From: Rhizobium oryzihabitans | GTDB taxonomy: Bacteria; Pseudomonadota; Alphaproteobacteria; Rhizobiales; Rhizobiaceae | Direction of reading: 5' to 3' | Assembly: GCF_010669145.1 (NCBI RefSeq) | Contig: NZ_CP048635.1 | Location: 1,075,001-1,139,000, forward strand | DNA length: 64,000 bases | Part shown: positions 1-64,000 of the stretch, one piece after another | How the letters are laid out: every line of letters begins with the position of its first letter | Position numbering within the stretch: the stretch's first letter is position 1 | Program-made: the position numbers and the translations under genes | Notes under the pieces: model-generated | Database searches by the model: none | What the model was told of the DNA's origin: nothing | The model's input: only the letters and a program-made list of their open reading frames with translations

Positions 1-172
1 TCGATGTCATCAAGAACGATCTGATTGTAAAAGGTAATCAGATTTTGTTGGTTAGCGGCTGCCGAGAGGTGACCGTATGGCCAGATTTGGAACCCCTTCG
101 AGCGCAAGCGAGGAGGATCAAGAATTCCAAATCAAGCAAATATGGATGAGCATAGACAATGAGAACGAAGAA
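1..172 (+). other. End of the 16S-23S rRNA internal spacer
   Basis: Sequence just upstream of the 23S rRNA. No tRNA can be folded in it, so any spacer tRNAs lie to the left of the window. Bases 163-174 are the exact reverse complement of 3043-3054, which makes a 12-bp stem bringing the two ends of the 23S precursor together, the usual RNase III processing stalk. Confidence 0.8.
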
Positions 173-3046
<2,874 letters not shown>

Positions 3047-3300
3047 CTTCGTTCCCATTGAATATGTTCATCAAGCAAAGCTTGATGACATCATTGTTCT
3101 GTCCTGACGCCCGAAGGGCTCCGGACGGGCCGCGCCATAGGGCGCGACGACCTCTGGTCTGTATGGCTGCCACGCTCATTGTTGAGCAAGGGAGCAATAC
3201 GGACGGGTCACAGAAAGACGTGTTAAATTAAATGAAGCGCAAGCTTCCCAGCTTCTCGAAAACAACACTCATGTGAAAACATGAACTCTGTTGCGTTTTG

Positions 3301-3422
3301 CCGACCTGGTGGTTATCGCGGGGCGGCTGCACCCGTTCCCTTTCCGAACACGGCCGTGAAACGCCCCAGCGCCAATGGTACTTCGTCTCAAGACGCGGGA
3401 GAGTAGGTCGCTGCCAGGTCTG
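3301..3422 (+). rRNA. rrf: 5S ribosomal RNA
   Basis: Terminal stem formed by GACCTGG (3303-3309) and CCAGGTC (3414-3420), with the conserved loop sequence TCCGAACACGG between them. The length of about 120 bases and the position after 23S fit a standard rRNA operon. Ends may be off by a few bases. Confidence 0.95.
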
Positions 3423-3474
3423 CAAAACGCAACAAACATCTTCTCAATCACACTTCGGCCCAGCCGATACCAAG

Positions 3475-3496
3475 GGCCGCATCAAGCGGCCTTTTT
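3475..3496 (+). terminator. Rho-independent terminator between 5S and tRNA-fMet
   Basis: GGCCGC (3475-3480), a five-base loop and GCGGCC (3486-3491), followed by TTTTT. It would end or reduce rRNA operon transcription before the initiator tRNA, which may then depend on read-through or its own promoter. Confidence 0.7.
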
Positions 3497-3643
3497 GCAT
3501 TCCGGGACATAAAACCATAAGGCAAACGCCTCGTGCGTCCCTCACAGGAGACAAATCGCCTTCGGCAATTTGATCCGGCAGTATAGATCACAGCTTCGCT
3601 GTGATGCAGTCGCGATAAATCCAATAGGGATTTACGCCGGTAA

Positions 3644-3722
<79 letters not shown>

Positions 3723-3730
3723 ATCAACAA

Positions 3731-3762
3731 AACTCCTGTGGCAAGGCTGCGGGAGTTTTTTG
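3731..3762 (+). terminator. Rho-independent terminator after tRNA-fMet
   Basis: AACTCCTG (3731-3738) pairs with CGGGAGTT (3750-3757, one T-G pair) and runs into six or more T. It closes the rRNA-tRNA transcription unit. Confidence 0.8.
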
Positions 3763-4188
3763 TTTCTGTCGATCCTCCAGAAGCGCAAAACTCACGATCA
3801 CTGGAAAATCAAGCTTTTGTCTCCCCTGCCATGCAGCGACAGTCTATCCGAAAGCTTCTGCCGGACATTGCCACTATGAGGCTGGCAAGCCAGTACTGGG
3901 CCAGTGAGGTGGATGGGTTCTCGACTAAGCATCGAAGTCGCGATTGGTCGCGCACTTTCAGGAACTGTCGCGAGCGACATTTGGACATCCCGAAGCTGAA
4001 CCGACCGACATCAGCGCCGTGATGGCAAAAATAGAAGAGATAGTGTTGAGCTTTAGAGTGCCTGAAGACAGGCTTCCCGTGATCGGCCTCTATTTCTTTT
4101 GCAAGTTCATTGCGCCGCAAGCCCAGCGCTCCGCGACGTGTTGGATATTTGAAGCCGAGTTGCAGGAGCCGAGCCTGCCGGGCCACCA
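3763..4188. other. Intergenic stretch with no recognisable gene
   Basis: About 430 bases between the rRNA operon terminator and the end of the LysR gene. Short frames exist on both strands but none has a convincing ribosome binding site or recognisable protein family. I see no repeat, tRNA or insertion-sequence end here. Confidence 0.5.
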
Positions 4189-5408
4189 TTAGTTCGTCAT
4201 GTCAAGCAGCTGAAGAACCCGCTGCGCCATATCTGTGCCTCTGTCATCGGCGCGCCAGGCTAATAGCAATGGAACGGAAAATGTCATCGGCAATGGGATT
4301 TTCGTCACCTTGGGGAGGTTATTCCCACGCCGGACGGCAATATCGAACAATATCCGTGGCCCACAATCAGCTGCACTGCCACCGGTATGCTGTCGATCTC
4401 AATCAACTGCACCTTTGATAGCCACGTAGGTCCAAGCAGATGCTCTAGGAAGCTTTCGGCCGTCTGGCGCAGTCCGGAGGCGCGGGAAGGTAGTACCAGA
4501 GGGTGCTTAAGGATCGCCTCGCGCATCTGTGACGGCGAATCTGCATCCGTCAATTCAGGTGCTTCGTGCTGCAGGAAACATGAAAGGTGGCTGCGCAGAA
4601 CCTCACGGCTGAGGAGCCGCGAATTGTTGACTGGCATGTCGACAAGGACTGCATCGTATCGCTGTTGTTCAAGTCCTTCCAGCAGACTGTCTGCAAGTCC
4701 GGGCCGCATCAGCAGCGGTGTGTCGAAACGGCGTGCCCAGTTGGCGGCAATTCGTGCCAGAATAATTGCCGACGGGCTGTCCGTCGTTGCAGGAGGAATG
4801 CCGCCGAATGACCAATGCCGCAAATGCCGCTTGAAACGCAGGGCGGATGTGGAGTCCAGCGCAGCCCAGATGTCGCGTAACTTGTTGACGTGGGGCGATA
4901 TGCGCAGCCCCTCGGGCGACGCGCGCGAGCCGCTGCGGGTCCGTTCAAAAAGCCGGACGCCCAGATTGTCCTCCAGCATCGCCATCATCCGCGTCAGCTG
5001 TGGTTGCCCGATTTGAAGCCTCAATGCGGATTTACGGATCGAGCCAGATTCGAGAATGTCCACGAAGCGGAAGAGTGCAATCAGCGACACGCTTCTCTGA
5101 TAAATATCTTTCGTATGGTCATCGCCGCACTTGCCATGGATCGAGAAGATTTCATGGGCGGCCTGCGCGAGATAAGGGCCAAGTCTCCCGCCTTCCGCCG
5201 TCAGGATCAGGCCTTTTGCGCCCTGCACGAAAAGCTTGACGGAGAGGGCGGTTTCCAGGCGGTTGACGGCGTCCGATACGGTTGAAACCGGAATTCCCGT
5301 TGTATTGGACGCAAGGTGGATGCCGCCGAGCCGAACCACCTGGTCACATAAAAGAATCGTCGAAACCTTCACCGCCCACGCCTCGTCTTGGCCTTCCCAT
5401 TTCGGCAT
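4189..5408 (-). CDS. LysR-type regulator with two tandem winged-helix domains (frameshifted near the end)
   Basis: Likely regulator of the divergent ergothioneine-type operon. The N terminus carries two LysR-like helix-turn-helix domains in a row: one around residues 20-75 (STVSDAVNRLETALSVKLF) and a second around residues 112-170 (QPQLTRMMAMLEDNLGVRLF), followed by a LysR effector-binding region. LysR proteins normally have one such domain and about 300 residues; the repaired protein is about 406. As read, the frame ends at 4305 after ILPSGVG. Adding one G to the GGG run (4324-4326 on the plus strand) restores a normal LysR tail with the sequence LLLAWRADDRGTDMAQRVL and a stop at 4189. The effector is unknown; thiourocanate or ergothioneine would be a sensible guess. 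Confidence 0.8.
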
Positions 5409-5480
5409 CGTCTGTCCGGATTTTGGGATATACCACTAATTTAATTGTGCCTCATAGTCGAAATATGACAGGAGGACGAC
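5409..5480. promoter_or_regulatory. Divergent promoter region between LysR and the amidohydrolase operon
   Basis: A 72-base AT-rich gap between two divergent starts, the place where a LysR regulator usually binds its own and the target promoter. An AGGAGG ribosome binding site lies at about 5470-5475 before the ATG at 5481. No operator could be defined with confidence. Confidence 0.5.
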
Positions 5481-6863
5481 ATGGCGGATTTCGATACGGT
5501 TTTGGCGGGACGGGTCATTCTGACCGACCGCGAGATTTCTCGAGGTTTCGTGGCCATTCGCGAGGGGAAAACGGCACTCATCGGAGAGGGGCCGGCGCCG
5601 GCTGGACGAGAAAATCATGATTTCGGCACCGGCCTTCTATTGCCTGGCGCCATAGACGCACAGGTGCATTCGCTGTCGCAAAAGGGGGCCGAAGGTTTTG
5701 CGGCCTCGACCCGTGCGGCGGCGGCGGGCGGCGTCACGACAATCGTGGACATGCCCTATGATGAGGGCAATCTTGTGTGTTCCGCCGAGGCCGTCAGGCG
5801 CAAGGTCGCGATGATCGACGAAGAGGCGCGCATCGACGTTGCGCTTTATGGCACTGTCGATCCGCAAGAGGGGTCTGCCCGCATTGCCGAACAGGCGGCG
5901 GCGGGAGTTTGCGCCTACAAATTCTCGACCTTCGGCACAGATCCTCAACGCTTTCCGCGTATCCCACCTGCGCTGCTTCGCGCCTGTTTCGCCGAGATTG
6001 CAAAGACCGGGCTTGCCGCTGGCGTGCACAATGAGGACGACGCCTATGTCCGCGCCGCGATTTCCGAGGTGGAGGCATCCGGTATAACCGACTGGCGTGC
6101 GCACGGTCTGTCACGTCCCGAACTGGCCGAGACGCTGGCGATGCTGCAGATTTACGAAACTGGCGCCGAGACGGATTGCCCGGCGCATGTCGTCCATTGC
6201 TCCGTCAGCCGCGGCTACGAAATCGCCGAGATGTATCGCAGGAACGGCCGATATTCCTCCGTCGAATGCTGCATTCACTACCTTGTTCTGGATGAGGAGA
6301 ACGATGTCGCGCGGCTTGGCGGCAAGGCCAAGATCAACCCGCCGATACGCGCCCGCAAAGAAGTGGAGGCGATCTGGCGCCATCTGGCGGAAGGGCGGGT
6401 GTCGATGGTGTCTACCGATCATGTGAGCTGGAGCGAGGACCGCAAGACCAATCCCGATATGCTGAAAAATGCCTCTGGCGTCCCGGGGCTGGAGGTGATG
6501 GTGCCGCTCTTCGTCAAGGGCGCGATCGCACGCGGTGTGCCGCTGGTGTGGGCGGCCCGGCTGATGGCCGAAAATCCGGCCCGGCATTTTCGTCTGGATC
6601 ACCAGAAAGGCGGGTTGCAGGTCGGGCGTGACGCCGACGTCATGGTGCTCGTCGATCGGCCCATGGTGTATGACGCAACCACCAGTCCTCACTCCATTGC
6701 GGGGTGGTCGCCTTATCACGGCATGGAACTGCCCTGGACGGTCGCAGCCACCTGGCGGCGAGGCGAGATGGTCTTTGACGGTGAAAACGTGCTGGCTGCG
6801 CCGGGGACTGGCATTTTTGTGCGGCCGCCCGAAACACTTGGTCTACGCAAGGTGCTGTTGTGA
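5481..6863 (+). CDS. Cyclic amidohydrolase, likely hydantoin-5-propionate amidohydrolase
   Basis: A 460-residue member of the amidohydrolase superfamily (allantoinase/hydantoinase/dihydroorotase branch), which opens cyclic amide rings. Metal ligands visible are the carbamylated-lysine candidate K147 (AYKFS), H183 (GVHNEDD), H239 (VVHCS) and D313 (STDHVSW). The first metal motif, HxH in the family, reads Q61-V-H63, so one usual histidine is replaced. It is the first gene of the rightward operon and overlaps the next by ATGA-type coupling. With the downstream N-carbamoyl amidohydrolase and desulfurase, the predicted step is hydantoin-5-propionate to N-carbamoyl-glutamate. An allantoinase role is less likely because no other ureide gene is near. 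Confidence 0.75.
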   Translation: MADFDTVLAGRVILTDREISRGFVAIREGKTALIGEGPAPAGRENHDFGTGLLLPGAIDAQVHSLSQKGAEGFAASTRAAAAGGVTTIVDMPYDEGNLVCSAEAVRRKVAMIDEEARIDVALYGTVDPQEGSARIAEQAAAGVCAYKFSTFGTDPQRFPRIPPALLRACFAEIAKTGLAAGVHNEDDAYVRAAISEVEASGITDWRAHGLSRPELAETLAMLQIYETGAETDCPAHVVHCSVSRGYEIAEMYRRNGRYSSVECCIHYLVLDEENDVARLGGKAKINPPIRARKEVEAIWRHLAEGRVSMVSTDHVSWSEDRKTNPDMLKNASGVPGLEVMVPLFVKGAIARGVPLVWAARLMAENPARHFRLDHQKGGLQVGRDADVMVLVDRPMVYDATTSPHSIAGWSPYHGMELPWTVAATWRRGEMVFDGENVLAAPGTGIFVRPPETLGLRKVLL

Positions 6864-8101
6864 TGCGCCGCAATCTCGACGCGTCAATAAAGGACATAGA
6901 AGCGGATCTCGACGCACTGGCGCAGATTACCGATCCGGAACGTCCCTGGACCCGCCGCGCCTTCTCGCCCCGTTTTGATGAAGGGCGCGACTATCTTCGG
7001 CGACGTTTCCTGGGTGAAGGATTAAATGTCTCGACGGATGCGGGCGGGAACCTGATCGGCCGCCGCGAAGGTACCGAGCCGCAGGCCGGAACGATCATGC
7101 TGGGTTCGCATTCCGACACCGTGCCGGACGGCGGACGTTTTGATGGTGTTGCCGGTGTCGTCGTTGCATTGGAGGTCGCACGCATTCTCTCGCGGCGCGA
7201 TGTTGCCTTGCGGCACAACCTGGCCGTCGTCGATTTTCTTGCTGAAGAAGTCTCCATTTTCGGCGTTTCCTGCATCGGTTCGCGAGCGATGGCGGGCGTT
7301 CTGCCGCAGGACTGGCTGAGGCGTATCAGTAACGGGCGCGATCTGGCGACGGCCATACGCGATGTGGGCGGCAAGCCGGAAAGTCTTGAAGCTCCCTTGG
7401 CTGATGACCTGAAGGCCTTTCTGGAACTGCACATCGAGCAGGGGCCGGTTCTCGAACGGGAAAAGATTGCGCTTGGGGTGGTGACAACCATTGTCGGCAT
7501 CAATCGCGTCGAGATCGAGGTGACGGGTCGTCCCGATCATGCCGGCACGACCCCGATGGGGTTGCGCGCGGATGCCCTCGTCGCTGCGGCGCGGATCGTA
7601 AGTGAGATCGAGCGGTACGCGACGGAGCTTTCCCGTGGTCCCGGCCATTTCACCGCAACTGTGGGCGAGTTCGAAATCTCCCCCAACGCCGCCAATGTGG
7701 TGCCGGGCCGGGTCCGCATGCTGGTTGATATCCGCGCCGAGCGGGCCGAGGACAAGGAAGCATTCGTATCCTGGCTGACCGGACTTGATGCGGACGGTGA
7801 AAACGCGATCGAGGCGCGGTTGATTTCCGCCAATCCCGGCGTGCAGATGGATGATGGATTGCAGGAGACGCTGGCAAAGGCCGCCGATGGGCTGGACACG
7901 CCCTATCGAAAGATGGTGTCGGGCGCGGGTCATGACGCGGCATTCATGGCACGGCTATGTCCTTCGGCGATGCTCTTCGTCCCTTGCCGCGACGGTCGGT
8001 CCCATTGCCCGGAAGAATGGGCCGATGCAGCCGATCTCGCTTTGGCGGCTGAAGTTCTGGCGAACACGATTATGGAATTGGACAGAAAAAGGGAGGGCTG
8101 A
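6863..8101 (+). CDS. Zn-dependent N-carbamoyl-L-amino acid amidohydrolase, likely N-carbamoyl-glutamate specific
   Basis: A 412-residue M20/amidase-hydantoinase family enzyme that removes a carbamoyl group as CO2 and ammonia. The metal-binding blocks are present: GSHSDTVPDGGRFDG near residue 90, the EE pair at about 130, LELHIEQGP near 192, and GAGHDAAFM near 355. The dimerisation-lid motif with the conserved GRPDHAGTTPM is at about 224. ATG at 6863 overlaps the upstream TGA (ATGA); a GTG three bases earlier is possible. Position between a ring-opening hydrolase and the desulfurase suggests the final step to glutamate. By sequence alone allantoate amidohydrolase is an alternative. Confidence 0.75.
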   Translation: MRRNLDASIKDIEADLDALAQITDPERPWTRRAFSPRFDEGRDYLRRRFLGEGLNVSTDAGGNLIGRREGTEPQAGTIMLGSHSDTVPDGGRFDGVAGVVVALEVARILSRRDVALRHNLAVVDFLAEEVSIFGVSCIGSRAMAGVLPQDWLRRISNGRDLATAIRDVGGKPESLEAPLADDLKAFLELHIEQGPVLEREKIALGVVTTIVGINRVEIEVTGRPDHAGTTPMGLRADALVAAARIVSEIERYATELSRGPGHFTATVGEFEISPNAANVVPGRVRMLVDIRAERAEDKEAFVSWLTGLDADGENAIEARLISANPGVQMDDGLQETLAKAADGLDTPYRKMVSGAGHDAAFMARLCPSAMLFVPCRDGRSHCPEEWADAADLALAAEVLANTIMELDRKREG

Positions 8102-8103
8102 AA

Positions 8104-9195
8104 GTGGCCAGAATTCTGACGGAGAAGGATGTGGAACCCGCGGTGCGGGGAGGCGCGGTCTATGCGGCAGGGGGTGGCGGCTGGGTCCACCACGGACGGA
8201 TGCTGGGCTATGCCGCGGTGAACGCCGGTGCGCCTGAACTCGTCTCCATCGACGAATTGAACGAAGATGACTGGGTGGCGACGGCTGCCGCCATCGGTGC
8301 GCCGGCCTCCACGACGCCCTGGGAAATGCGGGGCGTGGATTATGTCAAGGCCGTGCAGCTTTTGCAGGATGAGCTTGGTGCGAAGGTCGCGGCCCTGATG
8401 ATCGGGCAGAACGGCAAGTCCTCGACCCTCAACGCATGGCTGCCTTCGGCTATCCTCGGCTGCAAGGTGCTGGACGCGGTGGGTGACATGCGCGCCCATC
8501 CGACCGGCGACATGGGGGCGATCGGCATGGCCGGTAAACCGGACCAGTCAATTCAGACGGCGGTTGGCGGAAATCGCGATCAGAACCGCTATATCGAACT
8601 CGTAACGCGCGGCGCAACTGGCCGCATTTCTCCCATCCTGCGCACGGCCTCCGACATGTCGGGCGGTTTCATCGCCTCGGCCCGCAATCCGGTTCGCGCC
8701 GGCTACGTTGCGAAGAATGCGGCGCTCGGCGGAATTTCCAAGGCGCTGGAGCTTGGTCACGCAATCCTCGCCGCCGAACCTCGAGGGCATGCGGCCGTTC
8801 TCGACGCGATCCTTTCGACCACCGGCGGCAGGATCATGATTGAAGGAGAGATCACGGCGAAGGATGTCGTTTATACGAATGAGGCTTTCGACGTCGGTAC
8901 GGTCACCATCGGCAGGGGCGATGCGGCGCTGACCCTGCATGTGATGAACGAATACATGGCGGTCGATGCGGTCGATGGCCGTCGTCTCGCAACCTTTCCG
9001 GACGTCATCACCACATTGTCGCAGGAGATCGAACCGCTGTCTGTCGGTGAGCTGAAGGTAGGCATGAAGATCCACCTGCTGCATGTCCCGAAGACCCTCA
9101 TTCCGATCGGCGCGGGTCTGATGGACCCGGCGATCTATGTCCACCCCGAAAAGGTCATGGGTATCAACCTGACCAACTACGCATTGGAGGCCTGA
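8104..9195 (+). CDS. DUF917/S-methyl-thiohydantoin desulfurase family protein, likely thiohydantoin-propionate desulfhydrase
   Basis: A 363-residue protein with the glycine-rich N terminus (AVYAAGGGGW near residue 20) and overall layout of the DUF917 family, now linked to desulfuration of thiohydantoins. In ergothioneine breakdown, hydration of thiourocanate gives a 2-thiohydantoin-propionate that must lose sulfide to become hydantoin-propionate; this gene fits that step. GTG start at 8104 is chosen because GGGAGG lies 7 bases upstream, three bases after the preceding stop. Family membership is recognised from sequence; substrate is inferred from neighbours. Confidence 0.7.
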   Translation: MARILTEKDVEPAVRGGAVYAAGGGGWVHHGRMLGYAAVNAGAPELVSIDELNEDDWVATAAAIGAPASTTPWEMRGVDYVKAVQLLQDELGAKVAALMIGQNGKSSTLNAWLPSAILGCKVLDAVGDMRAHPTGDMGAIGMAGKPDQSIQTAVGGNRDQNRYIELVTRGATGRISPILRTASDMSGGFIASARNPVRAGYVAKNAALGGISKALELGHAILAAEPRGHAAVLDAILSTTGGRIMIEGEITAKDVVYTNEAFDVGTVTIGRGDAALTLHVMNEYMAVDAVDGRRLATFPDVITTLSQEIEPLSVGELKVGMKIHLLHVPKTLIPIGAGLMDPAIYVHPEKVMGINLTNYALEA

Positions 9196-9197
9196 AG

Positions 9198-10856
9198 ATG
9201 CCGAGAGAAAATCCCCGCAATCCCGGCTTCCCGATCCCTTCAGGCCCAGACCTTCGCGCGAAGGGCTGGCGGCAGGAAGCGCTGCTGCGCCTTATGGAAA
9301 ACGTGCTGGCTGTCGGTGAAGACCCCGAAAACCTCGTCGTCTACGCAGCACTCGGGAAGGCGGCCCGCAACAAGGCCGCATATGATGCCATCGTACGCGC
9401 ATTGACGACCATGGATGAGGATCAGACACTCGTCATTCAGTCGGGAAAGCCGGTCGGCTTGATGAAGACTTCGACCGAGGCCCCGATGGTCATCATGGCC
9501 AATTGCAACATGGTCGGCCAATGGGCCAAGGCCGAGAATTTTTATGCTCTCGAACGCAAGGGCCTCATATGCTGGGGCGGCCTGACTGCGGGGGCATGGC
9601 AATATATCGGCTCGCAGGGCGTCATTCAGGGCACCTATGAAATCTTCATGCGCATTGCCGAACGCCGCTTCGGCGGCACGCTGAACGGGCGTTTCGTATT
9701 GACCGCGGGCCTTGGCGGCATGGGAGGCGCACAGCCGCTTGCCGGCCGCATGGCGGGCGCGGCCATCCTGTGCGTGGAGATCAATCCGGAACGGGCCCGC
9801 ACCCGCAAGGATATCGGCTATCTGGACGAGATTGCCGATGATCTCGATAGCGCACTGGCGCGGATTGAAGAGGCCCGTTCGAAGGGTGAGGCGCTGTCCG
9901 TCGGCCTTGTCGGCAATGCAGCGGAAATCTATCCCGAAATAGCCGCGCGCGGGATCATCCCGGATATAGTGACCGACCAGACCTCCGCCCACGATCTCGT
10001 TTATGGCTATATTCCAATCGGTTACGATCTGGAACGGGTACGCCGCCTGCGCAGCCAGAATCCGGATGAGCTGATCGAGGCTGGCAGGGCGTCGATTGCC
10101 AAACAGGTAACAGCCATGCTGGAATTCCAGCGGGCCGGCTCGGAGGTTTTCGACAATGGCAACCTGATCCGCACGCAGGCGCAGGCCGGCGGCGTTGCTG
10201 ACGCCTTCGACATTCCGGTCTTCACTGAAGCTTATCTGCGCCCGCTGTTCTGCCGGGCGATTGGTCCCTTCCGCTGGATGGCCCTGTCGGGCGAGGCCTC
10301 GGACATTGCGCGGATAGACGAGCTGGTGCTGGAGATGTTTCCGGACAACAAGATCGTCACCAACTGGATTTCACTGGCGCGCAAGCATGTTCCGTTCGAG
10401 GGGCTGCCGGCGCGCATCGCCTGGCTCGGCCATGGCGAAAGAAGTGCACTCGCACGGCGGGTCAACGCTCTGGTCGCTTCGGGCGAATTGAAGGGGCCGG
10501 TTGCCTTCTCTCGCGATCACCTCGATTCAGCGGGCATGGCGCATCCGAATATCATGACGGAGAACATGCTCGACGGTTCGGACGCCATCGCCGACTGGCC
10601 GCTTCTCGATGCGATGTTGCTCTGCGCTTCGCGCGCCGACCTCGTCGCGCTTCATTCCGGCGGTGGGGGATATGCGGGTTTCATGACCTCGGCAGGGGTC
10701 ACGATCGTCGCTGACGGCACCAATGCGGCTGACGACCGGCTTTCGCAATCACTCGACAATGATACCGGGCTCGGCGTCATCCGTTACGCGGATGCGGGCT
10801 ATGCCGAGGCACAGGATGAAATTGCCAGCAAGGGCATAAATCACGTGCAGATCTGA
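9198..10856 (+). CDS. Urocanate hydratase homologue, likely thiourocanate hydratase
   Basis: A 552-residue protein aligning along its whole length with HutU urocanate hydratases, which use tightly bound NAD+ as an electrophile. The NAD-binding TAGLGGMGGAQP (about 169-180), the TDQTSAHD block and LRPLFCRAIGPFRW (about 345-358) are kept. Two pocket regions differ: where HutU has an arginine in an RETE-type motif after DHLDS, this protein has HPNIMTE (about 449-455), and LHHGGG becomes LHSGGGG (about 485). No hutH, hutI or hutG is present, and a desulfurase-family gene directly precedes it, so thiourocanate is the more likely substrate. Ordinary HutU remains possible. Confidence 0.75.
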   Translation: MPRENPRNPGFPIPSGPDLRAKGWRQEALLRLMENVLAVGEDPENLVVYAALGKAARNKAAYDAIVRALTTMDEDQTLVIQSGKPVGLMKTSTEAPMVIMANCNMVGQWAKAENFYALERKGLICWGGLTAGAWQYIGSQGVIQGTYEIFMRIAERRFGGTLNGRFVLTAGLGGMGGAQPLAGRMAGAAILCVEINPERARTRKDIGYLDEIADDLDSALARIEEARSKGEALSVGLVGNAAEIYPEIAARGIIPDIVTDQTSAHDLVYGYIPIGYDLERVRRLRSQNPDELIEAGRASIAKQVTAMLEFQRAGSEVFDNGNLIRTQAQAGGVADAFDIPVFTEAYLRPLFCRAIGPFRWMALSGEASDIARIDELVLEMFPDNKIVTNWISLARKHVPFEGLPARIAWLGHGERSALARRVNALVASGELKGPVAFSRDHLDSAGMAHPNIMTENMLDGSDAIADWPLLDAMLLCASRADLVALHSGGGGYAGFMTSAGVTIVADGTNAADDRLSQSLDNDTGLGVIRYADAGYAEAQDEIASKGINHVQI

Positions 10857-10959
10857 CAGGTCAAAGCGAGGAGACGCCATCAATCGCCACGAAGGGCGGA
10901 AAATTACGATCACCAATCAACATCGCCTGCTGCCACCGGCAGGCCAAGAGGGGACAATA

Positions 10960-12267
10960 ATGGAAAAAACATATCAAAATTTGTCAGTGACACCGGCCAG
11001 ACGGTCATCACCGGAGCGCGCTGTTGCGGCAGCATCGATAGGCAACGCCCTGGAATGGTATGACTTCACCGTCTATGCGCTGTTTGCAATCTACATCGCC
11101 CATAATTTCTTTCCCGGCGGCGATCACACGGTCGAACTCGTGAGAGCCTTCCTCGCCTTTGGGCTAGGCTTCGTGATCCGCCCCCTGGGAGCCATCGTGA
11201 TCGGGGTCTATGGCGACAAGGCCGGCCGAAAGGCCGCACTGTTCCTGACCATCATGATCATGGCGGCGGGCACCCTGCTGATCGCGGTGGCGCCGACCTA
11301 TGCCGCGATTGGTGTGGGAGCGCCGCTCATGATCCTTGCCGGACGAGTCCTTCAGGGCTTCTCTGCGGGTGGAGAAATCGGCGGAGCGGCCGCCTTTCTT
11401 GTCGAACATGCGCCCGCTGATAAGAAAGGCAAATATGCTTCCTGGCTGCAGGCAAGCATGGCGATTTCCAACATCATGGGTGCACTCGTCGCCTTTGCGG
11501 TTACCTCGCTTCTGACGGAGCAGGAGATCGGAGACTGGGGCTGGCGGATTCCGTTCTTCATTGGCGTATTGATCGCGCCGGTGGGTCTTTGGTTGCGCAA
11601 GACGCTGGACGAAACGCCGGCTTTTCAGGCTGAACAGGCAAGTCTGGAGAACCAGTCCGCCAAAACACCCCTGAAGCTCGTCTTCTCGGACTATTTCGGC
11701 CATCTGATCAAAGGCTTCGCTTTCTCGATCCTGTGGGCGGTTTGCGTTTATGTGCTGATCATCTACATGCCGATCTTCGTTCAGCGTGCTTTCGGTTTCA
11801 GCCCTTCGGAGGCGTTTACGGCATCGCTGATTGGTAACGTCTTCCTTGCCGTCGGTTGCGTCAGCGCCGGCAGCATTTCGGACAGGATCGGTCGACGCTT
11901 GATGCTCGCCATTGCCGCCGGCGCAATGCTGGTCGCTGTCTATCCCCTGATCTGGTGGCTGCAATCTTCGCCGACGCTGACGACGCTCATCATCGTGCAA
12001 AGCCTCTTCTGCATCATGGTCTCGGGATATGTCGGGGTCGCGCCCGCAACCCTCTCTGAGGTTTTCCCGACGAATATCCGCACCACCGGCATGTCATTGG
12101 CCTACAATGCCGCCGTAACGATCTTCGGAGGATTTGCCCCGGCGACGCTGACGTGGCTTGGCAGCACGGGCATCGGTTATCACGCGCCCGGATTTTACGT
12201 CATGGCCGCCGCATTCATATCGCTGATAGCGGTCCTGATCCTGCCGAAGCCGTATTCCACGAACTAA
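10960..12267 (+). CDS. MFS transporter of the metabolite:H+ symporter (MHS) family
   Basis: A 435-residue, twelve-helix inner-membrane symporter. The N-terminal NALEWYDFTVY and the loop GDKAGRKAAL are typical of the MHS group that includes ProP and citrate or shikimate carriers. It starts 103 bases after the hydratase and precedes the exported lyase, so it belongs to the same operon or regulon. If the lyase works in the periplasm, this carrier would import its product (thiourocanate); otherwise it may import ergothioneine itself. The choice is inference. Confidence 0.8.
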   Translation: MEKTYQNLSVTPARRSSPERAVAAASIGNALEWYDFTVYALFAIYIAHNFFPGGDHTVELVRAFLAFGLGFVIRPLGAIVIGVYGDKAGRKAALFLTIMIMAAGTLLIAVAPTYAAIGVGAPLMILAGRVLQGFSAGGEIGGAAAFLVEHAPADKKGKYASWLQASMAISNIMGALVAFAVTSLLTEQEIGDWGWRIPFFIGVLIAPVGLWLRKTLDETPAFQAEQASLENQSAKTPLKLVFSDYFGHLIKGFAFSILWAVCVYVLIIYMPIFVQRAFGFSPSEAFTASLIGNVFLAVGCVSAGSISDRIGRRLMLAIAAGAMLVAVYPLIWWLQSSPTLTTLIIVQSLFCIMVSGYVGVAPATLSEVFPTNIRTTGMSLAYNAAVTIFGGFAPATLTWLGSTGIGYHAPGFYVMAAAFISLIAVLILPKPYSTN

Positions 12268-12409
12268 AGGAGATGGGCCGCTCAAGGCCCAGCTCGCCCA
12301 ATTGCTCCACCCGTCATGTCTGGAAGTTTCCAGTCGAAGCGAAGCCGTTTCGACGCCGGACAGTGCTGCAAACATGACGGCATAATAATAACCAACACAA
12401 GGGAACATC

Positions 12410-14074
12410 ATGTCTGTTAAAAACGGGACTATTCATCGCCTCTCCATTGTCACAGCTTTTGCGATCGCCGGGTTTGCTGCTTCAAACGCACGGGCGGAAC
12501 ATTGGTCCATCGACGGTCAAAACCTGACCGTGGAACAGGTCGTCGGCCTGGCGCGGGACGGCAACGCCAAAATTACTCTCACCGAGAGCGCGGGCAAACG
12601 GATCGCCGAAGGCTTCGATCTGGTGATGGAGGCCGCCCTGCAAGGTAAGGCGGTCTATGGCCTCACGGTCGGCGTTGGCTGGAACAAGGATCGCCCAGTT
12701 TTCGCGATGAAGGACGGCAAGCGCGTGCTGGACGACGATCTGCTGAAACTGTCACGTGCTTTCAATTCGACATCCCTGCGCGCGCATGGCGCAGGCGTGG
12801 GCGAGCCGATGGCGGTCGAGGCCGTGAGGGCGGGCATGGCGATCCGTCTAAACCAGATTGCAACCGGCCGAACCGGCGTTCAGAGTGCTGTCGCGGAAAT
12901 GTATCGACATTTTCTGGAGCAGGGGATTACCCCGGTCGTTCCTTCACGCGGTTCTGTGGGCGAGGCGGATATCACCCTTGCCTCCCATATCGGTCTGGCG
13001 ATGGTCGGCGAGGGGGAGGTCTTCATGAAAGGCAATCGCATTCCCGCAGCGCGTGCCTTGGCAGAGGCCGGCATCGCTCCGCTCGAACCGGTTGGCAAGG
13101 ATTTCCTTTCGATCCTCAGCACGAATGCGCTGACCGCCGGGCAGGCTGCCCTGCTGGCGCACGACACGGCGGGTTATCTCCAAAAGGAAGCGGTAGTCTT
13201 TGGTTTGGCACTGGAAGGTTTTAACGGCAATGTCGCCCCTTTCCTCGCGGCGACGAACGAGTTGCGCCCCTTTGCCGAAAACACATCCGGGGCACTGATG
13301 GTTCGCTCTGCCCTTGACGGCAGCTATCTCTGGTCGCCCGCGAAGGATCGGGCGCTGCAGGACCCACTGTCTTATCGCACTATGGCCTATGTGCTTGGCG
13401 GAGCCGAAATTGCAACGCAGGATTTGACCAAGGCGCTGGAAATCCAGATCAATCACAGTGATGACAATCCGGGCGTGGTTGCGGGAGCCTCGGACGACAA
13501 GGCTTCCGGACAGGTCTCCCAGTATTTTATCGAGGGCGAAGTATCGGGAGCGATCTATCCGAGTGCGGGTTTTGAGATGTTGCCGGTGGCCTCGAGGGTT
13601 GAAACACTGAACACGGCACTGGTGCGTCTGTCGCAGGCCATTACGATGCAGACGATCCGCTTCGAAAACCCGGACATGACGCATCTTTCGCGGTTCCTTG
13701 CTGCTGAAACCAATCAAGGACATGCGTTTGGTGCGATCCAGAAGCCGCTCGTCGCGCTTCTCGCCGAAAACCAGCAGATCGGCGCGCAGGCTCCCGTCGG
13801 CTCGATTGCGATGGCAGGAAATATCGAGGATCTGGACAGCCACGCACCGCTTTCGGTCGCCAATCTCAGCCGAATTCTGGATAATCTTTACTGGATGTCC
13901 TCGATCCAGTTGCTACATGCGGCGCAAGCCGTTGATCTGCGCAAACCCGGGCAGTTGGGGGCGGGAACAAAAGCGCTGTTTGAAGATTATCGCCGCAATG
14001 TGCCCTTTGTGGCGGTGGACCGAATATATAGCAATGATTTCAGTACGGGTTATCGGTTTCTCAAGGCCCGTTGA
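12410..14074 (+). CDS. Exported MIO-less ammonia-lyase-fold enzyme, likely ergothionase
   Basis: A 554-residue homologue of histidine/phenylalanine ammonia-lyases. The first 29 residues form a signal peptide ending in ARA, so the mature protein should be periplasmic. The loop tyrosine (Y83 in VYGLTVGVG) and the QDPLSYR arginine are kept, but the GSVG-ASG-D motif whose ASG forms the MIO cofactor reads GSVG-EAD-I (181-188), one residue shorter. Without MIO the enzyme cannot act like HutH. Ergothionase, which eliminates trimethylamine from ergothioneine, is a known MIO-free member of this fold, and the neighbouring genes supply every later step of that pathway. Export of the enzyme is unusual for the family. 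Confidence 0.8.
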   Translation: MSVKNGTIHRLSIVTAFAIAGFAASNARAEHWSIDGQNLTVEQVVGLARDGNAKITLTESAGKRIAEGFDLVMEAALQGKAVYGLTVGVGWNKDRPVFAMKDGKRVLDDDLLKLSRAFNSTSLRAHGAGVGEPMAVEAVRAGMAIRLNQIATGRTGVQSAVAEMYRHFLEQGITPVVPSRGSVGEADITLASHIGLAMVGEGEVFMKGNRIPAARALAEAGIAPLEPVGKDFLSILSTNALTAGQAALLAHDTAGYLQKEAVVFGLALEGFNGNVAPFLAATNELRPFAENTSGALMVRSALDGSYLWSPAKDRALQDPLSYRTMAYVLGGAEIATQDLTKALEIQINHSDDNPGVVAGASDDKASGQVSQYFIEGEVSGAIYPSAGFEMLPVASRVETLNTALVRLSQAITMQTIRFENPDMTHLSRFLAAETNQGHAFGAIQKPLVALLAENQQIGAQAPVGSIAMAGNIEDLDSHAPLSVANLSRILDNLYWMSSIQLLHAAQAVDLRKPGQLGAGTKALFEDYRRNVPFVAVDRIYSNDFSTGYRFLKAR

Positions 14075-14244
14075 GCGGTTGTTATATTGGTGTTGAACAG
14101 ATGAGAGGACCGATGTCTTCGGTTCCGTTTCGCAAAGCAAAGACTTGATGCTTGCGGCACGGCCCGAAGACCTCGGCACCCTATTCGTCAGGAACGCTGT
14201 ATGGGATGCGTGCTTCCGGTTGGTCTCGTCGGTATCGGACTAAT

Positions 14245-15854
14245 CTATCGTGCCACCTCTGCCGAAAACGCGGATTTGATCAGTGTTTTGGTATATTCAG
14301 CCGTAGGCCTGTCGAATATCGCGTCCGTTTCTCCCTCCTCGACAATCTTCCCGTTTTTCATGACGATGACGTAATCCGAAATGGCCTTGATCACGGAAAG
14401 GTCGTGGCTGATGAAGATGTAGGAAAGGCCATGTGTCTTCTGCAAACCACGCAGCAGGTCGATAACTTGTCCCTGAACGGATCGGTCCAGCGCAGATGTG
14501 GGTTCGTCGAGAATGACGACATCCGGCTTGAGGATGATCGCGCGGGCAATTGCGATACGCTGACGTTGTCCGCCTGAAAACTCGTGCGGGTAGCGGTTGC
14601 GGGCAGCGGGGTCTAGGCCGACTTCTTTCAGAGCGGCGATTGCCCGCTCGTCTCGCTCTGCGCGGCTGAGCTGTGGCTCGTGCACAAAAAGGCCCTCAGT
14701 GATGATCTCTCCAACAGTCTGTCTTGGCGAAAGAGATCCATAGGGATCCTGAAACACAAGCTGCAGCTGCCGCCGCAAGGGCCTCATTGCCTTACGATCA
14801 AGTCCGGTGATTTCCGTCTTGCCGAAGAAAATCTGGCCTTTTGACGGTGCCAGGCGAAGAAGTGCACGACCGAGCGTGGATTTGCCTGATCCGGATTCAC
14901 CGACGATGCCGATGGTCTGCCCTTGATGAAGGCTGACATTGACGCCGTCCACGGCGCGAAACTCCCGCGACTTCGACAGGAATCCGCCCGGAATCACATA
15001 ATCAATCGTCACGTTCTGGCCAGCGAGAACGACCGGCTTCGCTTCACCGACAGGCGGCTTGTGCCCGCTGGGCTCGGCATCGAGAAGCATCTTGGTATAG
15101 TCCGCCTGCGGGCGTTCGAAGATGTCTTCCGTTGTACCGGCTTCAACGATCTCGCCGCGGCGCATTACCGCAACACGATCGGCAAAATGCCTGACCACAC
15201 CCAGATCGTGCGTGATCAACACCACGGCCATGCCGAAGCGTCGCTGCAATGACTTCAGAAGATCGAGAATCTGCGCCTGGATTGTCACGTCGAGCGCGGT
15301 GGTTGGTTCATCCGCGATCAGAATATCGGGCTCGTTTGCCAGTGCCATGGCGATCATGACGCGCTGGCGCTGTCCCCGGAAAGCTCATGCGGATAGCTGT
15401 CGATGCGCCGCTCCGGCTCCGGAATCCCCACGAGCTTCAGAAGTTCGAGAACGCGTGCCCGCGCTTCCTTCTTGCTACCGCCCCGGTGGTGGACGATGGG
15501 TTCCGCGATCTGCGCGCCGATCCTGTAAAGCGGATCGAGCGAGGTCATCGGCTCCTGGAAAATCATGGTGATTTTCGCGCCACGAATAGTGTTCAGTTCG
15601 TTGACCGGCAGGTTTATCAACTCACGTCCACGATATTTGGCAGAACCCTGGATGACGCCGTTGGAGGAGAGCAGTCCCATGATGCCCATCATGGTCTGGC
15701 TTTTGCCGGAGCCGGATTCTCCGACAACGGCAAGCGTTTCCCCCTGTTTGACATCGAGATCGATGCCTTTGACGGCGTTCACCGTGCCGTCCGGCGTCGT
15801 GAAATCGACCTTGAGATTGCGGACAGTGAGGATGGTTTCAGATGTCGTATTCAT
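14245..15854 (-). CDS. Dual ATPase of an oligopeptide/dipeptide ABC transporter (frameshifted)
   Basis: Two ABC ATPase domains fused in one chain (repaired length about 536), energising peptide-type uptake. Both Walker A motifs (GESGSGKS) are seen, and the C-terminal half has an intact signature FSGGQRQR and Walker [13 protein letters not shown]. The first signature is broken: the frame reads [12 protein letters not shown] and stops, while [18 protein letters not shown] would be restored by one more base in the CCCC run at 15374-15377 (plus strand). ATG at 15854 lies 1 base after the permease stop. It forms an operon with two permeases and a binding protein. Confidence 0.85.
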
Positions 15855-15855
15855 G

Positions 15856-16986
15856 TCAACGATCCTTGGGATCGAGTGCATCACGCAACCCGTCGCCCAC
15901 AAAATTGAGCGAGAACAGGGTCAGCACGAAGAAGATTGCCGGAAATATCAATAGCCACGGGGCTGATTGGATATTGTTCGCGCCTTCGGAAATCAGCGCT
16001 CCCCAACTCGTCAGTGGCGCCTGCACGCCAAGCCCGAGGAAGGAGAGGAAACTTTCCAGAAGAATGACTTTGGGTACGACAACCGTGACGAACACGACGA
16101 CGGGGCCGATCGTATTCGGAATGATGTGGCGGCGGATGATCTGCCAGTCGGTCAGGCCCAAAGCCTGGGCCGCACCCACGAATTCCCGCCGTTTCAGGGC
16201 AAGTGTCTGGCCACGCACGATACGGGCCATATCCAGCCACTCCACCGCACCGATGACCAGGAAGATCAGGATGAAGCTGCGCCCGAAAAAGACCACGAGA
16301 ACGACGACCAGGAAGACGAAGGGGAGCGAATAGAGGATTTCGACGAAACGCATCATCACATTGTCGACGCGCCCACCGATGTAGCCCGCCGTTGCGCCGT
16401 AAAGAACGCCGATGCCGAGCGAAACGAGACTGGCGAGAACGCCGACGGCGATGGAGATCTGACCGCCCAGCATGACGCGAGCCAGCATATCGCGACCGTT
16501 GGAATCCGTGCCGAAGAAGAAGTATTCGCGATTGACATCGCCTTCCAGCTTCAGCGTTCGACCATCATCTTCCGTTGCAACGACCTTCGTGTTTTCGAAT
16601 TCGTTGGCGCGGTCGAAATACCGTGTCGTGCGCGGGTCGATCGGGTCGCTGGATGTGACGGTTGCCGTGAAGGTCTGGCCTTCGACGTAAAACTCCTTCA
16701 GCTCCACGCGGGCGCGGCCTGCCACACCTTCCATGACGCTCTGGAGATTGTTGACGTCCGGCCGCGGCTCAAGGCTTGGTGCGACGGAGACATAGGACGA
16801 AAACACCTGATCATAGGTGTGTGAAAGGAAATGCGGGCCGATAAACGAGAAAAGCGTGATCAGCACGAGCATGATGGAGCCAGCCATGGCGGCTTTGTTT
16901 CGTCTGAAACGCATGGCGGCAAGCTGGAACAGGCTTCGGCTTTTCACCGATGGTTGAGGGGCGATATTGCCGGAGATATCAGTCAT
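15856..16986 (-). CDS. oppC: Peptide-type ABC transporter permease (OppC-like)
   Basis: A 376-residue inner-membrane permease with the N-terminal OppC extension (FRRNKAAMAG) and the EAA-type loop (EFVGAAQALGLTDWQIIRRH) that contacts the ATPase. A long soluble insert after the first helix is longer than in many OppC proteins. ATG at 16986 overlaps the end of the other permease by 8 bases, which supports it over the upstream ATG at 17130. Substrate is not readable from sequence. Confidence 0.88.
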   Translation of the reverse strand: MTDISGNIAPQPSVKSRSLFQLAAMRFRRNKAAMAGSIMLVLITLFSFIGPHFLSHTYDQVFSSYVSVAPSLEPRPDVNNLQSVMEGVAGRARVELKEFYVEGQTFTATVTSSDPIDPRTTRYFDRANEFENTKVVATEDDGRTLKLEGDVNREYFFFGTDSNGRDMLARVMLGGQISIAVGVLASLVSLGIGVLYGATAGYIGGRVDNVMMRFVEILYSLPFVFLVVVLVVFFGRSFILIFLVIGAVEWLDMARIVRGQTLALKRREFVGAAQALGLTDWQIIRRHIIPNTIGPVVVFVTVVVPKVILLESFLSFLGLGVQAPLTSWGALISEGANNIQSAPWLLIFPAIFFVLTLFSLNFVGDGLRDALDPKDR

Positions 16987-17902
16987 GTCTGACCCTCGGA
17001 TCGAGCAGGCCGTAGAGAATATCGACCACGAGATTGAACAGGATGACAAAAATGGCGATGAGAACGACCGTTCCCATGACCAGCGTGTAGTCACGATTGA
17101 TGGCACCAAGAACGAAGTAGCGACCGACACCCGGGATAGTGAAGATCGTCTCGATGACCGCCGAACCCGTCAACAGAGCTGCGGCACAAGGCGCGAGATA
17201 GGAAACGACCGGCAGCATTGCCGCGCGCATGGCGTGAAACACCACCACGCTGCGGGCTGGAAGGCCATAAGCCCTGGCGGTGCGGATATGGTCCATCCGC
17301 AGCGCCTCGATCATTGCGCCGCGTGTCAGACGCGCGATGACGGCGAGCTGTGGCAAAGCGAGCGCGATCATCGGAAGAATGAGATATCGCAGCGATCCAT
17401 CACCCCAGCTGCCGGCGGGCAGGAGCCCGAGCAACACGGCGAAGATCAGTGTGAGGACAGGCGCGACAACGAAGTTCGGTACGGTGATGCCGACGGTCGA
17501 GATGGACATGATCGAGAAATCGAAGGCGCTATTCTGCCTGAGTGCGGCAAAGGTGCCGGCAAGAACACCGCCGACCAGCGCCAGCAGAAGAGCATAACAA
17601 CCGAGCTCCAGCGAATAAGGCAGACCCTTGCCGATCAATTGCGCGACGGTGTTGTCCTTGTAGATGTAGCTCGGGCCGAAATCGCCGGTGACGGCATTGC
17701 CGAGATAGATGAGGTACTGGCGCCACAATGGCTCATCCAGATGATAGGTTCTCATCAGGTTTTCCATGGTCTGCGGCGGCAGGGGGCGTTCGAGGTTGAA
17801 CGGACCGCCCGGTGCAAAACGCATCAGGAAAAACGAAATCGTGACGACGATAAACAACGTCGGCACGGCGCTCGCCAAACGGCGCAGGATAAACGAGATC
17901 AT
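16979..17902 (-). CDS. oppB: Peptide-type ABC transporter permease (OppB-like)
   Basis: A 307-residue permease starting MISFILRRLASAVPTLFIV, typical of OppB/DppB, with about six membrane helices and the loop ALRMDHIRTARAYGLPARSV that docks with the ATPase. It lies 55 bases after the binding-protein gene and overlaps oppC, so the four genes are one operon running leftward. Confidence 0.9.
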   Translation of the reverse strand: MISFILRRLASAVPTLFIVVTISFFLMRFAPGGPFNLERPLPPQTMENLMRTYHLDEPLWRQYLIYLGNAVTGDFGPSYIYKDNTVAQLIGKGLPYSLELGCYALLLALVGGVLAGTFAALRQNSAFDFSIMSISTVGITVPNFVVAPVLTLIFAVLLGLLPAGSWGDGSLRYLILPMIALALPQLAVIARLTRGAMIEALRMDHIRTARAYGLPARSVVVFHAMRAAMLPVVSYLAPCAAALLTGSAVIETIFTIPGVGRYFVLGAINRDYTLVMGTVVLIAIFVILFNLVVDILYGLLDPRVRHD

Positions 17903-17957
17903 GATTTTTCAGGCTCCCCGCATGGCACGGTGGTGTCAGCCACCGTGCCAGCACTGC

Positions 17958-19552
17958 TTATTCGGAAACGCTCAGGAAGCGGCTGAGGTGTTCGTTAGCA
18001 GCATTGTCTTCCCAACCCTTCACGCGGTTGGAAACCAGCCACAGGTCTGCCTGCGTCAGAAGCGGAGCGACCGGCTGTTCTTTCATGAGGATGGTTTCTG
18101 CCTCATGCAGCAGCTTGGAGCGAGCTGCCGGATCCTTTTCGTCATATGACTTCTGCATCAGCGCGTCATATTCGGCATTGTTGAACTTCGAATAGTTGAA
18201 GGTCTTGTTGGAGGATATGGAAAGGGCGAGGAAGTTTTCCGCATCCGCATAGTCGGCAACCCACCCGGCACGCGCCACGTTGAACTTGCCGCCTTCCTGG
18301 AGATAGCCATAGTGCGAGGCGACGTCGAGGTTCACCAGCGATACCTTCGCGCCAAAGGTGTTCTTCCACATATCCGCGATAGCCGTTGCGACGCGTTCGT
18401 GGTTCGGGTTGGTGTTGTAGCGGATTTCGATGGAAAGCGGCTTGCCGCCCTCACCGTAACCGGCTTCCTTCATCAGCTTGAGGGCCTCGTCTTCACGATC
18501 AAGCTGCGACAGCGTGGCAAAATCGGCTTTTGCGGGTTCACCGTAGGAGTCCATGCCCGGGGAACCATGGAATAGGCGGGAACCTGCGAACCGCTGTAGA
18601 TTTCCTTGGCAAGGAAATCGCGGTCGACTGCCATGGACAGAGCCTGGCGGACACGGACATCGTCATACGGCGCTTCGCGTGTGTCGAAGGTGTAATAATA
18701 GGTCGCAAGCGTCGGCGAAACGTGAACCTGTTCGCCATAGGACTTGCGCAGACGGTCGATCTGGTCCGCGGAAAAATTATACGCGAGGTCCATTTCCTTG
18801 GCTTCGAAACGACGGACGGATGCGGCCTGATCATCGATCGGGTAGAAAATGACCTTGTCGATCTTGGTGTTCGATGCGTCCCAGAAGCTGGTGTTCTTGA
18901 CGACCGTCAAGCTGTCATTGGGAACATGCGCTTCGAGCTTGTAAGCACCGTTCGAGACCATGACGCCCGGCTTTACGAAGTCGGTGCCGTTCTTTTCGTA
19001 ACTTGCCTTCGAAATTGGCAGAGCCGCCTGGTGAGCGAGGAGCTCAACGAAGAAAGGTGTCGGGCGCTCAAGCGTGATCTCAAGGGTCTTGTCATCCACC
19101 GCCTTGACGCCAAGCTGGTCAACCGGCGTTTCGCCCTTGTTGATCTTTTCGGCGTTCTTGATCGGGTAGAGAATATTCGCATATTTGGCTGCGGTCTTCG
19201 GGTCTTCGACGCGCTGGTAGGAGAAAACAAAATCTCCAGCCGTTACCGGCGTGCCATCCGACCACTTTGCATCCGCACGCAGTTTGAACGTGTAAACGGT
19301 GCCATCCTCAGAAAGCGTCCAGCTTTCTGCCGTCCCGGGAATGATCTTGCCGGCGGCATCGTAAATGGTGAGACCTTCATAAAGGTCTTTCAGGATAAAA
19401 GCTTCGATGTTGATGGAGGTCTGCGCCTGATCGAGCGTCTGCGGTTCCCCGGCATTGCCACGATGCAGAACTGTTTCTGCAAATGCGGAACTGGCGCCAA
19501 TCAGAAGCGATCCCACCAGCAGGGTGGCGCGAGTTGTTGCTGTTATCGACAT
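17958..19552 (-). CDS. oppA: Periplasmic oligopeptide-binding protein (OppA-like, frameshifted)
   Basis: Substrate-binding protein of the ABC operon, family 5, repaired length about 531 residues. A signal peptide is seen at residues 1-24 (ending SSAFA) and the body has the OppA pattern AKWSDGTPVTAGDFVFSYQR. The frame breaks at plus-strand 18556-18562 (CCCGGGG): one extra base turns VPRAWTPT into VPPGMDSYG, the usual VPPG motif of this family, and joins the second half without loss. It is the first gene of the operon. The true ligand is unknown; an uptake role for a sulfur- or histidine-derived compound cannot be judged. Confidence 0.85.
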
Positions 19553-20038
19553 TGTTTTCTCTCCCCGTGAGTATTTTGAGTCCACAAACAAGGCCAAATT
19601 GCTCCGAAGTGCAACCACAATAAATTGTGAGTTCATGCGCAACCATGACTTTCAGTTTGGCGGACGTGCCCGGCATCCCAAGCTTGAGTCGGCGGTTCCG
19701 GGGAAGTGCGGTTGCGGACGGGGAGACGGGCGCAATCGGCTCGTTCCAGACGATCATGATTGATCTCAATCAGTTAATTCGCAATCACCGTGCCCGCTCT
19801 GATCCGATCTGTCGTGCTTACAAAGGGAAGCCGCTTGCGTCGTGGCCATCCGTTCTGACCATCGCTGGCTATTGCCGATAGTGTCAAAAAACTCGTGGAT
19901 TGACAGCCGATACCCCTGTTTCGGTCCTGCGCCATGCGCCCTTTACCGAAGTGTAAGTTCCGGCCGAGACCGTCGTAAGCTGGGGCGCTCATATTCCCGC
20001 CAGGTGCACCATTCCGGTTCGCCCGATTGGAGTAGATC
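19553..20038. other. Divergent intergenic region (oppA / PepSY)
   Basis: 486 bases between the leftward opp operon and the rightward PepSY gene. It must hold both promoters. The only clear element found is the 19-bp motif at 19945-19963, listed separately. No gene or RNA was recognised. Confidence 0.5.
19945..19963 (+). promoter_or_regulatory. Putative response-regulator site, copy 1
   Basis: ACCGAAGTGTAAGTTCCGG, 76 bases before the PepSY gene. It matches the reverse complement of 21904-21922 at 17 of 19 positions. A further GTAAG lies 22 bases downstream (19975-19979), the two-turn spacing of direct repeats bound by OmpR-class regulators. The nearby two-component system is the natural candidate to bind it. 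Confidence 0.5.
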
Positions 20039-20410
20039 ATGACCAGATACAAATCCCTCGTCACGGCAATGGCTGCCATCATCGCCGTAGGTACCTTCGC
20101 GCCATTGACCGTCCTTCCTGCCGCGATGGCTGCTGAACACCAGAACGGGGCGGATGATTCCGCCGAATTTGCCAAGTTGAATGGCGCGAAACTTAACCTT
20201 GCGGACGCCATCGGCGCGGCCGAAAAGTCCATTGGTGGCAAGGCGGTCAACGCCGCACTCGACAACGAACAGGCTGATGCCGTTTTTGAAGTCGAACTGA
20301 TGACGGCCGATGGATCGAAGAGCGTTTCGGTCGATGCGATGACTGGCAAGGTCAATCCGGTCGCGGATGATGCCAAGGGCGAGAACGGCGGCGAAAACGA
20401 CGTTGAATAG
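20039..20410 (+). CDS. Exported PepSY-domain protein
   Basis: 123 residues: a signal peptide of about 31 residues (ending AAMAA) and a single PepSY-like domain with the pattern AIGAAEKSIGGKAV... FEVELMTADGSKSVSVDAMTG. PepSY proteins are small periplasmic proteins often placed next to two-component systems or iron/redox genes; their exact function is unsettled. It is followed by a strong terminator and preceded by the shared 19-bp motif. Confidence 0.8.
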   Translation: MTRYKSLVTAMAAIIAVGTFAPLTVLPAAMAAEHQNGADDSAEFAKLNGAKLNLADAIGAAEKSIGGKAVNAALDNEQADAVFEVELMTADGSKSVSVDAMTGKVNPVADDAKGENGGENDVE

Positions 20411-20451
20411 TCGCCGGTGATATGACGGTATTCCACCTGAATTCAAAAAAA

Positions 20452-20480
20452 GCCTCCGCAAGAAATTGCGGAGGCCTTTT
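20452..20480. terminator. Bidirectional terminator between PepSY and COG4705 genes
   Basis: A perfect 10-bp stem GCCTCCGCAA (20452-20461)/TTGCGGAGGC (20466-20475) with a GAAA loop, preceded by seven A and followed by CTTTT. It can end transcription from both convergent genes. Confidence 0.85.
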
Positions 20481-20603
20481 GTTGGGCGGCGTGTACCGTT
20501 CCCGGCCATGCACCGGTCATGGAAAAGGCCTCCTCGGTATTTCCGGGAAGGCCTTCCAAAAGTGTCGTCGCGGTTGAACGTAATGGCAGCGTACCAATCG
20601 TCG

Positions 20604-21389
20604 TTAATTTTGCTCACCCTGCAACGCCACCGGGCTCGGGGTCGGCTTGAGCGTCAGGTAGCAGACCAGAGCGATGATGACGGCGAGGAAGATGAAGCTG
20701 GTCACGATGGTGCCGAAACCGAGGCCGCCATAATCGACTGGCTGCGACAACAGGTCGCCGAAGGATGCGCCGAGCGGGCGGGTGAAGATATAGGCCAGCC
20801 AGAACGCCAGGATCGCATCCATCTTCAGGAAGTAATAGGCCGCCGCGATCGCGGCGATGACGGCCCCGAACAGGATACCGGTCGTCAGGTAGCCAAGTGC
20901 GAAAACCTCGGCCACAAGGTCGCCGGCGGCCGTTCCGAGCGCGAAGGTGAAAAGGATGGCGAGCCAGTAGAATCCTTCCCGGCGTGCCGTGAAGATTGAG
21001 TGGATCGACAGCGTCTTTTCCGCCCCGTACCAGATGGCAAAGGTTGCGGCCAGGGCCAGCGTGAAACCGATCGCGGTGGTTTCCAGTGCGACGCCGAAAT
21101 TATCGACGAGGTTGTCCGTCACAAGCGTGCCGACAATGCTGATCAGAACCACCGCCGTCCAATAGACGCCCGGCACATAACGTTTCTGCGCAAACTGGAA
21201 CCGGAGCGCGACAATGAGGATGGCCGTCATCAAAATGGAGGTGACCGTCAGGCCGAAACCCAGGTTGACCGCCAGATAGTCCGCAGCGGTTTCGCCCATG
21301 GTGACGGCCATGAGCTTGATGAGCCAGAATTCCACGGTGACTTCGGGAACCCGGTTTTCCGGAATGGAAGGGGAAGCGGTTTGTGTCAT
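20604..21389 (-). CDS. COG4705-type integral membrane protein
   Basis: 261 residues with about eight membrane helices. A weak internal repeat is visible: a small-residue/acidic pattern recurs in helices (VTMGETAADY near residue 31, LGTAAGDLVAE near 151, GASFGDLLSQP near 208). This matches the COG4705 family of unknown function. ATG at 21389 is 28 bases after the small exported protein gene, so the two are probably one leftward transcript. Repeated acidic residues in membrane helices suggest a cation-handling role, but that is only a guess. Confidence 0.75.
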   Translation of the reverse strand: MTQTASPSIPENRVPEVTVEFWLIKLMAVTMGETAADYLAVNLGFGLTVTSILMTAILIVALRFQFAQKRYVPGVYWTAVVLISIVGTLVTDNLVDNFGVALETTAIGFTLALAATFAIWYGAEKTLSIHSIFTARREGFYWLAILFTFALGTAAGDLVAEVFALGYLTTGILFGAVIAAIAAAYYFLKMDAILAFWLAYIFTRPLGASFGDLLSQPVDYGGLGFGTIVTSFIFLAVIIALVCYLTLKPTPSPVALQGEQN

Positions 21390-21417
21390 CGTCGTACTCC
21401 GATCAAACGTGGACGGG

Positions 21418-21681
21418 TTACTTGCCCATGACGGTCATGGCTTCTTTCAGGAAGCCGTCGGAACGGGCATCGTCATCGGCGTTGCAGCGTTCGACGGCTT
21501 TTGTTTCCAGCTCGTTGACCTTGGCCATGTCAGCTTCGCTCAGCGTTGCTTTTGCCTTGGCTGCACGCATGTCCTTCAGCATTTCCTCGCAGGGGACATT
21601 GGCTGCGTGCGCGCTGGAAACGGAAAGCGATACGCCGGCGATGCTGGTGAGGAGCGCAGTGGCGAAAAAGACTTTTTTCAT
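21418..21681 (-). CDS. Small exported protein of unknown function
   Basis: 87 residues with a clear signal peptide (MKKVFFATALLTSIAGVSLS, cleavage near SAHA at 25) and a short helical mature part containing two cysteines (PCEEML and ERCNADDD). The ATG at 21681 has typical signal-peptide context; the upstream part of the long frame does not look coded. It precedes the COG4705 gene by 28 bases. No family recognised. Confidence 0.7.
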   Translation of the reverse strand: MKKVFFATALLTSIAGVSLSVSSAHAANVPCEEMLKDMRAAKAKATLSEADMAKVNELETKAVERCNADDDARSDGFLKEAMTVMGK

Positions 21682-22005
21682 TGGATCTATCCTTAAATGC
21701 TGGGCGTGATTGCCCGAATTCGGACCGTCGAGCCGTGACGGACGAACATTCTCTACCGGCGCGCCCATACGCTCGCTTTGCCGTAAGGATACGGTTTCGT
21801 AAGGTGAGCACGAACATGCCTCAGCCAACTTCGCAATTCGTGTCGGAATGCCGCATATGCTTGAGCAGGCGGCCCGTCTGCCGATGAAAAAGGCGCACCT
21901 CCACCGGAACTTACAAATCGGTAATCCCGGTGCGAAGCTGCGGTAAAATCGTGCATTCATGGTTGCCGGGTCGGACGAGAGGTCCGCACTCGAACGGAGA
22001 CAACG
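21682..22005. other. Divergent control region of two small exported-protein genes
   Basis: 324 bases with starts on both sides. Contains the 19-bp motif copy 2 (21904-21922) and two GTAAG direct repeats at 21783-21787 and 21799-21803, which may be additional regulator contacts. No gene found. Confidence 0.5.
21904..21922 (-). promoter_or_regulatory. Putative response-regulator site, copy 2
   Basis: Read on the minus strand it is ACCGATTTGTAAGTTCCGG, differing from copy 1 at only two adjacent bases. It lies 84 bases before the plus-strand gene at 22006 and about 220 bases before the minus-strand gene starting at 21681. Confidence 0.5.
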
Positions 22006-22383
22006 ATGAAAAAAATACTCCTAGTCGCTACACTCTTCATGGCGTTCGTCACGGTGACGAATTTCACGAATGCGGCGGTTGCGGCGACGATAGTCAGCGA
22101 TCTCGGCGATCTGTCCACTTTCAAGACGATCGCCAAGGACACGCTGGCGCTTGTTGCCAAGGGTGATCTTGCCACGGCAAAAAAGCGGATAACGGATTTC
22201 GAAACCGCGTGGGATAAGAATGAGCCGACACTCTACCCGATGAACAAGACCGAATGGGGTGTCATCGATGACGCTGCGGATGCGGCAATTCGCTCTCTGC
22301 GCCGGAGCAATCCGGATGCGACCGAAGCGGAGCAGGCCGTTACCGGGCTGCTGAACGTGCTCGACGATCCCGTGGCGCACTAG
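22006..22383 (+). CDS. Small exported protein of unknown function
   Basis: 125 residues; signal peptide about residues 1-27 (MKKILLVATLFMAFVTV...AAVAA), then a mostly helical mature region with TKTEWGVIDDAADAAIRSLR-like heptads. GGAGA lies before the ATG. It precedes the two-component genes by 150 bases in the same direction. No family could be named. Confidence 0.7.
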   Translation: MKKILLVATLFMAFVTVTNFTNAAVAATIVSDLGDLSTFKTIAKDTLALVAKGDLATAKKRITDFETAWDKNEPTLYPMNKTEWGVIDDAADAAIRSLRRSNPDATEAEQAVTGLLNVLDDPVAH

Positions 22384-22533
22384 AGGCGGCTGCTTGACAC
22401 CCAATGAAGGTTCCGGCCCGCGCAACAGCCTTGGCCGGAGCGGCCGCTCCCCTGTGTCAGAGGGGCTGATCCGGTGAAGACCGGCGGCCCGTTTCCTGCT
22501 AATGAGACGCCTGACGGAACAAGCGAGATTTCA

Positions 22534-23211
22534 ATGCGTATCCTTCTGATCGAGGATGATCGAAAAACCATCGAGTATATCGTCAGGGGCCTGACGGAGG
22601 CGGGGCATGTCTGCGATCCGATTGATGACGGGCGTGATGGCCTGTTCCAGGCGACCCGTGAAGCCTATGATGTTCTCATCGTCGACCGGATGCTGCCGGG
22701 TCTTGACGGTCTTTCAGTCGTCAAGGCAATCCGGGCGGCGCAGGTCAAGACGCCGGTGCTCTTCCTGACCTCCGTCGGCGGCGTCGACGATCGGGTGGAG
22801 GGGTTGGAAGCCGGCGGAGACGACTATCTCGTCAAGCCCTTCGCCTTTTCCGAACTGCTCGCGCGGGTCAATGCACTTGGCCGCCGCCCGCCGCCCCAAG
22901 AGCAGACGACGGTGCTGCGTGTGGCCGATCTCGAGATCGACCTGATCAGGCGGGTGGTGCGCAGGAGCGATCAGACCATCGACCTGCAGCCCCGCGAATT
23001 CACGTTGCTCGAAACATTAATGCGCGGCGAGGGCAGGGTGCTCACCCGAACCATGCTTCTGGAACGCGTCTGGGACTTTCATTTCGATCCGAAGACAAGC
23101 GTCGTCGAGACGCATATCAGCCGCCTGCGTGCCAAGATCGATAAGCCTTTCACGGTCCAGCTTCTCCATACGATCCGCAATATCGGTTATAGCCTGCATG
23201 CACCGCGCTAG
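22534..23211 (+). CDS. OmpR/PhoB-class response regulator
   Basis: 225 residues. Receiver domain (1-115) with acidic pocket EDD at 7-9, phosphoacceptor D51 (LIVDRMLPG), and K near 100 (DDYLVKPF). The C-terminal winged-helix domain (about 125-222) has the OmpR pattern LQPREFTLLETLMRGEGRVL and VVETHISRLRAKI. Its gene overlaps the sensor kinase gene by 14 bases. The 19-bp motif near the exported-protein genes is a likely target. Start 22534 gives the family-typical N terminus, though its ribosome binding site is weak. Confidence 0.92.
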   Translation: MRILLIEDDRKTIEYIVRGLTEAGHVCDPIDDGRDGLFQATREAYDVLIVDRMLPGLDGLSVVKAIRAAQVKTPVLFLTSVGGVDDRVEGLEAGGDDYLVKPFAFSELLARVNALGRRPPPQEQTTVLRVADLEIDLIRRVVRRSDQTIDLQPREFTLLETLMRGEGRVLTRTMLLERVWDFHFDPKTSVVETHISRLRAKIDKPFTVQLLHTIRNIGYSLHAPR

Positions 23212-24568
23212 GCTGTATCGCAGCACGCCCTTCCGGCTGGCGCTGGCCTTCGGCCTGCTGTTCATCCTCGGCTTCCTGATTTCCGGCTTCATCACCTATC
23301 AGTACCTGAAGCGGGAACTGATGGGTGCCTTGGATACATCCGTCACGGAAATGTATGCGGTTACCACATCGAACTATGCACCCAACGACATGGAAGACCT
23401 CGTCGCGGCGATCAAAGCCTATGGCAGGCACCCGACGTCGGACGAGCGGGTCTTTTCACTGGTTGATCCCAACGGTCGGCGCATCGCCGGCAACGCCACC
23501 GTTCCGCACCTTCCGGATGGTCTCGCGAGCATTACGGCTAGGGAAATCGGTCTGCCGGATGATACGGTCTTCCGTGTTGTCTCCGGGCCGGTCGGCCAGA
23601 ACCGCCTGACTGTCGGACGCAGCCTCTCGGAAACCGATGATTTCGAGGATATCGCCCTTTTCAGTTTCGCCTGGGTGGCGGTGCTGACCATTGCCTTTGC
23701 CGCGGTGGGTGGGGTCATCCTGGCGAAGCGGGCACAGAGGCGCCTTGACGGTGTGGTCGAGACCATGGTGGATATTTCCAATGGCCGGATGCAGGCGCGC
23801 ATTCCTTTGAGTGGCAGGCGCGATGATATTGATCTGCTGTCAATCCAGATCAACGACGCGCTGGAGCGCCTCTCTCGGCTGGTGGAGAGCATGCGCCAGG
23901 TCAGCGCCGACATCGCTCACGATCTCAAGACGCCGCTCAACCGCCTGAAGATGACGATCCAGGATGCCATGGGCCGCAACGAGCGTCTTGAGCCGATCGA
24001 GGATCTTCTCGCCGATGCGCTTGGCGAAAGCGACCAGATCAACGCCACTTTTGAGGCGTTGCTGCGAATTTCACAGATCGAGGCGGGTGGCCGCAAGGTT
24101 CGTTTCCGCCCTGTCGATCTTCTCGGCCTGATGAACGACATCGTGGAAATTTATGCCGATGTCGCCGAAGACAACGGCCAGTTCCTAAGTTTTGCCGCAC
24201 CCTCGCCCGGTGTTTGGCTGGTATCCGGCGATCGCGAGCTGCTGATGCAGCTCCTCGTCAATCTCGTCGAGAATGCGATCAATCATTGCCGGCCGGGTAC
24301 CCACATCGACCTTTCGCTTGCGGCCAACGGAAATAGACTGGTCGCGACCGTCCGTGACACGGGCCCGGGTATTCCGGAAGCCGAGCGCGACAAGGTCTTC
24401 CGCCGCCTCTACCGGCTCGACAAGAGCCGCTCGACACCCGGAAGCGGCCTCGGCCTCAGTCTCGTCCGCGCCATCGCCGACCTGCATGGCGTAGATATTA
24501 CGCTGGCCGACAACCAGCCGGGACTGGTGGTCTCGCTTTCGATGGCGCGTGCAAATTCCAAGATCTAG
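23198..24568 (+). CDS. Sensor histidine kinase
   Basis: 456 residues, inner membrane. Two membrane helices (about 14-37 and 160-182) enclose a periplasmic sensing region of about 120 residues, followed by HAMP, a HisKA domain with the phospho-acceptor motif SADIAHDLKTPLNRLK, and an ATPase domain with N box (LVNLVENAINH), G1 (DTGPGIPEAE) and G2 (GSGLGLSLV). It is coupled to the response regulator by a 14-base overlap. The signal sensed is unknown; similar kinases are often near PepSY proteins and metal-response genes. Confidence 0.92.
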   Translation: MHRARLYRSTPFRLALAFGLLFILGFLISGFITYQYLKRELMGALDTSVTEMYAVTTSNYAPNDMEDLVAAIKAYGRHPTSDERVFSLVDPNGRRIAGNATVPHLPDGLASITAREIGLPDDTVFRVVSGPVGQNRLTVGRSLSETDDFEDIALFSFAWVAVLTIAFAAVGGVILAKRAQRRLDGVVETMVDISNGRMQARIPLSGRRDDIDLLSIQINDALERLSRLVESMRQVSADIAHDLKTPLNRLKMTIQDAMGRNERLEPIEDLLADALGESDQINATFEALLRISQIEAGGRKVRFRPVDLLGLMNDIVEIYADVAEDNGQFLSFAAPSPGVWLVSGDRELLMQLLVNLVENAINHCRPGTHIDLSLAANGNRLVATVRDTGPGIPEAERDKVFRRLYRLDKSRSTPGSGLGLSLVRAIADLHGVDITLADNQPGLVVSLSMARANSKI

Positions 24569-24569
24569 C

Positions 24570-24597
24570 AAAAGCTACCTTCGAGGGCAGCTTTTCC
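24570..24597 (+). terminator. Terminator after the sensor kinase
   Basis: AAAAGCT (24570-24576) pairs with AGCTTTT (24589-24595) with a smaller inner stem around TTCG. It starts two bases after the kinase stop. Confidence 0.6.
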
Positions 24598-24906
24598 GTT
24601 GTGGGAAGGTCAATGTCTAGCGGTTCGGGGGCGGGTGGCTGACGCAAATGCTGTTTTCAGGATGCGCTGCTCGACTAGCTGGCAAATCCGCCCTTCAGGT
24701 CCGCAGTCTTGTCCTGAGGTGTCCGCCTTGAAAATCGCCGCCAGTGACGACGGCCTGTAGCTAATTTTCCCAATTTAAAGAACAGGCGACAAAGGCGAGA
24801 AAATTTGATAGATTTAAAACAACCGGTTGCGGTTTGACGCATAGGTAAAAAGTCACCGCACGTCCTTACACCGCCAGCCGGATCATGGCGCAGGAGGAGA
24901 GATGCT
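24598..24906. other. Intergenic stretch before the DUF2189 gene
   Basis: About 310 bases with AT-rich segments near 24770-24850 that probably hold the promoter of the downstream oxidase region. No gene, repeat or RNA seen. Confidence 0.4.
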
Positions 24907-25722
24907 ATGACGGCATTCCATGTCATGGCCGGCGCGAGCGGCGGATTTGCACGCCCGGAAGTCCGGAAGATAGGTATTGCGGATCTTGTTGATGCTCTGA
25001 GGTTGGGGCTGGCGGATTTTCGGGAGAAACCGTCGCACTATGTCTTCATCTGTCTCATGTATCCGATAGCGGGTGTTTTTCTCGTCATGTGGAGTTCCGG
25101 CGCCAATCTATTGCCGCTGATTTATCCCCTGATGTCGGGCTTTGCGCTGATCGGCCCCATTGCGGCCATCGGTCTATATGAAATCAGTCGACGCCGCGAG
25201 CAGGGGCTGGATAGCTCCTGGCGTCACGCGCTGGAGGTTCGCCACTCTCCGGCGCTGCCGTCGATCCTCGCGGTCGGCTTTATGCTTTTTGCTCTTTTCA
25301 TCGTCTGGCTGATTGTTGCGCAGCATATCTACACCACGACTTTCGAAGCGGTCGGTCCGGTCTCTTTCTCAACATTTCTGTCAGATGTTCTGACGACCTC
25401 GCAGGGCCTTTCCCTTATAATCTGGGGCAATCTGGCCGGTTTCGTTTTTGCGGTCATTGTGCTGGCGACAACTGTTGTGGCGTTTCCGCTGATGCTGGAT
25501 CGGGATGTGGGTGCTGTCGCGGCCGTGGATGCGAGCATCCGCGCCACGCTTGCCAATCCGGTGCCGGTTGCACTTTGGGGCTTGATTGTCGCGGCGCTGC
25601 TCGTCGTCGGGACGATCCCGGTTTTCATCGGCCTTGCTGTGGTCATGCCTGTCCTCGGGCATTCGACCTGGCATCTGTATCGAAAACTGATCGTTCCCGT
25701 TTATCCAAATCGCATGCCCTGA
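24907..25722 (+). CDS. DUF2189 membrane protein
   Basis: 271 residues with about six membrane helices and the motifs seen in DUF2189 proteins (FREKPSHYVF; GFALIGPIAAIGLYEISRR; VVMPVLGHSTWHLYRKLI). Function unknown. In this family the genes often lie beside respiratory oxidases, and here a cytochrome c and a cox cluster follow. An AGGAGGAG ribosome binding site precedes the ATG. Confidence 0.8.
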   Translation: MTAFHVMAGASGGFARPEVRKIGIADLVDALRLGLADFREKPSHYVFICLMYPIAGVFLVMWSSGANLLPLIYPLMSGFALIGPIAAIGLYEISRRREQGLDSSWRHALEVRHSPALPSILAVGFMLFALFIVWLIVAQHIYTTTFEAVGPVSFSTFLSDVLTTSQGLSLIIWGNLAGFVFAVIVLATTVVAFPLMLDRDVGAVAAVDASIRATLANPVPVALWGLIVAALLVVGTIPVFIGLAVVMPVLGHSTWHLYRKLIVPVYPNRMP

Positions 25723-25824
25723 ATTCATAAAGGAAATCCAGCTTAAGATCATCCGTCCCGCCGTTGCGGCCCGCCTTGCGCGGGCAGTCTCGGCCGGGAT
25801 GGCGATGGAGCGCGTGAGGATGTC

Positions 25825-26211
25825 ATGTCGTATCGTTTTCCTGCCATCTGTCTGCTTTTCGCCATTACCCTTCCGCTTGAGGCGCACGCCCAGGAGGGTG
25901 ACCCTGCCGCAGGCGCCACGGTCTTCAAAAAATGCGGCATTTGTCATGTCGTGGAAACGGACCAGAACAAGGTCGGCCCCTCGCTGAACGGCCTGTTTGG
26001 CAGAACCGCCGGCACGCATCCGAATTTCGCCTATTCCCAGGCGATGCAGGATGCCGGCAAGGCCGGGCTGGTGTGGAGCGAGACGTCGCTTCGCGACTAT
26101 CTGCACGACCCCAAGGCGAAGGTGAAGGGCACGAAAATGGCCTTCGTCGGGCTGAAGGACGACACCGATATCACCAATCTGATCGCCTATCTGAAGCAAT
26201 ATTCCAAGTAG
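25825..26211 (+). CDS. Periplasmic class I cytochrome c
   Basis: 128 residues: signal peptide (about 1-23, ending AHA), one heme site CGICH at about 42-46 and the axial methionine in KGTKMAFVG near 103. It resembles mitochondrial-type cytochrome c2/c550 and is the probable electron donor for the oxidase encoded immediately downstream, given the CuA site in that enzyme. Confidence 0.88.
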   Translation: MSYRFPAICLLFAITLPLEAHAQEGDPAAGATVFKKCGICHVVETDQNKVGPSLNGLFGRTAGTHPNFAYSQAMQDAGKAGLVWSETSLRDYLHDPKAKVKGTKMAFVGLKDDTDITNLIAYLKQYSK

Positions 26212-26378
26212 CGGGATGACGCGCGGAAGAGCCGGGGCGGATCGGGAGAATCGGGCCGATTGAGGGGCGAGCCGCTGTTGGCGCCGCAATTGCTCGCCAT
26301 ACCTGTTAATGAGATAATGCTAATACGTTTCGCGACAGGATTGTAGAAATTGTCGCGGCCGTGTCAGGGGAGGAGACG

Positions 26379-27194
26379 ATGGCTGTCGTTGTGGTTCTCG
26401 TTCTGCTGGTAGTGGGGTCAATCGCTTTCCACCTGCTGAGCCCTTGGTGGTGGACGCCGATTGCCTCGAACTGGAGCTACATCGACAATACCATCATCAT
26501 CACCTTCTGGATCACCGGCTTTGTTTTCTCGGCCGTCGTGTTGTTTGTCGCCTATTGCGTGTTCCGCTTCAGGCACCGCCCCGGAAACCGGGCGGCGTAC
26601 CAGCCCGAAAACAAGCGTCTGGAATGGTGGCTGGCGGGTGGAACCGGGATCGGAGTGGCCGCGATGCTGCTGCCGGGCCTTTTCGTGTGGAAACAGTTCG
26701 TCACGGTGCCGGACGGCGCCAGCGAGGTGGAGATCGTCGGTCAGCAATGGCAATGGAGTTTCCGGTTGCCGGGAGCGGATGGACGGCTCGGACGGGCGGA
26801 CACGCGCGCCATTACGTCGGACAATCCGCTTGGTTTGAACCGGAACGACCCGGCCGGAATGGACGACGTCATCGTTGAAGGCGGCGAGTTGCATCTGCCC
26901 GCCGGCAGGCCGGTGAAAATGCTGCTGCGCGCGATTGACGTGGTGCATGATTTCTACGTGCCGGAGTTCCGGGCCAAGATGGACATGATCCCCGGTTCGG
27001 TCACCTATTACTGGTTCACCCCGATACGGACGGGAACCTTTGAGGTTCTCTGCGCGGAACTGTGCGGCGTCGGCCACCCACAGATGCGCGGCACCGTCGT
27101 CGTTGATACCGAGGCTGACTATCAGGCCTGGCTGCAACAGCAGCCGACATTCGCGAAATCGCTGGCATTGGCGGAAAAGTCGGCGGCCCGATGA
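26379..27194 (+). CDS. coxM: Cytochrome c oxidase subunit II (CoxM-like)
   Basis: 271 residues. Two N-terminal membrane helices and a periplasmic cupredoxin domain with a complete CuA site, CAELCGVGHPQMRG (about 229-242), with the remaining histidine in VVHDFYVPEF. The CuA site shows that electrons come from cytochrome c, not quinol. No attached heme-c domain. ATG at 26379 is preferred because GGGAGGAG sits just upstream; the frame extends back to a GTG at 26361. First of five oxidase genes. Confidence 0.85.
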   Translation: MAVVVVLVLLVVGSIAFHLLSPWWWTPIASNWSYIDNTIIITFWITGFVFSAVVLFVAYCVFRFRHRPGNRAAYQPENKRLEWWLAGGTGIGVAAMLLPGLFVWKQFVTVPDGASEVEIVGQQWQWSFRLPGADGRLGRADTRAITSDNPLGLNRNDPAGMDDVIVEGGELHLPAGRPVKMLLRAIDVVHDFYVPEFRAKMDMIPGSVTYYWFTPIRTGTFEVLCAELCGVGHPQMRGTVVVDTEADYQAWLQQQPTFAKSLALAEKSAAR

Positions 27195-27248
27195 GCGCCA
27201 TGTGTCGTTGAAGGGAAAGCAGCATCAGGGGAAGAGGGAGGATGGAAT

Positions 27249-29026
27249 ATGGTCGAGATTGGGTCCGGCGCCGGGCAGGTCATCCAGCCCGCTGAAGTTG
27301 ATGATGTCGAGCTTTATCATCCGAAAAGCTGGTGGACGAAATATGTCTTCAGCCAGGATGCCAAGATCATCGCCATTCAGTACTTCCTGACTGCGACGGC
27401 AATCGGCATGGTGGCATTGGTTTTGTCCTGGCTGATGCGACTGCAACTCGGTTTTCCCGGCTATTTCTCCTTCATCGATGCGGAACATTATTATCAGTTC
27501 ATCACCATGCACGGCATGATCATGGTGATCTATCTGCTCACCGCGCTGTTTCTCGGTGGTTTCGGCAATTATCTGATCCCCTTGATGCTCGGCGCGCGAG
27601 ACATGGTCTTCCCCTATGCGAACATGCTGAGCTACTGGCTTTATCTGCTCGCCGTCCTCGTGCTGGTCGCCGGTTTTTTCGCGCCCGGCGGGCCAACGGG
27701 TGCAGGCTGGACGCTTTATCCGCCGCAGTCCCTGCTTTCGGGAACGCCTGGCGGGCGCGACTGGGGCATCATCCTGATGCTCTCGTCGCTCATCCTTTTC
27801 ATCATCGGCTTCACGCTTGGCGGGCTGAACTACGTCGTCACGGTGCTGCAGGGGCGCACGCGCGGCATGACGCTGATGCGAATGCCCCTGACGATATGGG
27901 GCATATTCACGGCGACCGTCATGGCGCTGCTCGCCTTCCCGGCACTTTTCGTCGCCGCCGTCATGATGTTGTTCGACCGATTGCTCGGCACGAGCTTCTT
28001 CATGCCTTCCATTGTGGAGATGGGTGAGCAATTGAAGCAGGGGGCGGCAGTCCGATCCTGTTCCAGCATCTGTTCTGGTTCTTCGGTCATCCGGAAGTCT
28101 ATATCGTCGCGCTTCCGGCCTTCGGCATCGTTTCTGATCTCATCAGCACCCATGCGCGCAAGAACATCTTCGGTTACCGGATGATGGTCTGGGCAATCGT
28201 CATCATCGCGGCGCTGAGCTTCGTCGTCTGGGCGCATCATATGTATGTCAGCGGCATGAATCCGAACTTCGGGTTCTTTTTCGCCACGACGACGCTGATT
28301 ATCGCCGTGCCGACGGCGATCAAGGTCTATAATTGGGTGCTGACGCTCTGGCGCGGCGATATCCATCTGAATTTGCCGATGCTGTTTGCGCTCGCTTTCA
28401 TCGTCACATTCGTCAACGGCGGATTGACCGGCCTCTTCCTCGGCAATGTCGTCGTCGATGTGCCGCTTTCGGATACCATGTTCGTCGTTGCCCATTTCCA
28501 TATGGTGATGGGGGTTGCGCCGATCATGGTGATCTTCGGCGCGATCCACCACTGGTATCCGAAAGTCACCGGCCGCATGCTGAATGCGACTATGGGGCAT
28601 ATCCATTTCTGGATCACCTTTATCGGCGCCTATGCCATCTTCTTCCCCATGCATTATCTCGGCCTGATCGGTGTGCCGCGCCGTTATTACGAACTGGGTG
28701 AAACCGCTTTCATTCCACCTTCGGCGCATACGCTGAACATGTTCATCTCCGTCGCAGCACTTGTCGTCGGCGCTGCCCAGCTTCTGTTCCTGTTCAATCT
28801 CGCCTGGAGCCTGCGCTGGGGCAAGCAGGCCGGCGGCAATCCATGGCGGGCGACAACACTGGAGTGGCAGACCCCGCAAACGCCGCCGGTTCATGGAAAC
28901 TGGGGCAGAGAATTGCCGGTCGTCTATCGCTGGCCATATGACTACAGCGTTCCCGGCGCGGCTGAGGACTTCCTGCCGCAAAACCAGCCGGCTGCGGCCG
29001 GGCCTTCCGAGAGGGCGTTGTCATGA
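27249..29026 (+). CDS. coxN: Cytochrome c oxidase subunit I (CoxN-like, frameshifted)
   Basis: Catalytic subunit, about 592 residues after repair, with twelve or more membrane helices. Heme and CuB ligands are in ITMHGMIMVIY, FFGHPEVYI, AHHMYVSG and VAHFHMVMG. The frame is interrupted where EQLKQGAA runs out: adding one G to the GGGGG run at 28040-28044 joins it to PILFQHLFWFFGHPEVYI, an essentially invariant part of this family. A real null allele would abolish the oxidase, so a base-calling error is more likely. The next gene overlaps the stop by ATGA. Confidence 0.88.
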
Positions 29027-29724
29027 GCGCCATTCTCATTTTCCTGGCCGGGATCGGCGGCATCATCGGCTGGTGGATGGCAAGGCAGAGACTGGCCTCC
29101 AAGCCTTGGCTGGAGGTAGGTCTGGCAGGCGATGCGCCGCAGATGCGCGGATCGTCGGAGACAAAAGCGAAACTCGGGCTCGGCATCTTCCTTGCCGTCG
29201 TCGGCGCGCTGTTCGCGCTGCTCATCAGCGCCTATCTCGGGCGCATGGGCGGTGCCGACTGGTGGGGTATCCCGATCCCCCGGTTGCTGTGGGTGAATAC
29301 TGTGGCCCTTGCCACCAGCAGCGTAGCGCTGCAATGGGCGAAAACCGAAGCCCGCCTGGATCGCCGCGAAATGCTGGACGTAGCTCTTGCCGTGGCGTTT
29401 GTTGCGGCTGTTCTCTTTGTTGTCGGGCAGGTTCTGGCATGGCGGCAACTGGCGTCCGCGGGTTATGTGCTGGCGGATAACCCATCGAACAGCTTCTTCT
29501 ACATGATCACCGGATTGCATGGCCTGCACATATTGGGCGGGCTTTTCGTGCTCGGGCGCACGGCAATCCGCGCCGGGATCGGCCCTGCGGCGAGAGTTCG
29601 CCTGAGCGTGGAGCTTTGCACCATCTACTGGCATTTCATGTTCGTCGTCTGGCTGATCCTTTTTGCAATTTTCGCCGGCTGGGCGAACAGTTTTGTCGAT
29701 CTCTGCCGTCAATTGATCACCTGA
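29023..29724 (+). CDS. coxO: Heme-copper oxidase subunit III family protein (CoxO-like)
   Basis: 233 residues, about seven membrane helices, with the subunit III pattern SNSFFYMITGLHGLHILGGL and CTIYWHFMFVVWLILF. It overlaps coxN by four bases. Two subunit III-like genes in a row (this and the next) are a hallmark of the coxMNOP operon known from Bradyrhizobium. Confidence 0.82.
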   Translation: MSAILIFLAGIGGIIGWWMARQRLASKPWLEVGLAGDAPQMRGSSETKAKLGLGIFLAVVGALFALLISAYLGRMGGADWWGIPIPRLLWVNTVALATSSVALQWAKTEARLDRREMLDVALAVAFVAAVLFVVGQVLAWRQLASAGYVLADNPSNSFFYMITGLHGLHILGGLFVLGRTAIRAGIGPAARVRLSVELCTIYWHFMFVVWLILFAIFAGWANSFVDLCRQLIT

Positions 29725-29736
29725 GGAGTGCCGATC

Positions 29737-30459
29737 ATGGCCGCATCCATGGAAAGACCTTTAAACGATCCACATCTGCCGCCAACGGGACTACGCGGCG
29801 TTGCCGCCGATCTGTCATCGGACCAGCGGGCGTTCAAGAACGTCTCCTGGGGCAAGGCGATGATGTGGCTCTTCATTCTGAGCGACACCTTCATTTTCGG
29901 CTGCTTTCTCCTGGCCTATATGACGGCGAGGATGTCGACCACTGTCGGCTGGCCCAATCCGAGCGAGGTTTTCGCTCTGACGATCGGTGGCAAGGATATT
30001 CCGCTGATCCTGATCGCCATCATGACCTTCGTCCTTATCAGCAGCAGCGGAACGATGGCCATGGCCGTCAATTTCGGATACCGCCGCGATCGGCGTAAAA
30101 CCGCCGCGCTGATGGTGGTAACGGCCGCTCTCGGCGCGACGTTCGTCGGAATGCAGGTATTCGAATGGACGAAACTGATCGGGGAAGGCGTTCGCCCCTG
30201 GGAGAACCCCTTCGGTGCTGCGCAATTCGGTTCGTCTTTCTTCATGATCACGGGCTTTCACGGCACCCATGTCTCGATCGGGGTGGTGTTCCTTCTGATC
30301 ATGGCGCGCAAGGTCTGGCGGGGAGATTTCGATCAGGAAAGACGGGGATTTTTCACCAGCCGGAAAGGCAACTACGAGATCGTCGAAATAATGGGGCTTT
30401 ACTGGCACTTCGTCGATCTGGTGTGGGTATTCATCTTTGCATTCTTCTATCTGTGGTGA
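29737..30459 (+). CDS. coxP: Heme-copper oxidase subunit III (CoxP-like)
   Basis: 240 residues; seven-helix subunit III with GSSFFMITGFHGTHVSIGV and the C-terminal MGLYWHFVDLVWVFIFAFFY. ATG at 29737 follows GAGGAG by 8 bases; the in-frame GTG at 29728 overlaps that site and is less likely. Supports proton uptake and stability of subunit I in this family. Confidence 0.85.
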   Translation: MAASMERPLNDPHLPPTGLRGVAADLSSDQRAFKNVSWGKAMMWLFILSDTFIFGCFLLAYMTARMSTTVGWPNPSEVFALTIGGKDIPLILIAIMTFVLISSSGTMAMAVNFGYRRDRRKTAALMVVTAALGATFVGMQVFEWTKLIGEGVRPWENPFGAAQFGSSFFMITGFHGTHVSIGVVFLLIMARKVWRGDFDQERRGFFTSRKGNYEIVEIMGLYWHFVDLVWVFIFAFFYLW

Positions 30460-30473
30460 GTGAGGATGACATC

Positions 30474-30805
30474 ATGGCGCAGCAACAGTCACAACAGGGA
30501 CAGCAGCATCCGATAAGACTTTACATGGTGGTCTGGGGACTGCTTTTCGTCCTCAGTGCCTGCTCCTATCTCGTCGATTATCTCGGCATACAGAGCTATC
30601 CCAGATGGTCTCTGATCATCGCTTTTATGCTCCTGAAGGCGGGGCTGATCATTGCGATTTTCATGCACATGGCCTGGGAACGGCTGATCTTGATCTACGC
30701 CATCCTTCTTCCCCCGTGCTCGTGCTGGTTTTCACAGCTTTGATGGCGTCGGAATCCAATTACACGCTCCTTGCGCGAGAGACTTTTCTCGGAGGCGGGT
30801 CATAG
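30474..30805 (+). CDS. Small cytochrome oxidase subunit (CyoD/CoxF-like, frameshifted)
   Basis: About 110 residues with three membrane helices; resembles the prokaryotic subunit IV family (RLYMVVWGLLFVLSACSYLV... AGLIIAIFMHMAWERL). The frame breaks at the CCCCC run 30711-30715: one more C restores LPPVLVLVFTALMASESNYT and a stop at 30805. Last gene of the oxidase operon. Confidence 0.75.
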
Positions 30806-30850
30806 GGCACTGGCAGGTGCAAATATCAATCACAGACGCTTAACTGCCAT

Positions 30851-31495
30851 CTATTTTCGAGTGGAGGATGCTCCCCTCTCGTTATCTGCGGGTGCCAGAT
30901 AAGGGATCATGCGCCGAAGGGTCGGGTCTCTTCGGATGAAATGGTGCCACAATGCCGCTATCACATGAAAAAAGACGATAATTGCTGCGAGATAGGCCAG
31001 AGTAGCGTGAACCTCCGTCCAGAAGGCTTCGGCCTGGTCCGAGATCGCCATGGGCAGCGCTGGCACGACGATGAGATCGAAGACATAGCTGGGGATCTGC
31101 AGAGGAGATGTCGACGCGACTGCCCAACCGGCAAGCGGAACGGCAAGGGTAAGAAACAGCAGCGCAGCATGAGCGGCCCGCGCGGCCAGCCGGGAAACGA
31201 GACCTTCACCATCGAGTGCCCTCGGCCTCCTGCTGAAAAGCGACCATAGCAAACGGGGCACGGCCAAGGTCAGCACCAGAAACCCTATCGATTTGTGATA
31301 TTGAAAAAGGTCGAACTGGAGCACCGGGTCGATGTTGTCGCGGCTCATCCAATATCCCAGCCCAAGCTGCGCGAGGAAAAGGACCGCGATCGCCCAGTGG
31401 AAAGCGATCGTCACCAGTCCAAAGGAAGCGGCCGTATTTCGCCACCTCCGTTCAGCCGCCGGTGCGCCATCGAAATGCTCCTGAAAATGTTGCAT
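30851..31495 (-). CDS. Cytochrome b561-family membrane protein
   Basis: 214 residues with four membrane helices and the heme-ligand histidines seen in bacterial b561 proteins (FGLVTIAFHWAIAV, FQYHKSIGFLVL, VHATLAYLAAIIVFFHV). It moves electrons between the quinone pool and a periplasmic partner. It is the last of five leftward genes beginning with yceI, and starts 3 bases after the anti-sigma stop. In other bacteria b561 and YceI genes often travel together; YceI-type lipocalin folds bind polyprenyl quinones. Confidence 0.85.
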   Translation of the reverse strand: MQHFQEHFDGAPAAERRWRNTAASFGLVTIAFHWAIAVLFLAQLGLGYWMSRDNIDPVLQFDLFQYHKSIGFLVLTLAVPRLLWSLFSRRPRALDGEGLVSRLAARAAHAALLFLTLAVPLAGWAVASTSPLQIPSYVFDLIVVPALPMAISDQAEAFWTEVHATLAYLAAIIVFFHVIAALWHHFIRRDPTLRRMIPYLAPADNERGASSTRK

Positions 31496-31498
31496 CGG

Positions 31499-32281
31499 TC
31501 AACTCAGCTGTTGATAGGTGTCTTTGGCGATGGCGTCCATGCGGTCGCCCGGCAGGTTGCCGACCAGAGCGCAGCGGATCGTTTCATCGTCCCAGGATAC
31601 GGTTTCGAGCGAGCCGAAACTGGAGCGCCGCATGGCGGTGTCGCTCGAGTCAGTCGCGGCCACGATATAAAGAGTGAGGCGCTGTCCACTTTTGTCTTCG
31701 TACATCAGTTGAGCTGCGGCTCCTTGCGAGCTCGGAAGTATCCGTCCGCCGAGAAGGGACAGACCGTGGCGGGTGAGGTCCGGGATATTCAGTTTGCGGT
31801 CCAGCCGTTTCGACAGCCATTTTGGCAGACTGGAAGCGTTCTCGGCATCGGCGCGAAGCTCCACCGGATGGAGAATATCGCTCGCGAACAATTTATGTGC
31901 CTGCGTCGCATCCGCCACGATGGAATGGGCAGGCTCCGCGACCTGTGAGAGAAGCCCGCGCGCAAACCAGCCGCCCGTCAGTCCAACAGCCAGGATAAGG
32001 ATGGAAGCCGCCGCCATGTTGCGCCAGTCGGCCCGCTTTGATCGCAAGCGCCGCTCCATCCGATAGACATCGAGGCGCGCGGGCAAGACATCGACATCAA
32101 CAGGGTTATAGAGAGCTGCCAGCGTGGCATTTTGCTGCTGCCACATCTCGACCTTGCGTGCATCGACCGGATTGGAGGCAAGATGGGCACGAACGGCGTC
32201 ACGCCGCTGCTCGTCCTCAAGCTGCCCGTCGACATAAGAGATCAGATCGGTTTCGGTTATCCGAGGCTGGCTGCCAGTCAT
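31499..32281 (-). CDS. Membrane anti-sigma factor
   Basis: 260 residues. A cytoplasmic N-terminal helical part (TETDLISYVDGQLEDEQR), one membrane helix at about 89-106 (MAAASILILAVGLTGGW) and a periplasmic domain of about 150 residues. There is no HCC zinc motif, so it is not a zinc anti-sigma of the RsrA kind. The ATG overlaps the sigma gene stop by four bases, the usual pairing of an ECF sigma factor with its inhibitor. Confidence 0.85.
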   Translation of the reverse strand: MTGSQPRITETDLISYVDGQLEDEQRRDAVRAHLASNPVDARKVEMWQQQNATLAALYNPVDVDVLPARLDVYRMERRLRSKRADWRNMAAASILILAVGLTGGWFARGLLSQVAEPAHSIVADATQAHKLFASDILHPVELRADAENASSLPKWLSKRLDRKLNIPDLTRHGLSLLGGRILPSSQGAAAQLMYEDKSGQRLTLYIVAATDSSDTAMRRSSFGSLETVSWDDETIRCALVGNLPGDRMDAIAKDTYQQLS

Positions 32282-32784
32282 TTTATCACCTTGAGATTTG
32301 GCTGGTCTTCCTGTGTCATTCGGGCCAAGGCTGTCCGGGCTCGCCCCAGACGGGACATCAGGGTACCCAGCGGAATTTCAAGAACCTTTGCCGCTTCCGC
32401 ATAACTCAGACCCTCGATGACGACGAGGAGGAGTGCTTCGCGGTGTTCGCCGGACAGGTTTTCAATAGCGCGGGCCATTTCGGCAAGCGCTATCCGGCCT
32501 GTCTGCGCGGCCGGCACAAACAGCTGTTCCGCGACATCGTCAATCGGGATTTGCAGCGGCCGTCGATTTCGGCCGCGCAGATTGTTGCGGTAGACATTGA
32601 CAAGCACCCGGTACAGCCATGGACGCAACGGACCCTGCGGCCGCCACAACGCCTTTTTACGGATAGCCCTTTCCAGACAGTCCTGAACGAGATCGTCAGC
32701 GGTGTCGCGATCGTGCGTGAGCGCGTTCGCATAACGTCGAAGCGCTGGTATGCAACTCGTCATCTCGTCCAGAAAATCCGGCAT
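32278..32784 (-). CDS. ECF-type RNA polymerase sigma factor
   Basis: 168 residues: region 2 (about 10-70, with DTADDLVQDCLERAIR and LRPWLYRVLVNVYRN) and region 4 (about 112-160, with LSYAEAAKVLEIPLGTLMSRLGRAR). It is followed by its membrane anti-sigma. The operon (yceI, small exported protein, sigma, anti-sigma, b561) suggests that it responds to a periplasmic redox or oxidative cue and may activate its own operon. Confidence 0.92.
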   Translation of the reverse strand: MPDFLDEMTSCIPALRRYANALTHDRDTADDLVQDCLERAIRKKALWRPQGPLRPWLYRVLVNVYRNNLRGRNRRPLQIPIDDVAEQLFVPAAQTGRIALAEMARAIENLSGEHREALLLVVIEGLSYAEAAKVLEIPLGTLMSRLGRARTALARMTQEDQPNLKVIK

Positions 32785-32789
32785 GAGTG

Positions 32790-33179
32790 CTATTCCTTGG
32801 CAACGTGCCAGACACCGCCGACACCATCGCCTGTGACGTCTCCGGGCTTCTTGTCCATCTGCCAGCGATAGAGCGGCTTTCCGTCATGCGACCATTGCAT
32901 CGTCCCGTCCTTGCGGGCGATTGGTTTGTAGTCGCCATCCGCCTTATCGGTTTTCGATGCGGCGAGCGGCGGCCATTTCTTCGCACAGGCATCATAGCAG
33001 GCCGACGAACCATCGGCATCCTTGTCGAAGGTATAAAGGGTCATGCCTTTGGCGTCAGTCAGGATTGTGCCCTTGGCCGTTGCCGTTTCAACCACGGCGC
33101 CACCGGCGTAGGGTTCGGCAAGGGCAACGGTGGAGATGAGCGCCAGAGTGCCGACCAGAACGAAATGATCTACACGCAT
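32790..33179 (-). CDS. Exported COG4315-type repeat protein
   Basis: 129 residues: signal peptide (about 1-21, ending ALA), then two copies of the short pattern typical of COG4315 proteins (GMTLYTFDKDADGSSACYD and GKPLYRWQMDKKPGD), with a cysteine pair at CYDACAKKWPP. Function is not established; the family is common next to ECF sigma genes and electron-transfer proteins. ATG at 33179 gives a proper signal peptide; the longer frame does not. Confidence 0.8.
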   Translation of the reverse strand: MRVDHFVLVGTLALISTVALAEPYAGGAVVETATAKGTILTDAKGMTLYTFDKDADGSSACYDACAKKWPPLAASKTDKADGDYKPIARKDGTMQWSHDGKPLYRWQMDKKPGDVTGDGVGGVWHVAKE

Positions 33180-33271
33180 GAGATAGTCCTTTGAGAATAA
33201 CGGATCGGACACCATGTCCGATACTGGACAAAACACCGGCCAGCGGCACTTAATCCCGGTCCCGCTGGTTT

Positions 33272-33838
33272 TTATCTGACGCCCTTCAAATCTATGTCGA
33301 ACGCAACCGTATTCGAATAGAGCGGAACGCCGACACCCATTCCATAGGGCATCCGGGGGACATTGCCTGTGACATGGAAGATGACCGATCCCTTTTGCTG
33401 TTCGACGAATGTTGCGTGGAAGGTTTCGGATCTGGATACGCCTCTGGCCGTCAGAACACCCTCGACCACCGCGCTGCGCGGCCCGTCCTGGGTAACGCGG
33501 CTGGAGCGAAACACGATTTGCGGATAGGCGGCGATGTTGAAAACCGCGCTGGATCGCAGGAAATTTTCCACCCGTTCCTGTCCTGTCCGGACGCTGGAAG
33601 GGTTCAATTTGATTTCCACGAAGGATCTGGAAGGCTGGTCCGGGTCGATGTCGAAGCGGCCGGATATATCGGGAATTGTGCCGTTAATTCCCGGGCCGGC
33701 AACCTGCGCAATTGAAAACCATATGTGGGATGCGGGATCGATCCGATAATGTCCGGCAGCGGCGGAGAACGGACTGGCAGACACTGGCGTATAAGCAAGT
33801 GTCACAATCAGGAATATGATGGAGCAGGGGGATTTCAC
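33272..33838 (-). CDS. YceI-family periplasmic protein
   Basis: 188 residues: signal peptide (about 1-21) and a YceI lipocalin-like beta-barrel (YRIDPASHIWFSIAQV... GRFDIDPDQPSRSFVEIKL). YceI proteins bind isoprenoid quinones. It is the first gene of the five-gene leftward operon with the ECF sigma pair and cytochrome b561. An ECF promoter should lie in 33839-33920 but I could not place it confidently. Confidence 0.88.
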   Translation of the reverse strand: MKSPCSIIFLIVTLAYTPVSASPFSAAAGHYRIDPASHIWFSIAQVAGPGINGTIPDISGRFDIDPDQPSRSFVEIKLNPSSVRTGQERVENFLRSSAVFNIAAYPQIVFRSSRVTQDGPRSAVVEGVLTARGVSRSETFHATFVEQQKGSVIFHVTGNVPRMPYGMGVGVPLYSNTVAFDIDLKGVR

Positions 33839-34145
33839 GGCGCTACCTCCTTATACGTACGTCGTCGTACCCAGGAGAACACCGCAGGAAACTATTTAAT
33901 CCAGAATAGTTCTGGCAAACGACCAAAATCCCTACCCCATATGACATTCGTTAAGACGCGCTGGCATGCCAGTGGTCTAAACTCCGGGGCTCTCTGCCCG
34001 ATAGTCTCCGATTGGAAAGATTGCCGCCAGCATCCGAGTTGCCTTATCCATCGATGTCATGCATGCAGGTGAGCGACCGCGCAGCTTTTCGTCCTGATTC
34101 ATCCACGACAGGGGAAAGCCCGCATAAAAGGTGGATCACGAGGAC
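33839..34145. other. Divergent region between yceI and paaX
   Basis: About 307 bases with the promoters of both neighbours. A notable palindromic stretch, TACGTACGTCGTCGTA (33854-33869), lies 16 bases before the yceI start. Nothing else identified. Confidence 0.45.
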
Positions 34146-35000
34146 ATGTCGCTAAGCCTTCTCTTGGGTAATGCTTCGCTCAGAGCTGCGAGCTTCATCG
34201 TCACGATTTACGGTGATGTCGTCGAGCCGAGGGGCGGCGCGATCTGGGTCGGTAACCTGATCGAAACCTGCGCGGAAGTCGGCATCAGCGAGACTTTGGT
34301 GCGCACGGCAGCGTCAAGGCTGGTTTCCGCCGGTCAGTTGATCGGCGAGCGGCAGGGGCGTCGCAGCTATTACCGTCTTACCGAGGTAGCGCAGACTGAT
34401 TTTGCGGCGGCCGCGCGTCTGCTTTTCGGCACTGCCGATCAGCCCGTCTGGCGTTTCGTGTACCTCGGGGGACCTGCCTTCGAGGCCGATGCGCGGGCTT
34501 TGGAACAGGCTGGATACACCAGGCTTGGTTCCCGCCTGTCAATTGGAGCACGGCCGCTTCCGCCCCTGTCCGCCGGAGCCGTCACCTTCAATGCCGAGGT
34601 TGCCGGTACCCCCTCAGGTCTCAAGGAACTGGCAAACGAGCACTGGAATTTAACGAGCTACGACACGGCTTATCGCGAATTCCTTGAACGGTACGGTAAA
34701 TTTTCCGAGGCGCTGGAAGGGGGAGCGACACTCAGCCCGATAGAGCATCTGGCCGCCCGCCTTCTTCTTGTGCATGAATACCGGATGATTGTCCTGCACG
34801 ACCCGCGGCTTCCGGCGACCGCGCTACCGGATGATTGGCCTCATGCCGAAGTACGGCGCCTTTTTGCCCGGCTCTATGTCCGCCTGTCAAAAAAGGCGGA
34901 CGACTTCATTGCGCGGAGATTTTTGACGGAGGACGGCCCTCTGCCAGCCGAGACGGCTGCCACCAGGCATCGACTAGACGGTCTCCTCGCCATCATGTGA
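34146..35000 (+). CDS. paaX: PaaX-family repressor
   Basis: About 284 residues. An N-terminal winged helix (SASFIVTIYGDVVEPRGG..., IGERQGRRSYYRLTE) is followed by the PaaX C-terminal region (EYRMIVLHDPRLPATALPDDW), as in the phenylacetyl-CoA-responsive repressor of paa genes. It lies directly upstream of the paa operon. The ATG at 34146 has a closer GAGG than the in-frame GTG at 34131; both are possible. A second regulator of TetR type is encoded in the same cluster. Confidence 0.85.
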   Translation: MSLSLLLGNASLRAASFIVTIYGDVVEPRGGAIWVGNLIETCAEVGISETLVRTAASRLVSAGQLIGERQGRRSYYRLTEVAQTDFAAAARLLFGTADQPVWRFVYLGGPAFEADARALEQAGYTRLGSRLSIGARPLPPLSAGAVTFNAEVAGTPSGLKELANEHWNLTSYDTAYREFLERYGKFSEALEGGATLSPIEHLAARLLLVHEYRMIVLHDPRLPATALPDDWPHAEVRRLFARLYVRLSKKADDFIARRFLTEDGPLPAETAATRHRLDGLLAIM

Positions 35001-35077
35001 GTCCTGTTTTTTGCGAGCGCAAGCGTGCGAACAAAATCGCAGAATTTCTAATGTCACAAGAATCTGCAAAAATCGTA

Positions 35078-35106
35078 TTGAACTGTGACATAAGGAATGG
35101 TATTAA
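35078..35106 (+). promoter_or_regulatory. Predicted sigma-70-type promoter of the paaJ-paaA operon
   Basis: TTGAAC (35078-35083), 17-base spacer, TATTAA (35101-35106). Only 55 bases before the GTG start of paaJ and directly abutting the operator at 35106-35127, so a bound repressor would cover the -10 and start site. Confidence 0.6.
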
Positions 35107-35127
35107 CTAACCGATCGGTCGGCTAAT
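35106..35127. promoter_or_regulatory. TetR-type (PaaR-like) operator, copy 1
   Basis: A 22-base imperfect palindrome with core ACCGATCGGT (35110-35119) and flanks ACTA/TAAT. It matches 15 of 22 bases with the site at 46502-46523. Its form resembles operators of TetR-family phenylacetate regulators, and a paaR-like gene lies in the cluster. Confidence 0.6.
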
Positions 35128-35161
35128 GGCCCGCCGGGCTGAGGAGGACGAGGAGGAATTC

Positions 35162-36367
35162 GTGCCTGAAGCATTTATCTGCGACGCTGTTCGCACTCCG
35201 ATTGGACGATATGCGGGTCTGTTGGCCTCTGTGCGTGCCGACGATCTTGCCGCAGTTCCGCTCGCAGCACTGATGGCGCGTAATCCGCAGGTTGACTGGT
35301 CGAAGGTCGATGACCTGATTTATGGATGCGCCAATCAGGCCGGCGAAGACAATCGCAATGTTGCGCGCATGGCGGCCCTTCTATCGGGCATGCCTGTCTC
35401 CGTCCCCGGCACGACCGTAAACCGCCTCTGTGGTTCCGGCATGGATGCCGTTGGCATGGCCGCCCGGGCCATTCGTGCCGGTGACTGCGATTTCGTCATT
35501 GCCGGTGGCACCGAAAGCATGAGCCGCGCCCCATTTGTCATGCCCAAGGCGGAGAGCGCCTTTTCGCGGGCCAATGCCGTATACGACACGACAATCGGAT
35601 GGCGCTTTATCAATCCGAAGATGAAAAAGGCTTTTGGCGTCGATTCCATGCCGGAAACGGCCGACAATGTCGCCGCCGATTATGGGGTTAGCCGTGAGGA
35701 TCAGGATGCTTTTGCTGCGCGCAGCCAGGCGCGGTGGGCCGCGGCATACGAGGCCGGTGTCTTTGCCGATGAGATAGCCCCCGTTTCCGTGCCGCAGAAG
35801 AAGGGCGACCCGATCATCGTTGATCGGGACGAGCATCCGCGACCCGGAACGACGGCCGAGCAGCTGGCCAAACTCAAGGGGGTCAACGGACCGGACCTTT
35901 CCGTCACCGCCGGCAATGCTTCAGGTGTCAATGATGGCGCTGCCGCGCTGTTGATCGCGAGCGAGATGACGGCCAGGGCACAAGGCTTGACGCCGAAGGC
36001 CCGCATCGTGGCCATGGCCGCCGCCGGCGTCGAGCCCCGCATCATGGGCATTGGCCCTGCGCCTGCCGCGCGCCGCGTGCTGGAACGTGCTAAACTGTCC
36101 ATCGGCCAGATGGATGTCATCGAACTGAACGAGGCCTTTGCCTCGCAGGCGCTCGCCACGTTGCGTGACCTCGGTCTGCCCGACGATGCGGCGCATGTGA
36201 ACCCGAATGGTGGCGCGATCGCCATGGGCCATCCGCTCGGCATGAGCGGCGCCCGTCTCGTCACCACCGCCGCCTACCAGCTTCATCGTCAGGGCGGCCG
36301 CTATGCGCTGTGTACGATGTGCATCGGTGTCGGCCAGGGCATCGCACTCATTCTCGAACGTGTCTGA
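35162..36367 (+). CDS. paaJ: 3-oxoadipyl-CoA / 3-oxo-5,6-dehydrosuberyl-CoA thiolase
   Basis: 401 residues. Thiolase that splits acetyl-CoA from the ring-cleaved phenylacetate intermediate and again from 3-oxoadipyl-CoA. Nucleophile C90 (NRLCGSGMDAV), the acid/base histidine in GGAIAMGHPLGMSG and the second cysteine in CTMCIGVGQG are present. GTG at 35162 is chosen because GGAGG is 7 bases upstream and the protein then starts PEAFICDAVRTPIGR as in homologues; the ATG at 35126 lies inside the operator. A protocatechuate-pathway PcaF is an alternative, but context favours paa. Confidence 0.88.
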   Translation: MPEAFICDAVRTPIGRYAGLLASVRADDLAAVPLAALMARNPQVDWSKVDDLIYGCANQAGEDNRNVARMAALLSGMPVSVPGTTVNRLCGSGMDAVGMAARAIRAGDCDFVIAGGTESMSRAPFVMPKAESAFSRANAVYDTTIGWRFINPKMKKAFGVDSMPETADNVAADYGVSREDQDAFAARSQARWAAAYEAGVFADEIAPVSVPQKKGDPIIVDRDEHPRPGTTAEQLAKLKGVNGPDLSVTAGNASGVNDGAAALLIASEMTARAQGLTPKARIVAMAAAGVEPRIMGIGPAPAARRVLERAKLSIGQMDVIELNEAFASQALATLRDLGLPDDAAHVNPNGGAIAMGHPLGMSGARLVTTAAYQLHRQGGRYALCTMCIGVGQGIALILERV

Positions 36368-36391
36368 CACGATAAAACAGGAGGAATGGCC

Positions 36392-37396
36392 ATGTATGCA
36401 CAGATGGTGAAAACCGACGCCGCCCACGTCCGCAGCCTCGATGAAATGGACCCGGTCGAGCGCGCCTTCCAGGAGCGCATCGACGCCGGCCAGAAGATCG
36501 AACCGAAGGAATGGATGCCGGAAGGTTACCGCAAGACGCTGGTGCGCCAGATAAGCCAGCATGCCCATTCCGAGATTGTCGGCCAGCTGCCGGAAGGCAA
36601 CTGGATCACCCGCGCACCGACACTGGAGCGCAAGGCGATCCTGCTGGCCAAGGTGCAGGACGAAGCCGGTCACGGTCTCTATCTCTATTGCGCCGCCGAA
36701 ACCCTCGGTATCAGCCGTGACGAAATGTACGAGCAGCTGCATTCCGGCAAGGCCAAATACTCCTCTATCTTCAACTATCCGACGCTGAGCTGGGCCGATA
36801 TCGGTGCGGTCGGCTGGCTGGTCGATGGCGCGGCGATCATGAATCAGGTGCCGCTGCAGCGCTGTTCCTACGGGCCTTATGCCCGCGCGATGGTCCGCAT
36901 CTGCAAGGAAGAAAGCTTCCATCAGCGCCAGGGTTTCGACATCCTGATGAAAATGGTGAAGGGCACCCCGGCACAGAAGGCGCTGGTTCAGGATGCGCTG
37001 AACCGCTGGTGGTGGCCGTCGTTGATGATGTTTGGTCCTTCCGACGACGCTTCCGTGCATTCGGCCCAGTCGATGGCGTGGAAGATCAAGCAGAATTCGA
37101 ATGACGAGCTGCGCCAGAAATTTGTCGATCAGACCGTGCCGCAGGCAACCTATCTCGGTCTGACCGTCCCCGACCCGGACCTTAAGTGGAACGAGGAAAA
37201 GGGCGGCTACGATTTCGGCGAGCCGGACTGGAGCGAATTCTTCGCGGTGATCGCCGGCAATGGCCCCTGCAATGCCGAGCGTCTCAATGCCCGCAAAAAG
37301 GCCTGGGACGATGGCGAGTGGTTCCGTGACGGTCTCGTCGCCCATGCAGAAAAGGTGCAGTCGCGCCGGCAGGCCGCCCGCATCGCCGCCGAATAG
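36392..37396 (+). CDS. paaA: Phenylacetyl-CoA 1,2-epoxidase catalytic subunit
   Basis: 334 residues, ferritin-like diiron protein. The metal motifs are E61 (HSEIVGQ), E91-x-x-H94 (QDEAGHGLY) and E174-x-x-H177 (KEESFHQRQ). With PaaB, PaaC and PaaE it adds oxygen across the ring of phenylacetyl-CoA. ATG at 36392 is preferred: AGGAGG is 7 bases before it, whereas the ATG at 36386 is too close to that site. Confidence 0.95.
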
Positions 37397-37496
37397 GTGT
37401 GTTCCGGATCGCGCTTGCGGTCCCTTGGTCCCAATCGCAGTCAATACGCTCTCACCGCGGTCCGCCGCTGACGAGCGCGAATAAGGGAGAGAAATC

Positions 37497-37781
37497 ATGT
37501 CCAGCGAATGGCCCCTCTGGGAGGTCTTCATCCGCGGCCAGCACGGCCTCAATCATCGCCATGTCGGCAGCCTGCATGCGCCGGATGCGGAAATGGCCGT
37601 CAACAATGCCCGCGACGTCTATACCCGCCGCAATGAGGGTGTCAGCATCTGGGTGGTCCGCTCCAGCGACATCACCGCCAGTGCGCCGTCGGAAAAGGGA
37701 CCGCTATTCGAGCCGTCCAATTCCAAGGTTTACCGTCATCCGACTTTCTTCGACGTGCCGGAAGAAGTGGGGCATATGTGA
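37497..37781 (+). CDS. paaB: Phenylacetyl-CoA epoxidase subunit PaaB
   Basis: 94 residues, the usual size. Contains the family pattern EVFIRGQHGLNHRHVGSLHA and DVYTRRNEGVSIWVV. Small structural subunit linking PaaA-PaaC heterodimers in the epoxidase. Follows paaA by 100 bases and overlaps paaC by one base. Confidence 0.95.
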   Translation: MSSEWPLWEVFIRGQHGLNHRHVGSLHAPDAEMAVNNARDVYTRRNEGVSIWVVRSSDITASAPSEKGPLFEPSNSKVYRHPTFFDVPEEVGHM

Positions 37782-38563
37782 TGGGCGCGGCTCAAGAGAC
37801 TGCCACCGTCGACAATGCCGTCCTTTTTGAGTTCCTGCTGCGGATGGGCGATAATACCCTCATTCTCGGTCATCGCGTTTCGGAATGGTGTGGCCACTCG
37901 CCAGCGCTCGAAGAGGATATCGCGCTTTCCAACACCGCGCTCGACCTGATCGGCCAGACGCAGCTCTGGCTTGGCCTTGCCGGCGAAGTGGAGGGGAAGG
38001 GGCGTTCCGCCGACGATCTAGCCTATCTGCGTGACGGGCTGGATTTCCGCAACGTGCTGCTTGTCGAGCGCCCGAACGGCGATTTCGGCAAGACGTTGAT
38101 GCGGCAGTTCCTGTTCGATGCGTGGCACTACGTTCTGCTGAAGTGGCTCAAAAGCTCCAGCGACCATCGCATCGCCGAAATCGCCGAAAAATCCTTGAAG
38201 GAAGTGTCCTATCATCTCGATCGCAGCCGCGATCTGGTGATCCGGCTTGGCGACGGCACGGTGGAGAGCCATCGCCGCATGCAGGCGGCACTCGACGATC
38301 TCTGGCCCTTTACCGGCGAGTTGTTCATCGGCGATGCCTCGGATACGGCGGTTGCTGCCGCCGGCGTGGCGCCGGAGCCTGCATCGCTGAAGGCGCCCTG
38401 GGATGAACTTGTGGCCGAGACGCTGGAAGAGGCGACGCTGAAGACGCCGGCCGATGGCTATATGCAGAAGGGTGGCAAGCGCGGCATCCACACCGAACAT
38501 CTCGGCTTCATTCTCTCTGATCTGCAGTTCCTGCAACGGGCCTATCCCGGCGGGACCTGGTAG
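37781..38563 (+). CDS. paaC: Phenylacetyl-CoA epoxidase structural subunit PaaC
   Basis: 260 residues, helical ferritin-like fold paralogous to PaaA but without a full diiron site (EWCGHSPALEEDIALSNTAL near residue 30). It supports PaaA. The start ATG shares a base with the paaB stop (TGATG), indicating coupled translation. Confidence 0.93.
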   Translation: MGAAQETATVDNAVLFEFLLRMGDNTLILGHRVSEWCGHSPALEEDIALSNTALDLIGQTQLWLGLAGEVEGKGRSADDLAYLRDGLDFRNVLLVERPNGDFGKTLMRQFLFDAWHYVLLKWLKSSSDHRIAEIAEKSLKEVSYHLDRSRDLVIRLGDGTVESHRRMQAALDDLWPFTGELFIGDASDTAVAAAGVAPEPASLKAPWDELVAETLEEATLKTPADGYMQKGGKRGIHTEHLGFILSDLQFLQRAYPGGTW

Positions 38564-38572
38564 GAGGCGTCG

Positions 38573-39100
38573 ATGAAGGCGGCCGAGCATCACCCTTCTG
38601 CGCGGCAGGTCTGGACCTGGCTTGCGGACGTTCCGGACCCGGAAATTCCTGTCATATCGCTGGTCGATCTCGGCATCATCCGCGATGTCGCCTGGGAAGA
38701 AGAGGGGCTGGTCGTGACGGTCACGCCGACCTATTCCGGCTGTCCGGCAACGACGATTATCAACCTCGATATCGAGCGTGCGTTGAACGAGCGGGGTATC
38801 GAAAAGGTCAGGCTGAAGCGCCAGCTTTCGCCCGCCTGGACGACCGACTGGATCAGCGCGGAAGGCCGCGAGAAGCTCAGGACCTACGGTATCGCGCCGC
38901 CGATTGACGGAACCGCTGCTGACGGTGTGCTGATGAAGCGCATCGACCGGCTTTCGGGCCGCTCCAACCTGACGATCGCCTGTCCGCGCTGCGGGTCGGC
39001 CAATACCGAAAAGATCAGCCAGTTTGGCTCGACTCCATGCAAGGCCAGCTATCGCTGCACCGACTGCCTGGAACCCTTCGATTATTTCAAGTGCATCTGA
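38573..39100 (+). CDS. paaD: PaaD, Fe-S assembly-type factor of the epoxidase
   Basis: 175 residues. N-terminal MIP18/DUF59 domain (WLADVPDPEIPVISLVDLGI; YSGCPATTII) and a C-terminal zinc-ribbon-like part with CPRCGSAN and CTDCLEPF. Needed in other bacteria for maturation of the epoxidase system. GGAGG precedes the ATG, 9 bases after paaC. Confidence 0.93.
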   Translation: MKAAEHHPSARQVWTWLADVPDPEIPVISLVDLGIIRDVAWEEEGLVVTVTPTYSGCPATTIINLDIERALNERGIEKVRLKRQLSPAWTTDWISAEGREKLRTYGIAPPIDGTAADGVLMKRIDRLSGRSNLTIACPRCGSANTEKISQFGSTPCKASYRCTDCLEPFDYFKCI

Positions 39101-39126
39101 CCTGACGCAAAGGATGAGGGCCACCC

Positions 39127-40203
39127 ATGGCACGTTTCCATTCCCTGAATGTTACTGAAGTGCGCCGCGAAACCCGCGATGCTGTTGTCGTGACGCTGGT
39201 TCCCGCCGAGGAAGACCGCGCCGCCTTCGATTTCACCCAGGGCCAGTACCTGACCTTCCGCCGCAAGTTCGATGGTGAGGAACTGCGCCGCTCCTATTCG
39301 ATCTGCGCGGGACGCGATGAAGGCGTGTTGCGCGTCGGCATCAAGCGGGTGGATGGCGGCTGCTTCTCCAGCTGGGCGAATGAGGGGCTGAAAGCCGGCG
39401 ATACGCTGGAGGCCATGCCGCCGATGGGGGCCTTTTTCACCGATATCGAACCCGAAGCATCCAAGCATTATCTCGGCTTTGCCGGCGGCAGCGGGATTAC
39501 CCCCGTCCTGTCGATCATCAAGACGACGCTCAAGCGCGAGCCGCGCTCCAGCTTCACGCTTGTCTATGCCAACCGCCAGATTTCCTCGATCATGTTCCGT
39601 GAGGAGCTGGAGGACCTGAAGAACAGCTATCTTGGCCGTTTTTCCGTCCTGCATGTGCTCGAAAGCGAGGCGCAGGACATCGACCTTTTCACCGGCCGCG
39701 TCAATGCGGAAAAATGTGCAGCGCTGTTCAAGAGCTGGATCGACCTGACCTCGGTGACGACAGCCTTCATCTGCGGTCCCGAGCCGATGATGCTGGCGAT
39801 TGCAGGCGCGCTGCGCGAGCACGGACTGCGCGACGACCAGATCAAGTTCGAGCTTTTCGCTTCTTCGCAGCCAGGCCGCGCACGGGCGAGGGCACAGAAC
39901 GCCCATGGCACGGATGCGAATGCCAGCTGTCAGGCAACGGTGACGCTCGATGGCGCCACCCGTATCTTCAACATGCCCAAACAGGGCCAGAGCCTGCTCG
40001 ACGCTGCGCTCGAAAACAATATCGACGCGCCCTATGCCTGCAAGGCCGGCGTCTGCTCCACCTGTCGCGCCAAGGTCATCGAGGGCGAGACTGAGATGGA
40101 GGTCAATCACGCGCTTGAAGATTACGAGGTTCGGCAGGGTTACGTGTTGACCTGCCAGTGTTACCCGCTGAGCGACAAGGTCGTCGTCAGCTACGACCAG
40201 TGA
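39127..40203 (+). CDS. paaE: Phenylacetyl-CoA epoxidase reductase PaaE
   Basis: 358 residues. FAD-binding (RRSYSICAG), NAD(P)-binding (GFAGGSGITPVLSIIKTTL) and C-terminal plant-type 2Fe-2S domain with CKAGVCSTC and a last cysteine in VLTCQC. Passes electrons from NADPH to the PaaA diiron centre. Confidence 0.93.
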   Translation: MARFHSLNVTEVRRETRDAVVVTLVPAEEDRAAFDFTQGQYLTFRRKFDGEELRRSYSICAGRDEGVLRVGIKRVDGGCFSSWANEGLKAGDTLEAMPPMGAFFTDIEPEASKHYLGFAGGSGITPVLSIIKTTLKREPRSSFTLVYANRQISSIMFREELEDLKNSYLGRFSVLHVLESEAQDIDLFTGRVNAEKCAALFKSWIDLTSVTTAFICGPEPMMLAIAGALREHGLRDDQIKFELFASSQPGRARARAQNAHGTDANASCQATVTLDGATRIFNMPKQGQSLLDAALENNIDAPYACKAGVCSTCRAKVIEGETEMEVNHALEDYEVRQGYVLTCQCYPLSDKVVVSYDQ

Positions 40204-40220
40204 GAGCGGAGGACGACCGC

Positions 40221-40982
40221 ATGACCCACACCGAAACAATGCCGATCGAAGACTATCTCGCGCAGGGCGGTGTCCTAACCTCCCCGGACAATGTGCCGGC
40301 GCGCTATCGCGGCGAATTGCTGCGCCTGATGGCAAGCTTCGTCGATAGCGAACTGGCGGGCTCCGCCGGTTTTGCCGATATCATCAACGACGCGCCGGGT
40401 ATCCAGGAGCGTATCTCTGCCGCCCGCATCGTGCTCGAAAAGACCGATCATGCCGGCCAGATCCTGAAGGTGATGGAAAGCTTCGGCGCCGATGGCGAAC
40501 GTTACGCCGTCCACCACCCCTGGGCCGAGCGCCTTCCCCGCGATGCCGATATCGGGGCTGCCCGCCAGAAAGGCGACATGCGTCTTTCGGTCTTCCATTA
40601 TCCGCTCGGCGGCTGGGTCGACGCCGTCGTCATGAATGTGCTGATGGGCAAGGCGGGGGTCATTCAGCTGCGCGAGCTTTCACATGTCTCCTACCAGCCG
40701 CTGGCCGAGGTTTTCCGCCGCATCCTGCCGCGCGAGGCGCGCCATCTCGAACTTGGCATCGCCGGTCTTGAGCGCATCGCGGCAAATCCGGCCGAACGTG
40801 ATGCGGCCATGGCCTCCATCACCTATTGGCGCCCGCGGGTTGCCGCGAGCTTCGGGCTTTCCGGCTCAGCGCGCTTTGGCACGCTGGCACGGTTCGGCCT
40901 TCGCCATACTCCCAATGAAACACTCCTTGCCGAATGGCAGGCGGACGTCGAAGCGCAATTGTCTGCGCTGAAACTGATCTGA
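40221..40982 (+). CDS. Additional PaaA/PaaC-like ferritin-fold protein
   Basis: 253 residues of the phenylacetate catabolic PaaA/PaaC family, a third member beyond paaA and paaC. It starts 18 bases after paaE and is followed 17 bases later by paaZ. Possible metal ligands align with those of PaaA: E44 (DSELAG), H77 in EKTDHAGQ (the partner glutamate of ExxH is shifted one place, E73, with K74 in its slot) and E172-x-x-H175 (PREARHLEL). It may be a second oxygenase-type subunit or a helper. I do not know a described function for this paralogue. Confidence 0.75.
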   Translation: MTHTETMPIEDYLAQGGVLTSPDNVPARYRGELLRLMASFVDSELAGSAGFADIINDAPGIQERISAARIVLEKTDHAGQILKVMESFGADGERYAVHHPWAERLPRDADIGAARQKGDMRLSVFHYPLGGWVDAVVMNVLMGKAGVIQLRELSHVSYQPLAEVFRRILPREARHLELGIAGLERIAANPAERDAAMASITYWRPRVAASFGLSGSARFGTLARFGLRHTPNETLLAEWQADVEAQLSALKLI

Positions 40983-40998
40983 CAGGAAGGAAATGACT

Positions 40999-43056
40999 AT
41001 GAACGTTCTGGCGTCCCGGCCTCGCCGGCTCGAAAGCTATGTCTGCGGCAGCTGGACTACGGGGGCCAGGGAAGGCGTTCCGCTTCTTGACGCCTCGACC
41101 GGTGCGCCCGTCGCATTCATCGATTCGAGCGGCATCGATTTTGCCAGCACCCTTGCCTATGGTCGGGAAAAGGCCGGTCCGGCGCTGCGCCGCATGTCCT
41201 TCCATGAACGGGCCGCGATGCTGAAGGCGCTTGGCCTGGCGCTGATGGACCGCAAGGAAGAGTTTTACGCGCTTTCCGCAGCCACCGGCGCTACCCGCGC
41301 CGACAGCTGGGTCGATATTGACGGCGGCATCGGCACGTTGCTTTCCTACGCCTCCAAGGGCCGGCGCGAACTGCCCAATACCCGCGTGCTGCTGGATGGT
41401 GATGCCGAGGCTTTGTCGAAGGACGGCACTTTTTCCGCCCAGCATATTCTAAGCCCGCTTCAAGGCGTGGCGGTACACATCAACGCCTTCAATTTTCCCT
41501 GCTGGGGCATGCTGGAAAAGCTTGCCCCGACGCTGCTTGCCGGCATGCCGGCAATCGTCAAACCCGCTAGCCAGACGGCCTATCTGACGGAACTGATGGT
41601 GCGCCGGATGATTGAGACAGGCCTTCTGCCGGAAGGTGCGGTGCAGCTTATTGCTGGCTCGGTCGGCGATCTGCTCGATCATGTCGAGGGTCAGGACGTC
41701 GTCACCTTCACCGGCTCGGCCTCCACCGGCCGTAAACTAAAGAGCCATCCTGCCGTTATCGGCAATTCCGTCCGCTTCACCATGGAAGCCGATAGCCTCA
41801 ATGCCTCCGTGCTCGGCATCGATGCCGGGCCCGGAACCGAGGAATTCGATCTCTTCGTCAAGGAAGTTGCTCGTGAAATGACGTCGAAAGCCGGGCAGAA
41901 ATGCACGGCCATCCGCCGTGTCATCGCGCCGCGCGCCCATTGTGATGCGCTGGTCGCGGCCTTGGGCGACCGGCTGGGCAAGACGGTGCTTGGCAATCCC
42001 ACCGACGAAAACGTCCGCATGGGTCCGCTCGCCAGCCTCGACCAGCGCGACGAAGTGCGTGCCCGCATCCGCGATCTGCTCGGCGATGCGGAAATCGTTG
42101 CCGGTGATCCCGATATGCCGCGCATCGTTTCCGGTAATGCCGAGGCCGGTGCCTTTCTCAATCCGGTGCTGCTTTATTGCGACCGCCCCTTCGAGGCGAA
42201 GGCCGTGCATGACGTCGAGGCTTTCGGCCCGGTCAGCACCGTCATGCCCTATGACCGCGCCGAGGAGGCCGTTGATCTCGCGCGTCGTGGCAAGGGCAGT
42301 CTCGTCGCCTCGGTCTTCACCAATGATCCGGCCTTTGCGGAGGAGGTCGTGCTTGGCATGGCGCCGTTCCATGGCCGGGTGATGATCGGCAACCGCGTCA
42401 GCGCCAGGACCTCGACCGGCCACGGCTCGCCGTTGCCCGGCCTCGTCCATGGCGGTCCCGGCCGCGCCGGCGGCGGCGAGGAGCTTGGCGGCATGCGCGG
42501 CGTCAAACATTACATGCAGCGCACTGCCATACAGGGCTCGCCGACACTTCTTTCAGCGGTCACCGGCCGCTGGGTTGCCGGCGCGCAGACACAGACGGAC
42601 GGTGAACATCCCTTCCGCAAGTCGCTGGCGGAGCTTCGCATCGGCGATCAGCTGGTCACCGCCACTCGTCGGGTGACGCTGGAGGATATCGAACATTTCG
42701 CCAATTTTACCGGCGATACATTCTACGCACATATGGACGAGGAAGCGGCCAGGGCCAATCCGTTCTTTGAGGGACGCGTTGCCCACGGTTATCTGATCGT
42801 CTCCTTCGCGGCAGGCCTTTTCGTCGATCCCGCACCGGGTCCGGTGCTTGCCAATTACGGTGTCGACAATCTGCGCTTCCTCACGCCGGTTAATCCGGGG
42901 GACACGTTGCAGGTGCAGCTGACCTGCAAGGAAATCAATCCGCGCGTCGATGCCGAGCACGGGGAGGTGCGCTGGGACTGCAAGGTCACCAACCAGAACG
43001 ATGTTGCCGTCGCCCAGTATGACGTTCTGACCATGGTGGCGAAAACGAGAAGCTGA
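40999..43056 (+). CDS. paaZ: Oxepin-CoA hydrolase / 3-oxo-5,6-dehydrosuberyl-CoA semialdehyde dehydrogenase
   Basis: 685 residues, a fusion. N-terminal aldehyde dehydrogenase (1-about 520) with catalytic cysteine in GQKCTAIRRV and glutamate in MEADSLNA; C-terminal MaoC-type hydratase (about 540-680) with DTFYAHMDEEAARANPFF and GRVAHGY. It opens the oxepin ring and oxidises the aldehyde formed. The ATG at 40999 is 8 bases after AGGAAGG; the earlier ATG at 40993 is only 2 bases from it. Confidence 0.93.
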   Translation: MNVLASRPRRLESYVCGSWTTGAREGVPLLDASTGAPVAFIDSSGIDFASTLAYGREKAGPALRRMSFHERAAMLKALGLALMDRKEEFYALSAATGATRADSWVDIDGGIGTLLSYASKGRRELPNTRVLLDGDAEALSKDGTFSAQHILSPLQGVAVHINAFNFPCWGMLEKLAPTLLAGMPAIVKPASQTAYLTELMVRRMIETGLLPEGAVQLIAGSVGDLLDHVEGQDVVTFTGSASTGRKLKSHPAVIGNSVRFTMEADSLNASVLGIDAGPGTEEFDLFVKEVAREMTSKAGQKCTAIRRVIAPRAHCDALVAALGDRLGKTVLGNPTDENVRMGPLASLDQRDEVRARIRDLLGDAEIVAGDPDMPRIVSGNAEAGAFLNPVLLYCDRPFEAKAVHDVEAFGPVSTVMPYDRAEEAVDLARRGKGSLVASVFTNDPAFAEEVVLGMAPFHGRVMIGNRVSARTSTGHGSPLPGLVHGGPGRAGGGEELGGMRGVKHYMQRTAIQGSPTLLSAVTGRWVAGAQTQTDGEHPFRKSLAELRIGDQLVTATRRVTLEDIEHFANFTGDTFYAHMDEEAARANPFFEGRVAHGYLIVSFAAGLFVDPAPGPVLANYGVDNLRFLTPVNPGDTLQVQLTCKEINPRVDAEHGEVRWDCKVTNQNDVAVAQYDVLTMVAKTRS

Positions 43057-43076
43057 ACCTTTGGGCACGGCGAGGA

Positions 43077-43104
43077 GGCCTGATCTTGAGTGCGAGATCG
43101 GGCC
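43077..43104. terminator. Hairpin between paaZ and paaR
   Basis: GGCCTGATCT (43077-43086) pairs with AGATCGGGCC (43095-43104) over ten pairs with one G-T. There is no T run, so it may be a weak or Rho-assisted terminator for the convergent genes. Confidence 0.5.
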
Positions 43105-43174
43105 TGTCGGATCACGGGAGATGTGGAGAAGGGCGTCTTGAGTCGTTCGTTGTGGAAAAGAGCGATGGTGCGCG

Positions 43175-43771
43175 TCAGCGCACGGCTTTAACGCCTTCGA
43201 GGATGAGCGTGGTTGCGATATCCGCATATTCGTCGCGTGTGACAGGGCCGTTCGGCCTGAACCACATATAGACCCAGTTCATCATGCCGAAGAGCGACAT
43301 GGTCACTGGCATCAGCAATGGCCGGTCCCGGTTAAGGTCGGGGTTGACCTGCTGTATCACGCCGGAGAAGCGCTTGACGATTCGTCTTTCGATCGCCTGC
43401 AGCTCCGCAAGCTGTTCCTGCGACAGCGCGCTGGTGCCGTTGAGCTGCACCTTGTGTTCGTTATCGCGGCCTTCGTAGTTCTTCATGACGGCCTTCACGA
43501 GAAGGCGCAGGCGCTCCTGCGGCGCCACATCGCTACGATCCGCCGCTTCGATCGCGCCGTCGAGTTCCGTCAGGTGCGTGCGGACGATGTCGAATATCAA
43601 CGCGTCCTTGCCGGGATAATAGTGATAGAGCAGGGCCTTGGAGACATTGCTGTGCGAGGCGATCATCGACATGGAAGCCTTCTCCATGCCCACCTCGGCA
43701 AACACCGCCGCGGCACTCGTCAGAATGCCACGCTGTTTTTCCTCGAAATCAACTGCCCGCGTCCGTGCCAT
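43175..43771 (-). CDS. paaR: TetR-family regulator, PaaR-like
   Basis: About 198 residues. N-terminal HTH (ILTSAAAVFAEVGMEKASMS, MIASHSNVSKALLYHYYPGK) and a helical ligand domain. It is the last gene of the leftward paaG-paaI-paaK-paaR unit. TetR-type PaaR proteins repress paa genes until phenylacetyl-CoA binds; ACCG-NN-CGGT palindromes at 35106 and 46502 are candidate targets. An upstream ATG at 43792 is possible, but AGGAAG precedes the one at 43771. Confidence 0.82.
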   Translation of the reverse strand: MARTRAVDFEEKQRGILTSAAAVFAEVGMEKASMSMIASHSNVSKALLYHYYPGKDALIFDIVRTHLTELDGAIEAADRSDVAPQERLRLLVKAVMKNYEGRDNEHKVQLNGTSALSQEQLAELQAIERRIVKRFSGVIQQVNPDLNRDRPLLMPVTMSLFGMMNWVYMWFRPNGPVTRDEYADIATTLILEGVKAVR

Positions 43772-43876
43772 GGTCTTCCTGTTTCTGCTCATTCCCGGGT
43801 GATTGCCGTGGGAGGGGTGCCGCTCCTCCCTTTACACAGTCAACCCGGTGCCGGACTATTCCGGCTTTTCCTTCAT

Positions 43877-45186
43877 TCATTCTTTCGGGCGGTTGTCCAC
43901 CACCCGCTTCGCCTTGCCTTCCGAGCGCGCCACGCCTCCGGGCTCATGCACCGAAATCTTCGTGGAAACGCCAACCACGCTCTTGATGTGGTGGGCAAGC
44001 TCTTTCGCAGATCCGGTGCGTGCGCCCTCATCGGTCGCGTCCAGCGTACATTCGACGTGAACCGTCATGTTGTCCATACGGCCCGAACGGCTGAGCTCGA
44101 TCTGGAAATGAGGGGCAAGGCCGCGACATTTCAGGATCTGTTCCTCGATCTGCGTGGGGAAAACATTGACGCCGCGCAGGATCATCATGTCGTCGGAACG
44201 TCCGGTTATCTTCTCCATGCGGCGCATGGACCGCGCCGTGCCGGGTAGCAGCCGCGTCAGGTCCCGCGTGCGGTAGCGCACGATCGGCAGGCCTTCCTTG
44301 GTCAGTGTCGTGAAGACCAGCTCGCCAAGTTCGCCATCCGGCAGCACGTCACCTGTCACCGGATCGATGATTTCGGGGTAGAAATGATCCTCCCAGATGT
44401 GCAGGCCGTCCTTCGTCTCGACGCATTCGTTGGCGACACCGGGCCCCATCACTTCCGAAAGACCGTAGATATCGACGGCGTGCATGTCGAAAGCCTGCTC
44501 GATCTCCTGCCGCATCGAATTGGTCCATGGTTCGGCGCCGAAAATGCCGACGGCGAGGGAGCTTTCGCGCGGGTCGATGCCATGACGGCGGAACTCGTCG
44601 AGGATGGAGAGCATATAGGAAGGCGTGACCATAATGATGCGCGGCTTGAAATCCTGCATCAAGGTCACCTGGCGTTCTGTCATGCCGCCGGAAATCGGCA
44701 CGACCGTGCAGCCGAGTTTCTCTGCGCCGTAATGCGCGCCGAGGCCGCCGGTGAACAGGCCATAACCATAGGCGACATGGACGATATCGCCGGCACGGCC
44801 GCCCGAGGCGCGGATCGAACGGGCGACGACGGTTGCCCAGGTGTCGATGTCCTTTGCGGTGTAGCCAACGACGGTCGGCTTGCCGGTGGTGCCGGAGGAG
44901 GCGTGGATTCGGGCGAGCTTTTCGCGCGGCACGGCGAACATGCCAAACGGATAGGTGTCGCGCAGGTCCTTCTTGGTGGTGAAGGGGAATTTTGCGAGAT
45001 CCGACAACGTCTTCAGGTCTGAGGGGTGAACGCCGACCTCATCGAAGCGCTGGCGGTAAAAGGGGGAATTCTCGTAGGCGTGGGTCAGCGACCACTTCAT
45101 GCGCTCAAGTTGCAGCGCGGAAATCTCGTCGCGCGACGCCGTCTCGATCGTGTCGAGGTCGCCGGGGCGGGGGAAAGGTCTTCCAT
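43877..45186 (-). CDS. paaK: Phenylacetate-CoA ligase (frameshifted near the start)
   Basis: First enzyme of the pathway, activating phenylacetate with ATP and CoA. Repaired length 436 residues, the family norm. AMP-binding motif HASSGTTGKPTVVGYT, then IYGLSEVMGPG and the C-terminal RGVNVFPTQIEEQIL are seen. The first 10 or so codons (from ATG 45186) are out of frame with the rest: one missing base in the G runs at plus-strand 45164-45173 (GGGG and GGGGG) accounts for it, giving ...RPGDLDTIETASRDEI. As read, a start at an internal ATG (45100) would drop about 30 residues. Confidence 0.9.
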
Positions 45187-45226
45187 TAAAATCTCCTCCG
45201 AGAATGCGATGGTACCGGCGTCGGCT

Positions 45227-45667
45227 CTACTCCGGCAGATGGGTACCCTTGACTGTTCGCGAGTGGCCGCGGAATTCCGCAACGTGCTCGCCCTCCTGAT
45301 TGGTGATGCGGATATCGTAGATCCCGGCCCGTCCGCGGCGCGACACCTCCCGTGCCGTCGCCGTCAGCCGGTCGCCCTTGAAAGCCGGCGCGATATAGGT
45401 CACCGAACAGTGCTGGGCGACAGTGCGCTGGTTATAGGTATTGCAGGCAAAGGCGAATGCGGAATCCGCCAGCGTGAAGATATATCCGCCATGGCAGGTG
45501 CCATGGCCATTCGTCATGGTTTCGGCAATCGTCATCGTGATCGTCGCCTCGCCGGGCGCGACCGCAAGAAGCTCCATGCCAAGATGGCGGGTGGCGTTGT
45601 CATCGTCCCACATTGCTTTGGCGCAGGCTTCGGCCAGTGCCTGCGGGGAAAGGCTGGCGGCGCTCAT
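45227..45667 (-). CDS. paaI: Hotdog-fold acyl-CoA thioesterase PaaI
   Basis: 146 residues. Hotdog thioesterase with the signature GHGTCHGGYIFTLADSAFAF (about 53-72), which hydrolyses stalled ring-hydroxylated phenylacetyl-CoA species and so frees CoA. Its ATG overlaps the paaG stop by four bases. Confidence 0.92.
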   Translation of the reverse strand: MSAASLSPQALAEACAKAMWDDDNATRHLGMELLAVAPGEATITMTIAETMTNGHGTCHGGYIFTLADSAFAFACNTYNQRTVAQHCSVTYIAPAFKGDRLTATAREVSRRGRAGIYDIRITNQEGEHVAEFRGHSRTVKGTHLPE

Positions 45668-46452
45668 TTGCCTTTGAACTCCGGTTTGCGCTTTTCGAGG
45701 AAGGCGGCAACGCCTTCGGCATAATCGGCGCTGCGCCCGGCCTCACACTGCAGGTCGCGTTCGAGGTCGAGCTGCTGATCCAGCGAATTGGTCGCAGCCG
45801 CCTGTATGGCGCGTTTCGTCATGCCAAGCCCTTTGGTCGGACCTGCGGCGAGGCGGGTGGCGAGCGCGGATGCCTCCTCCAGCAACTTGTCGTCATCGAC
45901 GGCGCGCCAGATCAGGCCCCAGTCGGCGGCGGTTTCGGCTGCAAGCGGTTCTGCGGTGAGCGTGAGCGCCTTGGCACGGGCCTCGCCGATCAGACGCGGC
46001 AGGCTCCAGGTGCCGCCGGAATCCGGCACGAGGCCGATCTTGGCGAAGGCCTGGATGAAGCGGGCGGAGCGGGCGGCAAGGGTGATATCGCAGGCAAAGG
46101 CGATATTGGCGCCAGCGCCGGCGGCAACGCCGTTGACGGCACAGATGACCGGCTTCTCCAGGCTGCGGATCAGGCGCAGCAATGGATTATAGAAGGTCTC
46201 GATGGTGTGGCCGAGATCCGGCACGCCCTTCTTAGGGTCACGATCGCCAAGGTCCTGGCCGGCGCAGAAACCGCGGCCGGCACCGGTCAACAGGACGGCG
46301 CGGACATCCGCATCCGCATTGGCGCGCTCGAAACCGGCGCGTAGTGCAAGATGCATTTCTTCGTTGAAGGCATTGAGCCTGTCCGGGCGGTTCAGCGTCA
46401 GGCTGAGAACGCCATCGGCAAACGCAGACAGAATAGTGTCTGAATCCGACAT
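45664..46452 (-). CDS. paaG: 1,2-epoxyphenylacetyl-CoA isomerase
   Basis: 262 residues of the crotonase family. Converts the ring epoxide to oxepin-CoA. Oxyanion-hole segments GAGRGFCAGQDLGDRD and NGVAAGAGANIAFACD are present, as is the PaaG-type catalytic aspartate region (GLVPDSGGTWSLPRLIG). ATG at 46452 with GGAGG upstream is chosen; the frame extends further back into the promoter. First gene of the leftward paa unit. Confidence 0.92.
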   Translation of the reverse strand: MSDSDTILSAFADGVLSLTLNRPDRLNAFNEEMHLALRAGFERANADADVRAVLLTGAGRGFCAGQDLGDRDPKKGVPDLGHTIETFYNPLLRLIRSLEKPVICAVNGVAAGAGANIAFACDITLAARSARFIQAFAKIGLVPDSGGTWSLPRLIGEARAKALTLTAEPLAAETAADWGLIWRAVDDDKLLEEASALATRLAAGPTKGLGMTKRAIQAAATNSLDQQLDLERDLQCEAGRSADYAEGVAAFLEKRKPEFKGK

Positions 46453-46497
46453 GTTTCCTCCCTGTCGCCCTTCCCAGCGGCGACCGTAAAAAAGTTC

Positions 46498-46526
46498 TTG
46501 CATAAACCGGCCGGTCAGTCAATTAT
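46498..46526. promoter_or_regulatory. Divergent paaG/paaN promoter with TetR-type operator, copy 2
   Basis: Core ACCGGCCGGT (46506-46515) within 46502-46523, matching 15 of 22 bases with the site before paaJ and sharing the ACCG-NN-CGGTC core. On the plus strand TTGCAT (46498-46503), 17 bases, AATTAT (46521-46526) could be the paaN promoter, with the operator in its spacer. The leftward promoter is less clear. Confidence 0.55.
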
Positions 46527-46553
46527 AAAACAGCAGACTGGGAGGAGCCAGAT

Positions 46554-48218
46554 ATGACCGGACTATTCGAGCGCCATCAACCGACGCTGCAAGCGGCGAC
46601 TGATGCTGCGGCCAAGCGCGATTACTGGTCGGCCTATCCCGAGGTCCCAAGCGGCAAGATCTATGGCGAAACCGCCAAGGATGATGGTCTAGCCTCTTAC
46701 AAGGCGCGCCTCGCGCAGCCCTTCGACCTGCCCGGACACCCTGCAGACAAAAGTCCTGTCGGCGTGGAAATCTCTCCCTTCGGCCCGGCGCTCGGCATTA
46801 CCTATCCCGCCGCATCCCCCGATCTGCTGATTTCGGCGTCTCGCGCCGCCGCGTCGCAATGGGCATCCGCATCGCCGGAGGTGCGCACCGGCATCTGTCT
46901 CGAAATCCTGGCGCGGCTGAATGCCAGAAGCTTCGAGATGGCGAATGCCGTTATGCATACGACGGGCCAGGCCTTTGCCATGGCCTTTCAGGCCGGCGGC
47001 CCGCATGCCCAGGATCGTGGTCTTGAGGCGGTGGCCTATGCCTATGCCGAGATGAGCCGCACACCTTTGCAGGCGATCTGGACGAAGCCGCAGGGCAGGG
47101 GCGAGCCTATCGTCATGGAGAAGCACTGGCGCATTTTTCCGCGCGGTATTTCACTGGTCATCGGCTGCAACACGTTTCCCACCTGGAACAGCTATCCCGG
47201 CCTTTTCGCCAGCCTTGCCACCGGCAATACGGTCATCGTCAAGCCGCACCCGGCCGCGATCCTGCCTCTGGCCATCACCGTTGAGATAGCCCGTCAGGTG
47301 CTGGTGGAAGAGGGGTTTGCGGCCGACATCGTGCTGCTTGCCACTGATGCGCCCGGCGCCGAGATTACGAAGGATCTCGTGCGGCATCCCGCCATCGCTA
47401 TCATCGACTATACCGGTTCGAACAGTTTCGGCAGCTGGGTGCGCGAAAACGCCGGCAGCGCCGATGTCTATACCGAAGAGGCGGGCGTCAATTCCATCGT
47501 CATCGGCGCCACCGACGATTTCGCCGGCATGTGCGGCAACATTGCCTTTTCGCTGTCGCTCTATTCCGGCCAGATGTGCACGGCGCCACAGGATATTTTC
47601 GTGCCGCGCGGCGGTATCGAAACGAATGAGGGTCACAAGAGCTTCGAGGAGGTCGCGTCCGGTATCACCGCTGCCGTCGATGCCCTGCTTGCCGATCCGG
47701 CGCGTGCGGCCGGTATCTGCGGAGCGATCGCCAATCCCGACACGCTTGCCCGCATTGCGGCGGCCCGGTCGGTCGGACGTGTATTGCGCGAGTCCATGCC
47801 GGTCGAGGGACTTGACGAGGCGCGCACCGCGACACCCCTGATCCTTGCCGTCGATGCGGCCGATACGGATGCTTATGGTGAGGAGCGCTTCGGCCCGATT
47901 GCCTTCGTCGTTGCTGTCGACAACGTGACCGAGGGCGTCAACCGCGCTGCTGAACTTGCCGAGCGCAAGGGGGCGATTACGGCCGCACTCTACGAAACAG
48001 ACGAGGCACGAATTCTCGGCGCAGCCGACCGTTTCGCTGCCGCAGGCGTCAATCTTTCGGTCAATCTGACCGGCGGCATCTATGTCAACCAGAGCGCCGC
48101 TTTCAGCGATTTCCACGTTACCGGTGCCAACCCTGCGGGCAATGCCAGCCTGACGGATGCGGCATTTGTTGCAAACCGGTTCCGCGTGGTGATGTGGCGC
48201 CGCCCTGTGGCGGCGTGA
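46554..48218 (+). CDS. paaN: PaaN-type aldehyde dehydrogenase
   Basis: 554 residues, long aldehyde dehydrogenase of the PaaN group, associated with phenylacetate ring opening. Cofactor loop IGCNTFPTWNSYPGLF, the catalytic cysteine in YSGQMCTAPQDIF and an EEAGVNS segment are visible. paaZ in the same cluster already carries an aldehyde dehydrogenase domain, so the two may be redundant or act on different aldehydes. First gene of the rightward unit with the ABC transporter. Confidence 0.85.
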   Translation: MTGLFERHQPTLQAATDAAAKRDYWSAYPEVPSGKIYGETAKDDGLASYKARLAQPFDLPGHPADKSPVGVEISPFGPALGITYPAASPDLLISASRAAASQWASASPEVRTGICLEILARLNARSFEMANAVMHTTGQAFAMAFQAGGPHAQDRGLEAVAYAYAEMSRTPLQAIWTKPQGRGEPIVMEKHWRIFPRGISLVIGCNTFPTWNSYPGLFASLATGNTVIVKPHPAAILPLAITVEIARQVLVEEGFAADIVLLATDAPGAEITKDLVRHPAIAIIDYTGSNSFGSWVRENAGSADVYTEEAGVNSIVIGATDDFAGMCGNIAFSLSLYSGQMCTAPQDIFVPRGGIETNEGHKSFEEVASGITAAVDALLADPARAAGICGAIANPDTLARIAAARSVGRVLRESMPVEGLDEARTATPLILAVDAADTDAYGEERFGPIAFVVAVDNVTEGVNRAAELAERKGAITAALYETDEARILGAADRFAAAGVNLSVNLTGGIYVNQSAAFSDFHVTGANPAGNASLTDAAFVANRFRVVMWRRPVAA

Positions 48219-48263
48219 GAGGAATTTCGACTTAAACTTTTTTCTTTGGGAGGAGAAATCAAC

Positions 48264-49412
48264 ATGAAATTTTTGACGACGACTGCGCTTGCAGCTTCGC
48301 TGGCCTTTGCCCTCGGCTTTGCCGCGCCCGCTTTGGCTGACATCAAGATCGGCGCCACCGTTTCCGAAACCGGCCCCGCATCGTTTTTGGGCGACCCGGA
48401 AGCCAAGACGCTGAAGATGCTCGTGGAAGAGATCAATGCGGCAGGTGGCGTCAATGGCGAGAAGCTGCAGCTTGTCATCTATGATGATGGCGGCGACCCG
48501 AACAAGGCCCGCACCTTTGCGACCCGCCTCGTCGAGGATGATGAAGTCGTTGCGGTCATCGGTGGCACCACGACCGGCACATCCATGGCCGTCATCCCGG
48601 TCCTTTCTGATGCCGAAGTGCCGTTCATCTCGCTTGCCGGCGCAATCGAAATCATCGATCCGGTCAAGCCCTTCGTTTTCAAGACGCCGCATACGGATCG
48701 CATGGCCTGCGCCAAGATTTTCGAGGACATGAAGAAGGCCGGTATCGCCAAGATCGGCCTGATCTCCGGCTCGGACGGTTTCGGCGCTTCCATGCGCAAG
48801 CAGTGCCTGGCGATCATCGGCGAATATGGCATCGAGGTTCTGGCTGACGAGACCTATGGCCCGACCGATGCCGACATGACGCCGCAGCTGACCAACATCA
48901 AGGGCAAGAATGGCATTCAGGCCGTGCTCAATCCGGGCTTCGGCCAGGGCCCGGCGATCGTCACGCGCAACTATGCGCAGCTTGCCGTCGGCCTGCCGCT
49001 CTACCAGTCGCACGGCGTCGCCTCGGACGGCTTTATCGAGCTTGCCGGTGCGCAGGCTGCGGAAGGCGTGCGCCTGCCGGGCACGGCGCTGCTCGTCGCC
49101 GGACTGCTTCCGGAAAGCGACCCGCAGCGCGCCGTGGTCGTCGCCTACAAGCAAGCCTATGAGAAAGCGACCGGAAAGCCGGTCTCGACCTTCGGTGGCT
49201 ATGCTCATGACGCCCTGCGCATTCTCGTTGATGCGATCAAGCGGGCTGGCAGCGCCGAGCCGTCGGCAATCCGTGATGCCATTGAAGGCACATCGGGTCT
49301 TGTCGGAACGACCGGTACGGTGACGATGTCGGCAACGGATCATCTTGGCCTCGATCTCTCAGCCTTTCGCATGCTGAAGATCGAAAACGGCGGTTGGAAA
49401 ATCGTCGAATAA
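48264..49412 (+). CDS. Periplasmic binding protein of a branched-chain amino acid-type ABC transporter
   Basis: 382 residues; signal peptide about 1-23 (ending ALA), then the LivJ-like fold (KIGATVSETGPASFLGDPE; VNGEKLQLVIYDDGGDPNKA). It starts 45 bases after paaN in the same direction with GGGAGGAG upstream. Members of this family next to aromatic degradation genes often bind aromatic acids; phenylacetate or a related acid is the likely ligand by context. Confidence 0.88.
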   Translation: MKFLTTTALAASLAFALGFAAPALADIKIGATVSETGPASFLGDPEAKTLKMLVEEINAAGGVNGEKLQLVIYDDGGDPNKARTFATRLVEDDEVVAVIGGTTTGTSMAVIPVLSDAEVPFISLAGAIEIIDPVKPFVFKTPHTDRMACAKIFEDMKKAGIAKIGLISGSDGFGASMRKQCLAIIGEYGIEVLADETYGPTDADMTPQLTNIKGKNGIQAVLNPGFGQGPAIVTRNYAQLAVGLPLYQSHGVASDGFIELAGAQAAEGVRLPGTALLVAGLLPESDPQRAVVVAYKQAYEKATGKPVSTFGGYAHDALRILVDAIKRAGSAEPSAIRDAIEGTSGLVGTTGTVTMSATDHLGLDLSAFRMLKIENGGWKIVE

Positions 49413-49484
49413 CCGGACCGTGCCGCCGGTCTGCGCCATCAAGGCGCTGACCGGCGGGAACCGTCGCGCCAAGCGGAGGCCCCC

Positions 49485-50357
49485 ATGCCCGAATTGCTGC
49501 AATTCCTTCTGTCCGGGATAACGGTCGGCGCCGTCTATGCGCTGGTCGCTCTCGGTTTCACGATCATTTACAATGCCTCCGACGTCGTGAACTTCGCCCA
49601 GGGCGAGTTCGTCATGCTGGGCGGCATGATCACGTTTTTCGCGCATGCCGCAGGCGTGCCGCTGCCGCTGGCCGCGCTCATCGCCATCGTGACGACGGCG
49701 GCGATTGGCGTTGCGCTCAACAAGCTGGCGATAGAGCCCGCGCGCGGCGCGCCGGTTGTTTCGCTGATCATCATCACCATCGGCGCTTCGATTTTTATCA
49801 GAGGCGCCACGCAGCTCGTCTTCGACAAGCAGCTTCACCGTTTCCCGGCTTTTTCAGGCGACCAGCCGATTGCCATCGGCGGCGCGACCATCCTGCCGCA
49901 GAGCCTCTGGGTCATTGCCGGTGCGCTGGCCGTCTTCTTCTGTCTCTGGCTGTTCTTCACCCGCACGCTGATCGGCCGTGCGGTGCTGGCAACCGCCAAT
50001 AACCGCGTCGCCGCGCAGCTTGTCGGCATCAACACCAATTATGTGATGACGCTCTCTTTCGCCATGTCCGCCGCGATCGGGGCACTGGCCGGCGTGCTGG
50101 TGACGCCGATTACGCTGACGGGCTATGATGTCGGCCTTGCGCTGGCGCTGAAAGGTTTTGCCGCAGCCATGCTGGGCGGCATGGGCAACCCGAAGGGCGC
50201 GCTGGTCGGTGGCCTGCTGCTCGGTATTCTGGAAGCAATGACGGCCGGTTATATCAGCTCGCAATATAAGGATGCGGCTGCGTTCATCATCATCCTCGCC
50301 GTGCTTTTCGCCATGCCACAGGGGCTGTTTGGCCACAAGTCGACGGATCGGGTGTGA
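49485..50357 (+). CDS. LivH-type ABC permease
   Basis: 290 residues with about eight membrane helices. Typical LivH start (LLQFLLSGITVGAVYALVAL) and NFAQGEFVMLGGM motif, and the coupling region GKGAAMLGGMGNPKGALVGG-like near residue 222. Its TGA overlaps the start region of the next permease. Confidence 0.92.
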   Translation: MPELLQFLLSGITVGAVYALVALGFTIIYNASDVVNFAQGEFVMLGGMITFFAHAAGVPLPLAALIAIVTTAAIGVALNKLAIEPARGAPVVSLIIITIGASIFIRGATQLVFDKQLHRFPAFSGDQPIAIGGATILPQSLWVIAGALAVFFCLWLFFTRTLIGRAVLATANNRVAAQLVGINTNYVMTLSFAMSAAIGALAGVLVTPITLTGYDVGLALALKGFAAAMLGGMGNPKGALVGGLLLGILEAMTAGYISSQYKDAAAFIIILAVLFAMPQGLFGHKSTDRV

Positions 50358-50359
50358 CA

Positions 50360-51316
50360 ATGCGGTTATCGAACAAGGCAGCCACGCTTCTCATCCTCGC
50401 AGCAGTCATCGCGATTGCGCCGGTCTTTTTTCCGTCGTCCTATTATTTCCGTGTCGGCTCGCTGATTTTCGTCAACGGCCTTGCGGTGACGGGCCTCGTC
50501 ATCCTCATCGGTTATGCCGGTCAGATCAGCCTCGGCCATGCGGGCTTTGCGGGTATCGGTGCCTATGCCTGCGCGCTTGCGCCCGTCCATCTCGGCCTGC
50601 ACCCGGCGCTTGCCGCCATCCTCGGCGCGCTTGTTTCTGCGGCCATCGCCTATCTCGTCGGTCGGCCGATCCTGCGCCTCAAGGGATATTATCTTGCCGT
50701 CGCCAGCCTCGGCTTCGGCATCCTTGTTTCGATGGTGCTTTCGAACGAGGCCAAATTGACCGGCGGGCCGGATGGCATGGCGGTGCCGGAACTGGGCCTG
50801 CGCACCATGCTGAAGTCAATCGGCATCGACCTGTCCAACACCGAGTTCTGGTATGCTTTTTCCGGCCTCGTGCTGGTAATCGGCGCCTGGCTGGCGCTCA
50901 ATCTGTACCACAGCCCGACCGGCCGGGCGCTGCGTGCATTGCATGGCTCGGAAGTCGCCGCCCGCACGGTTGGCGTCGATGTTGCGCACCATAAGCTGGT
51001 CGCCTTCGTCATCTCGGCGGTCTATGCCTCGGTTTCGGGCTCGCTGCTGGCGTTGCAGAACAAGTTCATCACGCCGGATGTCGCGGGTTTCATGCACTCC
51101 ATCGAAATGGTGACCATGACGGTGCTCGGCGGTGCCGGTTCGGTGCCGGGCGCCATTCTGGGGGCTGCGATCCTCACCACGCTGCCGCAGGTGCTGACGA
51201 TCTTTCAGGAATACGAACAGCTCATGCTCGGCCTCGTGATGATGCTGGTGATGATCTTCATGCGCGAGGGCCTGCTGCCGTCCATCGCGCGCCGTCTCAG
51301 AGGGAGGGGAGAATGA
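50360..51316 (+). CDS. LivM-type ABC permease
   Basis: 318 residues, eight to ten helices. LivM patterns YAGQISLGHAGFAGIGAYAC and TVLGGAGSVPGAILGAAI are clear. ATG at 50360 lies two bases after the LivH stop; a GTG at 50354 is in frame. Overlaps the ATPase gene by four bases. Confidence 0.9.
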   Translation: MRLSNKAATLLILAAVIAIAPVFFPSSYYFRVGSLIFVNGLAVTGLVILIGYAGQISLGHAGFAGIGAYACALAPVHLGLHPALAAILGALVSAAIAYLVGRPILRLKGYYLAVASLGFGILVSMVLSNEAKLTGGPDGMAVPELGLRTMLKSIGIDLSNTEFWYAFSGLVLVIGAWLALNLYHSPTGRALRALHGSEVAARTVGVDVAHHKLVAFVISAVYASVSGSLLALQNKFITPDVAGFMHSIEMVTMTVLGGAGSVPGAILGAAILTTLPQVLTIFQEYEQLMLGLVMMLVMIFMREGLLPSIARRLRGRGE

Positions 51317-52098
51317 GCCTGCTTCAGATAGAGGGTCTCGGCATCGATTTCGGCGGATTGCGCGCCGTCCAGGATGTCGGCTTTTCCCTGAAACCCGGTG
51401 AGATCGTCTCCGTCATCGGCCCGAACGGTGCCGGCAAGACGACCCTCTTCAACATGATCTCCGGCGTCTATGCCCCGACGCGCGGCCGTGTCCTGCTGGA
51501 TGGCGAGGACGTTACCCGCATGTCACCGCACCTGCTCGCCCGCCGCGGCCTGTCGCGGACCTTTCAGAATTTGCAGATATTCCAGTCGATGAGCGTGCTC
51601 GAAAACGCCATTGTCGGCCATCATCTGCATGAGCGCGGTTCGGTCTTCGCCGATCTCTTCTCGCTGCCTGCCACGCGTCGCCGCAGCCGGGCGTCGGAGG
51701 AAAGTGCGCGGGCCCTACTAGACCGGGTCGGTCTCGGCCGGGCCGCCGAACAGGAGGCGGGCTCGCTCTCTTATGGCGCGTTGAAACGCCTGGAGATTGC
51801 CCGCGCGCTGGCGCTGAAACCCCGCGCGCTGCTGCTCGATGAACCGGCCGCAGGTTGTAACGCCGTCGAGACGGAGGAGATCGATCATCTCATCGCGCAG
51901 GTCGCGGCCGAGGGCGTGTCGATCCTGCTGGTGGAGCACGACATGAAGATGGTCATGCGCATTTCCAACCACATCGTCGTGCTCGACCATGGCGAAAAGA
52001 TCGCCGAGGGCGAACCGGCGGCGATTTCGCGCGATCCGCGCGTTGTCGAGGCCTACCTTGGTACACAGGCAGCGGAGGTCCAGAATGCTGACGGTTGA
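51313..52098 (+). CDS. LivG-type ABC ATPase
   Basis: 261 residues. Walker A GPNGAGKTTLFNMISG, signature LSYGALKRLEIARAL and Walker B LLLDEPAAG. Two small departures from the common LivG sequence are seen: A in place of Q after LSYG, and GCNAVET where GLNPAET is usual. It overlaps livF by 14 bases. Confidence 0.9.
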   Translation: MSLLQIEGLGIDFGGLRAVQDVGFSLKPGEIVSVIGPNGAGKTTLFNMISGVYAPTRGRVLLDGEDVTRMSPHLLARRGLSRTFQNLQIFQSMSVLENAIVGHHLHERGSVFADLFSLPATRRRSRASEESARALLDRVGLGRAAEQEAGSLSYGALKRLEIARALALKPRALLLDEPAAGCNAVETEEIDHLIAQVAAEGVSILLVEHDMKMVMRISNHIVVLDHGEKIAEGEPAAISRDPRVVEAYLGTQAAEVQNADG

Positions 52099-52785
52099 AG
52101 GACTACGCTCACGTTACGGCCGCATCGAGGTGCTGCACGGCATTGATCTCGACGTGGCTTCCGGCGAAATCGTTACTGTCGTTGGCGCAAATGGCGCCGG
52201 CAAGACGACGCTTTTGAAGTGCCTCTCCGGCATCCAGCCGGTTTCGGCAGGCTCCATCATGTTCCGGGGTGAGGCATTGACGACTGTTCCGGCGCATACC
52301 CGTGTGAAACGCGGTCTCGCCCAATCACCGGAAGGTCGCCAGATTTTCACCAATCTCACGGTGGAGGAGAATCTTCGGCTCGGCGCCTATCTCTTCGCCG
52401 ACGACAAGGTGGAGCGCGATATGCAGGATGCCTTCGTGATGTTTCCGATCCTCAAGGAGAAGCGGAACCTTGCGGCGGGCGGCCTTTCCGGTGGCCAGCA
52501 GCAGATGCTGGCGATCGCCCGGGCGCTGATGGCACGCCCCTCCTGTCTGCTTCTGGATGAACCGAGCATGGGCCTCGCCCCATCCTCGTTGCGCAGATAT
52601 TCGATGTGGTGAAGAGCATGAAGGCGCGCGGTGTCACCGTGCTTCTTGTCGAGCAGAACGCCTTCGGCGCGCTGTCCGTCGCCGATCGCGGCTATGTCAT
52701 GGAAACGGGGCGCATAACCATGTCCGGCCCTGCCGCAGACCTGATTGCGGACGAACGCATCCGCGCCGCTTACCTGGGAATATGA
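52085..52785 (+). CDS. LivF-type ABC ATPase (frameshifted)
   Basis: About 233 residues after repair. Walker A GANGAGKTTLLKCLSG, signature LSGGQQQMLAIARAL, Walker B LLLDEPSMGL. The frame is lost right after LDEPSMGLAP at the CCCC run 52578-52581; one more C gives ILVAQIFDVVKSMKARGV and a normal end at 52785. The next gene begins 4 bases later. Confidence 0.88.
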
Positions 52786-52789
52786 GACA

Positions 52790-54835
52790 ATGACCGTTAC
52801 CATCGCCCGCGAAGACACCATCGCCGTCGTCACAGTGGACAATCCGCCCGTCAATGCGCTGTCGCAGGCGCTCCGCCAGGCGCTCGTCGACACGGTGGCG
52901 GAACTGGACGCGGATGCGGGGGTGAAGGCCGTGGTACTGCTCTGCGCCGGACGCACCTTCATCGCCGGCGCTGACGTCAGCGAGTTCGACAAGCCGCCGC
53001 TTCCGCCGCATCTGCCGGACGTGGTTGCGAGTATCGAAAACGCAAAAAAGCCATGGGTCGCGGCGATTCACGGCAGCGCGCTTGGCGGCGGTCTCGAGGT
53101 GACGCTTGGCTGCGCCTATCGGGTAGCGCTTTCCACCGCCAGCCTCGGTCTGCCGGAAGTCAAGCTCGGCATCATTCCGGGTGCCGGCGGTACGGTGCGC
53201 CTGCCGCGGCTGATCGGTGCCGCTGCCGCCGTCGATCTGGTGACGAGTGGCAGCCCGGTCGGGGTGAAGAGGGCAAGAGACCTTGGTCTCATCGATGCCG
53301 TGATCGACAGCGACCTGCGCGCAGGTGCGATTGCCTTCGCGAAAAGTGTCGCTGAAGAACCCCTCCCGCAGCCGATCTCCAGCCGTGCCGTGCCGGCCGT
53401 CGAAACCGGCTTTTGGGAAAGCGCTGAAAAAGCCGTGGCCGCCAAAGCCAGACGCGAGGTTGCACCACTGCGCGCACTCGCTTCCATCCGCAAGGCGAGC
53501 GAGGCCGAATTCGCCGACGCCATGGCCTTCGAGCGGGAGACCTTCCTGGAGCTGCGTGGTTCTTCCCAGGCAACCGCACTGCGCCATGTCTTCTTCGCCG
53601 AGCGCGCGGCGCCACGTCCGCCGGAGCTATCCGGCATTACGCCGCGTGATATTCGCTCCGCAGCCGTCATCGGCGGTGGCACGATGGGGGCCGGCATTGC
53701 CGCGGCGCTGCTAGACGCCGGCCTGCCGGTCACCCTCATCGAGCGAGACACAGCGGCGGTCGAGCGCGGGCTTGCGAATATCCGTTCCATCTTCGAAGGA
53801 TCGGTGAAACGCGGCCGTATCACGAAGGACGTTGCAGACCAGCGCACGGCTAGCGTCATCGGCAGCGATGATTATGGCCTGCTTGCCGATACCGATCTCG
53901 TTATCGAAGCCGTATTCGAGGACCTCGCCGTGAAGCGCGCTGTCTTTGAAAAACTCTCCGACATCTGCCGGCCGGATGCGGTGCTGGCGACAAACACCTC
54001 CTATCTCGATCCCGACGCGATCAGCGAAGGCGTAAGGCAGCCCGAACGGTTCCTCGGCCTGCATTTCTTCAGCCCCGCTCACGTCATGAAGCTGCTGGAA
54101 ATCGTGCCGACCGCGACGACGTCGCCGGAGGTACTGGCAACCGGCTTCGCGCTCGCCCGGCTGCTGGGCAAGATCCCGGTTCGCGCCGGTATTTGCGATG
54201 GCTTCATCGGCAACCGCATTCTGAAGGTGACGCGGGCGCAGGCCGAACGGTTGCTGCTTTCCGGCGCAACGCCTTCGGCTGTGGATGCCGCCATGCGCGC
54301 TTTCGGCCTGCCGATGGGGCCTTTCGAAGCGCAGGATCTCGGCGGTCTCGATATCGCCGCCTTTCAGCGCAAGGCTGCCCGCGCGCGGGGCGAAACACCT
54401 TTTGCACCTGTGGCGGACCGGCTTTGCGCCATTGAGCGTTTCGGCCAGAAATCCGGCGGTGGCTGGTACGATTACCTGCCGGTCGACCGTGCGCCAAAGC
54501 CGTCCGAAACCGTGGCGGCGATCATCGCCGAGGAGATGGGCGGTCGAACGCAGCGGGTTTGGGACGAAGCATCGATCGCCGACGCGATCATTCTGCCGAT
54601 GGTCAACGAAGCGATGCGCATTCTGGAGGAGCACATCGCCCTGCGCTCCGCCGATATCGATCTCGTCAAGATCCATGGCTACGGCTTCCCGCGATGGCGC
54701 GGCGGGCCGATGCATTATGCCGGGGAGCGCGGTCTTGGCGAGGTCGTGGCTGTACTCGACCGCCTGTCAGCCGAGGGCCTTGCCGAGCCTCCATGCGATG
54801 GCCTGCGCCGAGCTGCCACGCAGCCAGCGCTATAG
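52790..54835 (+). CDS. Fused enoyl-CoA hydratase / 3-hydroxyacyl-CoA dehydrogenase
   Basis: 681 residues. N-terminal crotonase (1-about 260) with both hydratase glutamates (ALGGGLEVTLGCAY and LPEVKLGIIPGAGG), then an NAD-binding dehydrogenase (AVIGGGTMGAGIAAALLDAG near 290; GLHFFSPAHVMKLLEIVP near 420). In the paa pathway these two steps are usually done by separate PaaF and PaaH; no other such genes are in the cluster, so this fusion probably supplies both. It could also serve general beta-oxidation. ATG at 52790 follows livF by four bases, so it is in the same transcript. Confidence 0.9.
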   Translation: MTVTIAREDTIAVVTVDNPPVNALSQALRQALVDTVAELDADAGVKAVVLLCAGRTFIAGADVSEFDKPPLPPHLPDVVASIENAKKPWVAAIHGSALGGGLEVTLGCAYRVALSTASLGLPEVKLGIIPGAGGTVRLPRLIGAAAAVDLVTSGSPVGVKRARDLGLIDAVIDSDLRAGAIAFAKSVAEEPLPQPISSRAVPAVETGFWESAEKAVAAKARREVAPLRALASIRKASEAEFADAMAFERETFLELRGSSQATALRHVFFAERAAPRPPELSGITPRDIRSAAVIGGGTMGAGIAAALLDAGLPVTLIERDTAAVERGLANIRSIFEGSVKRGRITKDVADQRTASVIGSDDYGLLADTDLVIEAVFEDLAVKRAVFEKLSDICRPDAVLATNTSYLDPDAISEGVRQPERFLGLHFFSPAHVMKLLEIVPTATTSPEVLATGFALARLLGKIPVRAGICDGFIGNRILKVTRAQAERLLLSGATPSAVDAAMRAFGLPMGPFEAQDLGGLDIAAFQRKAARARGETPFAPVADRLCAIERFGQKSGGGWYDYLPVDRAPKPSETVAAIIAEEMGGRTQRVWDEASIADAIILPMVNEAMRILEEHIALRSADIDLVKIHGYGFPRWRGGPMHYAGERGLGEVVAVLDRLSAEGLAEPPCDGLRRAATQPAL

Positions 54836-54907
54836 AGCTTCGACACCTGCCGCTGCCCTCGATGACGGCTGGCCGCGATGTGCCATGGCATTATCGGCGC
54901 GCTGCGC

Positions 54908-55360
54908 CTATGGCTGCTCGGTGCTGGCGCGGACCAAACCATCTCGCAGTGATTGAACCTTCTCGTTCAGATCGATCATCTGGGGTATGGTGAATCCGGA
55001 GCGGCGCAGCAGCGCATCGGTGAGGCAGCCGGTCTTGGGCTGGAGTTCAGTCCCCTTAGGGGTGAGAAACACTTCGACCAGACGCTCGTCCGTCGTGCTG
55101 CGCCGCCGCGACAGAAAACCGGCAGCTTCCAGCCGTTTGACAGCAGGCGTAATCGTGCTCGGCTCAAGTCCGAGCCGGTCGGCAATGGCGGATATGCTCA
55201 GGCCGTCGCGCTCCCATAAGGCGCTCAGCGCCAGATACTGCGTATAGGTGACGCCAAGCGCGTCAAGCATGGGCTTGTAGGCCCGGTTAATCGCAATGGC
55301 AGCGGAATAGATCGAGAAGCACAATTGGCTGTCGAGCGGCAGGGTCGGGGCATCGGTCAT
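54908..55360 (-). CDS. OhrR-like MarR-family redox regulator
   Basis: 150 residues. Winged helix with the wing RRRSTTDERLVEV, and the OhrR-type N terminus LDSQLCFSIYSAAIAINRAYKP with C14 in the place of the peroxide-sensing cysteine; tyrosines of AYKP and YTQY are also kept. A second cysteine at 112 may make it a two-cysteine sensor. It is divergent from an exported alpha/beta hydrolase and not from an ohr gene, which is unusual for OhrR proteins. Confidence 0.85.
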   Translation of the reverse strand: MTDAPTLPLDSQLCFSIYSAAIAINRAYKPMLDALGVTYTQYLALSALWERDGLSISAIADRLGLEPSTITPAVKRLEAAGFLSRRRSTTDERLVEVFLTPKGTELQPKTGCLTDALLRRSGFTIPQMIDLNEKVQSLRDGLVRASTEQP

Positions 55361-55409
55361 GTCGGATCTCCAAAATTTTCTGCGAATGTTTTCATGACAT
55401 TATCACAGA

Positions 55410-55427
55410 AACCATTATTGCGATAAT
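55410..55427 (+). promoter_or_regulatory. Operator arm 1 for the MarR-type regulator
   Basis: AACCATTATTGCGATAAT, exact reverse complement of 55467-55484. Each arm contains an ATTAT-4-ATAAT half-palindrome, the size and style of a MarR dimer site. Lies 50 bases before the regulator start (minus strand). Confidence 0.65.
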
Positions 55428-55466
55428 AAAAAAGTAGACAGATAAAACGTGATGGCGTACAAGATG

Positions 55467-55484
55467 ATTATCGCAATAATGGTT
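55467..55484 (-). promoter_or_regulatory. Operator arm 2 for the MarR-type regulator
   Basis: ATTATCGCAATAATGGTT, second arm of the perfect 18-bp inverted repeat, 30 bases before the hydrolase ATG, where a bound dimer would block its promoter or start. Confidence 0.65.
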
Positions 55485-55513
55485 ATCGCGAAACAGAAAA
55501 AGGAGTTACGCAC

Positions 55514-56284
55514 ATGCTCAAGAATATCCTGCTTGCCGCCGCCGCCTCCATCGCAGTGGCCGCCACCGGCACCTCCATCGCATCGGCGCAGAATGATGCT
55601 GCCGTCAAGAACATCGTCCTGGTCCACGGCGGCTTCGTCGACGGTTCCGGCTGGAAGGGCGTTTATGATATCCTGAAGAAGGATGGCTACACGGTCAGCA
55701 TCGTCCAGAACCCGACCACCTCCCTTGCGGATGACGTTGCCGTTACCAAGCGCGCCATCGACCAGCTGGATGGTCCGGTCGTGCTCGTCGGCCACTCCTA
55801 TGGCGGTGTTGTCGTCAGTGAGGCCGGCACCAACGAGAAGGTCAAGTCGGTCGTCTACATCGCCGCTTTTGCACCCGACAAGGGCGAATCTGTTTCCTCG
55901 CTGATCGCCAATCCGCCGGAAGGCGCTTCGGTGCCGCCGATCCTGCCCCCGGTTGACGGCTTCCTGTTCCTCGACAAGGCAAAGTTCGCAGCGTCCTTCG
56001 CCGCCGACGTCGATCCCGAAACTGCCGCCTTCATGGCCGACTCCCAGGTTCCATGGGGTGTTGAAGCCTTGGCTGGCGCCGTGACCGAACCGGCCTGGAA
56101 GGTGAAACCGAGCTTCTATCTGGTCGCCTCCGATGATCACATGATCCCGCCGCCCGCCCAGCGCCTGATGGCCAAGCGCGCCGGAGCGACCGTCACCGAG
56201 GTTCCCGGCAGCCACGCGGTCTATGTCTCGAACCCGCAAGCCGTCGCTGATGTCATCGAAAAGGCGGCAAAAGCCAAAAAATGA
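55514..56284 (+). CDS. Exported alpha/beta hydrolase
   Basis: 256 residues; signal peptide about 1-25 (ending ASA). Oxyanion motif VHGGFVDGSGW, nucleophile in GHSYGGVV, acid in SDDHMIPP and base in GSHAVYV, so the catalytic triad is complete. Similar proteins are found under MarR control in many proteobacteria; the natural ester is unknown. GGAG precedes the ATG. Confidence 0.88.
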   Translation: MLKNILLAAAASIAVAATGTSIASAQNDAAVKNIVLVHGGFVDGSGWKGVYDILKKDGYTVSIVQNPTTSLADDVAVTKRAIDQLDGPVVLVGHSYGGVVVSEAGTNEKVKSVVYIAAFAPDKGESVSSLIANPPEGASVPPILPPVDGFLFLDKAKFAASFAADVDPETAAFMADSQVPWGVEALAGAVTEPAWKVKPSFYLVASDDHMIPPPAQRLMAKRAGATVTEVPGSHAVYVSNPQAVADVIEKAAKAKK

Positions 56285-56309
56285 GATGCTTGAAAGCCGA
56301 ATCGAGAAC

Positions 56310-56338
56310 TATAACCGGGGAGACGATCCCCGGTTATA
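56310..56338. terminator. Perfect 12-bp hairpin between convergent genes
   Basis: TATAACCGGGGA (56310-56321), five-base loop, TCCCCGGTTATA (56327-56338). Lies 26 bases after the hydrolase stop and about 100 before the AraC gene end. No T run follows, so termination would be weak or factor-assisted. Confidence 0.5.
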
Positions 56339-56439
56339 TAACTGTGGAGTTTTCAGTGGCCGGGATAGATCTTAAACTTCCGAGCCCGAAAAATAGGTTG
56401 GCCGCCAGAATTCTGCCCGTCTGTCCGGCCTCCATGCCT

Positions 56440-57387
56440 TCAGAATGTTGCATCCTGCGGGTGTACAAGATCGACATGTACCTTGCGGCGGTATCGCATC
56501 GGGCTGATGCCGTGGATTTGTCGGAAGAGCCTGTAGAAATGACTAAGGTCATCGATGCCGCAGTCGAGCGCGATCTCCGAAATCGGTGTGTTTGACGTCG
56601 CCAGATGCCGGGCGGCGTGGTCCATTCTCACGGTATTGACATAGGCAGAGGGCGTTTGACCCAGAAGCCGGCGGAACGTGCGCGAAACATGTTCATGGCT
56701 ACGGCCGGAAAACTTGACGAGCGCCGGCACGCCACTCCGTAATGCTTGCGGATCTGCCATCGCATCGCAGGCCCGCATCATCCAGTCCGGTGCCTCTGCA
56801 GGCGCTGCATCCACCGCATCGATGAGCAGATCAGTCATCAACGCGAGCAGGAAAGATTCGATACGTGCGAGCGATCTGTTCCCGCGGTCAAGGATCTGTT
56901 CCAAAGCGGACAATTCTCTGAGCTTCGTAGCATTCAGCCGGAATGCGGCCGGCATCCGGCCATTTGTCCAGAAGTAACGTCCTGCCAACTCGCCTACGTA
57001 GCGGTCAAGAAGATGCGCTGCGGTCTCCAGGCTAAATGCAACGTTGACCATCCGACAGGGTGCTTCCTCGGTGTTTTGAAACGCGTGACGGTCCGACGGG
57101 CGAATGAACATCAGCCCACCGGATTCGACTCGCTCGACCGCACCATTGATGAAATGCGAGCAACTGCCGGTGACAATCCAGAAACACTCGAAAAAATCAT
57201 GATCGTGAAGCGCAGGAGGGGGTGTCCGTTCGATCCAAGGTCGATTGACATGGAATGCTTCATTTGGCCCGATCTTTGCGGCAAGACTGATTGTGAAACG
57301 CTTACTCACATCAAATAATCCCGTAAAATTATCAAGCTGGCCCAAGAAATCTGGGAGTATCTGAATAACATTGTCAATGATTGTCAA
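56440..57387 (-). CDS. AraC-family regulator of the carbohydrate operon
   Basis: 315 residues. N-terminal cupin-like sensing domain (HDHDFFECFWIVTGSCSHFI; RPSDRHAFQN) and C-terminal double HTH (HEHVSRTFRRLLGQTPSAYV; SEIALDCGIDDLSHFYRLFR). Divergent from the ABC transporter operon, which it most likely controls in response to the imported sugar or sugar acid. Confidence 0.88.
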   Translation of the reverse strand: MTIIDNVIQILPDFLGQLDNFTGLFDVSKRFTISLAAKIGPNEAFHVNRPWIERTPPPALHDHDFFECFWIVTGSCSHFINGAVERVESGGLMFIRPSDRHAFQNTEEAPCRMVNVAFSLETAAHLLDRYVGELAGRYFWTNGRMPAAFRLNATKLRELSALEQILDRGNRSLARIESFLLALMTDLLIDAVDAAPAEAPDWMMRACDAMADPQALRSGVPALVKFSGRSHEHVSRTFRRLLGQTPSAYVNTVRMDHAARHLATSNTPISEIALDCGIDDLSHFYRLFRQIHGISPMRYRRKVHVDLVHPQDATF

Positions 57388-57470
57388 GTCGTGGTTGTTG
57401 GATCAGTCGTCTGGGAGAGGCGGCTCCAACGGGGAAGCGGTTTGGACAATGACTAGGGAGGAGAACGCAG

Positions 57471-58763
57471 ATGTTGCAGAAAGTTTTGTGGGCGAGTTGT
57501 GTCCTGGCATTGAGTGTCGTTGGCACTCCGGCCTTTGCCGCAACCGTCAGAATTGCAGAACACCGGCAGGCCAGGATCGAAGCCCTGAAAGCTGTTATCC
57601 CGGACATCGAAAAGCAGACCGGTGTCGACATTGAACTTGTGGAATATCCAGGCCCTGATCGCGAGTATGTTTCAAAATTGCTGACAGAGATTGCCGCCGG
57701 GGCTGGCCCCGACGTGTTTTCTCTGCCGAGCATCAGTCAGGTCGTCGATTTCGCGACCGCCGGCTATCTGCAGGACGTGACCGAAGAGGTGAAGGCATCG
57801 GACGCCTATAGCAACTTCTACGATATCACCAAAAAGGCCGCCACATTCGATGACGGCAAAATCTATGTGATGCCGACCATGCTGTCGGTGCAGCAGCTGT
57901 TTTTTCGCCGCGACATTCTGGAAAAGGCGGGCATCTCAACGGAACAGCCCAAGGACTGGAACGACCTGCTGCAGCGTTCGATTGACGCAAAGGCAAAAAC
58001 CGGCAGTTACGCTCTGATGCTGCCGATGGGCGTGACCTGGGGCTCGGGGTCTTTCGTTGAGAGTTTCAGATTTTTAATTGCCGGCAGCTCCACACCGCAG
58101 ATTGCGTCCGCCGGTGGGAAGCTCGATCTGACCAGCAAGGGGGTCGGTGAGGTGTTTGGCTTCTATGAGCAGATGGTGGCTAACAAGCTCCTGCCGGTCG
58201 ATCCGCTGCTTGGCCCAGAGCCCTGGGTGATCCCGAAATACGAGATGTTTCCTGCGGGCAAGTTGTTGATCACGAGTTGTGGATCCTGGTGCTACATTTT
58301 CGATTGGGGTCCAAAAAGCAAGAACCCTATTCCTGATGTCACCAAGACAGTGGGTACATGGTCGGTTCCCGGTAAGGACGGTGGCCAATACGTGATGGTG
58401 GATCTCAGCCATCCCTGGGCGGTGAATACTTCGGCTTCAGATCCGGATGCTGCCAAGAACGTCCTCAAAGCCATGGGTTCGGTCAAGCTCATGGTTAGTT
58501 ATGCCGCAAACGAAGGCAATCTGCCCTCGCGCAAGGATGCGGTGGACGATACGGAATTTCAGAAACTCACAGCACTCGTCCCACTCATGAAGGACCTGGA
58601 TCGCGGTGCCTATCTGAAAAGCGCACCGGGCTTCTCGACGGTTATGGAAGGTGTCGGTCGAGCCACGGAGGCGTTGCTGCTCGAAAAGGCCGACGCAGCC
58701 GGCGCCCAAAAAATCCTCGTCGATTACGTCAAGGCGACGCTCGGCGACGATGTGGTCAAGTAA
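57471..58763 (+). CDS. Periplasmic carbohydrate-binding protein (family 1)
   Basis: 430 residues; signal peptide about 1-23 (ending AFA), then the UgpB/MalE-type fold (TEIAAGAGPDVFSLPSIS; AKTGSYALMLPMG). First gene of a six-gene rightward set for uptake and processing of a carbohydrate. Ligand not readable. Confidence 0.88.
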   Translation: MLQKVLWASCVLALSVVGTPAFAATVRIAEHRQARIEALKAVIPDIEKQTGVDIELVEYPGPDREYVSKLLTEIAAGAGPDVFSLPSISQVVDFATAGYLQDVTEEVKASDAYSNFYDITKKAATFDDGKIYVMPTMLSVQQLFFRRDILEKAGISTEQPKDWNDLLQRSIDAKAKTGSYALMLPMGVTWGSGSFVESFRFLIAGSSTPQIASAGGKLDLTSKGVGEVFGFYEQMVANKLLPVDPLLGPEPWVIPKYEMFPAGKLLITSCGSWCYIFDWGPKSKNPIPDVTKTVGTWSVPGKDGGQYVMVDLSHPWAVNTSASDPDAAKNVLKAMGSVKLMVSYAANEGNLPSRKDAVDDTEFQKLTALVPLMKDLDRGAYLKSAPGFSTVMEGVGRATEALLLEKADAAGAQKILVDYVKATLGDDVVK

Positions 58764-58889
58764 GCCGACCGACCATCTCGAGACCGGGGCACGGCAAGCG
58801 CCCCGGTCGCCACCGAACGAAACGGTCCGCTCTGCGACGGTCGATCAACGGCTGGCCTGGCCACATCTTTCATGAAAGACGAGTGAAAC

Positions 58890-59774
58890 ATGTCAGAGAG
58901 CTTCAGACACAGGGAGGTATGGCGCAACCGATTGCTCATCCTGCCTTCCGTATTGCTGTTGACAGCCTTTGTGATCTATCCCGCCTTCGTTGCAATTCAA
59001 ACGAGCCTGACCAACGCGGCCCTGACGGGACCTGCCGCAATGAGCCCCCGTTTTATCGGTCTGGCGAACTACTCCAGGCTTCTTTCCGACGGCAACTTCT
59101 GGCGCTCGCTGGCCATCACCTTCTGGTTCGTATTGTTCTCAGCCGTGATCGGCCAGCTTCTGCTCGGTCTCCTCTCCGCCATCTTGTTGCGGCGGCGTTT
59201 TGCACTGAGACCCCTGATCAACGCCATCATCCTGATGCCCAATGCGGTGCCGGAAGTCGTCGCGGCCTTGATGTGGGCATCGATGCTCGCGGCCGGGGAA
59301 TATGGCACGCTCAACAACATCGTCGCTTGGTTCGGTATCGATCCGCAGCGCTGGCTGACGACCTTTCCGTTGACGATGATCGTCATCATCAACATCTGGC
59401 GCGGCATAGGCTTTGCAATGATCCTGATGACGTCGGGCCTGAGCGCGATCTCGGACGAACTCTATGAAGCGGCCTGGATGGACGGCGCCAGTGCCAGCCA
59501 GATATTCCGCCGCATCACACTGCCTCTGCTTGTTCCAACCATTTTCCTCTATCTTCTCGTTTCGACGGTCTCCACCATAGGAATATTCGGCCTTGTTTTC
59601 GCGCTGACCCGAGGTGGGCCGGCCGGGGCAACAGAGATCATCGGCATCTACATCTACAATCAGTCATTTAACGCCTATCAACTCGGATATGGTTCGGCGG
59701 TCGCCGTTGTGGTGCTGGCCTTCTCGCTGGTGATCGGGATGATCTATGTCCGCGCGCTGAAGGTGGAAGTCTGA
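58890..59774 (+). CDS. Carbohydrate ABC permease (UgpA/MalF type)
   Basis: 294 residues, six helices, with the EAA loop DELYEAAWMDGASASQIFRR near residue 190. Begins 126 bases after the binding-protein gene; its TGA shares a base with the next ATG. Confidence 0.9.
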   Translation: MSESFRHREVWRNRLLILPSVLLLTAFVIYPAFVAIQTSLTNAALTGPAAMSPRFIGLANYSRLLSDGNFWRSLAITFWFVLFSAVIGQLLLGLLSAILLRRRFALRPLINAIILMPNAVPEVVAALMWASMLAAGEYGTLNNIVAWFGIDPQRWLTTFPLTMIVIINIWRGIGFAMILMTSGLSAISDELYEAAWMDGASASQIFRRITLPLLVPTIFLYLLVSTVSTIGIFGLVFALTRGGPAGATEIIGIYIYNQSFNAYQLGYGSAVAVVVLAFSLVIGMIYVRALKVEV

Positions 59775-60673
59775 TGGCTGAACGCACCGAGACCGCGAAG
59801 GCAGCCGCGAGCCGTTATGGGCTCCTCCTCGTCATTAGCCTCTATTGTATAATGCCCTTCCTCTGGCTTCTTGCAGCCGCCTTCGACGCGGATGCGACGC
59901 TGTTCCTGAAAATGCCTGCGCAGTTCAGCCTGACCAACGTCTTCCGGGTTTTCCTGGAGCAGGACGGGCTGCGATGGCTGATGAACTCCCTCATCGTCTG
60001 TGGCCTGTCGACCGTGCTCGTTCTCTTCCTCGCGGGGTTCGGGGGCTATGCTCTGTCGAGGACGCAAGCCTGGTGGAAACGGCCGTTTCTCTATTCGATC
60101 ATACTCATCCGGGTCCTCCCGACGACCGCGCTCATCGTTCCGCTCTACAAGGTCATGTTGAGCGGCAATCAGTTTATCGCGAGTGTTGTCCGCCCGGTTG
60201 TCGATCCTGAATATTTCCGGGCGACGATGCGTATCGTTGGTTTCATCGACGGCTATTTTGGGCTGATAGTGCTGATGGCGACGATGCATTTGCCGCTGGC
60301 GCTCTGGATCATGAAGACCTTTTTCGACACGGTTCCGCGGGAATATGAAGAGGCGGCGATCATGGATGGCGCAACCTTCGCGCAACGCCTGCGTCGCGTG
60401 CTTATTCCACTCGCAATGCCGGGTCTCGCCGCCTCAGGTCTTTTTGCCTTCATCGCCGCCTGGGGTGACTTTCTTCTGCCACTGACTTTCATCTCGTCGC
60501 CGGAACTGCGGATGCTCCCGCTTGGAATCTACAGTGCCTTTCTGCGCACCAGCGAGATCGACTACGGCCTTCTGGCCGCGATCGCAACCATCTACACCAT
60601 CCCCGCCATAATCGCTTTTGCCTTCGCACGGCGCTTTCTGGTTCAGACCTTCGGCGGCGGATTGAAGGGATAA
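59774..60673 (+). CDS. Carbohydrate ABC permease (UgpE/MalG type)
   Basis: 299 residues, six helices, with the EAA loop PREYEEAAIMDGATFAQRLR near residue 193. Start overlaps the previous stop by one base and it ends 5 bases before the ATPase gene. Confidence 0.9.
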   Translation: MAERTETAKAAASRYGLLLVISLYCIMPFLWLLAAAFDADATLFLKMPAQFSLTNVFRVFLEQDGLRWLMNSLIVCGLSTVLVLFLAGFGGYALSRTQAWWKRPFLYSIILIRVLPTTALIVPLYKVMLSGNQFIASVVRPVVDPEYFRATMRIVGFIDGYFGLIVLMATMHLPLALWIMKTFFDTVPREYEEAAIMDGATFAQRLRRVLIPLAMPGLAASGLFAFIAAWGDFLLPLTFISSPELRMLPLGIYSAFLRTSEIDYGLLAAIATIYTIPAIIAFAFARRFLVQTFGGGLKG

Positions 60674-60678
60674 CACTG

Positions 60679-61770
60679 ATGTCTTCCATTACCCTCAGCA
60701 AAATTCGCAAAAGCTTCGGCGCACTCGAGATTATCAAAGGCGTCGACATCTCGATCAAGCAAGGCGAATTCGCAGTCTTTGTCGGCCCTTCCGGCTGCGG
60801 CAAGTCCACGCTCCTGCGCATGATCGCGGGCCTGGAATCGATCAGTGGTGGTGAGTTCCGCCTTGATGGCGAGCTCATGAACGATGTCTCGCCGGACAAG
60901 CGGGGGCTCGCGATGGTTTTCCAGTCCTACGCGCTTTACCCGCACATGACGGTCGCGGAAAACATCGGCTTTTCCCTTGATCTGAAAGGCGTCGACAAGG
61001 CCGACATCAAGCGGAAAGTCGGTGCGGTGGCGGAAAAACTCCAGTTGAGCGCGCTGCTCGATCGCAAGCCTCAGGCGTTGTCCGGCGGTCAGCGTCAGCG
61101 GGTGGCGATCGGTCGGGCAATCATAAAAGAGCCCAAGGTGATCCTGTTTGATGAGCCGCTTTCCAATCTGGACGCTGCGTTACGGGTCCAGATGCGCGCG
61201 GAGTTACAGGAGCTGCACCGCACGACAGGTTCCACCATCATCTACGTTACCCATGATCAGGTGGAGGCTATGACACTCGCTGATCGTATTGTCGTCCTGA
61301 AAGACGGGGAGGTACAGCAGGCGGATCATCCGATCGCACTCTACAAGGAGCCAGACAACCTTTTTGTGGCCCAGTTCATCGGTTCCCCCAGGATGAACGT
61401 ATTTTCCGCGCATGTCGAAGCTGTAAACGACGCCATCGCCACGATACTGACCGTTGAGGGATGGAGAGTGCGCCTGGAAGGGTTCAAAGAGCTTGTCCCC
61501 GGGCGAGCCGTGCAACTTGGACTTCGCCCGGAGGACCTTTCTCTCACAGATCCTTCGGATGCGGACTTTACCGCCGAAACCCTCCTGTCGGAACGTCTCG
61601 GTATGGAGACCTATATCTCCTTCAAAACCGACGGCACTCCGGCGATCGCCAGAATTGTCGGAGATCATCGGATCGGAACCGGGGAGCCCGTGCCCCTGAA
61701 GATTAACCACCTCGCGTGCCATCTCTTCGACCAATCCGGTCGAGCGATCCAGCGCTTTCAAAATCACTAG
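60679..61770 (+). CDS. Carbohydrate ABC ATPase (UgpC/MalK type)
   Basis: 363 residues. Walker A GPSGCGKSTLLRMIAG, signature LSGGQRQRVAIGRA, Walker B VILFDEPLSNLD, and a C-terminal TOBE-type domain of about 120 residues (LGLRPEDLSL). Completes a CUT1-family importer. Confidence 0.92.
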   Translation: MSSITLSKIRKSFGALEIIKGVDISIKQGEFAVFVGPSGCGKSTLLRMIAGLESISGGEFRLDGELMNDVSPDKRGLAMVFQSYALYPHMTVAENIGFSLDLKGVDKADIKRKVGAVAEKLQLSALLDRKPQALSGGQRQRVAIGRAIIKEPKVILFDEPLSNLDAALRVQMRAELQELHRTTGSTIIYVTHDQVEAMTLADRIVVLKDGEVQQADHPIALYKEPDNLFVAQFIGSPRMNVFSAHVEAVNDAIATILTVEGWRVRLEGFKELVPGRAVQLGLRPEDLSLTDPSDADFTAETLLSERLGMETYISFKTDGTPAIARIVGDHRIGTGEPVPLKINHLACHLFDQSGRAIQRFQNH

Positions 61771-61783
61771 ATACGGAGAAAAC

Positions 61784-62797
61784 ATGCCTCTGAAACTCGG
61801 AGTTATTGGCTGTGGCCTGAAGGCCGCTGGCTACGCGCGAGCATGGGTGAAAAGTCCGCTTGCTCCCACCTTCGTCGCCCTGACCGATACCAGCCCCGCT
61901 TCGGTAGAACGTTTTGTCGAGATCGTTCGGCAAGGCGGCGAGCCGAAAGTATATGACACGGCCGACGCGCTGCTGGCGTCGGAGGCGGCCAATCTCGATG
62001 CCATCTACATCTCAACGCCGCATGCCTTTCACGCCGGCTATGCCAAAGCGGCTCTGGAACATGGGCTGGATCTGCTCCTCGAAAAACCGATGTCGCTCAA
62101 TTCGCATGAGGCGCGCGAAATTCTGGAGGCCCGTGAACGCGCCGGTCGCCAGGTCGTTGTCGCTTATCAGTCCTCGCTCTCGCCGCTTCTACGGCGCATG
62201 CGGGAACGGGCCGATGCCGGTGAATTCGGCGCGCTGCTGGCGGTTCACGGCGAGGTCTGGGAGAATTGGCAAAGCCGCTACGGCACCAGCTGGAAGCAGG
62301 TGCCAGCCCTTTCCGGAGGTGGCTTCATCTTCGACACCGGTTCGCATCTTTTTAACGCGGTCCTGCAGATGACCGGAATTGGTTATCAGAGCGTTTCCGC
62401 GAGCCTCGATAACCGCGGCCGCGACTTTGAACTGGTCGGAGGCGTTTTCGCCAAATTGGAAAATGGAACGACCGTAAATCTGACTTTCTGCGGCGACACG
62501 ATTCCCGGCTGTGAATCCTGCCTGACGCTCTTCTACGAAAGGGCCATTCTCCGCGTCGATATCTGGGGCAAATGGTCGGAGCTGCGCCAGGGACAGATAT
62601 CCATACGTGAAACCGCCGGGGAAGACCTGAACGCTGTTCTCGAAATCTTCGCTGATACCTGCGCGGGTCGCCGCGCCAATCCATCCACCGCCGAGCGAAG
62701 CCTGCATCTCGCAGAACTGTGGGATCTGATCAAGCAATCTTCGCAACATGGCGGTGAGCGTCTGACGCTGCAAACCAAGCCTGGAGACCTGAAATGA
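61784..62797 (+). CDS. Gfo/Idh/MocA-family oxidoreductase
   Basis: 337 residues. N-terminal NAD(P)-binding fold (LGVIGCGLKAAGYARAW) and the EKPMSLN motif near residue 101 that carries the catalytic lysine. Such enzymes oxidise sugars or inositols at a ring hydroxyl. It is coupled by ATGA to a ThuA-like gene, the same pairing as thuB-thuA in trehalose/keto-sugar catabolism of rhizobia. Confidence 0.85.
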   Translation: MPLKLGVIGCGLKAAGYARAWVKSPLAPTFVALTDTSPASVERFVEIVRQGGEPKVYDTADALLASEAANLDAIYISTPHAFHAGYAKAALEHGLDLLLEKPMSLNSHEAREILEARERAGRQVVVAYQSSLSPLLRRMRERADAGEFGALLAVHGEVWENWQSRYGTSWKQVPALSGGGFIFDTGSHLFNAVLQMTGIGYQSVSASLDNRGRDFELVGGVFAKLENGTTVNLTFCGDTIPGCESCLTLFYERAILRVDIWGKWSELRQGQISIRETAGEDLNAVLEIFADTCAGRRANPSTAERSLHLAELWDLIKQSSQHGGERLTLQTKPGDLK

Positions 62798-63552
62798 CGA
62801 GACCAATCCGCATTACGATATGGAACGAGAACTGGCATGAGACCAAGCAGCCAGAAATCCGGGCGGTGTATCCGGAGGGGATACACGGCGCCATCGCAAA
62901 CGGAATAGCGGCAGAAGATTTCCAGATCAGAACGGCTACCTTCTTCGACCCGGAATTCGGCCTGACCGACGAAGTTCTGGCTGAGACCGACGTGCTGTTC
63001 TGGTGGGGCCACGTGGTTCACAAGGAAATACCTGACGAACTCGTTACCCGTGTACAGAAGCGGGTTCTCGATGGCATGGGTCTCGTCGTCCTGCATTCCG
63101 GACATCATTCGAAGCTGTTTGCACGGCTCATGGGTACCTCCTGCAATCTTAGCTGGCGCGAGCATGAAGGCGGCGAGCGTGAACGGGTATGGGTTATCGA
63201 CCCCGCACATCCCATTGCACAAGGCCTGCCGGAATCCATTGTTGTTCCCCAGTCGGAAATGTACGGCGAGCCCTTCGATATCCCGCAGCCGGACCACCTG
63301 GTTTTCGTTAGTTGGGTTGAGGGCGGAGAGGTTTTTCGATCGGGTTGCTGCTATCACAGGGGACGCGGGCGCATTTTCTATTTCAGTCCCGGCCATGAAA
63401 GCTTTCCGATCTATTTCATGCCGGAAATCCATCGGGTCCTCTCCAATGCGGCCCGCTGGTGCGCATCGCCGCACGAAGATGGAACCCGTATGGTAAACAG
63501 GCATCGCCCTGTGCCGCTTGAAACAATCCGAAGCGATGAGGGGTCGCCATGA
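62794..63552 (+). CDS. ThuA-like protein
   Basis: 252 residues, ThuA family (class I glutamine amidotransferase-like fold): WNENWHETKQPEIRAVYPEG at the start and VLFWWGHVVHKEI, LVVLHSGHHSKLF, YFSPGHESFPIYF later. ThuA with a ThuB-type oxidoreductase acts in disaccharide use in Sinorhizobium/Agrobacterium. Overlaps the oxidoreductase stop by four bases. Whether the substrate here is trehalose is unknown. Confidence 0.85.
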   Translation: MTRPIRITIWNENWHETKQPEIRAVYPEGIHGAIANGIAAEDFQIRTATFFDPEFGLTDEVLAETDVLFWWGHVVHKEIPDELVTRVQKRVLDGMGLVVLHSGHHSKLFARLMGTSCNLSWREHEGGERERVWVIDPAHPIAQGLPESIVVPQSEMYGEPFDIPQPDHLVFVSWVEGGEVFRSGCCYHRGRGRIFYFSPGHESFPIYFMPEIHRVLSNAARWCASPHEDGTRMVNRHRPVPLETIRSDEGSP

Positions 63553-63655
63553 CGATCCGGTTCGCGATCTTCTGATCCGGTTTTAAAACAAGGTGAGGCC
63601 GGCTCTGCCGGCGATGAGCAAATCCAAAACGGCCAAGCACATCGCCTATGATCCG

Positions 63656-64000
63656 TTACCAGCGCGGCACCCGCCTTTCATAGGCTGGATCGAAGAGCTT
63701 CATATAGGCTGTATCATCGCGCTCTTTCATCGCGGTCTGATCATAAAGAGCCGCGAGTTCAGCGAGTTTCCGCCGGTCGAGCGTAACGCCAAGTCCCGGC
63801 CCTTTGGGTACATCCAGGCGACCGCCACGGAACGTGAACGGTGCGCCCTCGATCACGTCGACGCCGGTCCAGGGGTAATGTGTGTCGCAGTCGAAGCTCA
63901 GGTTCGGCGTTGCGGCGGCCACATGGATCATTGCCGCAAGGGTGATGCCGAGATGCGAGTTGGAATGCATGGAGACGCCGAGCCCCAGTGTCTCGCAGAT
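63656..64000 (-). CDS. Glucarate-dehydratase-like enolase superfamily protein (C-terminal part, cut by window edge)
   Basis: The last 114 residues of a leftward gene that continues beyond the window. GVSMHSNSHLGITLAAMIHV followed by DTHYPW resembles the C-terminal barrel segment of glucarate dehydratases and related sugar-acid dehydratases, where the MHSNSHLG histidine acts in catalysis. Its position facing the carbohydrate operon suggests that sugar acids are handled here. Confidence 0.8.
   Translation of the reverse strand: MCETLGLGVSMHSNSHLGITLAAMIHVAAATPNLSFDCDTHYPWTGVDVIEGAPFTFRGGRLDVPKGPGLGVTLDRRKLAELAALYDQTAMKERDDTAYMKLFDPAYERRVPRW

Follow-up and report, generated by a model that had tools for sequence, protein, structure and literature searches.

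A predicted exported ergothionase in the ergothioneine-degradation cluster of Rhizobium oryzihabitans suggests a first step outside the cytoplasm

Introduction

The antioxidant ergothioneine, known from mushrooms, is diet- and soil-borne, and its loss through microbes is debated. The five-step bacterial pathway that degrades it is already known; it was reportedly set out by Beliaeva, Leisinger, and Seebeck in 2021, and we know of no division between compartments in that account. The window, i.e., the whole stretch of 64,000 nucleotides of Rhizobium oryzihabitans DNA that was analyzed, carries a gene cluster that raises two questions: which compound does it degrade, and on which side of the inner membrane does the degradation begin?

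The gene cluster and its enzymes

A preliminary description of this locus claimed five adjacent enzymes together with an MHS transporter and a LysR regulator. Gene calls, Pfam, and NCBIfam recover all seven genes in the claimed order, with the LysR gene divergent, between positions 4305 and 14074 of the window:

4305..5408, minus strand: LysR-type regulator (Pfam HTH_1 in two N-terminal stretches plus LysR_substrate)
5481..6863, plus strand: ErtD, hydantoin-5-propionate amidohydrolase, a cyclic amidohydrolase (NF058538, 754.5 bits; cut-off 600)
6860..8101, plus strand: ErtE, N-carbamyl-L-glutamate amidohydrolase (NF058540, 599.8 bits; cut-off 520)
8104..9195, plus strand: thiohydantoin desulfurase, S-Me-THD/former DUF917 fold (NF058529, 560.2 bits; cut-off 440)
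9198..10856, plus strand: thiourocanate hydratase, urocanase-type (NF058530, 1044.8 bits; cut-off 930)
10960..12267, plus strand: MHS-family (metabolite:H+ symporter) transporter, proposed thiourocanate importer (Pfam Sugar_tr/MFS_1)
12410..14074, plus strand: ergothionase-type MIO-less trimethylamine lyase, predicted exported (6s7j, E 6e-81; 36% identity; fold rank 1)
12410..12496, plus strand: predicted signal peptide of the lyase, residues 1-29 (n-h-c pattern; proposed cleavage after ASNARA)
12950..12973, plus strand: lyase codons 181-188, loop position of the MIO triad, which is missing (alignment with HutH and the Treponema ergothionase)

The ErtD and ErtE genes overlap by 4 bases, gaps of 2 bases separate ErtE from the desulfurase and the desulfurase from the hydratase, and 103 and 142 bases precede the MHS and lyase genes, respectively. 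The cluster start given previously, position 4189, does not apply to the window: here the LysR frame stops at 4305, and 4189 lies close to where LysR ends in relatives (intact copies in loci L001, L002, and L005). A single-base frame difference relative to these copies truncates the C-terminus of LysR in the window; L001 (Agrobacterium genomosp. 13 CFBP 6927) is 97% identical over 15.5 kb around the cluster. A literature search for a tandem-HTH LysR found no paper on such a regulator.

Enzymes were named by the equivalog cut-offs of NCBIfam release 20 and domains by Pfam, and four of the five enzymes pass cut-offs of ergothioneine-breakdown equivalogs (see the list above). The hydratase and the desulfurase fail the respective S-methyl variant models (NF058531, 747.1 vs a cut-off of 880; NF058532, 282.4 vs 450). 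The hydratase also passes the hutU model TIGR01228 (698.5 vs 375), and for ErtE, the generic Zn-dependent hydrolase model NF009531 scores above NF058540 (671.3 vs a cut-off of 486). The best solved relative of the hydratase is 7ned (788.7 bits; next chain, 607), which carries the PDB label "Urocanate hydratase" and which we take to be a thiourocanate enzyme. At each of 52 columns, picked at 97% and 95% or more to tell 42 rows of thiourocanate hydratases (41 of 43 loci plus the window) apart from 24 urocanase rows, the hydratase of the window has the residue of the thiourocanate type.

Identity of the lyase

The lyase has the aromatic amino acid lyase fold (PF00221, 390.9 bits) and passes no NCBIfam cut-off (hutH, 229.8 vs 539.15). 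In the alignment with HutH of the same genome, it reads GSVG-EADIT where HutH has GSVGASGDLA; the Ala-Ser-Gly MIO triad is missing, as had been claimed. That ergothionase lacks MIO is also stated in a passage of PMC13405746. The best solved relative is the Treponema denticola ergothionase (6s7j/6s7q; E 6e-81; 36% identity over 486 columns), alignment with which had been proposed earlier as a check, and 6s7j ranks first (TM 0.82/0.92) in a fold search with the AlphaFold model of the lyase (mean pLDDT 87.8). Twelve columns, among them D351 and K445, show a single residue throughout 16 ergothionase-type rows and another one in HutH. D351 and K445 differ also in the MIO-bearing lyase of locus L159; K93 and N148 do not. 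By both sequence and fold, the lyase is closest to the Treponema ergothionase, and by analogy to characterized relatives it would eliminate trimethylamine from ergothioneine.

With four of the five enzymes above equivalog cut-offs and an ergothionase as the best solved relative of the lyase, the claimed pathway stands, and we regard it as very nearly certain that the cluster is devoted to ergothioneine catabolism. The expectation that automatic annotation would report histidine or allantoin catabolism was correct for the lyase alone: its close relatives are named histidine, phenylalanine, or HAL/PAL/TAL-family ammonia-lyases in the sources, whereas NCBIfam names the other four enzymes correctly.

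A predicted export signal on the lyase

The N-terminus of the lyase is MSVKNGTIHRLSIVTAFAIAGFAASNARA-EH, in which ARA precedes E30. According to a pattern rule applied to the own-genome copy (L039), residues 1-29 match a signal peptide with n-h-c regions and an AxA-type site; in the AlphaFold model these residues have pLDDT values below 50 and are predicted to form a helix at 8-23. The rule is our own and not a trained predictor. As a positive control, it recognizes 7 of 9 solute-binding proteins. It finds the pattern in 45 of 49 distinct lyases of the window type, 30 of the 49 being from Shewanella, and in 1 of 28 lyases of a second, "leaderless" type (see below). None of the 23 MHS proteins and none of 232 other ert enzymes carry it (0/60 hydratases, 0/67 desulfurases, 0/54 ErtD, and 0/51 ErtE). 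The rule misses four window-type lyases, namely the fragment L036 and those of L005, L008, and L009. Under a cruder rule based on hydrophobicity, 112 of the best 120 of 1312 relatives pass; P0079, P0085, and P0092 of the 37-row window-type clade fail. At the Photobacterium locus L006, a second lyase without leader, broken into several frames, was also seen.

The signal peptide did not figure in the preliminary description, which presupposed that ergothioneine itself enters the cytoplasm. Given the predicted export of the lyase, this premise is doubtful. The literature searched yielded no account of a periplasmic ergothionase, but most subscription papers lie outside it, so this does not show absence from print. 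Neither "periplasm" nor "signal peptide" occurs in the main text of PMC13405746, and the passages of PMC4621440 that speak of periplasmic enzymes concern enzymes other than ergothionase. The proposed split between compartments is the new element here and apparently undescribed.

Lyase types and their transporters

If the lyase acts outside the inner membrane, which compound is imported? A phylogenetic tree places the window-type lyases in one clade (37 rows, support 100/97), whose sister is the Treponema enzyme (98/94), and the leaderless-type lyases in a separate one (19 rows, 100/100); how the two types relate to each other is uncertain because long branches, that of the Treponema row included, are flagged in this tree. 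Besides the window, 56 ert loci were compared. Seven of these belong to the 37 loci found with the window lyase, the other 30 being Shewanella loci that were left out as they have no other ert gene nearby; the remaining 49 come from other genomes and represent every genome above the cut-off in the surveys, minus the window's own. The lyase class in this count was assigned by profile score, not by leader.

The window-type lyase occurs with an MHS gene in 17 loci and with a TRAP system in one (Photobacterium). The leaderless type occurs with neither in 21 loci and with an OpuAC betaine ABC system in four. Among the loci without lyase, four have MHS, four have TRAP, and five have no known importer. 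Two of these last five (L132 and L134) are cut by contig ends; the others are L146 (its leaderless lyase lies at another place on the contig), L157 (no ergothionase in the genome), and L159. At L159, an MIO-bearing lyase was noted. A carboxylate-type importer (MHS or TRAP) is thus present in 18 of 18 window-type ert loci vs 0 of 25 leaderless-type loci (Fisher, 1.6e-12, a value that overstates independence because the genomes are related and the profiles for transporters and lyases derive from members of the loci compared). The search with the window lyase accounts for seven of the 18 window-type loci. Since 21 of the 25 leaderless-type loci have none of the importers profiled, counting only the profiled kinds, the contrast in importer type rests on the four betaine transporters. 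In family f66, 8 of 12 ert clusters have MHS and an exported-type lyase.

Eight ert clusters keep MHS or TRAP in genomes that have no ergothionase. A whole-genome search of these eight genomes for an ergothionase-like PF00221 protein found none; PF00221 proteins number one each in G544, G443, G541, G460, G1397, G1439, and G1403 and two in G1451, and each of these proteins except that of G541 was seen to have the MIO triad. The importers are related to those that accompany the exported-type lyase. The four MHS proteins (L204-L207) share 60-63% identity with the MHS of the window and of the three f66 loci compared, and all four TRAP binding proteins share 41-45% identity with their counterpart next to the exported-type lyase of Photobacterium. 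Three of the four TRAP loci also have a DctM that is 47-51% identical to that of Photobacterium; an unrelated DctM is 26-32% identical to these. Where the lyase is missing, a retained importer can have no part in ergothioneine breakdown by the ergothionase route; thiourocanate is its simplest cargo. Of the four MHS clusters without lyase, L204 was the one scanned closely; a UbiD decarboxylase and a porin are encoded there as well, and the substrate imported may therefore be another compound.

The alternative is that MHS imports ergothioneine intact and that all five steps are cytoplasmic, the hydrophobic stretch at the N-terminus of the lyase being no working export signal. The MHS family does include the betaine/proline symporter ProP, but the best substrate-named model for the window protein is that of the tricarballylate transporter TcuC (357.8 vs 445), above ProP (272.8 vs 544), and neither is passed. 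The Treponema enzyme has no leader, but the leader pattern recurs in nearly all window-type lyases (45/49). Ergothionase is on record in A. radiobacter, and a 2020 review takes this to imply ergothioneine transporters there (PMC7653990); for the present cluster type, the comparison of clusters suggests otherwise, as MHS or TRAP is kept in the eight clusters without ergothionase and is missing from all 25 leaderless-type loci. We consider uptake of intact ergothioneine unlikely.

The preferred reading is that ergothioneine is probably split in the periplasm and that thiourocanate is imported by MHS. The proposed sequence of events starts with ergothioneine crossing the outer membrane, whereupon the exported ergothionase would eliminate trimethylamine in the periplasm to give thiourocanate. 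The MHS symporter would take up this carboxylate, and in the cytoplasm, thiourocanate hydratase, thiohydantoin desulfurase, ErtD, and ErtE would convert it to L-glutamate, sulfide, ammonia, and CO2. The divergent LysR may regulate the operon. The observations behind this scheme are the gene content, the family memberships, the signal-peptide pattern, and the co-occurrences; the reactions are transferred from characterized relatives, and we infer export of the lyase, the substrate of MHS, and regulation by LysR.

Substrate and genomic context

Ergothioneine sulfonate, the oxidized form, could also be considered as the main substrate of the cluster, since the Treponema enzyme is reported to act on it too. 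However, the hydratase and the desulfurase are equivalogs of the thio form, which a sulfonate route should not need, and this makes the sulfonate a distinctly improbable main substrate, even though a citation (Yan 2022) in PMC13405746 probably concerns the same genus. In favor of a paralogue of histidine/urocanate or allantoin catabolism is the similarity at the level of families (as in the hutU score of the hydratase). This reading is scarcely credible and was rejected, because the ergothioneine-route equivalog models score higher, no allantoinase model is passed, the lyase lacks the MIO triad, and the genome has its own hut set elsewhere.

This hut set, with HutH and one ordinary urocanase, lies ~11-15 kb upstream of the cluster, and the genome has two PF00221 proteins, i.e., the cluster lyase and HutH with its MIO triad. 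As to ergothioneine biosynthesis, the genome has no match to EgtD-type PF10017, a search for which the control was positive in 2 of 14 genomes. The distribution of the cluster is patchy. At E <= 1e-100, the lyase is found in 6 of 37 genomes of the genus (own included) and in none of 24 genomes from elsewhere in the order, and a family-level survey for thiourocanate hydratase found it in 12 of 249 genomes. In the class of G249, the hydratase had no match anywhere at E <= 1e-250 (0/369 genomes), which shows only rarity or patchiness of the gene in that class. In two relatives, an orphan second exported-type lyase was observed beside hut genes.

Thiourocanate as a possible shared compound

In all 30 Shewanella loci, the gene immediately before that of the window-type lyase encodes a homologue of one FAD protein, and no other ert gene is near. 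The FAD protein of L019 belongs to the flavocytochrome-c family (TIGR01813, 483.9 vs 285.45), and a twin-arginine-like leader was seen on all seven FAD-protein N-termini inspected. The position of the lyase beside a flavocytochrome-c-like reductase, without other ert genes, makes periplasmic use of the lyase product probable there. Shewanella has a urocanate reductase, and by this parallel, periplasmic reduction of thiourocanate would be a natural inference. Use of thiourocanate by a gut anaerobe has been reported, according to a passage of PMC13405746 that cites Zhou 2025.

Taken broadly, i.e., across proteobacteria with this type of lyase, ergothioneine would never enter the cytoplasm. It would be cut by an exported ergothionase, and thiourocanate would be the currency, imported through dedicated MHS or TRAP systems, scavenged by bacteria without the lyase, and used in the periplasm of Shewanella as electron acceptor by a paired flavocytochrome-type reductase. 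We lean toward this wider reading by a small degree only. A simple genomic rule goes with it: lyases with a leader are paired with MHS/TRAP, and leaderless ones, if any importer is visible, with a betaine ABC system. Should the first cut occur outside the inner membrane, neighbors would have access to the trimethylamine and thiourocanate set free there. In this scenario, bacteria without the lyase are predicted cross-feeders, and searches for transport should target a carrier of thiourocanate rather than of ergothioneine.

Comparison with known systems

The Treponema denticola ergothionase (6s7j, 6s7q) resembles the window lyase in being MIO-less, in the shared invariant residues, and as the best match in sequence and fold. 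It differs in having no signal peptide, which the window lyase is predicted to have, and in lacking two stretches of the latter (roughly residues 100-112 and 358-378). The ergothionase of Burkholderia sp. HME13 (BAM63550, named in a passage of PMC13405746) is likened to the window system through the f66 clusters, f66 being, as a guess, Burkholderiaceae. Within the same family and class, ert clusters with a leaderless-type lyase (e.g., L127, L148, and L160) mostly have the same downstream enzymes, and the three scanned (L127, L135, and L161) have a tandem-HTH LysR, as in the window. However, their lyase is only 24-27% identical, lacks the leader, and belongs to a separate clade, and 4 of 25 such loci have a betaine ABC importer. 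Compared with five-step bacterial ergothioneine catabolism as captured by the NCBIfam ert models, the window has the same five enzyme types; it differs in that the lyase is predicted to be periplasmic and in that an MHS gene lies beside it.

The cluster regulator and interrupted reading frames

Two HTH_1 domains are present in nine of the ten scanned LysR regulators of ergothioneine degradation clusters (compared loci L001, L003, L004, L127, L135, L161, L150, L007, and L157); the arrangement was not found in the Photobacterium regulator (L006), the sole exception. The window LysR carries two HTH_1 domains as well, and the tandem-domain regulators of L150 and L007 occupy open frames of 605 to 635 amino acids. 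A keyword search of the literature, requiring all of its terms together, turned up no paper on a tandem-HTH LysR regulator. Relative to L001, from Agrobacterium genomosp. 13 CFBP 6927, three frames in the window are broken:

4305-5408, LysR regulator
14245-15902, ABC ATPase
17958-19642, solute-binding protein

Unbroken copies are present in relatives. Because several broken frames fall within 15 kb, we suggest that these breaks are assembly errors rather than decay.

Variant lyases and their gene neighborhoods

At L159 (7814-12606), a lyase with the intact MIO triad, which the window lyase lacks, adjoins enzymes that score 963 bits as a thiourocanate hydratase and 599 bits as a thiohydantoin desulfurase; this lyase is perhaps a thiolhistidine ammonia-lyase.

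Two relatives encode a further MIO-less lyase, an orphan whose N terminus resembles a leader, at L234 (9265-10911, minus strand) and at the equivalent place in L235, with hut genes adjoining in both. The orphan lyase of these relatives scores 41% to the window lyase and 55% to the type found in the f66 family of genomes. Speculatively, it could use hercynine as substrate and supply the hut pathway with urocanate.

Next to the lyase of Photobacterium that is predicted to be exported lies a second, leaderless MIO-less lyase (L006:15726-17313), split across several frames. Aromatic-lyase homologues in f66 genomes (L220, L223, L225, and L227) carry GSVGYL where the MIO triad would otherwise stand. 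The cluster at L204 is without a lyase and has a porin and a UbiD-family decarboxylase (10786-13249) between thiourocanate hydratase and the MHS transporter.

In all 30 Shewanella loci (L008-L037), a flavocytochrome-c-like FAD protein directly precedes the exported-type, ergothionase-like lyase, a pairing that raises the possibility of thiourocanate respiration.
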